Positions 1 to 35,373 of a DNA stretch of 35,373 nucleotides are shown here, one piece after another. Made by a program: the position numbers and the translations under genes. Origin of the DNA: Thermococcus sp. (lineage in GTDB: Archaea > Methanobacteriota_B > Thermococci > Thermococcales > Thermococcaceae); assembly GCF_026991495.1 (NCBI RefSeq), contig NZ_JALXBJ010000085.1, forward strand, positions 1 through 35,373. Reading direction: 5' to 3'. The notes under the pieces are model-generated. The model was not told the origin of the DNA and made no database searches. It was given only the letters and a program-made list of their open reading frames with translations. The first letter of the stretch is position 1; every line of letters begins with the position of its first letter.

Positions 1-605
1 ATCTTTATGTTGTCTATGTCGACCTCGTAGCCCTCCTCCGTCTTCTCGGCCACCTGTCTGACGGCCTCGACGGCGAGCCTTGCGAGAAGTTCCCTGTGGC
101 TCTCTGCGTTCTTTCCGGTTATTGAGGTCATGGCTATCTTGAGGAGGGTTTCCTCGTCCTCCGGATCCACCTTCACGGCCATTTTGTCGAGTATCTCCTG
201 GGCTTTTTCGGCGGCGAGGGTGTAGCCCTTGACTATAACGCTCGGGTGGATGTTCTGGTCGAGTAGTTCTTCAGCCTTCCTGAGGAGTTCTCCGGCGATG
301 ACAACGGCAGTAGTAGTACCGTCACCGGCTTCTTTGTCCTGGGTCTTGGCAACCTCAACCATCATTTTAGCTGCAGGGTGCTGGAGGTCTATCTTGTCAA
401 GAATCGTCGCACCGTCGTTCGTGATCACAACGTCCCCGAGGCTGTCGACGAGCATTTTGTCCATTCCCTTCGGCCCGAGGGTTGTTCTGACGGTTTCGGC
501 TATGATCCTGGCCGCAAGGATGTTGAGCCTCTGCGCGTCCTTTCCAACGTACCTCTGGGTTCCCTCCGGCAAAATCACAACAGGCTGACCACTAAGCTGT
601 GCCAT
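1..605 (-). CDS. ths: thermosome (group II chaperonin) subunit, N-terminal part, gene continues left of the window
   Basis: ATP-driven group II chaperonin subunit that forms the archaeal double-ring folding chamber in the cytoplasm. The 201 codons present cover the start of the equatorial domain and part of the intermediate domain. Family signatures are visible: [10 protein letters not shown] near residues 41-50, NDGATIL at 63-69 and the nucleotide-binding GDGTTT at 94-99. The ATG at 605 (reverse strand) follows a purine-rich GGGGGAGATG ribosome-binding site and gives the usual MAQLSGQPV start. An AT-rich promoter with a palindrome lies upstream. About two thirds of a normal ~545-residue subunit is missing only because the window ends. 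Many Thermococcus species carry two paralogues, and I cannot tell which this is. Confidence 0.97.
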
Positions 606-656
606 CTTTCATCTCCCCCTTTCAATTGTTCTTGCGGAAACTGTTCGTCAGTATTC

Positions 657-683
657 TATAAAAATTTTTGGGTCAAAAATTTC
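657..683 (-). promoter_or_regulatory. thermosome promoter with a perfect inverted repeat next to the TATA box
   Basis: Read on the minus strand, a TATA-like TTTTATAG (657-664) lies about 25 bases before a likely transcription start near 635. Abutting and upstream is a perfect 9-bp inverted repeat, AAATTTTTG then GGT then CAAAAATTT (663-683). It overlaps the TATA/BRE position where a repressor such as a heat-shock regulator would block TBP/TFB. The regulator's identity is inference. Confidence 0.5.
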
Positions 684-742
684 AATTTAAGCCGTTATTA
701 TTGAATATATGGCAGAAAATTTGCGGTTAATGGGAGGAAAGG

Positions 743-750
743 ATAAATAA
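743..750 (+). promoter_or_regulatory. TATA box for the Bud32 gene
   Basis: ATAAATAA lies 25-35 bases before the GTG at 781. It predicts transcription starting near 770, which excludes the in-frame GTG at 751 as the start codon. Confidence 0.45.
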
Positions 751-780
751 GTGCGGGGCCAGGTTGTGGTGGTGGGGGAA

Positions 781-1449
781 GTGGAGCTGATAAAGCAGGG
801 TGCGGAGGCCAAGATATACGCGGCCTACTTCGACGAGTACTTCGGCGTTGAGCTGCTCCCGGGTGAGCGGGTTATCGTAAAGCACAGGATCCCGAAGGGG
901 TACAGGATAAGGGAGATAGACGAGAGGCTGAGGAAGGAGAGAACGGTTAGGGAGGCGAGGATCCTTCACCGTGCCAAGGAAGCCGGGGTGAACTGTCCCT
1001 ACGTCTACGAGGTGAATCTGAGGGACACGGTGATAGTCATGGAGTTCATCGAGGGGGAGAGGCTTAAAGAGTACCTTGAGGCCATCCCGATGGAGGAAAG
1101 GCTCTCGCTCTGCCGCGAGGTCGGGAGGCAGATAGGAATGTTGCATTCAGCCGGCATAGTGCACGGCGACCTGACGACCTCCAACATGATACTCCGCCGC
1201 GGCTCGATCTACCTAATAGACTTCGGCCTCGCGGACTTCGACTCGACCCTGGAGGCGAGGGGGGTTGACATGCACCTCCTCAAGCGCGCCATGGAGAGCA
1301 CCCACTATATGTGGTTCGAGGAGGGGTTTGAGGAGGTTCTGAAGGGCTACGCGGAGGTTATGGGTGAAGCGGCCGCGTCTGAAGTTGAGGAAAAGATAGT
1401 CGAGATAGAGAACCGCGGCAGGTACAGGGAGAGGGCATGGACCGGTTAG
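781..1449 (+). CDS. bud32: KEOPS complex Bud32 kinase/ATPase
   Basis: Small RIO-like atypical kinase of the KEOPS complex, which with Kae1, Cgi121 and Pcc1 makes threonylcarbamoyl-adenosine at position 37 of ANN-decoding tRNAs. Kinase hallmarks are in order: a compact N-lobe starting ELIKQGAEAKIY, a VKHR lysine near residue 34, the catalytic loop HGDLTTSN (D130, N135) and IDFGLA with the metal-binding D147. The 222-residue length matches free-standing archaeal Bud32. I chose GTG at 781 over the in-frame GTG at 751 because GGTGGTGGGG sits just before it, homologues begin with M-x-L-I-K-Q-G, and a TATA box overlaps position 751. It is monocistronic here; kae1 is not in the window. Confidence 0.95.
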   Translation: MELIKQGAEAKIYAAYFDEYFGVELLPGERVIVKHRIPKGYRIREIDERLRKERTVREARILHRAKEAGVNCPYVYEVNLRDTVIVMEFIEGERLKEYLEAIPMEERLSLCREVGRQIGMLHSAGIVHGDLTTSNMILRRGSIYLIDFGLADFDSTLEARGVDMHLLKRAMESTHYMWFEEGFEEVLKGYAEVMGEAAASEVEEKIVEIENRGRYRERAWTG

Positions 1450-1457
1450 TAGGGAAG

Positions 1458-1467
1458 GTTTTTAAAG
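1458..1467 (+). promoter_or_regulatory. TATA box for the gene at 1498
   Basis: GGTTTTTAAAGG-type box just after the Bud32 stop. Transcription is predicted near 1485, leaving a leader of about 12 bases that holds the GGTGGTG ribosome-binding site. Confidence 0.4.
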
Positions 1468-1497
1468 GCATCCAGGAAGCAGGGGGTGGTGGTGTGG

Positions 1498-2109
1498 GTG
1501 AAGTTCAAGGGCAGGGTCTTCGGCGAGACCGCGAGGGTTGAGTTCGAGATAATGACCCTCAAGGAGCTGAGGATAGATGACCTCCGGGATTTTGACGTTG
1601 ATTCCCTCAAGATAGAGCTCAGGCCCACTTCCTCCGGTATAAGGGTGGTCGGGGTATGGGAGGGACGGGTTGAGCTCATCGGGCAGGGCGTTAAAAAGGC
1701 AATTGCCGAGGCGGGAAAGCTTCGCGAGAGGATTGTGCACAGGATAAAGGCCCGCGCCGATTCAATCCGCTCTGCGATGCTTCAGATGGGCTTTAAGGAG
1801 GAGCTCGATGGATACGGGAACACGCTCCGCTTCACCAAGAGGGTCGGGGAGTACGAGATAGCGGTCGTGGTTTCCACAACCGACAACGTTATACGGGTTG
1901 AGATATACGGAAATGACCGCAAGGTGATAAGCCCCGAAATCCAGACGGTGTTTAGCGACGTTGAGATAGAGGACATGGAGGTCTACGACCTTGAGGATCA
2001 GCACGACGAGAGGCTCGTCATAAACCTTGAGATAGAGGAGAGCGAGGAGAGGCCGGAACGCAGGCTGCTTGAAGCGATAAGGATGATCGAGAACATGCTC
2101 ATGGCCTGA
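1498..2109 (+). CDS. uncharacterised Thermococcales protein, 203 residues
   Basis: I do not recognise a named domain. The protein is soluble, strongly charged and free of membrane segments. It has a beta-rich N-terminal third (KFKGRVFGETARVEFEI), a central basic helix (EAGKLRERIVHRIKARADS) and a later beta-rich segment containing EYEIAVVVSTTDNVIRVEIY. It ends in an acidic helical tail. The start is uncertain: GTG codons at 1486, 1492 and 1498 are in frame. I prefer 1498, which has GGTGGTG six bases upstream. The gene has its own TATA box and is followed by 78 bases without a gene. Codon use and strand match its neighbours, so it looks like a real lineage-specific gene rather than a shadow frame. 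Confidence 0.8.
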   Translation: MKFKGRVFGETARVEFEIMTLKELRIDDLRDFDVDSLKIELRPTSSGIRVVGVWEGRVELIGQGVKKAIAEAGKLRERIVHRIKARADSIRSAMLQMGFKEELDGYGNTLRFTKRVGEYEIAVVVSTTDNVIRVEIYGNDRKVISPEIQTVFSDVEIEDMEVYDLEDQHDERLVINLEIEESEERPERRLLEAIRMIENMLMA

Positions 2110-2187
2110 ACCGCATGCCTTTGTAGATCCCGAGGAAACGCTACGTTTTTACTCTCTTCTTACATACTCTGTTATGGGGGTGAGAGA

Positions 2188-2934
2188 ATGGGGGATGAGG
2201 GCGCCCTCGATAGAATCATTCGTAACCTCGACCCCAACACGACCTTTGCCATAGTTTACGAGACGTATTCAAACGCCTGGGAAATTCCGTTCATAGCCGT
2301 TAAGGAGCACATCGAGGGCGGTAATCCCGCCGTAGTCTGCAACTACGCCAAGCCAGTTGAGAGGGTCCTAAGGGAGCTTGAGCTCGTTGGTTTCAACGTC
2401 AGGAAGGCATTGGAGGGGGATTCACTCTTCATAATCGACATATTCGGCTCGCGGTACAACCTGAGGGTGAACCTCCCGAACGTCTTCTACATCGACTCCG
2501 TTGATTCAGAGACCCTCATGCCCAAGATAACCCTCGTTTTCCAGGAGAGGATACTTCCAAAGGTAAAGGGGAAGTTCCTCCTCCGCCTTCTGCAGCCGCT
2601 CCACGGCTTGGTCAGCCTCTCGGGGGAGGAGCCTGTCATCAAGATGTTCAGCAACATGATAACCCTCTCATCGCGGCTCAGGATGAAGAGCAGTATAATG
2701 CTGACCCTCAACCAGGACACGGTATCCAGAACTTTTACCGCGTGGACGGTTGAGCTCAGCGACTACGTGCTGCTGTCAAAGGTGTTCGTCGGGAAGGGGC
2801 GCATTGAGGAGCACCTCTACTTCCTCAAAGCGCCTATAATGGACTTCAAGCCCGAGGAGTTCATCCTAACAAAAACAGGTAAGAAGGGAAGGGAGCGCTT
2901 CTCCCTCAGGAAGGTGAGGGGGCTCAGCCCCTGA
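2188..2934 (+). CDS. DUF257-like protein, RecA/KaiC-type fold without a P-loop
   Basis: The sequence looks like the Thermococcales DUF257 family: about 230-250 residues, a first strand [16 protein letters not shown], an alternating alpha/beta core with FIIDIF and NVFYIDSVD strands, and no Walker A motif. These resemble degenerate RAD55/KaiC domains whose P-loop was lost, so a binding or regulatory role is more likely than ATP hydrolysis (inference). The ATG at 2188 has GGGGGTGAGAG directly upstream. Its 3' end overlaps the convergent thrS gene by 11 bp. The C-terminus is basic ([17 protein letters not shown]). Family assignment is from general resemblance only. Confidence 0.7.
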
Positions 2935-4804
2935 ACTTGGGACGCCTGCTGAGGAGTAGCGGCAGGGGGCGCGGCCTGTATGGGAACCCCTCGGTCTTTC
3001 CCCGTATTTCCCTTATCAGGTCGTCAACGTGCATCTCAACCTGCTCTCCCTCTTCCCTCCTCCTCACGGTTACGGTACCCTGCTCCTTCTCGTTCCTGCC
3101 GACGACGACAATGTAGGGAATCCACTCCTTCTCGGCCTTCCTTATCTTCTTGTTGAGTCTGTCGCCCGTGTCGTCAACGTCAACCCTAATCTTTGCGCCC
3201 TCAAGCTTGCCCGCAACGTAGAGCGCGTAGTCCATGACGTCATCGCTCACCGGGATGACTCTAACCTGTATCGGGCTGAGCCAGAGCGGGAAGCTCGGCT
3301 TTATTCCCTGGGCCTGGAGCTTTGCCTGCTTCTCAAGGATGGCGTACATGACGCGCTCTATTGCACCGCTCGGCGAGCAGTGGAGTATGAGCGGGTAGCG
3401 CTCCTTGCCCTCCTCGTCGTAGTAGGTTATTCCAAAGCGCTCGGCGTTCTCGACATCGATCTGGACGGTGCTCAGAGCGGCTGCCTTGTCGAGGTTGTCC
3501 ACGAAGTTGAACTCGAACTTGAGGATGAAGTAGAAGAACCTCTGATCCCACATCTCGATGAGGACAGGTTTACCGATTATCCTCGCCAGCCCGACAATGA
3601 AGTCCCTGTTCTCGTTCCAGAAGTCGCGGGTGAACCTTATCGCGACCTCGTAGTCGTCCGGAGATAGACCAACGCCCCTGAGGACTTCCATACTGAGCTT
3701 GTACTGCTTTCTGAACTCGTCCATGGCCTGTTTTAAATCGCGCGCAACTGTGTGCATATCTGGCATAGTGAAGGCCCTGAGCCTTCTCAGACCGCTGAGC
3801 TCGCCGCTCTTCTCACGCCTGAATGAGTAGCGCGTGAGCTCGTACATCCTCAGCGGCAGGTTGCGGTAGCTTATCGTCGCGTCCTTCTTTATGAGGAACT
3901 GGCCGAAGCAGGCCGCAAAGCGGAGGAAGAACTTCTTGTCGCCGCTTTTAACTATGTACTGCCTCGCGGGGAAGCGGTTGAGGTACTTTTCAAGAGCAGG
4001 GTGCTCGAAATCGTACATGATGGGCGTCTCGACCTCCATGGCACCGTACTCGACCACCTTCTCGGTGACGTACTGCTCAAGGAGGCCCTTTATGAGCCTG
4101 CCCTTCGGGTAGTAGCGCAGATTGCCGGCATCGCTCCCGGGTTCATAGTCCACGAGCTCGTGTTCCAGCATGAGCTTAACGTGCGGCGGTTCCCTCTCAG
4201 CTACGCGGCTCTTGCTTATCTCGTAGTTGGCGAACTTCCTCAGGTTCTCGTGGCCTGTGAAGTCGAACTCCTCAACATCTATAAGCTCGCCTTCCGGAGT
4301 GAGGATGTACCAGTAGCTCTTGAGTTCTTCCTCCTTTTCGAGGGCTATGTTGCGCTCCTCCTTGCTCACCTCCTCTCCGCTCGGAACAACGGTTCTGCTG
4401 AGCTCAGCTAATGGGTGCCCCTTGCAGCTTAGCTTGAAGGCCTTGTAGTAGCCGAAGGGAGCGCGCTTAACCTCAAAACCCTCCTCCCTGAGGCGCTCTT
4501 CGATCCTCCGGAGAACCTTGAGCGCTATCTCAGGCCTCGCCAGCTCGCTGCTCAGGTGGGCGAAGGGATAAACGAAGACCCTCTCCGCTTTGACCTGTGA
4601 AGCAACGTCCCTGATCTCAGCAACGGCCTTCTCGACGACCTCCTCCGGGTTTGACTCGTCGGCTTTCTCAACGCTCGTGAAAACCGCTAAAACCTCTTCG
4701 AGTCTGCCCTTCCTCTGCTCATCGCTTATCGGCTCCGGGTTCTTGAGGGCCTCCTCCCTGACCTCGTATTCGAGGTAGTCCGCGTGTATCAGAAGCATTC
4801 TCAT
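2924..4804 (-). CDS. thrS: threonyl-tRNA synthetase, archaeal type
   Basis: Charges tRNA-Thr with threonine. The 626-residue protein has the archaeal layout. First comes an N-terminal D-aminoacyl-deacylase-like editing domain ([15 protein letters not shown], about 1-140), which removes mischarged serine. A class II catalytic core follows, with the zinc-site region [11 protein letters not shown] and motif 2 [17 protein letters not shown]. An anticodon-binding domain ends it ([10 protein letters not shown] onwards). The ATG at 4804 is chosen because GGTGGTGATAGGG precedes it and archaeal ThrRS proteins start this way. An in-frame extension upstream to 4945 would run through the promoter and is rejected. 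It has its own TATA box at 4856-4863 and converges on the DUF257-like gene, overlapping it by 11 bp. Confidence 0.97.
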
Positions 4805-4855
4805 CCCTATCACCACCGGTAGCTGGGGTTGAATTACTAAAAGTTTTTCCCCGGG

Positions 4856-4863
4856 CTTATAAA
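4856..4863 (-). promoter_or_regulatory. thrS TATA box
   Basis: TTTATAAG on the minus strand, preceded by a GG-containing BRE-like stretch. Transcription is predicted near 4835, giving a leader of about 30 bases with a strong GGTGGTG ribosome-binding site. Confidence 0.55.
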
Positions 4864-4879
4864 CCTGTCCAAAGGTGGA

Positions 4880-4895
4880 AAGGGCCTCAGCCCTT
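4880..4895 (-). terminator. short hairpin downstream of the gene at 4942-5799
   Basis: AAGGGC and GCCCTT form a 6-bp stem with a 4-base loop about 46 bases after the upstream gene's stop and just before the thrS promoter. No T-run follows, so a termination role is only a possibility. Confidence 0.25.
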
Positions 4896-4941
4896 CCCCT
4901 CGTCCTCGATCCTTGCTGAGTGGAAAGAGAAAGAAGGGAGC

Positions 4942-5799
4942 TCAAATGAGGCGGAGCTTTAGATCGCTGACTACAACCCTCTTCTTCAACTCCGATGAAA
5001 GCTCTCCTGCCTCTCTGTAAGCCTGCTCTCTCAGCATCTCTTCGAGTCTCTTGGCGGGCAACATTGATCCCGACTCGGCCTCGATGGTTAGATATGCGTT
5101 CACGCCCACTCCGGAGCCAAGGGCGTATCTAATCTCCTTGGCCTCAACTGAAACCTTCCTGAGGTTAAGCCCCAAGGACTTCCCATAGGCATTGAGCTTC
5201 TTCACGAAACCCCTGAAGTACGGATCCAATTCGACGGGAACGTTGAGCTTTAGTTCTAACTTTTGAGGTGGTGATTTCTTTGCTTTCTTTGTTCTCTCCT
5301 GAAGTGCTTTCTCGACGTCTTTGGTAACGTTTGAGTAGAGTTCCTCCATGGTCGATGGCTTTTGAGGTGCGGTCGCCTCTGCATTGAGCGGGGCATTCCT
5401 CGCCCGGGTTATCTGGACATCACCAAAGAACTCACTCAGCTTTATCCTTTGAGTTCTATTGTATGCCTCAATGTTATCGACAACGGACATCTTAACACCA
5501 ATGTCATCGAGGGGATAAGCATCTGCTATTACGGGACCGTTGAATATCTTCGAGATATAACCCAATGCATCGTCTCCAATGAGCTTTCTTCCACTCTTGA
5601 CCTCCTCCGCCTCCACTGCCAAAATTTTTTGCTCATCGACGAGGATCGTTATGTAGTAAGGAACCCCACCAACCTTTCCCAGCAGTTTAAAGACCCCACC
5701 ATTGCCCATTCCGAGAGCTTTTGAAAGCAACTCTTTAAAGTCCTCTTTTGTTTGGCAGAGGTAGTTCTCCTCAAGTGGTTTAGCCCTTGGGAGTTTCAC
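4942..5799 (-). CDS. uncharacterised archaeal protein (DUF2226-like), 285 residues
   Basis: I do not recognise a function. The opening [13 protein letters not shown] and the overall plan recall the archaeal DUF2226 family, an assignment from memory. An N-terminal alpha/beta domain (about 1-125; strands [20 protein letters not shown] and GPVIADAYP) is joined by a Lys/Pro/Gln-rich linker to a C-terminal domain with [16 protein letters not shown]. There are no transmembrane segments or signal peptide. GTG 5799 is chosen over GTG 5808 because GAGGTGAG lies at the right distance from it. The gene is more AT-rich than its neighbours and has an AT-rich promoter with an inverted repeat. It stands alone on its strand, separated from thrS by a promoter. 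Confidence 0.75.
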
Positions 5800-5825
5800 A
5801 CTCCTCACCTCGTGAATTGGCTCGT

Positions 5826-5848
5826 ATATTTATTCAATGAACATTCAT
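5826..5848 (-). promoter_or_regulatory. promoter with inverted repeat upstream of the DUF2226-like gene
   Basis: A minus-strand TATA-like AATAAATAT (5826-5834) lies about 25 bases before the gene start. Immediately upstream, ATGAA and TTCAT (5837-5848) form an inverted repeat around CA, a plausible regulator site overlapping the BRE. Confidence 0.4.
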
Positions 5849-5891
5849 GATCTTTCAGTATTTATCTCCTTCTCAGATATACATCTTAATG

Positions 5892-5913
5892 TTAATACGA
5901 AGGATTGTATTAA
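5892..5913 (-). terminator. AT-rich hairpin at the end of the mscS gene
   Basis: TTAATAC (5892-5898) and GTATTAA (5907-5913) form a 7-bp stem with an 8-base loop overlapping the mscS stop codon. It may help 3' end formation. No strong T-run follows on the minus strand. Confidence 0.25.
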
Positions 5914-7007
5914 TCTCCTATTGAGCTCTTTGAGTCTTCTATCTTCACCTTTAGCTCCTCCGCGAACCAGTTGACCCTCTGCGGGAACGGTATCTCGATG
6001 CCCTCCCTGTCGAGAGCCTCCTTTATCTTCTGGAGCAGACGGTACTTGGAGCGCAGGAGGTTCTGCCCGACCCAGAGCGAGCTTGGAACCCAGGCCCACA
6101 CTGTTATGTTAACTGAGCTGTTGCCGAGGTCGTGGACATAAACCCTGGGCTCCGGGATGGCGAGAACGTGGGGCTCCTCATCGAGGACGCTCAGGATAAC
6201 GTCGATGGCCCTCTGAGCATCTTCCTTGTAGGCTATGCCAACGGTTATCTCGGCCCTCCTCACAGGGTACTTCTGCAGGTTGATGATGTTGCTGTTGAAG
6301 AGCTTCTCGTTTGGGATCCTGACGAGTGTGCCATCCCACTGCTGTATTCTCGTTGAGAGGATCCTGATGTCGTTTACAATGCCCTCAACGTCCCCTATGC
6401 GGACAGCATCCCCTATCTTCAGGGGCTTGTCGAAGTAAATGAAAACGCCGGAGACAAAGTTGGCTATGACAGTCTGGGCTGAAAAACCGAGGACGATACC
6501 AGTTATCCCGGCCGCGGCTATGATAGTGGACAGCCTGCCGCTCAGACCGGCTATGTTGAGGGAAAGGAAGAAGGCGAAGGTTATCACCGTGTAGTAGAGG
6601 AGCTTGGCCTTTATCTGAACTTCGGGGAGCTTCTCGGGCGTTGTGCGCATGAGCATGTAGTCCCTCGATTTTTTAGCGAGGAGGTAGGAGAAGTAGAAAA
6701 CGACCAGGGCGGTGAGGATGTCACTGAGGGAGGTGCCGCTCACCTTGTAGGCGAGGATGCCGAGGAGGTGGAGGGAGTAGAAGGCCGCTATCAGGATTGT
6801 CATGTTGTAGAGCATCTTAGCCGTGTCCTCATTAAAGACCCAGACGTAGGTGGTGCTGCTCGAAAGCTCTAAGATGTACCTCTCAAGGATCTTCGCTATC
6901 ACAAACCCGAGGGCGAGGACGACGATGGAGAGAACAACGTTCCCCGAGTTGAGGGTAAGCTTTGTGGGCCCAAAGACCAGCGTCCAGTTGGCGGAGAGGT
7001 TGAGCAT
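5910..7007 (-). CDS. mscS: MscS-family mechanosensitive ion channel
   Basis: Small-conductance mechanosensitive channel of the cytoplasmic membrane that releases osmolytes on hypo-osmotic shock. Hydrophobic segments fill about residues 20-190. They are followed by the pore-lining helix GLSGRLSTIIAAAGITGIVL and the signature GFSAQTVIANFVSG. The cytoplasmic beta domain follows (FDKPLKIGDAVRIGDVEGIV, IPNEKLFNSNIINL). At 365 residues it has a longer N-terminal membrane part than E. coli MscS. ATG 7007 follows GAGGTGGTAGGG and lies 2 bases after the stop of the DUF432 gene, so the two are co-transcribed. Confidence 0.95.
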   Translation of the reverse strand: MLNLSANWTLVFGPTKLTLNSGNVVLSIVVLALGFVIAKILERYILELSSSTTYVWVFNEDTAKMLYNMTILIAAFYSLHLLGILAYKVSGTSLSDILTALVVFYFSYLLAKKSRDYMLMRTTPEKLPEVQIKAKLLYYTVITFAFFLSLNIAGLSGRLSTIIAAAGITGIVLGFSAQTVIANFVSGVFIYFDKPLKIGDAVRIGDVEGIVNDIRILSTRIQQWDGTLVRIPNEKLFNSNIINLQKYPVRRAEITVGIAYKEDAQRAIDVILSVLDEEPHVLAIPEPRVYVHDLGNSSVNITVWAWVPSSLWVGQNLLRSKYRLLQKIKEALDREGIEIPFPQRVNWFAEELKVKIEDSKSSIGD

Positions 7008-7009
7008 CC

Positions 7010-7654
7010 CTACCACCTCATCAGGAACTTCGGCAGGGCCCTCTTCGGGCCGAATGAGCTGAGGCCTTCCCTCGGGGGTTCTCCCGTGTTGTTGACCTCC
7101 GGGCCCCCGTTGCGAAGGAGGATCCTGATCAGGGGATAGTAGGCCCTGTCAGTTGAATAGTACATCGGGGTTCCGTCCAAGGGGAGGACGACCTTATCGA
7201 GCCCCTTCCACTCCCCCGAGGGGTTCTCAACGGAGACCTTCAGGACGCCGAGTGAGTCCGGTTCGTTGGGCATGAAGTTGGAAACGTAATACCTTGCTAT
7301 CGCCCCCCTCTCAACGCTTCCGTAGAGGGCGTACTTCTCCCTGCAGGGAGTGAACCCGTCGATGGTGAGGGATCCAGTTCTGACTTCAACGTCAACAGGA
7401 GCTTCAAGAAAGCCCTCCACGCTCTCACCAGGCGGCACCGCTAAGGGTTCCCTGAGGAGAATCATAAGGAGTTTAACACCGTAGCCGGTCGCGGGGGTCG
7501 GAATGACCAGGAGCTTCCCCCCTTCGACTTTTTTTATCAACCGCTCAACCTCATCCCTGCGGTACCTCACGAACCCCCCGGCCTCCTCAAGGAGGTGGAT
7601 CTTTTTACTCCCTATTTTTATGAACTGGGTTTTAAGCTCAAAGGGCCCGAACAT
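7010..7654 (-). CDS. DUF432 family protein, first gene of the mscS operon
   Basis: Archaeal protein of unknown function that I assign to DUF432 from its opening (FELKTQFIKIGSKKIHLLEE), its 214-residue length and its position directly before mscS, a pairing I recall from other Thermococcales. It is soluble and beta-rich, with a conserved-looking IPTPATGYGVKLLMILLREPL segment. It has no signal peptide or membrane span. No ribosome-binding site precedes the ATG at 7654, but a TATA-like CTTAAATC lies about 25 bases upstream, so the message is probably leaderless. Linkage to mscS suggests a role in osmotic response or channel function, which is inference. Confidence 0.8.
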   Translation of the reverse strand: MFGPFELKTQFIKIGSKKIHLLEEAGGFVRYRRDEVERLIKKVEGGKLLVIPTPATGYGVKLLMILLREPLAVPPGESVEGFLEAPVDVEVRTGSLTIDGFTPCREKYALYGSVERGAIARYYVSNFMPNEPDSLGVLKVSVENPSGEWKGLDKVVLPLDGTPMYYSTDRAYYPLIRILLRNGGPEVNNTGEPPREGLSSFGPKRALPKFLMRW

Positions 7655-7675
7655 GGAGGGAGATTGCCCTCTGTA

Positions 7676-7710
7676 GATTTAAGGTTATCGCAGTGGCAAA
7701 GGCTTAAAAA
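7676..7710. promoter_or_regulatory. divergent promoter region between the DUF432/mscS operon and the csl4 operon
   Basis: A minus-strand TATA-like CTTAAATC near 7676-7684 serves the leaderless DUF432 gene. A plus-strand GGCTTAAAAAAC near 7701-7712 serves csl4, with transcription expected near 7733. The two core promoters are only about 20 bases apart. Confidence 0.4.
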
Positions 7711-7743
7711 ACGCCCCCCTGTAAATTAGTAGCGGTGGGTGCA

Positions 7744-8331
7744 ATGGGAGAAAAGAAGCCAGCCAAGGACGGTCAGTTCGTTCTCCCGGGCGATTACCTC
7801 GGGGTTATTGAGGAGTACCTCCCGGGGGAGGGCGTTAAGGACGAGAACGGGAACCTCATAGCAACGAGGGCAGGGAAGGTTAAAATCGACAAAGAGAGGA
7901 TGGAGATAAGCGTTGAAGCTGTCACGGAGACGCCGCCGCTCCCTGAGGTTGGGGACGTCATCATAGGGCAGGTAATAGACGTCCGACCCCAGTCCGTTAC
8001 CGTTCAGCTCGTAAAGATAGAGGGGAAAGGGGACAGGGCGATCGCCTCCTCAACCCTCGCCACCATACACGTCTCCCAGGTAAGGAACGGCTTCGTGGAG
8101 GACATGAGGAGGGAGTTCCGAATAGGGGACGTGGTGAGGGCCCGCGTCATAGCGGTGGGCAAGGGGCCGATTCAGCTCACCACCCGGGCCCCGGATTTAG
8201 GGGTTGTCTACGCGCTCTGCTCTAAATGCAGGACGCCCCTCATAAAACGGGGGGACCAGCTCATATGCCCCCGTTGCGGCAACGTGGAGACGAGGAAGCT
8301 CTCGACCCTCTACCGGAAGCTGGTGGTCTGA
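7744..8331 (+). CDS. csl4: exosome RNA-binding subunit Csl4
   Basis: Cap subunit of the archaeal RNA exosome (with Rrp41, Rrp42, Rrp4 and DnaG), recruiting RNA for 3'-5' degradation or tailing. An N-terminal domain (FVLPGDYLGVIEEYLPGEG) is followed by an S1 domain at about 68-148 (GDVIIGQVIDVRPQSVTVQL) and a zinc ribbon with C159, C162, C175 and C178. The 195-residue length is normal. ATG 7744 follows GGTGGG; an in-frame GTG three codons earlier overlaps that site. Its stop is immediately followed by the DUF2067 start, then rpoL overlaps, giving the classic archaeal csl4-DUF2067-rpoL operon. Confidence 0.95.
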   Translation: MGEKKPAKDGQFVLPGDYLGVIEEYLPGEGVKDENGNLIATRAGKVKIDKERMEISVEAVTETPPLPEVGDVIIGQVIDVRPQSVTVQLVKIEGKGDRAIASSTLATIHVSQVRNGFVEDMRREFRIGDVVRARVIAVGKGPIQLTTRAPDLGVVYALCSKCRTPLIKRGDQLICPRCGNVETRKLSTLYRKLVV

Positions 8332-8979
8332 ATGGGACACGCCAAGAAGGTCATAACCATACACGTCCAAAACGACAGGGAGAAAGAGGAATTTTTGAGG
8401 GAAGTCGGAAGATTGAACCTTCCCGCCTTCATCTACGTCCACGGGAAGCTCGACTCCCTTAAGGTGAACGTCCAGGGAACCAAGGGCGAGATAAGGGACG
8501 CGGTTTCAAAGATAATGGCCATCCATTCGCGCGTCAGGGCGAGGCTCTACCCTGACAGGAGGGGCCTCTACCGCTACTCTCCGGATGACCTCTTCAGGGA
8601 AGTCGGGGTGAGCGTTCCTCCAACTTCTCTCGTCAGGACGCTCGAACTCTTAGGGGAGACCGTTGAGCTTAACGGGGAGACGGGGGAGATAAGGACCTCC
8701 CTGCCCTGGATCGAGGCAGTTGAGCTGGTGAGGAAGCTCGGTGATGTTCTCTCTGAGATCTCGCTCAGAAGCACGAGGCAGATAAGGGAGGTCGTCCTGC
8801 CGGTTTCAGTTGCCCGCGGCATAGACCCGGACGAACTGCTCGAAACCCTCGTGGAGTTAGGGCTCGCGGAGTGGAAGGAGGATAAGTTTAAATACGAACT
8901 GGTTAAGAACAAGGAGCAGGCCATGGAGGAGCTGCTCGCTTACCTGTCGCGTGAGGAGGGTAAGGAAGATGAGGATTGA
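8332..8979 (+). CDS. DUF2067 (COG4044-type) protein of the exosome/RNA polymerase operon
   Basis: Uncharacterised conserved archaeal protein found between csl4 and rpoL, as here. The 215 residues open with [21 protein letters not shown] and contain an alpha/beta region followed by helical segments suggestive of a winged helix ([23 protein letters not shown] and [19 protein letters not shown]). Winged helices would fit a nucleic-acid role, but that is inference. Its ATG directly abuts the csl4 stop and its 3' end overlaps rpoL by 11 bp, implying translational coupling. Confidence 0.88.
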
Positions 8980-9256
8980 GGTCGTTAAGAGGGAGGAGAA
9001 CGCTATCGAGTTCTACCTCGACGGTGAGGATCACACCTTCGCCAACCTGCTGGTTGAGGTTCTCCATGAGGACGAGCACGTGAAGTTCGCCGCCTACTCC
9101 ATAGACCACCCCGTGCTCATGGCGAGGAAGCCCCGCTTCAGGGTAACAACGGACGGCTCTGAGAGGCCCGAGGAGGCCCTTGAAAAGGCCGCACAGAAGG
9201 TGTTTGACCGGTCGAGAGAGGTTCTCGAAGCCTGGAGCTCCGCCCTGAAGGCATGA
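8969..9256 (+). CDS. rpoL: DNA-directed RNA polymerase subunit L
   Basis: Rpb11/AC19-like subunit that dimerises with subunit D (Rpb3-like) to nucleate RNA polymerase assembly. The 95 residues begin [20 protein letters not shown] and contain the alpha-like signature [11 protein letters not shown], then YSIDHPVL and [12 protein letters not shown] 8969 is chosen because GGAGGGTAAGGAAG precedes it and homologues start there; six codons of upstream frame belong to the DUF2067 overlap. It ends the csl4 operon. Confidence 0.96.
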
Positions 9257-9280
9257 TGGCGCAATCTTTGCATCCGTTAA

Positions 9281-9290
9281 TTTTTTAAAG
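9281..9290 (+). promoter_or_regulatory. T-run and TATA box between rpoL and the PIG-V-like gene
   Basis: TTTTTTAAAG lies 25 bases after the rpoL stop and about 25 bases before the ATG at 9313. It can act both as a T-rich archaeal terminator for the csl4 operon and as the TATA element for a leaderless downstream gene. Confidence 0.4.
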
Positions 9291-9312
9291 GGTGCTGAGG
9301 TTATAACTTTTG

Positions 9313-10392
9313 ATGGTGCTGATGAGAGAACATAAAGGTATAAGCAGGGATGCACTTCTAATAGTTTTCGTGCTCCTGTCAGCGAAGCTTTTGGTTCTCC
9401 TGACCGTGGCCCTGGCCAAGGATAACTGGTTCCATTTCATGGTCACGAGGTGGGACGGGGCGCATTACACTGCCATAGCCGCGGGCTGGTACACAAAGGA
9501 ATACCAGCTCGCCTTCGCTCCCCTGCTGCCCATCCTCGCCCGCCCGCTGATCCTCCTCGGGGCAAGCCCAGGCACCTCAGTCTTCATCGTTGCGAACGCC
9601 TTCAGCTTCCTCCCTCCCCTCCTGACCCTACGGCTATGGGGAAGGAGGGAGGCCCTCTTTCTCTCCGCCAACCCCGTCTACGCTCTCTTCACTACGTTCC
9701 CGTACGCGGAATCCCTCGCCCTGACCTTCCTGCTCGCCGGGCTCTGGGCCCTGAAAGAGGAGAGACCCTTCGCTTCGGGCCTGCTCTTCGGCCTCGCAGT
9801 TCTCTCGAAGTACAGCGCCGTTCTCCCGATAGCAGGACTGAGCCTGTACCTCTTAGCGTTTAGGAGGGAATGGAGACTCCCAAGGCTCTCAAGGTTCTAC
9901 CTGCCGATCGGTTTTGCCGGCCTCGTCAGCGGACTCCTCTTCTACCTAACCGCTGGGAACCCGCTCGCTTACCTTGAGGTAGAACGGGGCTGGGACGCTA
10001 AGATAGTTGGGCCGATTGACAGCCTCAACTGGCTCCTCGCGAGGAACTGGTTCACAAGGCAGGACTGGAGGGTGATGTCCCTCCACATAAGCCCCGAGTT
10101 GTGGGCCCTGAGGCACCTCCTCTTCCTCGGCCTCTACGTCCTCGGTCTCGCGCTTCTGATAAAGGGGAGGAAGGACGTTGAGTTCTGGTACTCCCTGCCC
10201 ACCGTCCTCCTCCAGGCCTCGATAAGGGGAGTCCCCCTGATAAGTACTCCCAGACTCCTCCTCCCGGCGGTTCCAGCGTGGGGGGCACTCGGGGAGAGGC
10301 TTGGGGAAAAAGGACTGGCGCTGGCGGTGGTTCTGATGCTGCTCTTAACTCCCTTCATCACGTGCTGGCATGTATACGCCTTCTTCGCCTGA
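9313..10392 (+). CDS. polytopic membrane protein, PIG-V-like GT-C mannosyltransferase family
   Basis: About 9-10 hydrophobic segments span the 359 residues. The first extramembrane loop carries RWDGAHYTAIA (46-56), resembling the acidic loop-1 motif of PIG-V/GT-C mannosyltransferases, which use dolichol-phosphate sugars outside the membrane. Further GT-C-like signs are FPYAESLALTFLLAGLWALKE and the short loop GLAVLSKYSAVLPI. A likely job is transfer of a sugar to lipid, glycan or protein at the cell surface; donor and acceptor are unknown. A TATA/T-run about 25 bases upstream suggests a leaderless message from ATG 9313; ATG 9322 is also possible. It stands alone after the csl4 operon. Confidence 0.8.
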   Translation: MVLMREHKGISRDALLIVFVLLSAKLLVLLTVALAKDNWFHFMVTRWDGAHYTAIAAGWYTKEYQLAFAPLLPILARPLILLGASPGTSVFIVANAFSFLPPLLTLRLWGRREALFLSANPVYALFTTFPYAESLALTFLLAGLWALKEERPFASGLLFGLAVLSKYSAVLPIAGLSLYLLAFRREWRLPRLSRFYLPIGFAGLVSGLLFYLTAGNPLAYLEVERGWDAKIVGPIDSLNWLLARNWFTRQDWRVMSLHISPELWALRHLLFLGLYVLGLALLIKGRKDVEFWYSLPTVLLQASIRGVPLISTPRLLLPAVPAWGALGERLGEKGLALAVVLMLLLTPFITCWHVYAFFA

Positions 10393-10403
10393 GCCGCTAC
10401 CTT

Positions 10404-10409
10404 CTTATA
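10404..10409 (+). promoter_or_regulatory. TATA box of the RNase III-like gene
   Basis: TTATAC centred about 25 bases before the ATG at 10432, with no ribosome-binding site between, consistent with a leaderless transcript. Confidence 0.4.
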
Positions 10410-10431
10410 CCCCCCGCCGAAGCCACCTAAG

Positions 10432-10812
10432 ATGAAAATGGACCTTTCCCAAGACGGACTCGCGACCTTCGGCGACTCCCTCGTTAACTTCATCTACTCC
10501 CTCGCCCTCACGAGGTACCTCGGAAGACCGAGCGGGGGAAGGGTGCCGAACGCATCCTTAGCGATGGCGCTTGAGCTCGCCGGCCTGCGCCATCTCGCCC
10601 CGAGGAGAACCGACAAGCACGGCCTTGGGGACGCTGCCGAGGCCATAGTGGCCTACGCCTTCCTCAGCGGGGCTATGGGGATTGAGGAGGCAAGTGAGAT
10701 AGTGGAGCGAAACCTGAGCGAGGATGTGGCGCACTTCTCACGGAGGAAGGAGGTACTTGGAAGGGCCTTTGGGGAGCTCCTTAAGGAGATAAAGAACCGC
10801 CTCGACCTCTGA
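10432..10812 (+). CDS. small RNase III-fold protein (no dsRNA-binding domain)
   Basis: The 126-residue protein reads as a lone RNase III-like endonuclease fold. It has ATFGDSLVNFIYSLALTRYLG (compare the GD-L-NF helix of RNase III), then RTDKHGLGDAAEAIVAYAFLSG, which supplies the second acidic helix (D, E), and a short C-terminal helix. No dsRNA-binding domain follows. Thermococcales carry such a protein annotated as a ribonuclease III family member, whose activity I do not know. If the acidic residues are catalytic it would be a dimeric dsRNA or structured-RNA nuclease, which is inference. The message is probably leaderless. It ends 2 bases before the convergent ASCH gene. Confidence 0.75.
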   Translation: MKMDLSQDGLATFGDSLVNFIYSLALTRYLGRPSGGRVPNASLAMALELAGLRHLAPRRTDKHGLGDAAEAIVAYAFLSGAMGIEEASEIVERNLSEDVAHFSRRKEVLGRAFGELLKEIKNRLDL

Positions 10813-10814
10813 GG

Positions 10815-11384
10815 CTACACCTTAGGCTCCATGAGCCCCATACCTTTTAGTTTTTCGTAGGCCTTCCTGAGGACTTCTCTTATGACGTACCTCCTGTTCA
10901 GGCCTCCGAGCCTCCGCGCGGCCCGTCTCAGGCTCCCCTCCCTCAGAAAGAGTTCTATCAGCTTCCTCTCCTCTTCGGAGAGTTCGAGGTGCTTCAAGGC
11001 CATCCTCGCTATTTCCAGTGGCGAGTTGCCCTCGTAGGCGTAGTCTGAGCTCATGACCGGCCTATCAAACCTCTCCACCAGTTTAAAGACCACAACGTGG
11101 GCCGGTGAATCCTCGGTCACGCTGTCGTAGTGCCGTTTCAGGGCCTCTATCAGCTCCCCCCTGCTCCTGAAGCCGTCGAGAAGGGCATCCTCATCAGTTA
11201 GCTCCGCAACCCTCTTGCTCTCAACCCTCTCCACAACGGCCCTCCCGAGGGTGTAGCCGCCGGCGTGGATCAGGATGAGATCCCCCTCCTTGAGGTTTGG
11301 TCTCCTGCCAAGCCGGACGGTGGCCCTCTTCCTCCCCTCAAGTATGGCCCCGGCGTAGCGGCCGTCGAACTGAAGGTGCCTCAT
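10815..11384 (-). CDS. ASCH-domain protein with C-terminal helical (HTH-like) domain
   Basis: The N-terminal ~110 residues form an ASCH/PUA-like beta-barrel ([22 protein letters not shown], then [20 protein letters not shown]), a fold used for RNA or modified-base binding. The C-terminal ~75 residues are helical ([20 protein letters not shown], then [20 protein letters not shown]) and look like a helix-turn-helix unit. ATG 11384 follows GGTGGTGAGGG. It overlaps the preceding ASCH gene by 4 bases (ATGA), so the two are translationally coupled. ASCH proteins are proposed to act in RNA processing or translation; the substrate here is unknown. The ASCH-HTH fusion could be a nucleic-acid-binding regulator. 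Confidence 0.85.
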
Positions 11385-11719
11385 CCCTCACCACCGAGGA
11401 GCCTGAACCTTATGGCGATGACTCCGTACCTGTTCTCCTTCCATCGGGGGTACATTCCGTGGAAGCGCTTTAGGGCCCTCTCAAAGCTCGGTCTGTCAGG
11501 GAATATCTTTTCGAGCGGTTCCTCCCGGAGGGCCTGCCTGAAGGTCTCGTAGAGCCTGACCCCCGTGACCAGGGCAGGAACGCTGTCGTTGAAGACCAGC
11601 CTGTCCCCAGGCTTCATGCCCCTGAGGGCGGGGTAGGCGGCCCTGACCTCTATCCTCTTCCTCCCGGACTTTATGAAGTTTAGGTACTCGTCCCTAACGC
11701 GCAGGTGATAGACCCTCAT
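11381..11719 (-). CDS. ASCH-domain protein (small)
   Basis: The 112-residue protein is essentially one ASCH domain: [18 protein letters not shown], then [19 protein letters not shown] and [15 protein letters not shown], ending in [11 protein letters not shown]. Alternating strands and the GRKRIEVR basic stretch fit a PUA-like RNA-binding cleft. ATG 11719 is chosen because a TATA-like TTTTTAAGG lies 25 bases upstream, giving a leaderless message; the longer in-frame start at 11758 would include that TATA box. It is the first gene of a two-gene operon with the larger ASCH protein and diverges from the pilin gene. Confidence 0.85.
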
Positions 11720-11740
11720 CACCGTTGCATCCAGAGACCC

Positions 11741-11772
11741 CCTTAAAAACCTGCCCATGGAAACGTTTAAAT
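11741..11772. promoter_or_regulatory. divergent promoters for the ASCH operon and the pilin gene
   Basis: On the minus strand GGTTTTTAAGG (11741-11751) serves the leaderless ASCH gene. On the plus strand GTTTAAATC (11765-11773) predicts transcription near 11792 for the pilin gene, which has a GGTGAG ribosome-binding site. Confidence 0.45.
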
Positions 11773-11808
11773 CTCTTAAACCCTATTAAGAATTAAGGTG
11801 AGAGAGAA

Positions 11809-11976
11809 GTGAAGAGAAGGGCCCAGACGGCCATTGAATACCTCCTCATGCTCGCGATGGCCCTCATCCTCGTGGCGATAGCCCTGAAGGCCGTCGTAGA
11901 CACCAGCAAGAGCCTTGGAGAGAGCATCTCGAACTACACGAGCGTCGTGAGGGACAGGGTTATAGGCAACCTCTGA
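11809..11976 (+). CDS. class III signal peptide-containing protein, minor pilin-like, 55 residues
   Basis: A tiny archaeal type IV pilin-like protein. Translation from GTG 11809 starts VKRRAQTAIEYLLMLAMAL: a short basic leader (KRRA), then QTAIEYLLM, matching the class III prepilin motif Q-x-S-x-E-x-x-x-L with Ala for Ser. A ~20-residue hydrophobic helix and a short polar tail ending RDRVIGNL follow. Cleavage is expected between A5 and Q6. GGTGAG lies 6-11 bases before the GTG. The next gene, 20 bases downstream, is an A24 prepilin peptidase, so substrate and enzyme form one operon. The mature peptide of about 50 residues has almost no globular head, so it may be a scaffold or minor subunit. 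Confidence 0.85.
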   Translation: MKRRAQTAIEYLLMLAMALILVAIALKAVVDTSKSLGESISNYTSVVRDRVIGNL

Positions 11977-11996
11977 GCCAAAACGGGGTGCTCGGG

Positions 11997-13205
11997 ATGC
12001 AGAGCTACGAGTTAGCCGTTATTCTGATGGGATCACTGACGGGCATTCTTACTTCTTACACCGACGTGAAGACCGGTTTCATCTTCGACAGTCACGTCTT
12101 TCCAACCCTCTCCCTCGTTGAGAGGCTCTTCGGGCACGAAGAAGGGGAGGAAGAGGTGGATCTGCCCCGGTGGCTCGGGAAGATCATCGTTCCGACTGCG
12201 GAGTTCGGCGTTCTTCTGTACGCTTACATGGGCATCAGGGGGCAGGCTCCCCCCTTAGCGGGCTTGATAGGGCTGATAGTCGGCTTCGCCATGGGGATGG
12301 TTCTCTACTACGCCGGCGCCTGGGCCTCCGGCGACGTGGTGGTTTTGGCGGCGTTCTCGGCCCTCCTCCCGTATCCTCTGAGCCCCGTCCGGGTTGCGGC
12401 TCCTTACGAGACAGCGTACCCCCTCTACCCCCTGGCGGTTCTCTTCAACAGCATCATCGCGGTGTTCCCCTTCCTTTTCTTCTACGCCCTCGGGATCGTT
12501 GTGAAGAGGGGGGAGACGAAGAGGATAAGGGAGGTCTTCGTCAATGGCGTTTCCCTCTCCCTTGAGGTTTCCCTCTGGTTCATGGCAGGCATAGCAGTTG
12601 CCGTCGCCCTCTCGAACTACGGTTTCGGGTTGAGTGCCGCGGTCAGGTACGGGCTGGCCCTGCTCGTGGTGGTCGTTTTCGGGAAGTACAGAAAGGCGGG
12701 GGATATAATCGGACTCGCATCCCTCGCGTACCTGAGCTACCTCATCGGCCTCGACGCGGTGGTGGCGTTTCTGAAGCTCATCGCCGTTATGTACTCCTTC
12801 AAGGTCTTCTTCTCCACGGTCAAAGTCCTCAGGGAGGAGGCATTGGTGGAAGAGGTTCCGGTGGAGGAGCTCAGGGAGTGGGACATACTTGGGGAGACGA
12901 TATACATCGAAGGCGGGAACGTGAGGAGGGACAGGAGGGGCTTCTTTGAGGTTCTCAAAGAGGGGCTGAGGACTGGGAAGCTCCAGGTCGAGCGCGGGGA
13001 GGTCGTAGCGTCGCCGAGCGCGGAGGGACTGAGCGGCGAGCAGATAGAGCGGCTCAAGAAGCTTGTTGAGGATGGAAAGATAGAAAACAGGTTCCTGAGG
13101 AAGAAGGCGATGCCCTTCGCCCCGAGCATATTCGCGGGCTTTCTGATCTCCGCCCTCTGGGGAGATCTCTTCTGGTGGCTCGTCCTCAAGACCGCTGGCC
13201 TCTAA
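11997..13205 (+). CDS. A24-family prepilin peptidase (PibD/EppA/FlaK-like) with long C-terminal extension
   Basis: Membrane aspartyl protease that cleaves prepilin leader peptides on the cytoplasmic face. The first catalytic Asp is D23 in TSYTDVKTGFIF and the second is D113 in the ASGD motif, the family's G-x-G-D with A-S-G-D. About eight hydrophobic segments occupy residues 5-265. A charged cytoplasmic region follows (about 270-375; VEEVPVEELREWDILGE and SGEQIERLKKLVEDGK), then a final membrane segment. At 402 residues it is longer than EppA or FlaK. ATG 11997 follows GGGGTG. Co-transcription with the 55-residue class III prepilin suggests that protein is its substrate. The 3' end overlaps the convergent HAD gene by 4 bp. 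Confidence 0.9.
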   Translation: MQSYELAVILMGSLTGILTSYTDVKTGFIFDSHVFPTLSLVERLFGHEEGEEEVDLPRWLGKIIVPTAEFGVLLYAYMGIRGQAPPLAGLIGLIVGFAMGMVLYYAGAWASGDVVVLAAFSALLPYPLSPVRVAAPYETAYPLYPLAVLFNSIIAVFPFLFFYALGIVVKRGETKRIREVFVNGVSLSLEVSLWFMAGIAVAVALSNYGFGLSAAVRYGLALLVVVVFGKYRKAGDIIGLASLAYLSYLIGLDAVVAFLKLIAVMYSFKVFFSTVKVLREEALVEEVPVEELREWDILGETIYIEGGNVRRDRRGFFEVLKEGLRTGKLQVERGEVVASPSAEGLSGEQIERLKKLVEDGKIENRFLRKKAMPFAPSIFAGFLISALWGDLFWWLVLKTAGL

Positions 13206-13828
13206 CTCCCCTCGAGGATGCCCTTTAATATCTCAACTACCTCATCCAGGCTCTCCACGACGTGATCCCCCTCCACACCCTCGTGGGGGTTTATCGCTAT
13301 GCTGACGTCGGCCTCGGCGAACATGCTCAGGTCGTTGTGGCCGTCGCCGAGGGCAACGGTCAGCTCAGCCCTCAGCTCCTCCTTCAGCCTTCTCAGGATG
13401 GCCCCCTTCCCCTCGAAGTCCACGAGCGCGTTGACCTTCCCCGTTATCCTTCCCAATTCATCGAACTCAAGCTCGTTGGCAAAGACGTAGTCGGCGCCAA
13501 GCTCCTCCCCCACCTTCCGGGCGAGGCACATGAGCCCGCTGCTCAGTATTGCTATTCTAAAGTCGTTTTCCTTCAGGAAGCGGAAGAGCTCCCTCACGCC
13601 GTCCATGTACTCCACTCTATCAACCCATTCAAGGATCTCCTCTTTGGTGTGTCCCCTCCAGAGGGAGGCGTCGAGCTGCGCCCACTCTGGGTAGTCTATC
13701 TCACCCCTGAAGAACATCTCCGCGTACTCGCGCCCCTTATCCCAGGTTCCAAACCTCTTGTGGAGCTCAACCCAGCCTGATACCGACCTGACGAGCGTGC
13801 CCTCCAAGTCCGATGCAAAGAGCCTCAT
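13202..13828 (-). CDS. HAD-family phosphatase, phosphoserine phosphatase/ThrH-like
   Basis: HAD hydrolase of the IB (SerB-like) branch, 208 residues. Motif I is DLEGT with nucleophile D7 and Glu at position 9 where most HAD phosphatases have Asp; ThrH-type enzymes share this DLEG form. Motif II is ILSSG, the motif III lysine lies after it, and motif IV is ALGDGHNDLSM. A helical cap (KEEILEWVDRVEYMDGVREL) lies between motifs I and II. Phosphoserine or a related phosphomonoester is the likely substrate, not proven. ATG 13828 is chosen because GGGTGTTGGG precedes it and a TATA-like stretch lies about 30 bases upstream. It diverges from the KaiC-like operon. Confidence 0.85.
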   Translation of the reverse strand: MRLFASDLEGTLVRSVSGWVELHKRFGTWDKGREYAEMFFRGEIDYPEWAQLDASLWRGHTKEEILEWVDRVEYMDGVRELFRFLKENDFRIAILSSGLMCLARKVGEELGADYVFANELEFDELGRITGKVNALVDFEGKGAILRRLKEELRAELTVALGDGHNDLSMFAEADVSIAINPHEGVEGDHVVESLDEVVEILKGILEGS

Positions 13829-13857
13829 CCCAACACCCTGGTGGATTAAGGGCATGG

Positions 13858-13870
13858 GTTTAAATATTTC
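13858..13870. promoter_or_regulatory. shared AT-rich divergent promoter of the HAD gene and KaiC-like operon
   Basis: GTTTAAATATTTC reads as a TATA element on both strands, about 30 bases from each gene's start region. Expression of the two units may therefore be mutually exclusive or coordinated. Confidence 0.4.
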
Positions 13871-13900
13871 ATGATGCAATGATGTCCGGTGAGTCCTCTC

Positions 13901-14614
13901 ATGTACGTAGGGGATATACTAAAAAGCCTGGACAGGATCCCCTCCGGGGTTCCGGGCCTCGACAACGTGATAGGCGGGGGCTTCCTACCGGGAAGGGTCT
14001 ACCTCGTAACGGGCCCTCCTGGGAGCGGGAAGACAACGATAGGGGTGCAGTTTCTCGTGGAGGGCGCTAAGAACGGCGAGAAAGGCCTCTTCGTATCCCT
14101 CGTCGAGAACCCCAAGATAATCATCCAGGACATGCTCCGCTACAACTTTGGACTCCTCGGCTACATCCAGTCGAAGACGATTGCCTTTCACGACCTCGGG
14201 AGCCACCTCCTCAGGGCAGAGTACAGGATGACGTGGAACGAACTCTTCAACGCCATCCTTCAGCTCATAGAGGGCGAGAAGGCCAAGAGGGTCGTGGTGG
14301 ACTCGTTCACCTCCATGGAGTATCTCGTAAAGGATCCAGAGAACAAACGCTGGGCCCTCGGAAGGTTCATACGGGCCCTTCAGGAGCTTGAGATCACCAC
14401 CATCATAACATCGGAGATGCTGAAGGGAGAGAGCTATACCGATGAGCACTACCTCGCGGACGGGGTTATAGTGATCCACCACTTCATGAGGAACTACCAG
14501 ATGGTGAGGGCCCTCCAGGTTCTCAAACTGCACGGCGTCCCCCACGACAGCAACCTCAAGAGGATACGCTTCACTGACGAGGGGATAAGGGTCTACCAGG
14601 AGGCGCCGTTCTGA
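13901..14614 (+). CDS. RAD55/KaiC-family RecA-like ATPase
   Basis: Single-domain RecA/KaiC-like ATPase of 237 residues. The typical RIPSGVPGLDNVIGGGF entry precedes Walker A GPPGSGKTT at 38-46. Walker B lies at KRVVVDSFTS, followed by ELEITTIITSEML. The C-terminus has ADGVIVIHH and QVLKLHGVPHDSNLKRIRF, features of circadian-clock-type KaiC domains in archaea. The start at 13901 is supported by GGTGAG seven bases upstream. It is the first gene of an operon: a small acidic protein follows 10 bases later and then an M28 peptidase with a 1-base overlap. The role is unknown; related proteins act in signalling or motor assembly (FlaH). Confidence 0.9.
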   Translation: MYVGDILKSLDRIPSGVPGLDNVIGGGFLPGRVYLVTGPPGSGKTTIGVQFLVEGAKNGEKGLFVSLVENPKIIIQDMLRYNFGLLGYIQSKTIAFHDLGSHLLRAEYRMTWNELFNAILQLIEGEKAKRVVVDSFTSMEYLVKDPENKRWALGRFIRALQELEITTIITSEMLKGESYTDEHYLADGVIVIHHFMRNYQMVRALQVLKLHGVPHDSNLKRIRFTDEGIRVYQEAPF

Positions 14615-14624
14615 GGTGATGACT

Positions 14625-15053
14625 GTGGGCAAAGACGCGGGCAAGGTTAAGGCAGAGATAAGGGCCCTACTTGAGGAGGCCTACCGGTTCGGCTACTTTG
14701 TGGGCTACCGGGGGCACAGCGACTGGACAGGCTGGGCCCGCGAGAGGAGGGAGGAGATATACCAGAAGGCGGAGAGGCTCGGCGTCTACGAACTCGTCAA
14801 GAAGGCTTACAAGAGGGGGAAGGACGAGGGTTCGAGGAGGAGGGAGGAAGAAGTCCATCTCGGGCTCATTGAGAAGGGCCGGGTAGAGGTTGAAGAGGAG
14901 AGGCCATCTAAGAGGCCGGTAATCGAGGAGAGCGAGGAGGAAGAAGAGTTCGCCGAGTTCCTGAGGACAACAAAGCTCGTTCTCCCCCCGGAGTTCCTCA
15001 ACACCCTGAAGTACATGGAGATACCGCGGATGCTGAAGATGGGTGGTGAGTGA
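14625..15053 (+). CDS. uncharacterised charged protein in the KaiC-like/peptidase operon
   Basis: Not recognised. The 142 residues fall in two parts. The N-terminal helical half (EIRALLEEAYRFGYFVGYRG and WARERREEIYQKAERLGVYE) has an aromatic GYFVGYRG turn. A low-complexity acidic linker follows (IEESEEEEEFAEF) and then a short hydrophobic tail (LVLPPEFLNTLKYMEIPRML) that could dock onto a partner. GTG 14625 is chosen because GAGGTGAT sits five bases before it; ATG 14619 overlaps that site. Tight spacing on both sides makes it a probable adaptor between the ATPase and the peptidase, which is inference. Confidence 0.75.
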   Translation: MGKDAGKVKAEIRALLEEAYRFGYFVGYRGHSDWTGWARERREEIYQKAERLGVYELVKKAYKRGKDEGSRRREEEVHLGLIEKGRVEVEEERPSKRPVIEESEEEEEFAEFLRTTKLVLPPEFLNTLKYMEIPRMLKMGGE

Positions 15054-16735
15054 TGCTGAGGGACTTCCTGAAGGAAGCGGCCGGGTTCAGCACGGACCGG
15101 GTTCTGTGGGACATAGGCGAGATAAGCAGGTTCCACAGGATACAGGGCTCGAAAGAACTGCCGGAGGCCGCGAAGTTCGTGGCCGAAGAACTTAAGGTCT
15201 GGGGAATCGATGCCACAATCTTCGAGGAGACCTACAACGGCAGGGAGAGGTTCCTAACCCTCGTGTCCCCCATTGCGTGGGACCTTATAGGCGGCGAAGT
15301 GCAGCTCCAGGGGAGGAGAATGACAACTGGCGAGACTCCCCTCTTGGTCATGGCCCATTCTCCCCCTGGAGAGGCGGAGGGAGAAGTTATCCACGTTGCC
15401 GGTAAGGAAGACTGGGAAAAGGCGGAGGGGAAGATCGTCCTTGTTGGTAGGGACTGGCGGGAGGCTTACAGGAAGGCGAACGAGATGGGGGCCTCTGCCT
15501 TCATTGCCTACCGCGAGGGAACTGGAGACGCCTTCCCGTACATAGGCCTTTTTCTGAGGCGTGCTGACATGGAGTGGGCTAAGATACCCGCGGTCACCCT
15601 CCCGGGGTCGGTGGTAAAAGAGCTGCTGGGGAAGCTGACCGCAGGTGAGAAGGTCGTTGCGAGGGTCAAGGTCGATGCGGTGGTTAAGGAGAGGGAGACG
15701 CTCCCAATGGTCTACGCCGAGGTTGGACAAGCACCGTACATCCTCCTGACGGCCCACCTCTGCCACCCCATGCCCGGGGCCAACGACAACGCGAGCGGCA
15801 GCGCCATGCTGATTGAGCTCGCGAGGGTTCTTTCAAAGCTCCACTCCGCCTCCTTCAGATTCGGCTTTGCCTTCCTCTGGATGCCCGAATACTACGGAAG
15901 CCAGGCCTTTATTGAAAGGCATGCGGATCCGGGAAAGTACTACGTTGCCGTGAACCTCGACATGGTTGGGGGGAGTCCTGAGGTGTCTGGTTCAACGCTG
16001 ATGCTCGTGAGACCCCCGCTCTCAAGGTTCTCCGCGGCCTCAGGCATCCTTGAATACTTCCTCGACCTCTCAAACTCCGCGGGGAAGAGCTTCTCAGGCG
16101 AACCGACGCCTGCCATGCCGCTCAGATTTTACCCCTACGAGATGGGGAGCGACCATGACGTCTTCAACATCTTCGGCGTACCCTCGATGATGCCGATAAC
16201 GTGGCCGGACCGATTCTACCACTCAAGCGCCGATGCCGTCGACAAGATCAGCGGAAGAACTTTAGGAATTATAGGACGGGCCGCCCTGGCAGCTCTCCTG
16301 GCCCTCTCGCGGGCTCCCGTGGAAGAGATCGGGGCCTTTTCAAGGGCCTACTCCCTGAAATACATAGGTGAGCTCGGGATGAACGGGGCGATTGAGGTGG
16401 CCCCGAGGCTTGTGCTCGACGGTCTCCACAGGGACTCGAAATTCTTAGGATTCAAACTCGGCAGAAAGCTCGAAGAGAGGTTCTGGCTGAGGTGGAAGCT
16501 TAAGGGGATCCTGTCGCCGAGGGAGATCGAGGTCAGGGAGGGGCGGTTCAGGGAACTGACGCGGGATAGAAGGGTCCCCACGCAGCTCCACGAACTCCTA
16601 ATGCTCGGGGAGATTCTTCCAGAGGAAGCAGTGTACAAGGCTCTCAAGGAGGAGTTCGGAGCCTGCGAAAGGGAAAAGCTCCGGGAGCTCGTTTCAATCC
16701 TCGAAGAAAACGGCATGGTGGAGGTTGTCAGTTAG
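15053..16735 (+). CDS. M28-family zinc aminopeptidase (DUF4910-like) with PA-type insert
   Basis: Putative cytoplasmic di-zinc aminopeptidase of 560 residues without signal peptide. An N-terminal helical part precedes a protease-associated-like domain (about 80-215). The catalytic domain has HLCHPMPGANDNASG with H235 or H238 and D245 as metal ligands, then WMPEYYGSQAF with E279, NLDMVGG with D303, and a late FYHSSADAVD histidine. This fits M28 metallopeptidases of the DUF4910 group. The last ~110 residues look like a winged-helix tail (LHELLMLGEILPEEAVYKAL). ATG 15053 overlaps the previous stop by 1 base, with GGTGGTGAG upstream. The 3' end overlaps the convergent regulator gene by 8 bp. Substrate unknown. 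Confidence 0.9.
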   Translation: MLRDFLKEAAGFSTDRVLWDIGEISRFHRIQGSKELPEAAKFVAEELKVWGIDATIFEETYNGRERFLTLVSPIAWDLIGGEVQLQGRRMTTGETPLLVMAHSPPGEAEGEVIHVAGKEDWEKAEGKIVLVGRDWREAYRKANEMGASAFIAYREGTGDAFPYIGLFLRRADMEWAKIPAVTLPGSVVKELLGKLTAGEKVVARVKVDAVVKERETLPMVYAEVGQAPYILLTAHLCHPMPGANDNASGSAMLIELARVLSKLHSASFRFGFAFLWMPEYYGSQAFIERHADPGKYYVAVNLDMVGGSPEVSGSTLMLVRPPLSRFSAASGILEYFLDLSNSAGKSFSGEPTPAMPLRFYPYEMGSDHDVFNIFGVPSMMPITWPDRFYHSSADAVDKISGRTLGIIGRAALAALLALSRAPVEEIGAFSRAYSLKYIGELGMNGAIEVAPRLVLDGLHRDSKFLGFKLGRKLEERFWLRWKLKGILSPREIEVREGRFRELTRDRRVPTQLHELLMLGEILPEEAVYKALKEEFGACEREKLRELVSILEENGMVEVVS

Positions 16736-17066
16736 AGCGTTCAAGCTCGTGCTCAAGCTCGTCTATCTTCCTGAGGATAACGCTTTTTATCCTCTCAAGG
16801 ACCTCAGCGGGAGAAACCGCGGTGTAGGTGTAGCCCAACCAGCCCCTCTCGATCAGGCTCCTCTTGAGCATCCCCTTGCGGTAGAGGTTGAGGACGTGCT
16901 CCCTGACCGAGCGCTCGCTTATCCTGAGTTCCCTCTGTATCTCGGTGATCCTCATTGGCTTCCCCCTTTCAAGGAGGAGCCGGTATATCCTGAGCTCGCC
17001 TTTTTTGAGGCCGAGGGACTTCAGAAGCTCCTCCATGCGACTGTAAAGGTCGCCACTGCTACCCAT
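16728..17066 (-). CDS. winged-helix transcription regulator (ArsR/TrmB-like)
   Basis: A 112-residue regulator: a winged helix from about 18 to 85 (LKKGELRIYRLLLERGKPMR, ITEIQRELRISERSVREHVL) followed by a C-terminal helix (KIDELEHELERSN) suited to dimerisation. ATG 17066 has GGGGTGA upstream. A near-perfect palindrome covers its predicted transcription start, so it is very likely autorepressed. It converges on the M28 peptidase gene (8-bp overlap) and lies just downstream of the H/ACA RNA candidate on the same strand, with its own TATA box. No ligand-binding domain is seen, so the signal is unknown. Confidence 0.85.
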   Translation of the reverse strand: MGSSGDLYSRMEELLKSLGLKKGELRIYRLLLERGKPMRITEIQRELRISERSVREHVLNLYRKGMLKRSLIERGWLGYTYTAVSPAEVLERIKSVILRKIDELEHELERSN

Positions 17067-17072
17067 TCTTCA

Positions 17073-17108
17073 CCCCTATGAAGTTTTAACTTCATGGGGT
17101 TTAAAAAG
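17073..17108 (-). promoter_or_regulatory. promoter and palindromic operator of the winged-helix regulator
   Basis: ATGAAGTT-TT-AACTTCAT (17078-17095) is an 18-bp perfect palindrome flanked by CCCC and GGGG (17073-17076, 17096-17099). On the minus strand a TATA-like TTTTTAAA (17100-17108) lies just upstream, placing the transcription start inside the palindrome. This is a classic archaeal repressor geometry and suggests autoregulation. Confidence 0.65.
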
Positions 17109-17115
17109 TTTCCGC

Positions 17116-17240
17116 GGGTGTGGGCCGGGTACAGAGGCCCGCGTTCACCGCTCGCGCGGGTGGATGCCCCCGGCCCTGTGGGCCCGGCGTGAGCACTCCC
17201 CGCTCACCGCTCGCGGGGGCGGTTTACCGGGCCCGTGAAG
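17116..17240 (-). ncRNA. candidate two-hairpin H/ACA guide RNA
   Basis: Very GC-rich non-coding stretch that folds on the minus strand into two H/ACA units. Unit 1: lower stem GGGCCCG (17228-17234) with CGGGCCC (17180-17186), an internal pocket, upper stem CCCCGC/GCGGGG, then ACA (17177-17179) directly after the lower stem. Unit 2: lower stem GGGCCGGG (17169-17176) with CCCGGCCC (17122-17129), pocket, upper stem CCCGCG/CGCGGG, then ACA (17119-17121). Both apical loops contain the identical GAGCGGTGA, whose GA and TGA elements fit an L7Ae-binding K-loop. The plus strand lacks ACA at these places. A TATA-like ACTTTTAAG near 17288-17296 may drive it. The role would be guiding pseudouridylation with Cbf5, Nop10, Gar1 and L7Ae. 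Confidence 0.8.
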
Positions 17241-17287
17241 AGACGTCTGTCCCCTCACTGTCGGCGTTTTCCTTTCACATCAAAGGA

Positions 17288-17297
17288 CTTAAAAGTT
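17288..17297 (-). promoter_or_regulatory. possible promoter of the H/ACA RNA
   Basis: Minus-strand AAACTTTTAAG between the AsnC stop and the GC-rich RNA is the only TATA-like stretch there. It would start transcription near 17268, about 30 bases before the first stem. Confidence 0.4.
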
Positions 17298-17300
17298 TGA

Positions 17301-17756
17301 TCACTTCAGGGGAAGCTCCATTGTCTCCTTATGGACTTTGAGCGCCACCATCGTGTGGGTGGACTCGACGCCCTCTATGTCCCCGATCCTGTCGAGGAAG
17401 TCGTTCAGCTCTTCACTGTCCCGGGCCCTTATCTTGATTATCATGTCGTAATCCCCTGTGGTCTCGTAGACCTCCACTATCTTCGGGTGCCTCACGAGCT
17501 CCTCAGCGACCGCCGAGTACATACCCGCCTTGGCCTTTATCAGAACGAAGGCGAGCATGTCCAGCCCGAGGGCATGGGGGTTCAGGAGGACAGTGAACCT
17601 CTTTATGATCCCCCTCTCCTTCATCTTCTTTATCCTTTCGTAGACTGTAGACTCGGCGAGACCAACCTCCTTCGATATCTCCCTGAGCGGTGTCCTGCTG
17701 TTCTTCTGCAGTATGGCGAGGATCTTCCTATCCACATCGTCAATGCCGCCCCTCAC
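17301..17756 (-). CDS. Lrp/AsnC-family transcription regulator
   Basis: Feast/famine regulator of 151 residues. An N-terminal HTH (IDDVDRKILAILQKNSRTPL, then EISKEVGLAESTVYERIKKM) is followed by a RAM ligand-binding domain (MLAFVLIKAKAGMYSAVAEE, then VYETTGDYDMIIKIRARDSE). The domain ends with IEGVESTHTMVALKVHKE, the usual last strand. Such proteins form octamers that sense amino acids. GTG 17756 is preferred because GGTGGT is 6 bases upstream and an upstream TATA box (GTTTATAAG, 17787-17795) leaves a short leader; GTG 17765 overlaps the ribosome-binding site. The effector is not predictable from sequence alone. Confidence 0.92.
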   Translation of the reverse strand: MRGGIDDVDRKILAILQKNSRTPLREISKEVGLAESTVYERIKKMKERGIIKRFTVLLNPHALGLDMLAFVLIKAKAGMYSAVAEELVRHPKIVEVYETTGDYDMIIKIRARDSEELNDFLDRIGDIEGVESTHTMVALKVHKETMELPLK

Positions 17757-17786
17757 ACCGACCACCTTTAAAAAATTTTCGGAGGA

Positions 17787-17829
17787 GCTTATAAACTTGC
17801 CGATATCCCGTGACCATACTTTTATAAAA
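17787..17829. promoter_or_regulatory. divergent TATA boxes for the AsnC-type regulator and the DRG-type GTPase
   Basis: GTTTATAAG on the minus strand (17787-17795) serves the regulator. CTTTTATAAAAAGG on the plus strand (about 17818-17829) serves the GTPase. The regulator could act on both. Confidence 0.5.
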
Positions 17830-17869
17830 AGGCCCGGCTCTTTAATTCAGAAAACCCAGGGTGGTGGCT

Positions 17870-19036
17870 GTGCCGACGAACGTCACGGCGGAGTACCTGG
17901 CGGCCGAGGAGGAGTACAGGAACGCGAGGACGATACCCGAGAAGATAAGGGCCCTCGAAAAGATGTACGCGACGGTTCCGAAGCACAAGGGGACCGAAAA
18001 GCTCCGCCTGCAGATAAAGCGAAGGCTCTCCGAGCTCAGAAAGGAGCTTGAAAAGCAGAGGCAGGTGAAGAAGGGAGGTGGCGGGCCTTCTATAGCAGTC
18101 AAAAAGGAAGGAGCCGCTCAGATAGCCCTCGTCGGCCTTCCAAACGTCGGCAAGAGCTCCCTCCTGAGGGCCCTCACGAACGCGGACGTTGACGTGGCGA
18201 GCTACGCCTTCACGACCGTCCAGCCCATCCCGGGGATGATGCACCACCGGGACGTCCAGATACAGCTCGTTGAGGTTCCAGGCCTCGTTGAGGGGGCCGC
18301 CCTCGGAAAGGGCATGGGACCCCAGCTTTTGAGCGTTGTGAGGAACGCAGACGCTATAGCCATGGTGATCGACCTCTCCCGGGACCCAATCAAGCAGATG
18401 GAAGTTCTCCTGCGCGAGTTCGAGAGGGCCGGGATAAAGGTCAATAGGAGAAGGCCGAGGGTCGAGGTAAAGAGGACGGCGATGGGAGGCATCGTCATCA
18501 ACGGGGCCGAGAACATAAGGGGCGATGTGAGTGAGGTCATGAAGATCCTCAGGGATGAGAGGATCCACTCAGCCGAGCTGACTGTTAAGGAGCCGGTGAC
18601 ACTTGAGGAGATAGCCGATGCCCTCGACGAGAGTCTCGTCTGGCGCAGGGCGATAATAATAGCCAACAAGGGCGACGCCCCCGGGAGCAGGGAGAACTAT
18701 GAGAAGCTTCTCAAAGCCTACGGTGATCGCTTTAAGATAATCCCGGTATCAGCCAAGCGGAATATCCAGCTCGACAAGCTGAAGGACGAGCTGTACGAGC
18801 TCGCCGGGATAATAAGGGTCTTCACGAAAAGCCCAGGCGAGGAGCCTGCCTATCCCCCGGTGCCGCTCAAGAGGGGCTCGACCGTCATGGATTTAGCGGA
18901 GAGGATCCACAAGGACTTCACGAGGAACTTTCGCTACGCGAGGGTCTGGCGGAAGAGCGCTAAGTTCCCGGACCAGAGGGTGGGGGCAGATCATGTGCTC
19001 GAAGACGGGGATGTAGTGGAGATTCACGCGAGGTAG
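17870..19036 (+). CDS. DRG/Obg-type GTPase with TGS domain
   Basis: Developmentally regulated GTP-binding (DRG) type translation GTPase, 388 residues. An N-terminal helical region (about 1-78; EEEYRNARTIPEKIRALEKM) precedes the G domain: G1 GLPNVGKSS at 89-97, G2 in the YAFTTVQPIPG stretch, G3 present as EVPG rather than the usual DxPG, and G4 NKGD. An S5D2L-like insertion follows G3, and a C-terminal TGS domain runs from about 310 (GSTVMDLAERIHKDF to DVVEIHAR). Known members associate with translating ribosomes. GTG 17870 is chosen because GGTGGT lies four bases before it; upstream GTGs overlap that site. It is monocistronic with a strong TATA box. Confidence 0.93.
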   Translation: MPTNVTAEYLAAEEEYRNARTIPEKIRALEKMYATVPKHKGTEKLRLQIKRRLSELRKELEKQRQVKKGGGGPSIAVKKEGAAQIALVGLPNVGKSSLLRALTNADVDVASYAFTTVQPIPGMMHHRDVQIQLVEVPGLVEGAALGKGMGPQLLSVVRNADAIAMVIDLSRDPIKQMEVLLREFERAGIKVNRRRPRVEVKRTAMGGIVINGAENIRGDVSEVMKILRDERIHSAELTVKEPVTLEEIADALDESLVWRRAIIIANKGDAPGSRENYEKLLKAYGDRFKIIPVSAKRNIQLDKLKDELYELAGIIRVFTKSPGEEPAYPPVPLKRGSTVMDLAERIHKDFTRNFRYARVWRKSAKFPDQRVGADHVLEDGDVVEIHAR

Positions 19037-19073
19037 CCCCGACGGGCTCCATCAACCCCGGTTGCCAGCTGAG

Positions 19074-19086
19074 CTCCCGATGGGAG
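19074..19086 (+). terminator. small hairpin after the GTPase gene
   Basis: CTCCC-GAT-GGGAG forms a 5-bp stem 37 bases past the GTPase stop. A six-T run follows at about 19095-19100, which also doubles as the TATA region of the next gene. Weak support. Confidence 0.25.
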
Positions 19087-19135
19087 GGAAGTCAACTTTT
19101 TAAGATGCTGCTCAGAGGGGGAGTTGGTGAGTTGC

Positions 19136-20002
19136 ATGGCCATCGTGGACGTTAGGGTTCTCGTTGAGGGAGCAAGTGACGTTGAGGTTGTCAGCAAAGC
19201 CCTGCAGGGGCTTGCCTTAGGGAGCGAGTACAACATAACGATCTCCTCCATAATCCCCACGACCAACGTTGAGATAGCGAAGAGCGCCGCCGCGGGGGCG
19301 GATTTGCTCATCATAGCAACCGACGCAGACAGGGTTGGCAGGGAGCTGGCTGAGAGGCTCTTCAACGAGCTGAGCCAGATGGTCGGGCACATAGAGAGGA
19401 TGAAGCTGCCCCTCGGCCACGACCTTGAGCACGTCGATGTGGAGCTCGTCAGGAAAGAGCTCAGGAACGCCCTCGTTAGGGCCGGGCTAAAAAGCCTTCA
19501 GGTTCTGCCGGAGTACATGGAGCTGAGAAAGCAGCTCTTAGACCTCAAAGGGGCCTACGATGGGCTGGAAAAGGAGTATCAGGAACTCGAAAAGGAGTAC
19601 ACCGAGCTCAGGGGCAAGTACGAGGAGACGAGGGTCGAGTACATGAGGCTCAAGCAGGAGAACGAGAGCCTCCAGGCCCTTCTTGAGAAGAGATCCAAGC
19701 CAGTTAAGATAGAAGACGCTTGGAGGGCGCTCTTCCCGGCCGAGCCCGTTCCCCCGGAGGGGTACCTGGCAATGGCCGTTGAGAAGCTCGGCCTCAGGGG
19801 AAAGATAATCGTGGGGCAGGGGTACATCTACTCGGAGGAGGAAGAGGCGATTGAAGAACTCCTCAAGACTGTCTACCTCGGCACCACCGTCGCCAAGGCC
19901 CTCAGGACGGAGCCTGAAAGTGGGGAAGCTGAAGAAACCATAGAAGAGCCCATTGAAGAAGAAGCACCGGCAGAGGAACCGGGAAAACCCGTTGAAACCT
20001 GA
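19136..20002 (+). CDS. Toprim-domain protein with coiled coil and acidic tail, upstream of xerA
   Basis: The 288-residue protein has a small N-terminal Toprim fold: [20 protein letters not shown] supplies the conserved Glu, and [20 protein letters not shown] the DxD-like acidic motif, as in DnaG, OLD and RecR-type proteins. A long coiled coil follows (about 125-190; [20 protein letters not shown] onward), then a compact domain ([20 protein letters not shown]) and a Glu/Pro-rich acidic tail. It probably binds metal and nucleic acid. ATG 19136 is preceded by GGTGAG and a TATA-like TTTTTTAAG. XerA begins only 14 bases after its stop, so the two are co-transcribed. Function unknown. Confidence 0.85.
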
Positions 20003-20016
20003 AGCACGGTGTCTGT

Positions 20017-20847
20017 ATGAACGGAACTGTTGAGGAGTTCGCCACGTACCTCGATCTTGAGGGGAAGAGCCCCAACACCGTAAGGATGTACTCCTATTAC
20101 ATCGAGAGGTACCTCAGGGAGGGCGGGGAACCTAACGCACGCTCCGCCTTAAGGTTCCTCGCCAAGCTGAGGAGGAAGGGCTACTCTAACAAGAGCCTGA
20201 ACCTCGTCGTCCAGGCCCTGAGGGCCTACTTCCGCTTTGAGGGCTTTGAAGAGGAGGCGGAGAAGCTCAAGCCCCCAAAGGTACCGAAGAGCCTTCCCAA
20301 AGCCCTCACAAGGGAAGAGGTCAGGAAGCTCCTCTCGGTCATCCCCCCCACAAAGACCAGGGATCGGCTCATAGTCTTCCTGCTCTACGGTGCTGGGCTC
20401 AGGGTGAGCGAGCTCTGCAACCTGAAGAAGTCCGATGTTGACTTCGAGAGGGGCCTGATCTTAGTCCGGTCTGGAAAGGGAGCCAAGGACAGGGTCGTGC
20501 CCCTCCCGGACGCTTTGGTGTCGGAGATAAGGAACTACCTGTCCAAGAGAGAGGACGAGAGCGAGTACCTGATCGTCGAGGACAGGCGCTCCGAGAAGGG
20601 CAGACTCTCCCCAAAGACCGTCTGGTACCTGCTCCGCAAGTACGGGAACAGGGCGGGCATCAGGGTCACCCCCCACATGCTGAGGCACAGCTTCGCCACG
20701 CACATGCTCGAAAAGGGGGTTGATATAAGGGCCATCCAGGAGCTCTTGGGGCATTCAAATCTCTCCACGACCCAGATTTACACAAAGATAACAGTTGAGC
20801 ACCTAAAAAAAGCACAGGAAAAGGCGAGACTCTTGGAATCGCTCTGA
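20017..20847 (+). CDS. xerA: tyrosine recombinase XerA
   Basis: Archaeal chromosome-dimer resolvase that recombines the dif site. The 276-residue protein has a SAM-like core-binding domain ([20 protein letters not shown], about 1-90) and a catalytic domain with the full tyrosine-recombinase set: R129 (GAGLRVSEL), K154 in SGKGAKDR, H220 and R223 ([12 protein letters not shown]), H246 ([10 protein letters not shown]) and nucleophile Y255 (IYTK). Length matches Pyrococcus XerA, so this is the housekeeping enzyme and not an integrase fragment. GGTG lies 8 bases before ATG 20017. It is the second gene after the Toprim protein. Its stop is 1 base from the convergent R15P isomerase gene. Confidence 0.95.
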
Positions 20848-20848
20848 T

Positions 20849-21856
<1,008 letters not shown>

Positions 21857-21857
21857 T

Positions 21858-21890
21858 TATATCGTTTGCGAGGGGAAGTTTTTTAAAGCA
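21858..21890. promoter_or_regulatory. divergent promoters of the R15P isomerase and eS6 genes
   Basis: GATATAAAC on the minus strand (21858-21866) serves the isomerase and GTTTTTTAAAGC on the plus strand (about 21879-21890) serves eS6. Confidence 0.45.
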
Positions 21891-21958
21891 CCGGCCCAAC
21901 AGCACACGGGAAAGGGCTACGCCCAATGAATCCCGCTGATGAGTGGAGGTGGGAGGAA

Positions 21959-22336
21959 ATGGCGACTTTCAAGATCGTTGTGTCCAACCCAAAGAGTGGG
22001 ATCGCAAGACAGGTTGAGGTAAGCGGCGAGGTCGCTGAAAAGCTCATAGGAAAGCGCATAGGGGACGAGATACCGGTTAGCGAGCTCGGCATCAACCTCT
22101 CCGAAATATTCGGGGAAGAGATACCCGGGAGCGCGAGGCTCAAGATAAAGGGTGGAACCGACAGGGACGGCTTTTCGATGAGGCCGGATGTTCACGGCCC
22201 GAGGCGGGTTAAGATCCTCGTCTCAAGGGGTCCGGGCTTCAGGCCTAAGGAGAGGGGAGAGCGGAGAAAGAAAACCGTGAGGGGCAACACGATAAGCCCC
22301 GAGATCGTCCAGATAAACACGGTTCTCCTTTTCTGA
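21959..22336 (+). CDS. rps6e: 30S ribosomal protein S6e
   Basis: Archaeal/eukaryotic-type small-subunit protein eS6, 125 residues, starting [20 protein letters not shown] with the later signature [20 protein letters not shown]. The basic stretch [18 protein letters not shown] ends the conserved domain. ATG 21959 is preceded by GGAGGTGGGAGGAA, far stronger than at the in-frame ATG at 21926. It is the only ribosomal protein gene here and is monocistronic. A 50-base leader separates the predicted transcription start from the ribosome-binding site. Confidence 0.96.
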
Positions 22337-22408
22337 GCTCTATGTTCTTCCCATTCCTTCACAGATCCCGGACTGTTATCCCGCCAAGCTACGGTATCGA
22401 GGGGCTCC

Positions 22409-23215
22409 CTAAAGGAAGACCGCCCTCGTCATCGCCCCGTCAACAACTACAGTTGATCCGAGCATGTACTCAGCTTGATCGCTCAGGAGGAAAGCTATGA
22501 GCGAGCCGAGCTCGTTCCACCTGCCGGTTCTGTGAAGCGGCGTTCTGCCCAAGACTTCCCTTTCCCAGATTTTTTCGAAGGGTTCCCCCCTTGTCCCCGC
22601 GACCTTCTTCAGGTTTTCCCTCGCACCGGGGGTGTCGAAGCTCCCGAGGAGAACCGAGTAGGCCCTTATCCCTTCCCTTCCGTAGGCCCTGGAGAGGCCC
22701 TTCGCGAGCTGGATCAGACCAGCCCTCGTGGTGTCGGCGAGCAGCAAAGGGGACATGGGCTCCTTTATCGAGACCGAGTTGAGGTACACGAGAACGCCCT
22801 TCCTCCCAGTCTCCAGCCACCTCCTGACGAGAAGCCCCGTGAGGTAACCGGGTGCGACCGAGTGTATCTTAGCGGACTCAAGCCAGTCCTGGTAGCTGGC
22901 CTCGTGGATGAGGCAGGGTTCGCAGGAGACGTTTGGGGCGTTCCATACGAGGGCGTCAACCCCTCCCAAGAGCTCCCAGGATCTTCCGAGGAGGTTCTCC
23001 AGACCCCCACTCCGCCGCAGGTCGGCCTTTACAGCGCAAACCTCCCCAAACCCGGCGAGCTCTTCCATAGCCCTTTGGAGGTTTTCGTCGTTGTGGGAGC
23101 TTAAAACGACCCTCGCGTTTCTCTTTAGGAGCTCCCTCGCGACGTTGAAACCTACTCCTCTTGAGGCGGCGGTTACTAAAACCCCCATCCCCCTGAGGTC
23201 GATTTCAACCCTCAT
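22409..23215 (-). CDS. SDR-family protein lacking the canonical catalytic Tyr and Lys
   Basis: Short-chain dehydrogenase/reductase fold, 268 residues: the nucleotide-binding VTAASRGVGFNVA (14-26), acidic/polar SSHNDEN after strand 2, WNAPNVS where NAG usually sits, S147 in NSVSI, and the C-terminal GSTVVVDGAMT. The segment that normally reads Y-x-x-x-K is ADTTR: position 160 is Ala and 164 is Arg. The rest of the helix (AGLIQLAKGLSRAYG) is conserved, so this is a real substitution and not a frameshift. It may use another acid or act as a non-catalytic binder; SDRs of this type are sometimes named glucose dehydrogenase or oxoacyl reductase. The start is preceded by AAGGGGCGAG and a TATA-like CTTATTAA. 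Confidence 0.85.
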   Translation of the reverse strand: MRVEIDLRGMGVLVTAASRGVGFNVARELLKRNARVVLSSHNDENLQRAMEELAGFGEVCAVKADLRRSGGLENLLGRSWELLGGVDALVWNAPNVSCEPCLIHEASYQDWLESAKIHSVAPGYLTGLLVRRWLETGRKGVLVYLNSVSIKEPMSPLLLADTTRAGLIQLAKGLSRAYGREGIRAYSVLLGSFDTPGARENLKKVAGTRGEPFEKIWEREVLGRTPLHRTGRWNELGSLIAFLLSDQAEYMLGSTVVVDGAMTRAVFL

Positions 23216-23386
23216 GCTCGCCCCTTGGTGGGAGGGGTTAATAAGGGTGCCGATTGAAAGGGGGACAAAGACTGCATGGTTTTAGGAGATTCAATTCGTC
23301 GTTTTGATAAACAACAGGGCGAAAGAATATTAAGGCGCAGGATCTTCGGTTTTAGACAGATTTCTCAAACGTTTTGGGGTGATGCC

Positions 23387-24433
23387 ATGAAGTTCTACAT
23401 ATGCAGGGGAAAAGCCGAGCCAAAGCCGTTCAAGGTAGCTATCATCGGCGCCGGACCGGCCGGCCTTACCGCAGCGGGCTACCTTGCCTGTAAGGGCTAC
23501 GAGGTTCACGTCTATGAGAAGATGCCAGAAGGGGGAGGGATGGTTGCCTTTGCCATTCCGGAGACCAGGATACCGGTGAAAACCGTTAGAGACGGAGTTC
23601 GAGAACTGGAGAAGCTCGGAGTGAACTTCCACTTCAGGACGAAGGTAATCTACGACTCCCCAAGGGAGCTCGGCGACGAGTGGGCTGAGCACTTCGTTTC
23701 CCTTGAGAAGCTCTTAGGTGAGTTCGACGCGCTTCTCATAGCTACCGGTGCCTGGAAGCCGAGGAAGCTGAAGATCCCTGGTGCTGAGTTGCGCGGTGTA
23801 TTCGACGCCCTAACACTGCTCCATCACATAAAGATGGCCAGGATAGGCTACTACCCCTGGGACAGAATCCCGGAGGTCAAGGGAAGGCACGTCGTGGTAA
23901 TAGGTGCCGGCTACACGGCCGTTGACGTTGCCATTGAGGCGAGGCTCCTCGGGGCGGATAAGGTCACGATGGTCTACCGCCGCTCCATTGAGGACAGCTA
24001 CGCGAGGGCCGAGATAAGGAAGCTTATCAGCGAGGGGCTTGAGTTCATAGAGCATGCCTCGCCGGTGAGAGTTTTAGGAGAGAAAGGAGCCCAGGGCGTC
24101 GAGTTCGCGAGGACGGAGATAGTCGAGGGGAGCGTCGTGAGCACTGCCGAGCGCTTTACAGTTGATGCCGACCTCGTCGCCTACGCCATCGGACAGCTCC
24201 CGACGAGCCCGATAAGGGAGGTTGTCTGCGCCAACGAGAAAATCCTGAAGGAGGCTGGGATTTTCTTCGCCGGAGACGTAGTCGCCCCAAGGAACATAGG
24301 TACGGCAATGAGGGAAGGCAGAGCAAGGGCGAGGGAGATAGAAGAGTGGCTCCTCCGCAAAGCCCCAAGGAGGGTTTTTCCTGTTCCCGTTGCGGCGAGG
24401 CTGATAAGTTCGGTCACGAACGGGAAGTGCTGA
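23387..24433 (+). CDS. FAD/NAD(P)H-dependent oxidoreductase, glutamate synthase small chain-like
   Basis: Flavoprotein of the GltD/disulfide-reductase superfamily, 348 residues. An FAD Rossmann motif VAIIGAGPAGLTAA (17-30) is followed by EKMPEGGGMVAFAIPETRIP, typical of GltD-like proteins. A second NAD(P)H motif VVVIGAGYTAVDVA (169-182) with MVYRRS suggests NADPH, and the terminal FAD site FFAGDVV precedes NIGTAMREGR. The N-terminal iron-sulphur domain of true GltD is absent; only MKFYICRGKAEPKP precedes the FAD motif. ATG 23387 has GGGGTGAT upstream; 37 codons of upstream frame are rejected because they span the promoter. It stands alone, so its partner subunit is unknown. Confidence 0.9.
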   Translation: MKFYICRGKAEPKPFKVAIIGAGPAGLTAAGYLACKGYEVHVYEKMPEGGGMVAFAIPETRIPVKTVRDGVRELEKLGVNFHFRTKVIYDSPRELGDEWAEHFVSLEKLLGEFDALLIATGAWKPRKLKIPGAELRGVFDALTLLHHIKMARIGYYPWDRIPEVKGRHVVVIGAGYTAVDVAIEARLLGADKVTMVYRRSIEDSYARAEIRKLISEGLEFIEHASPVRVLGEKGAQGVEFARTEIVEGSVVSTAERFTVDADLVAYAIGQLPTSPIREVVCANEKILKEAGIFFAGDVVAPRNIGTAMREGRARAREIEEWLLRKAPRRVFPVPVAARLISSVTNGKC

Positions 24434-24438
24434 AGGTT

Positions 24439-25137
24439 TTAAGACACACGAAGGTTGCGGAATCTGAATGAAAAAGCGTAGAGGACATATAGTACAGCAG
24501 TCAGCATGGCTACCGTCAAAACCAGACCCCTCTTGCTCAACTCCAAGAGACCGCTACCCTCGGCGTACGCGGTATAAACAGGAGACAGAATGTACACCAA
24601 GTATGCCATGAAGCCCTTCACCGTGTTCCCAAGGCTTGCCTGGGCTTGGAGGAGGGCAAGCCCAGAGATGGGTAGGATGAAGAGGAAGACCATTGAGAGA
24701 ACGTAGGATCCGCTTTTGCTGCCTACGAGGGTCACCATTAGCAACGCACCCGAGTAGATTAATCCCATGGCAATCAACGCCCACATTACCCTGTCATACC
24801 CCCACACCAGCAGGAGGAGGGAGTTCACAGCCAAGAAAGGTACCTGGGACAGCAAAGCCGTTATAAACCTTCCGTAGGCGACATCCCTCCACCCAGCGAA
24901 GAGGGCTATCTCAAAAGCCGTAACCCGGTTTTCCTGAAACATCACGTTGAACACCAGAAAGAGGTACAGAGGCATCCCTAAGAACTGTATAAACTCAACT
25001 AAGGGGAGCTGATTCCTAGGGTAAAGGTAGTGGATGCCCGCCTCACTGAGAGCCAAAAAACCCAAGATCTCCCAGAAGAATATCGAACCCATTGCTTCCT
25101 TAGCGTAGGTTCTCACCGTTAGCTTTAACGTAGACAT
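24439..25137 (-). CDS. ABC-2-type transporter permease of the secreted-protein cassette
   Basis: The 232-residue integral membrane protein has six likely transmembrane helices (for example SIFFWEILGFLALSEAGIHY and SYVLSMVFLFILPISGLALL) and a short cytoplasmic N-terminus, typical of ABC-2 permeases. It overlaps the ATPase gene by 38 bp, so the two are translationally coupled and probably assemble as one exporter. ATG 25137 follows AGGTG; GTG 25146 overlaps it. It is the last gene of a four-gene unit that begins with a secreted protein. Base composition is more AT-rich than the flanking housekeeping genes. Export of the secreted product, self-immunity or lipid export are all possible. Confidence 0.8.
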   Translation of the reverse strand: MSTLKLTVRTYAKEAMGSIFFWEILGFLALSEAGIHYLYPRNQLPLVEFIQFLGMPLYLFLVFNVMFQENRVTAFEIALFAGWRDVAYGRFITALLSQVPFLAVNSLLLLVWGYDRVMWALIAMGLIYSGALLMVTLVGSKSGSYVLSMVFLFILPISGLALLQAQASLGNTVKGFMAYLVYILSPVYTAYAEGSGLLELSKRGLVLTVAMLTAVLYVLYAFSFRFRNLRVS

Positions 25138-25960
25138 ACCTAACACCTGACCTCTTGTACCCTAAGATCTTTCCCTCTTCCATAAGGCGTTTGAGAGTTT
25201 CCCCCTCCGCCCGCACCACAAGGATGTTGCCGAAATCACCTAAAACTCCCTCAAGGGGAGGGACAGTGCCGTTTATGAAGACATCGTAGACGTCTCCATC
25301 CTCTTGGAGCTCCCTTACCTTCCCATACCATATAACCCTTCCCTGCTCCAAAACGATAACTGAATCGGCCAGGAGCTCAACGTCCTCCGGGATGTGGGAT
25401 GTAAGGATATAACTGTGGAACCTCCTTCTTAGAACGCTTGAAACCCTTACATAGGAATGCAGATCCAGATGAACGAAAGGCTCGTCGAGCACCGGGATGC
25501 GGGAGCTGTCTGCAAGTGCACTAAATATCCAGAGGAGTTGCTCCTGACCCGATGAGAGCGAGCTCACCTTCTGCAATTCAAACTTGGACAGGCCAAGCTC
25601 ATCTGCAAGGGCAGAAGTGCCCTCAGGGTCGCCGTTTGCACGTCCGACGACCTTTACGAACTCACCCACCTTCATGGCATAGGGGAGGCGAGCCTTTTCA
25701 AAGGCAGGGTTGAAAGCCTTAACAACCCTTTCACGCTGCTTCCATGGGTTGATTCCGTTTATCATCACATCCCCTACCTTCGGACGCTGAAAGCCCATGA
25801 GGATTGAGAGCAGGGTAGTTTTTCCACTACCATTCTGTCCCACGATTCCTATCCTCTCCCCCCTGACCGATATGGACACGCCTTTAATGACAGGTTTTGA
25901 TGGAGTGTACTCAAACCACACATCCCTGAGGTTAAGTTCGATCCCCTTCCCCAACCTCAT
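25100..25960 (-). CDS. ABC transporter ATP-binding protein of the cassette
   Basis: Nucleotide-binding subunit of 286 residues. Walker A is GQNGSGKTT (41-49), the signature is the degenerate SSLSSGQEQ, Walker B is IPVLDEPFVHLD with catalytic Glu present, and the switch histidine is in LTSHIPEDVE. The last ~75 residues form an extra domain (GDVYDVFINGTVPPLEGVLG, then ILVVRAEGETLKRLMEEGKI) as in ABC-2 exporters. ATG 25960 follows GGGAGGG and overlaps the preceding membrane-protein stop by 4 bases; its 3' end overlaps the permease gene by 38 bp. It is coupled to both neighbours, so all three should act as one complex. Confidence 0.92.
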   Translation of the reverse strand: MRLGKGIELNLRDVWFEYTPSKPVIKGVSISVRGERIGIVGQNGSGKTTLLSILMGFQRPKVGDVMINGINPWKQRERVVKAFNPAFEKARLPYAMKVGEFVKVVGRANGDPEGTSALADELGLSKFELQKVSSLSSGQEQLLWIFSALADSSRIPVLDEPFVHLDLHSYVRVSSVLRRRFHSYILTSHIPEDVELLADSVIVLEQGRVIWYGKVRELQEDGDVYDVFINGTVPPLEGVLGDFGNILVVRAEGETLKRLMEEGKILGYKRSGVRYVYVKANGENLR

Positions 25961-26748
25961 CCCTCCCGGGATTCTATTATCATCACTATGAGGCCGATCA
26001 ACACAAGTGCCACATTTACAGGGAAGCTGTAGCCGATGCCGTACTTTATCCAGCCCCTCCAATCCTGGTCTGGTGCCGAATTCCCACCTCCAAAATACAT
26101 CTGGGCCACTAAGTCCTTCTCAACGGCACTCGTATTTACAGCGTAGAGGCTTGAAAGTTTTTCGCAGAGGGGCGTTATATTATACATCGAATTGAAGGCC
26201 GTGCAGGGGTGTGGAACCGAAACTGAGACTGCAACGTAGGTTCCATTATATCGGATATAATCATTACCGTAAATAGTGAAGTAAACGAAGGGATACCCAT
26301 AGGCCGGGCTTGGAGAGACGTGCCCCCTTTCAAGGAGGATTTTTCTGTCAATCCTACTCTTTATAAGCGACGCAATCAGTCCCTCCCCCTTAGAGAGATA
26401 CCACCCGTCCTTAACCTTTTTGATGGAGTCAGCGTAGAGGGGAAGTTCCGGGAGCCGGTCAATATTCACGCCGCCGTTACCAAAAAGCTTGTAGACACTG
26501 TATGAAACGTTGTATTCTCCCTCATGCAGGCAGGTCACGTTCAGTTCAAAGCCCAAGGACATTGACTTTCCCGACCCACTCGGGAACTGACCGACCACAC
26601 CGTAATACCTGAGCTGACTACCGGGGCCAAGGGCACCTTTGAACTCGGAAACCCTGTAGTGCTCCATGTAATAAGCTGAAACGGGGAGGAGCAGTATGAT
26701 AACCGCGAGAGCCATCAGGATGAGACCGAGTGTTTTTCCCCACTTCAT
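25957..26748 (-). CDS. bitopic membrane protein with large outer domain in the ABC cassette
   Basis: Not recognised by family. The 263 residues consist of a short basic start (MKWGKT), an N-terminal transmembrane helix (LGLILMALAVIILLLPVSAY), an outer domain of about 205 residues and a C-terminal helix (FPVNVALVLIGLIVMII) with a tiny cytoplasmic tail. The outer part carries N-glycosylation sequons NVT, NVS, NGT, NIT and NTS, and two cysteines that could pair. ATG 26748 is chosen because GAGAGGATG precedes it; ATG 26766 has no good site. Its position between a secreted protein and an ABC exporter fits a surface receptor, immunity or accessory role, which is inference. Its stop overlaps the ATPase start. 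Confidence 0.75.
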   Translation of the reverse strand: MKWGKTLGLILMALAVIILLLPVSAYYMEHYRVSEFKGALGPGSQLRYYGVVGQFPSGSGKSMSLGFELNVTCLHEGEYNVSYSVYKLFGNGGVNIDRLPELPLYADSIKKVKDGWYLSKGEGLIASLIKSRIDRKILLERGHVSPSPAYGYPFVYFTIYGNDYIRYNGTYVAVSVSVPHPCTAFNSMYNITPLCEKLSSLYAVNTSAVEKDLVAQMYFGGGNSAPDQDWRGWIKYGIGYSFPVNVALVLIGLIVMIIESREG

Positions 26749-26777
26749 ATCAGCATCCTCTCCCATTGTCGGGGCTC

Positions 26778-26788
26778 AAAAATAAAAA
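26778..26788 (-). terminator. T-run between the secreted protein gene and its ABC genes
   Basis: On the minus strand TTTTTATTTTT begins 6 bases after the secreted protein's stop codon. In archaea such T-runs terminate transcription partially. That would leave the first gene highly expressed and the three transporter genes at a lower level. Confidence 0.5.
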
Positions 26789-26794
26789 TGGGAA

Positions 26795-27274
26795 TCAAAC
26801 GTCCACGCTAACTTCAATGGGCGGCAACGGCAGGGACTCCCACTTAAGGCTCTTACCTTTAACGCCCCTGTACCAAGCGTAGGTGTGATCCCATGTGTGG
26901 TAGACAACCTTGTTGTAGACTATCCCACTGATAGAATTGAATGGCGAGTGGAGGGTGAACTGGCCGTAAAATGAGAGGGCCGTTGAAGACGGGTTGGTGC
27001 TCGTGTATCCCCAGGAACCATCGTCCGGCCAATGTCCACCGTGGTCAGTCTCGTGGAAGGTATCATAGTTGTCAAGCAGGAAAGTCCCATCTGGCTTCGT
27101 GGCGAAGGTCCATTCAGACTTTACCCATGCCATCGTCCATCCAAAGATGTTCTTGCCTTCAACCTTGACGCTTGCGTGGTTGTTGTAGGTGTAACCGGCG
27201 CTGGCGCTGGCTGCAGTCAAAAACAAAAAGAGCCCGAACACGAACAGGGCCAAGCTGACTTTCCGAACTCCCAT
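26795..27274 (-). CDS. small secreted protein, first gene of the ABC cassette
   Basis: Not recognised. The 159 residues start with a clear signal peptide: MGVRK, a hydrophobic core (VSLALFVFGLFLFLTA) and a small-residue ASASA site, leaving about 130 mature residues. The mature part lacks cysteine, is rich in Trp, Tyr and His (FGWTMAWVKSEWTF, FHETDHGGHW, VVYHTWDHTYAWYRG) and looks beta-rich. It ends in LPLPPIEVSVDV. ATG 27274 has a strong GGAGG site six bases upstream. The leader has a hairpin next to that site, and the promoter has a palindrome. A T-run after the stop separates it from three ABC-related genes. Size and context are bacteriocin-like, but no homology can be claimed. Confidence 0.75.
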   Translation of the reverse strand: MGVRKVSLALFVFGLFLFLTAASASAGYTYNNHASVKVEGKNIFGWTMAWVKSEWTFATKPDGTFLLDNYDTFHETDHGGHWPDDGSWGYTSTNPSSTALSFYGQFTLHSPFNSISGIVYNKVVYHTWDHTYAWYRGVKGKSLKWESLPLPPIEVSVDV

Positions 27275-27284
27275 ACTATCCTCC

Positions 27285-27300
27285 TGCCCCATAAGGGGCA
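27285..27300 (-). promoter_or_regulatory. leader hairpin next to the ribosome-binding site of the secreted protein gene
   Basis: TGCCCC-ATAA-GGGGCA (plus-strand order) is a perfect 6-bp stem with a 4-base loop in the leader, adjoining the GGAGG site. It could control translation or stabilise the message. Confidence 0.45.
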
Positions 27301-27329
27301 TACTCATTTACTTTTTTAGCAATTTAAAC

Positions 27330-27349
27330 TTTACGCCGTAAATTTATAG
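27330..27349 (-). promoter_or_regulatory. promoter and palindrome of the secreted protein gene
   Basis: TTTACG-C-CGTAAA (27330-27342) is a perfect 13-bp palindrome. On the minus strand it overlaps and immediately follows a TATA-like ACTATAAAT (27341-27349), so it sits between the TATA box and the transcription start. This is a likely operator. The surrounding 27308-27544 is AT-rich, and I see no gene in it. Confidence 0.5.
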
Positions 27350-27460
27350 TTCAACTTTAATAATTTACAAGAAATCTCAATATGATATTTTTAATCATTG
27401 AATAGGTTGCAATTTAGGGTTGTCATTTGTCATAACTTAAAGCACGCTTTTATCCCCTGA

Positions 27461-28767
<1,307 letters not shown>

Positions 28768-28771
28768 CAAT

Positions 28772-28845
28772 AAAATGTGACACTTTGGAATATATAAGCC
28801 TTTTCTATTCACATTTTGCACACAGAACGGGTGAAAGTGCAAAAT
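28772..28845 (-). promoter_or_regulatory. promoter of the 69-residue gene with nested inverted repeats
   Basis: AAAATGTGA (28772-28780) and TCACATTTT (28809-28817) are perfect inverted copies flanking the TATA box. A second pair, ATTTTGCAC (28813-28821) and GTGCAAAAT (28837-28845), overlaps the first arm. The shared element suggests cooperative binding of a dimeric regulator. Confidence 0.45.
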
Positions 28846-28870
28846 TCTAAAAACCCTAACCGGTGGTAAC

Positions 28871-29875
28871 TCATCCATGCCCCTTCTCAAAGACATAGAA
28901 GTACCTCTCCAAGCTCTTGTGAACGCGCTGGTAGTACATTCCGAGGAGTCTGAAGCCAACCTTCTCAGCCTCGATCTTCCCGTCGAAACCAACGGGAAAC
29001 GCTATCGCTAAGCGCCCGCCTTTGGCCAAGACGGCGTACATGCTCTCAAGGGCCTTTCGGTACAGCTCGGCCCTGTCCCTGCCCGCAAGGGTCGCTGAGG
29101 TGCCGTACGGCGGATCCGTGGCTATGGCCTCGAACTCCTTGCCGGAAAACAGCTCCTCCAGCTTTGTAGCATCACCAACCCTGAGCTCGTAATCCATTAC
29201 TCCATAGTACCTGAGGTTCATTTCAGCCCCCTCGACCATCTCTGGTTTTATGTCGACGCCGTAGACCCTCAGGCCGATTAGTCCGGCCTCAATAAGTATT
29301 CCCCCTGCCCCCATGAATGGGTCGAGGAGCTCCTTCTTCGCTTTTGTCAGGTTCACGAGGGCACGGGAGAGGCGGGGGTGAAGTGATATGGGCCTGAAGA
29401 AGGGCCTGCGGTGGGCCTTCCTTCTCTCAAAGTCCTTGGGGTCAAAGTAGCGGGTTCTTATCCCTGCGTAGAGCCTCTCACCGCAGTAGGCCCTAACGAC
29501 GGTATCGGGCTTTGAGAGGTTTACTTTAAACCCCTGGGTAGCTATGACCGCCCCGAGCTTTCTCGGAAGGTCTAGGACGTTGTGCCTGCAGTTCGCCATC
29601 GTCTCTGTGTCCACCTTGAAAGTCCCCTTAATGGGCCACTCCGCTTCCTCAGCCTTTGAGAGGAGCTCGCGGATCGAACCGGCCTCTATGACAAGCTTTC
29701 CATACTCGTGGGCGAGTCCAAGCCTATCGAGGTAGGGGAACGCGCCCTCATCGGCATCGAGCTTCAAAAATAGGTAGTCCCTGCCGGCTATTTCCCCGCC
29801 CGCCAGTTCGAGCATGGCCCCGACTTCATCCTCCGCCATCCCGGGAAGGCTGCCGAGTATCTCAGCGTAGAGCAT
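28871..29875 (-). CDS. trmG10: tRNA (guanine10-N2)-dimethyltransferase
   Basis: Methylates N2 of G10 in tRNA. The 334-residue protein has an N-terminal ferredoxin-like/THUMP half ([36 protein letters not shown]) and a C-terminal Rossmann methyltransferase: [20 protein letters not shown] for AdoMet binding, [17 protein letters not shown], and the catalytic ATDPPYGTS for exocyclic amine methylation. ATG 29875 follows GAGGTGGT. It lies 9 bases after queE, which acts in archaeosine formation at G15, so the operon groups two tRNA guanosine modification enzymes. Confidence 0.95.
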
Positions 29876-29884
29876 GCCACCACC

Positions 29885-30646
29885 TCACAGCACCTTCAGG
29901 TACTTGTGCACCTGGAAGCTCAGCCCGACGTTTTTCCTTCCCAATATCTCAGCTGCCTCGCGGTAGATTTCCATGAGTCTACCCTGGCTTATCTCAATCG
30001 GCTCCCTCGGTTGTATCGCCAGAGGGGCGAGACCCTTGAGAAGTCCCGCGTACCAGCGGACGTTCTCAAGCTTGGTCTCGTTGGTAACGACGAGCTTGGC
30101 GTAGGTCTTTGCGCCGGCCTTCTTCAGGATCCTTATGCTCTCAATCTCCCTGAGGACGAGGTTCCTCCAGTCCTTGGTAGCTTTAGCGCTCTCGTCCTTT
30201 ATATCAACGCTCGCGTAGTCGGTCAGGGAAGCCACATCCTCAATCAGCTCCGGCAGTCCGCCGTGGGTTTCGAGGAAGTTGTCGAAGCCGAGGTCTTTCA
30301 TATCCCCCATAAGGGCATTCAGGGCCTTTATCTGGAGCGTCGGCTCTCCTCCGGTGTAGCTTATCGAGTGTACGTCACCGGTATCAAGCCTTAGAACAGC
30401 ATCAACGACGTCCTCAAGCGAAGCCGGATTCGGCTTGTACTCGAACCTCCCGGTGAAGGGTTCGAGCTCGTAGCGCCAGCGGGAAACGCGGGAGGCATCT
30501 ATGTACTGCTTGGAGTCGCAGTAAACACAATGAAGGTCGCAGCCGGCGAAGCGGACGAAGATCTGCCTCCTCCCAAAGGCGCTCCCCTCTAAGCTGCCCC
30601 CTTCGCCCTGCCAGCTGTTGAAGACCTCGGCCATTACGATCTTCAT
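29885..30646 (-). CDS. queE: 7-carboxy-7-deazaguanine synthase
   Basis: Radical SAM enzyme making 7-carboxy-7-deazaguanine from carboxytetrahydropterin in the archaeosine (preQ0) pathway. The 253-residue protein begins with the substrate-binding [18 protein letters not shown] and has the cluster-binding C36-x3-C40-x2-C43 in [10 protein letters not shown], then [10 protein letters not shown], the AdoMet-contacting motif. [11 protein letters not shown] and [11 protein letters not shown] are also typical. ATG 30646 follows GAGGTGTTCGG. It lies downstream of an 86-residue gene and upstream of trmG10 with 9-base gaps on both sides, so this is one operon. Confidence 0.95.
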
Positions 30647-30655
30647 CCGAACACC

Positions 30656-30916
30656 TCAGAGCTCCTCGACGTCAATTCCCTTCACCCTATCGCTCACGAA
30701 GCCCTCCAGTATCTCAACCCTGACGCCCCTGTCTTCCCCGGTCATGTCCGCCATGAGCTGAACCGCCCTCGCGTAGTCCCAGAGTCTTCTTTTCGCCTCG
30801 TCGGTGACCTCCTCGGCCATTATTATGAGCTCCTTCTCCCCCGGCCGGCCGCTCACCCACTCGATTACTTTTTCCGCGTCCTCCCCGGTGAAGACGCCCC
30901 TTTTCTTGAAGAGCAA
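30656..30916 (-). CDS. small uncharacterised protein in the queE operon, 86 residues
   Basis: Not recognised. The sequence [20 protein letters not shown] continues with [20 protein letters not shown] and [20 protein letters not shown], an alpha/beta pattern with no membrane span. The start is TTG 30916, preceded by a strong GGAGGTGG; the ATG within the ribosome-binding site is out of frame. It ends 9 bases before queE and begins 33 bases after the 166-residue gene, so it belongs to the same transcription unit as queE and trmG10. A role in archaeosine synthesis or in tRNA modification is possible only by association. Confidence 0.75.
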
Positions 30917-30949
30917 GCCCCCACCTCCATCCGTTTTACAGTGAAGCGG

Positions 30950-31450
30950 TCAGATGTACTTGAGGAGGATTTTAACGGCCGCCTCAAACAGTTCCCTGTC
31001 CTCCCCTTCGAGTACGCCCTCCAAGTAGTGAAGGTTGGCGACGTTTACGATCACGTAGGCGGTGTTCCTGTCAAGACCGAGGTCGTAGGCCTCGTAGTAG
31101 ACCCGCTCCTCCCCAAGGGCCTCGTTCATCATGTCGGCGAAGTGCTTTATGTCCTCGACGCTGAGCTCGTCCCACTTGCTCTCCATCTCGTCGAAATACT
31201 CCTCAAGGGTCTTTATCCTACCAAGGTCGAGCTTCAACAGGCCTTTGACGTAGGGGAACTCGCCAACGCGAAAGATCCTGAGGCCCTCCTCGTCCCGAAT
31301 CCCGATGTAGTCCCAGGGCAGAACGCCCTCTATCGGGTTGTGACCGTACCTCGTGGCCAGATAGGAGAAGGCCTCCATGGCATCGTCCATCTCCCTCAGG
31401 AACTCCTCCTCATCCTGAAAGCTTATCACCTTGCTCACACTTCCCCTCAT
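30950..31450 (-). CDS. uncharacterised acidic protein, 166 residues
   Basis: Not recognised. It is a soluble, mostly helical acidic protein with [40 protein letters not shown] and [23 protein letters not shown] 31450 has AGGTG seven bases upstream; GTG 31438 is an alternative with AGGGGAAG. A TATA-like CTTATAAC (31480-31488) precedes it and diverges from the topA promoter. It is the first gene of the set ending in trmG10. The conserved-looking [20 protein letters not shown] patch suggests a globular fold. No catalytic motif is visible. Confidence 0.75.
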
Positions 31451-31479
31451 GCCCGGCACCTAACCGAAAGTAGGGCGGG

Positions 31480-31532
31480 GGGTTATAAGGCTTTGTTCCA
31501 GCGGATTCGGTTCGTCCGCAGGATTTTTATAG
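31480..31532. promoter_or_regulatory. divergent promoters of the 166-residue gene and topA
   Basis: CTTATAAC on the minus strand (31480-31488) and TTTTTATAGG on the plus strand (31523-31532). A short inverted repeat GCGGA/TCCGC (31501-31505, 31515-31519) lies between them. Confidence 0.45.
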
Positions 31533-31561
31533 GCCTGACCATACCTCCTCAAGGTGTCGCC

Positions 31562-33700
31562 ATGGTAACGCTCATCATCGCGGAGAAGCCTAACGTCGCG
31601 AGGAAGATCGCCTACGCCTTAGCTGAAGGCAAACCCGTGAGGAAGACGATAGGAAAGGTGAGCTACTACGAGTTCACGCGCGATGGGAAGAAGGTCATCG
31701 TTGCCCCGGCCGTCGGTCACCTCTTCTCATTGGCCCCAAAAACCAAGACCTACGGCTACCCCGTCTTCGACGTTGAGTGGGTGCCAGTTTATGTCGCTGA
31801 AAAGGGGAAGGGCTACGCGAAAGACTACATCAAGGCCTTGGCAGCGCTCGCAAAGCGGGCTGATGAGTTCGTGGTTGCCTGCGACTACGACACCGAGGGG
31901 GAGGTCATAGGTTATACCGCCCTCAAATACGCCTGCGGCGTTGATCCTTCGAAGGCGAAGAGGATGAAGTTCTCCGCTTTGACAAAGAAAGACCTTCTCA
32001 AGGCCTGGTATAACATGGAGCCGACGATAAACTTCGGCATGGCCGATGCTGGGATAGCACGCCACGTTTTAGACTGGTACTGGGGGGTTAACCTTTCGAG
32101 GGCCCTCACTTCCGCGATAAAGCGCGCAAGCGGGAAGTGGATGGTTCTCTCAACCGGTCGCGTCCAGGGGCCAACGCTGAAGTTCCTCGTCGAGAGGGAG
32201 AGGGAGATAGCCAACTTCAAGCCGACTCCGTATTGGGTCATAAAGATGCTCCTTGAGAAGAACGGGGAAACCTACACGGCAACCTACGAGAAAGAGAGAA
32301 TCTTTGACGAAAACGAGGCCAAGAGAACAGTCGAGGAAGCTAAGAAGGGGCCGGCGTTCGTTGAGAGGGTTGAGGTAAAGCAGCAGAACAGGAACCCCCC
32401 GGTTCCCTTCGACCTCGGAACCCTACAGAGGGAGGCTTACTCTGCCTTCGGATACAGCCCGAAGAAGACGTTGGAGATTGCACAGCGCTTGTATGAGCGT
32501 GGATTATCGTCGTATCCGAGGACAAGCTCCCAGAAGCTCCCAAAGAACCTGAACTTTCGCCCGATAATCCAGAAACTCGCCAAACTTCCCGAGTACAAGC
32601 CCTTCGCTCACGAGCTTTTGGGCAAAGAAAAGCTCAAGCCCGTTGAGGGGAAAAAGGAAGACCCAGCACATCCCGCAATCTACCCGACGGGTGAACTGCC
32701 CAAGCCGGGAGAGCTCACAAAGGACGAGGGAAACCTCTACGACCTCATCGTCAGGCGCTTCCTCGCTTTGTTCATGGAGCCCGCGGTGAGGGAGATAATG
32801 AAGGTCATCATAAACTCCAACTCCCACCGGTTCATCCTCAGCGGAGCCAGAACCCTCAAGGGGGGTTGGCTTAAAGTTTACGGCAAGTACGTCAAGTTCG
32901 ACGAGGTCCTTCTGCCGTCCTTCAGGGAAGGCGAGCCGGTGAAGGTCATCCAGATAAAGCGCGAGAAGAAGAAGACGAAGCCTCCGGCCCGCTATTCACC
33001 CGCTTCCGTCATCAAGAGGATGGAGGATTTGGGGATAGGAACGAAGGCGACGCGCGCCCAGATCCTTGAGACCCTCTACCAGAGGGGCTACATCGAGGGG
33101 AAGAGGAAGATCAAGGTGACCCCCCTCGGGACGCGCGTCGTCGAGGCCCTTGAGAAGAACGTGCCCGAGATAGTGAGCGTCGAACTGACGAGGGCCTTTG
33201 AGGAGAAAATGGAGGAGATAATGGCCGGAAAGGCGGGGAAGGAAGAGGTCATCGAGGAAAGCAGAAACCAGCTGATAAAAATCTTAGGGGTCTTCAAGGA
33301 GAAGGAGCTTGCCATAGGAAAGATGCTCCTCGAAACAACTGGAACTGGAGTTACGACTTCAAAGGGCTCCGTAGAGGTGGAAAATTCCAAATCTAATTCG
33401 TCATCGTCAAAAGCCGGTGAGAGTGGGAGGGCCGGAAGTAGGGAAAGGCTCGTCCTCGGGAAGTGCCCGAAGTGCGGCGGCGACCTGGTGCTCAGATACA
33501 ACAGGAAGACGGGAAAAAGGTTTGTGGGCTGCTCCAACTGGCCGAAGTGCGACGTAACCTATCCGATTCTCCAGCGCGGCCAGGTCATCCCCACCGGAAA
33601 GACCTGCTGCAACGGCGCCCCCGTCGTCAAGATCCGGGAGAAGGGCAGGGAGTACGAGATATGCCTCGACATGAACTGCGAGGAGTGGAAGAGGCGATAG
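31562..33700 (+). CDS. topA: DNA topoisomerase I (type IA)
   Basis: Relaxes negatively supercoiled DNA through a transient 5'-phosphotyrosyl bond. The 712-residue protein has an N-terminal Toprim domain ([36 protein letters not shown] with catalytic acids), SAGR-like [19 protein letters not shown], and the active-site tyrosine Y318 in SSYPRTSS. The type IA C-terminal signature [20 protein letters not shown] is present. A low-complexity Ser-rich linker (about 605-625) leads to zinc-ribbon repeats (CPKCGGDL, then CSNWPKC; a second with CCNGAP and CLDMNCEEW). ATG 31562 has AGGTG upstream and a TATA box at the right distance; a long upstream extension in frame is rejected. Confidence 0.97.
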
Positions 33701-33724
33701 CCTTATCTTCCCTTTGCTCGATTT

Positions 33725-34522
33725 ATGAGTATGGACGAGTGGGAGAGAACTGCGAGGGTTCTGCTCGACAACGCCCGCGAGTTCCTTGAGGGACTGAGGG
33801 ACAAAGTCAGGCTCGGAGAGGTGACTCTGGAGACGCTCTTTGGGGTCCAGTCGACCTTCATCCTTGGACTCGGTGATGCAAGTCTTTATGCCTTCTCGAC
33901 CGGAAGAGACGACGTCGTCGAGGACTCTTACGGTCTGTTCTTGGACGGCCTTTCCGTTCTCAGGGTCAGTCATCTCTTGATCAACGAGCCGGGGCTCGGC
34001 CTCTGGCTGGCCCCTCTGAAGAATCTGAACCCAGAAAGAGGCTTCTCCATTGACAAGCGCTTTTCTCTCATTGGAGAGCCAAAGCCAACCATGGTCTGGG
34101 CCAACAGGGTCGTAAAGCTGCGGAACGCTCTCCACGGGAGGCCGGTGAGGGATCCGCTCTACTCCCTCGGCTACGGCATTGGGAAGGGAGACAGGAGGTT
34201 CCCGGTTCTTCTGAAGGCAGTGAGGAGGCTCTATGGGCTCTTTCCCCCGCTTTTTGATGAGGCTGTGAAGTTGCTTCTCCTTGAGGTCGAAGCTGGAATC
34301 GACGTGGAGCCCCTGCCCATTATAAACGGAACCATTGATGAGGTCAGAGAGCTGCCAGAGGACATTGAACCCGCTATAATCGGCGGAAAGGAGGTTTTTT
34401 ATTCGCTCTCCTCCAAGAAAAAGCTTCACTCTGGCTTGGGAAGTATAGAGCTGGGGAAAATTGACGCCCTGTATGTAAAAAGGGGAAAGGGATTTATGAA
34501 GCTCACCCGTGAAGGTTTTTAA
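33725..34522 (+). CDS. uncharacterised Thermococcales protein, 265 residues
   Basis: Not recognised. The helical N-terminal half contains MDEWERTARVLLDNAREFLE and VQSTFILGLGDASLYAFSTG. It is followed by a mixed region with WLAPLKNLNPERGFSIDKRF and a C-terminal alpha/beta part (KLLLLEVEAGIDVEPLPIIN). No signal peptide or membrane helix is evident. A TATA-like CTTATC lies about 20-25 bases before ATG 33725, so the message is probably leaderless; ATG 33731 is in frame. Its 3' end carries the TATA box of the next gene. It follows topA by 24 bases but appears to have its own promoter. Confidence 0.7.
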   Translation: MSMDEWERTARVLLDNAREFLEGLRDKVRLGEVTLETLFGVQSTFILGLGDASLYAFSTGRDDVVEDSYGLFLDGLSVLRVSHLLINEPGLGLWLAPLKNLNPERGFSIDKRFSLIGEPKPTMVWANRVVKLRNALHGRPVRDPLYSLGYGIGKGDRRFPVLLKAVRRLYGLFPPLFDEAVKLLLLEVEAGIDVEPLPIINGTIDEVRELPEDIEPAIIGGKEVFYSLSSKKKLHSGLGSIELGKIDALYVKRGKGFMKLTREGF

Positions 34523-34524
34523 GA
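34515..34524 (+). promoter_or_regulatory. TATA box of the truncated propeller gene
   Basis: GGTTTTTAAGAGG spans the stop codon of the previous gene and lies about 25 bases before ATG 34546, suggesting a leaderless message. Confidence 0.4.
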
Positions 34525-34545
34525 GGAAGTGCTTAAATTGTTATT

Positions 34546-35136
34546 ATGGGATGGAGAGCCGGTGTACTGATTGTCCTCGTCACACTGATCTTGTTTCCCC
34601 CTGTCTTCGGATACGGAGCACCGTCGGCTACAGTGGCCCCCGTTGAGTACTATGAGCTCATACTCACATCTTTTCTTCCTCTGAAGGACGGTGCCTTAGT
34701 TGGTGGGTACGTGTACGACACAAGATACGATGGCGAAGGAGACGCGTTTGCCCTGATACGCTTATCTGGGAGTGGAAACGTAAAATGGCTGAAAAAGTAT
34801 GGACTGAGCATGATCCCAAATGTATTGGTCCGAGCTAAGGACGGATTTTTTGTAATTGGGGATGGGACGGTGATAAAAGTCGGTGAAGACGGGGAGGTGT
34901 TGTGGGCTAAGAGGTTCAGGGCGTCCTCCTTTCCCCGTTTTGAAGATGCCCTCCTAACCAAAGAGGGAACCCTAATTCTCGTTGGAACTCGATGGGGCGG
35001 AGAGAAAACACCTCATGTGGCTTGGATACTGGCAATATCCCAGGATGGGAACGTTAAATGGCACCGGACGTACCGGGCAGGTGCTTTTACTTTTTTTCTT
35101 TTGAAAGCCTCGCCCTTTGGGGCGGGGATGCAATAA
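34546..35136 (+). pseudogene. secreted beta-propeller (PQQ-like repeat) protein, 3' end lost to an IS insertion
   Basis: A signal peptide (VLIVLVTLILFPPVFGYGAP) is followed by repeats with a D/N-G-x-V-x-W core: GNVKWLKKYG, GEVLWAKRFR and GNVKWHRTYR, spaced about 60 residues apart. Intervening segments such as GGYVYDTRYDGEGDAFALIR and GFFVIGDGTVIKVGEDGEV fit beta-propeller blades. Only about three blades remain, where intact proteins would need six to eight. After residue ~182 the frame enters the IS left end (FFLLKASPFGAGMQ) and stops. The native gene is therefore interrupted near 35090. It is AT-richer than the neighbours. Whether the remainder resumes after the IS cannot be seen here. Confidence 0.75.
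35108..35127 (+). repeat. subterminal hairpin at the IS left end
   Basis: CCTCGCCC pairs with GGGCGGGG (one G-T pair) around a TTTG loop. It is imperfect and very stable, as in REP/IS200-family ends recognised by TnpA. Confidence 0.7.
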
Positions 35137-35204
35137 ACCACCCAAGAGCCATTAAGCGAGAAAGCAAACCATTTTAAAGCCTAAGAACCATACCATACTT
35201 TGAA

Positions 35205-35373
35205 ATGAAGCGAGCAGTGACCATAAGACTCCAGCCCTCAAAAGAGCAAGAGAAAACCCTCTTCGAGTTAGCCGATACTGGAGCTAAAGCTTGGAACCGA
35301 GTAAACTATCTAAGACGACAACAATTCTTCAAAGAACAAATCGTGGACTTTAACAAGACTGAAAAGATAGTTT
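35205..35373 (+). CDS. tnpB: TnpB (IS605 OrfB) RNA-guided nuclease, N-terminal fragment, continues past the window
   Basis: The 56 codons present read MKRAVTIRLQPSKEQEKTLF, then ELADTGAKAWNRVNYLRRQQ and an FKEQIVDFNKTEKIV tail. This is the typical TnpB start, with a basic first strand (IRLQPSKEQ) and the W-N-x-x-N-x-x-R motif at the beginning of the helical REC part. TnpB is an RNA-guided DNA endonuclease whose guide RNA normally overlaps its 3' end, outside this window. TATA-like TTTTAAAG (35172-35179) lies about 25 bases before the ATG and no ribosome-binding site is seen. Truncation here is only the window edge. Confidence 0.88.
   Translation, partial: MKRAVTIRLQPSKEQEKTLFELADTGAKAWNRVNYLRRQQFFKEQIVDFNKTEKIV

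Follow-up and report, generated by a model that had tools for sequence, protein, structure and literature searches.

The window (the whole stretch of DNA that was analysed, 35,373 nt) comes from a Thermococcus metagenome assembly, for which a nearly identical sister record exists in Thermococcus sp. isolate S013_22 (L089), with an Lrp-like gene that is 99% identical. On its minus strand, between two regulator genes as the original prediction had stated (one TrmB-like, the other Lrp/AsnC-like), it carries an element that reads, from 5′ to 3′, GCCGACA, a 10-bp hairpin, a first H/ACA motif, a second H/ACA motif and a T-run. The features of the locus, with the evidence for each, are the following:

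16728-17066, minus strand: TrmB-like regulator gene
17103-17107, minus strand: T-run, possible terminator (read from the sequence)
17108-17265, minus strand: HgcF/Pab35 RNA, whole (RF00058 match)
17119-17176, minus strand: H/ACA motif 2, equivalent of Pab35.2, with its ACA box at 17119-17121 (fold, RF00058 alignment)
17131-17136, minus strand: 3′ guide CUCUGU of motif 2 (target scan)
17145-17153, minus strand: K-loop GAGCGGUGA of motif 2 (sequence, alignment)
17162-17167, minus strand: 5′ guide GCAUCC of motif 2 (alignment, target scan)
17177-17234, minus strand: H/ACA motif 1, equivalent of Pab35.1, with its ACA box at 17177-17179 (fold, RF00058 alignment)
17189-17194, minus strand: 3′ guide GCUCAC of motif 1 (target scan; GUGCUCAC conserved)
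17204-17212, minus strand: K-loop GAGCGGUGA of motif 1 (alignment of 73 homologues)
17221-17226, minus strand: 5′ guide UAAACC of motif 1 (target scan)
17235-17258, minus strand: 5′ hairpin, 10 bp (fold)
17259-17265, minus strand: 5′ leader GCCGACA, preceding the 5′ hairpin
17288-17295, minus strand: TATA box CUUUUAAG of the RNA gene (upstream conservation)
17301-17765: Lrp/AsnC-like regulator gene

The TrmB-like gene lies downstream, and its AT-rich promoter region overlaps with the T-run. Between the start of that gene and this promoter lies an inverted repeat (ATGAAGTT-TT-AACTTCAT, 17078-17095), possibly an autoregulatory operator of the TrmB-like gene. The order M28 peptidase, TrmB-like gene, HgcF, Lrp-like gene, GTPase (15050-19036 in the window) was found in 13 of the 100 Thermococcus loci inspected, some of them duplicates; in the remaining loci HgcF has other neighbours.

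The covariance search that the original prediction had named as a check, run here against Rfam (cmscan), was positive: it returned RF00058 (HgcF/Pab35) at 17108-17265 on the minus strand, with 95 bits (E-value 2.6e-22) against a gathering threshold of 70 bits. The match spans positions 1-168 of the model and is not truncated, it is the sole Rfam match within the window, and HgcF is present in one copy in the host genome. Three other families were rejected as identities. Pab160 (RF02796) and Pab91 (RF02795) match motif 1 with 34.8 and 24 bits, below their gathering scores, and overlap with the HgcF match, which scores far higher; HgcE/Pab105 (RF00060) gives a weak match of 21.5 bits, to be compared with a gathering score of 50. 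Across the same taxonomic family HgcF was found in 59 of 61 genomes, including every one of the 53 with completeness of 90% or more and contamination of 5% or less, while none of 14 control genomes contained it. One of these matches, G007:C1:318231-318398, has the exact coordinates of Pab35 in Pyrococcus abyssi (PMC4652768). Homologues are transcribed in P. abyssi, at 318,227-410 (PMC4652768), and in Thermococcus onnurineus (PMC5316973). The claim that an archaeal box H/ACA guide RNA is encoded on the minus strand is hence borne out by this match and by the covariation described below, but its family had gone unrecognized: the RNA is not new. It belongs to an already known family with known targets and a known mechanism, and is an ordinary housekeeping RNA.

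Both consecutive stem-pocket-stem hairpins of the original prediction were recovered by folding, as motifs 1 and 2. Each consists of a lower stem, a pocket and an upper stem, with an ACA box that follows the lower stem immediately on its 3′ side, and each apical loop contains the same sequence, GAGCGGUGA, a putative L7Ae-binding K-loop. The distance from the closing pair of the pocket to the ACA is 15 nt in both motifs (the criterion being 14-15 nt), as read from the sequence with a closing G-U in motif 1 and a closing A-C layer in motif 2. Of the 73 homologues, 55 have A-C as the layer that closes the pocket of motif 2 (upper stem 17137-17161), 9 have G-U, 7 have A-U and 2 have A-G, a distribution that suggests an A+-C wobble, isosteric with G-U. 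The stretch first proposed (17116-17240) covered both hairpins, but extended 3 bases beyond the last ACA and fell short of 17235-17265, where the 5′ hairpin and the leader lie. This third, conserved hairpin (17235-17258) had been missed, and the RNA is consequently not a two-hairpin molecule of about 120 nt: HgcF here has three hairpins and a length of about 155 nt.

Folding of 17108-17265 yields a z-score of -3.8, with none of 200 shuffled sequences folding as well. In the first folding test, energy alone exceeds chance modestly on the minus strand (z -2.6); on the plus strand the fold is a little deeper (-72.9 kcal/mol, z -1.6). Both strands fold well, and this test by itself leaves the strand unsettled. 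The plus strand, however, has no ACA boxes, so that the features coincide on the minus strand only, as had been proposed; the only RF00058 match on the plus strand is at chance level (11.7 bits), and a plus-strand RNA was rejected as sub-threshold in the Rfam search. The deciding evidence is the RF00058 match (E-value 2.6e-22) together with covariation in relatives.

Covariation was analysed in an alignment of 73 distinct homologues, in which the two H/ACA motifs comprise 32 pairs. These pairs are formed in 97.8% of cells, and sliding the partners by 1-3 columns lowers pairing to 28-48%. Changes on both sides occur at 11 of them, amounting to 57 cells where 9.9 were expected, a value reached by none of 500 shuffles. 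Motif 1 accounts for both-side changes at 8 of its 18 pairs; a structure-aware count agrees with this result, and the pairing of motif 2 is kept among homologues. The lower stem of motif 1 in the window itself shows a compensated change from U-A to C-G, for which L061 has the intermediate U-G. The compensatory changes across Thermococcus anticipated by the original prediction are therefore present, and the H/ACA structure is under selection.

No 16S or 23S rRNA gene was found in the host assembly, and targets were hence read on relatives from the genus and on P. abyssi, scanning 664 uridines of 16S and 23S rRNA. An offset of 26 between our numbering and the published one for P. abyssi holds at each of three literature positions, 2672, 2549 and 2250 (the last a false target), all of which fall exactly on the sites predicted by pairing. 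The pocket of motif 1 pairs at 12 of 12 positions with 23S GUGAGC-U-G-GGUUUA (P. abyssi U2672), the best of the 664 uridines. The 3′ guide GCUCAC forms 6/6 pairs with GUGAGC upstream of U2672 and the 5′ guide UAAACC 6/6 with GGUUUA downstream of it, where P. abyssi has 3. On a rough estimate based on chance pairing, a random 12-nt pocket would reach 12/12 at any of the 664 sites with a probability of about 0.005. For motif 2, the 3′ guide CUCUGU pairs 6/6 with ACAGAG upstream of U2549, with a single base paired on the other side, and U2549 ranks fifth in the simple scan. Other uridines outrank it because the simple score overweights the 5′ guide. According to published work, it is the duplex with the 3′ guide that discriminates between sites, and the Pab35.2-L2549 pairing reported there likewise has a 3′ duplex of one base pair (PMC4652768), which resolves this ranking. 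U2672 and U2549 are the published assignments of HgcF/Pab35, and the P. abyssi targets have been validated experimentally (PMC4652768). The host genome encodes both Cbf5 (452.8 bits) and L7Ae (190.7 bits).

We also observed that the 5′ guide of motif 2, GCAUCC, is nearly invariant in homologues although only one of its bases is paired at U2549. It matches 6/6 to GACAGG-U-C-GGAUGC, a site 25 nt 3′ of U2672 (P. abyssi 2697); nothing on U2697 was found in the literature searched. In the predicted fold of the free pocket GCA pairs with UGU, and GCAUCC may perhaps be kept for this reason. As for the 5′ hairpin, pairs 1-7 are formed in 73 of 73 homologues (with the 3′ arm slid to its best register), and pair 2 exchanges C-G for U-A among them. 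One HgcF, L169:1450-1620 in Thermococcus genome G070, lacks this hairpin and keeps both H/ACA motifs, the first with a K-loop; a TATA-like stretch lies shortly upstream of its motif 1. The 5′ hairpin is hence conserved but not strictly required. That it constitutes a functional third module, and that motif 2 in addition has a further rRNA target at the U2697 site, is a combination that we consider rather unlikely.

Comparison of the upstream regions revealed a conserved TATA box, absent from the original prediction, which spans -28 to -23 relative to GCCGAC. The full upstream sequence is available for 68 homologues: all of them have T at -27 and A at -24, and 66 have T at -26. This conservation makes it very likely that the RNA gene has its own promoter. 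Taking these results together, we regard it as practically certain that the minus-strand element is the Thermococcus gene for the HgcF/Pab35 H/ACA guide RNA, with its own promoter and with U2672 and U2549 as targets.

The window copy differs from most relatives at the apex of motif 1, where the K-loop GAGCGGUGA stands in place of a K-turn and cap helix (73 homologues compared). About 11 nt are lost there, and the motif is 55 nt long, as against 64-70 in K-turn forms. The missing cap helix explains why the window copy has the lowest RF00058 score above the cut-off among family members (95 bits, at least 104 elsewhere). The short form of motif 1 was found in the window, its sister (L060/L089), L061/L062, L156, L049 and L169. 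In a weak tree built from about 150 columns without the apical ones, and with L169 left out, K-loop members occupy about four places, each adjoining K-turn forms. Sequence comparison indicates that about four or five lineages have replaced the K-turn of motif 1 by a shorter K-loop, with pocket and guides fixed. Such substitution is accepted in archaeal H/ACA motifs (PMC4652768), and because the published model allows it the cap-helix K-turn is not defining for H/ACA function. The apices of the two hairpins are identical because both are K-loops. We considered gene conversion as the origin of the identical GAGCGGUGA apices; it is not needed, and is indistinguishable from convergence on the K-loop consensus, and motif 2 of the sister copy L060 already has one base changed.

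The same loss of about 11 nt, and the lowest score among 59 genomes, would also fit a decayed or converted copy in which the shortened motif 1 no longer guides and motif 2 alone is active. We judge this very improbable. Indeed, the GA pairs, the ACA, the pocket and the 3′ guide of motif 1 are intact, its 5′ guide pairs with the target at 6 positions, better than the 3 of P. abyssi, and its lower stem carries the compensated C-G. Furthermore, several lineages have equivalent K-loop forms, and the near-identical sister (L060/L089) retains the same form. The other alternative, a chance G+C-rich inverted repeat or a terminator or attenuator between the regulator genes, with no RNA gene, would suit two strands that both fold well and a modest minus-strand energy excess, but it is already refuted by the full-length covariance match, the distribution of HgcF in the family and its presence where neighbours differ (they are common to only 17 of 100 loci), the covariation in homologues and a promoter at fixed distance.

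For the HgcF/Pab35 guide RNA we propose the following mechanism. A short minus-strand transcript, comprising the 5′ hairpin and the two H/ACA motifs, would be produced from its own promoter. L7Ae would bind both K-loops; Cbf5, associated with Nop10 and Gar1, would bind the ACA box and the pocket. The pocket of motif 1 would then hold 23S GUGAGC-U-G-GGUUUA and that of motif 2 ACAGAG-U-C, allowing Cbf5 to isomerise both uridines, which in P. abyssi are U2672 and U2549 of domain V, into pseudouridines. We infer both transcription and activity for the window copy. The original prediction, made blind from raw sequence, had identified a genuine H/ACA guide RNA and its strand correctly, and the analysis adds an annotated orthologue to the family.

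The closest known system is HgcF/Pab35 of P. abyssi (318,231-398), with which the window RNA shares the 5′ hairpin, the order of the motifs, the ACA boxes, the promoter spacing, the 3′ guides GCUCAC and CUCUGU and the rRNA targets. The two differ in motif 1, which in P. abyssi is a K-turn with a cap helix and in the window carries the K-loop GAGCGGUGA. They also differ in its 5′ guide, matching the target at 3 positions there and at 6 here, and in its lower stem, where U-A is replaced by C-G. Pab160 (RF02796) and Pab91 (RF02795) share the general H/ACA architecture, but are Pyrococcus RNAs with a single motif, whereas the window RNA has two. HgcE/Pab105 (RF00060), a two-motif Pyrococcus RNA, has tandem H/ACA motifs in common with it, but different guides.

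What the first reader, a model, noticed from the sequence alone, without database searches (positions are those of the whole stretch)
24439..27274. Secreted Trp/Tyr/His-rich protein with dedicated ABC and membrane genes: candidate new export/immunity or archaeocin cassette
Four minus-strand genes form a compact unit: a signal-peptide protein with a ~130-residue cysteine-free mature part, a two-helix membrane protein with a large sequon-rich outer domain, an ABC ATPase and an ABC-2 permease. The last three overlap each other. The secreted product recognises no family I know. The layout resembles secreted bacteriocin loci with an immunity exporter, and the block is AT-richer than its housekeeping neighbours, as expected of accessory DNA.
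Basis: partly seen in the sequence, partly recalled or inferred. Interest (0 to 1): 0.7.

Follow-up and report, generated by a model that had tools for sequence, protein, structure and literature searches.

The report
Thermococcus secreted-protein and exporter cassette
Some heat-loving Thermococcus archaea carry a small, swappable gene set for an exporter pump and a matching secreted protein of no known family, which behaves like a toxin-and-self-protection kit although its function is untested.

Summary
Four minus-strand genes (24439-27274) encode a Sec-type secreted protein (mature part 133 aa, no Cys), a two-helix membrane protein with a sequon-rich outer domain, an ABC ATPase and a permease. 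The exporter core (last three) was found only in Thermococcus: 14 of 115 phylum genomes, 20 copies. Seven copies (type A) lie at the dys locus; 39 of 39 other genomes readable there lack the cassette. A second, diverged cassette (type B, 13 copies) is in the same genome, with a secreted protein of no detectable relation to the first. Secreted genes are found only beside the core (11 of 11), while the core often stands without them, under purifying selection in both pairs tested; in type B a second membrane gene then takes their place. Between the two closest genomes, cassette plus most of dys form a tract of raised divergence, as if an allele had been swapped. Best reading: a bacteriocin-like effector with exporter-based protection (0.4); an envelope exporter with a secreted subunit is a close rival (0.35). 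Both fold predictions failed.

The parts
26798..27274 (-). Secreted protein (A-sec), 159 aa; signal peptide about 1-26 (by eye), mature 133 aa
   Evidence: clear relatives in 3 of 94 family genomes, itself included; fold model failed
25957..26766 (-). Two-helix membrane protein with sequon-rich outer domain (269 aa)
25100..25960 (-). ABC ATPase of the exporter, catalytic motifs present
24439..25137 (-). ABC-2-like permease, 232 aa, no Pfam or NCBIfam permease match
27275..27544 (.). AT-rich divergent intergenic region (GC 0.333) between the cassette and dys, with the ribosome-binding site of the secreted gene
24300..28250 (.). Tract of raised divergence between G000 and G051 covering the cassette and most of dys (0.84-0.94 identity per 250-base bin, against mostly 0.94-0.98 outside)
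27545..28561 (+). Flanking gene, deoxyhypusine synthase (name recalled), the neighbour of type A cassettes
23276..24433 (+). Flanking gene, FAD oxidoreductase (gltD-like, name recalled), on the other side of the insertion site

Best explanation
A laterally exchanged accessory cassette of Thermococcus that works like a Sec-secreted bacteriocin locus with exporter-based self-protection. The secreted protein leaves by the Sec route, matures by signal-peptide cleavage and acts outside, most likely on the envelope of related cells that lack the matching core. The ABC ATPase and permease form a pump, and the glycosylated two-helix membrane protein presents its outer domain to it; together they keep the producer, or a non-producing carrier, safe. 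Shown: gene order, linkage of secreted gene to core, cores without a secreted gene, constraint on such cores, presence and absence at one site. Inferred: secretion, glycosylation, pump direction, toxicity, immunity, lateral exchange.
For: Secreted genes were found only beside the core: 3 of 3 A-sec and 8 of 8 B-sec. The core stands without a secreted gene in 3 of 6 readable A copies (G021, G030, G042) and 4 of 12 readable B copies (G021, G033, G046, G051); in the two pairs tested such cores are under purifying selection (dN/dS 0.04-0.29). G056 has a stop codon inside its B-sec with the core genes open. In the 4 sec-less B copies two membrane genes stand in tandem, and G042 has a further A-like membrane gene behind its permease. 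Two secreted families without detectable sequence relation share one core. Patchy distribution, one insertion site for A, and a raised-divergence tract between G000 and G051. In the pneumococcal scb locus too, a subset of strains keeps the putative immunity genes but lacks a functional bacteriocin (PMC11796350, passages).
Against: The secreted gene is the most constrained of the four in the closest pair (dN/dS 0.013; Fisher against core p = 0.005), not an arms-race pattern. No toxin, bacteriocin or defence model matches it. No usable fold (pLDDT 43.6). No activity is known. Purifying selection, and both cassette types in 6 genomes, would also suit a physiological role. In G055 the core is damaged as well as the secreted gene, so loss is not always one-sided.
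Confidence: 0.4

Rival explanations
1. An envelope exporter: ATPase and permease export a lipid, glycan or small molecule, the membrane protein is the outer partner that receives it, and the secreted protein is an accessory subunit that binds or processes the cargo outside.
For: Very strong constraint on the secreted protein in the closest pair; constrained core also without it; both types together in 6 genomes; membrane and permease families in the same 14 genomes.
Against: A subunit should not be so often absent or broken while the core persists, and two secreted families without detectable relation serve related cores.
Confidence: 0.35
2. A detoxification or sensing system: the pump removes an outside stressor (metal, peptide, lipid-active compound) and the His/Trp/Tyr-rich secreted protein binds that stressor.
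For: Core kept without the secreted gene; accessory distribution; 7 His and 8 Trp in the mature A-sec.
Against: W+Y+H is only 11-12% in 4 of 7 B-sec; no metal-binding motif recognised by eye; no regulator gene in the window's cassette.
Confidence: 0.15
3. The secreted gene is an unrelated passenger that merely sits upstream of an ABC exporter.
For: 28 bp gap instead of overlap; absent from 7 of 18 readable cores.
Against: Same first-gene position at several sites and in two families; not found away from a core in 94 family genomes at the thresholds used.
Confidence: 0.05

Closest known systems
Lactococcin 972-type loci (lcn972-orf2-orf3; scbABC)
   Same: Sec-secreted bacteriocin gene followed by two genes thought to give ABC-type immunity and transport (PMC4055356 and PMC11796350, passages); a subset of strains keeps the putative immunity genes but lacks a functional bacteriocin.
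   Different: No match to an NCBIfam bacteriocin model; mature protein about twice as long as lactococcin 972 (its length recalled); separate ATPase and permease plus a two-helix membrane protein; archaeal.
LanFEG-type ABC immunity exporters (architecture recalled)
   Same: An ATPase with a short permease; P0003 hits TIGR03740 (lantibiotic protection ATPase) at 1.9e-19.
   Different: That hit is far below its cut-off (70.2 against 309.75 bits) and one of 195 ABC families matched, so it says only ABC ATPase; one permease here.
VARTIG modules of Thermococcales (PMC8416519; abstract, outline, section 10 and passages seen)
   Same: Variable, recently acquired surface or secreted modules of the same order of archaea.
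   Different: VARTIG is centred on large Ig-domain proteins; the words ABC transporter, permease and ATPase do not occur in its main text.

Membership tests
ABC exporter | ABC ATPase with Walker A, signature, Walker B and H-loop | tested here: met
   PF00005 E 1.5e-20; motifs read (names recalled)
ABC exporter | Permease belongs to a known ABC-2 permease family | tested here: inconclusive
   Several hydrophobic stretches, but no Pfam or NCBIfam permease model matched P0004 and none in Pfam matched two relatives
Lactococcin 972-type bacteriocin locus | Secreted protein matches a bacteriocin family model | tested here: not met
   A-sec: 0 hits in Pfam, NCBIfam, PADLOC. B-sec: only chance-level hits to unrelated families, E 0.089-0.19
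Lactococcin 972-type bacteriocin locus | Sec-type signal peptide and adjacent ABC genes in one probable operon | tested here: met
   no dedicated signal-peptide predictor was run, cleavage site by eye; co-transcription inferred from spacing
Bacteriocin/immunity cassette in general | Killing of related cells and protection by the cognate genes | not testable with these tools
   needs supernatant and knock-out assays
Bacteriocin/immunity cassette in general | Immunity part found without effector, effector not without immunity part | tested here: met
   11 of 11 secreted genes beside a core (the G055 core is itself broken); sec-less cores in 3 of 6 readable A and 4 of 12 readable B copies
VARTIG | Upstream large hypervariable Ig-domain protein (arCOG07710) | tested here: not met
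   None of the four genes is large, and none matches an Ig model in Pfam

The most novel reading that the evidence does not exclude
The first protein bacteriocin system of Thermococcales: interchangeable secreted effectors on one conserved, exporter-based immunity core, with non-producing carriers that stack membrane genes in the effector's place.
Probability: 0.3. Interest if true: 0.75.

Novelty: new variant of a known kind. Interest (0 to 1): 0.5.

Why it matters
Biological conflict in archaea is poorly characterised (abstract of PMC8416519). If the cassette is an effector with exporter-based protection, it gives a compact, testable system in a genus with working genetics (recalled), and a heat-stable secreted protein family of unknown fold. 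If it is instead an envelope exporter, it still defines several protein families without any model in the libraries searched here.

Tried and rejected
Fold: single-sequence AlphaFold of the secreted protein gave pLDDT 43.6; the membrane protein with one relative gave 36.3. Both are too poor for a fold search, so none was run. The deeper alignments were not handed to the structure tool because its stated rule names only the window and loci of certain other tools.

Homology of A-sec with B-sec: by eye the middle parts look alike, but hhalign gave 2% probability, and two profile tests of my own gave 136 of 300 and 244 of 400 column shuffles at or above the observed score. Not claimed. Secreted against membrane proteins: no relation, only hydrophobic stretches aligned. 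Solved structures: the best hits to the A-sec profile are two antibody chains at E 0.44 and 0.60, taken as chance; none for B-sec or the permease; four for the membrane family at 0.22 or worse.

Mobile element origin: no match on PLSDB plasmids for A-sec, the A membrane protein or B-sec, none for A-sec in phage records, none confirmed in viral contigs for A-sec, B-sec or the A membrane protein.

Wider distribution: the one scan of genome contigs, with B-sec, confirmed a single locus, a Thermococcus MAG. It did not return most of the carriers known from the genome search, so it cannot prove absence elsewhere. Rows dropped: one search counts 4 of 94 genomes, the fourth (G004, E 0.008, 50 residues, two stops) dropped as chance; the same hit and G019, G033 and G093 at E 0.01-0.06 (tally 7 of 115) dropped likewise. 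Beyond the phylum nothing was searched genome by genome.

A single-gene tree (SDR, 46 rows) scattered the A carriers over the genus, but 15 of 43 inner branches are starred, so it is only a hint of lateral movement.

Full report
What is there. Four minus-strand genes fill 24439-27274 between dys (27545-28561, +) and an FAD oxidoreductase (23276-24433, +). The secreted protein has 159 residues with an N-terminal hydrophobic stretch and a likely ASA|GY cleavage (by eye), and no cysteine in the 133-residue mature part. The second protein has two hydrophobic stretches at its ends and an outer domain rich in N-x-S/T (5 against 1.25 in shuffles). The third is an ABC ATPase with its motifs, the fourth a polytopic permease without a family model. 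Membrane and ATPase genes overlap by 4 nt, ATPase and permease by 38 nt; the secreted gene ends 28 bp before the membrane gene. GC is 0.50-0.53 against 0.556-0.594 in the neighbours.

A family of cassettes. The membrane family was found in 14 of 115 genomes of the phylum, all of one genus. The permease family was found in the same 14, with 20 copies. They fall into type A (7 copies: G000, G051, G055, G021, G030, G042, G064) and type B (13 copies: G000, G015, G021, G033, G042, G046, G048, G051, G055, G056, G058, G060, G064). Membrane proteins of A and B are homologous (hhalign 99.6%). Six genomes carry both types; among 61 genus genomes that overlap has a hypergeometric p of 0.0002, not corrected for kinship.

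The secreted genes. A-sec was found in 3 of 94 family genomes (G000, G051 99%, G055 47%, one weak fourth hit dropped), B-sec in 8 of 94. All 11 stand directly upstream of a membrane gene of the core. A-sec and B-sec cannot be linked by sequence. Without a secreted gene stand the A cores of G021, G030 and G042 and the B cores of G021, G033, G046 and G051. In these four B copies two membrane genes stand in tandem, whereas the eight B copies with a secreted gene have one (in G055 it is split over two reading frames). For G051 the two membrane genes lie on contigs C11 and C12, which overlap by 151 identical bases. Both G064 copies end at a contig edge before that position and were left out, so n is 6 for A and 12 for B. 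In G055 the A-sec frame is broken between signal peptide and mature part and its A membrane gene is split; in G056 B-sec holds an in-frame TGA with the core open. These are draft genomes, so sequencing error cannot be excluded.

The site. I fetched the dys region of 40 of the 54 genus genomes without type A. One (G056) ends at the contig edge; in 39 of 39 the cassette was not found (tblastn, E 1e-5), and dys is followed by the oxidoreductase (21), a remnant of it (1, G072) or the next gene, an SDR (17). In 3 of the 39 (G028, G059, G067) one other gene, OsmC-like by recall, lies between; a similar gene is beside the cassette in G042. Six of the 7 type A copies lie beside dys; the seventh, G064, is on a short contig beside the SDR gene. 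Type B sits beside a GAPDH-like gene in several genomes, but beside an acyl-CoA synthetase-like gene in G021 and G033 and a FeoB-like gene in G046 (names recalled), so it stands at several places.

Evolution. Between G000 and G051 the cassette genes and dys have dS 0.30-0.43, against 0.06-0.23 for the other ORFs compared in that region and 0.07-0.13 for the B core of the same two genomes. Nucleotide identity falls from mostly 0.94-0.98 to 0.84-0.94 between about 24.3 and 28.25 kb; a second, smaller dip (0.89-0.91) lies at 19.75-20.25 kb. The simplest reading is replacement of the cassette allele by recombination in one lineage. Within it the secreted protein differs at 2 of 159 residues (2 replacement and 33 silent one-change codons) against 55 and 154 for the other three genes (Fisher p = 0.005; dN/dS 0.013 against 0.11-0.14). 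For B, G048 against G058 gives 0.085 for the secreted gene and 0.10-0.14 for the core; G056 against G060, with the broken gene, gives 0.55 against 0.05-0.17. The three more distant B pairs give no clear difference and saturated dS. Cores without secreted genes remain constrained in the two pairs tested (0.04-0.29, with dS near or above 1 in one pair). In G055 an A-sec at 47% identity stands with membrane and permease proteins at 38-39%, and G042 keeps an extra membrane gene 46% identical to P0002 beside a different core, so parts seem to be mixed between cassettes.

What it probably does. A protein with its own signal peptide does not need the pump for export, so the pump more likely acts on something else, or back on the secreted protein. 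[quoted passage not shown] The strong constraint on the secreted protein fits an envelope exporter with a secreted subunit about as well. I put 0.4 on the first and 0.35 on the second. Secretion, glycosylation, pump direction, toxicity and immunity are inferred.

Known or new. No model in Pfam, NCBIfam, PHROGs or PADLOC and no solved structure matches the secreted proteins, the membrane protein or the permease beyond chance (the B membrane and permease proteins were not run against NCBIfam or PHROGs). Six literature searches listed no paper that I could recognise from title and abstract as describing it; only open-licence papers are held, and of these I looked into four (PMC8416519, PMC6393860, PMC4055356, PMC11796350) by passages or single sections. 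I file it as a new variant of a known kind: an ABC exporter cassette with a secreted partner, working like, but not shown to be, a bacteriocin locus.

Noticed in passing
L110 (G028), L130 (G059), L131 (G067) and L046:7853-8320 (G042): An OsmC-like gene (name recalled) of about 155 aa lies at the same dys intergenic site in four genomes, once together with the cassette, so this site may be an insertion hot spot.
   Followed up: partly
window 23276-24433 and the loci: The FAD oxidoreductase beside dys is itself patchy: found in 21 of 39 readable cassette-free Thermococcus genomes, a remnant in 1 (G072), not found in 17.
   Followed up: partly
window 20017-20847: XerC/D-like recombinase gene (name recalled) about 3.6 kb from the cassette; also in G051, probably chromosomal rather than a mobility gene.
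   Followed up: no
L052:6095-6457 (G000:C25): Small protein of 120 aa next to the B cassette, also beside B cassettes in G015, G042 and G051, without a Pfam match above chance.
   Followed up: no
window 19750-20249: A second, smaller dip of identity between G000 and G051 (0.89-0.91) around the start of the recombinase gene.
   Followed up: no
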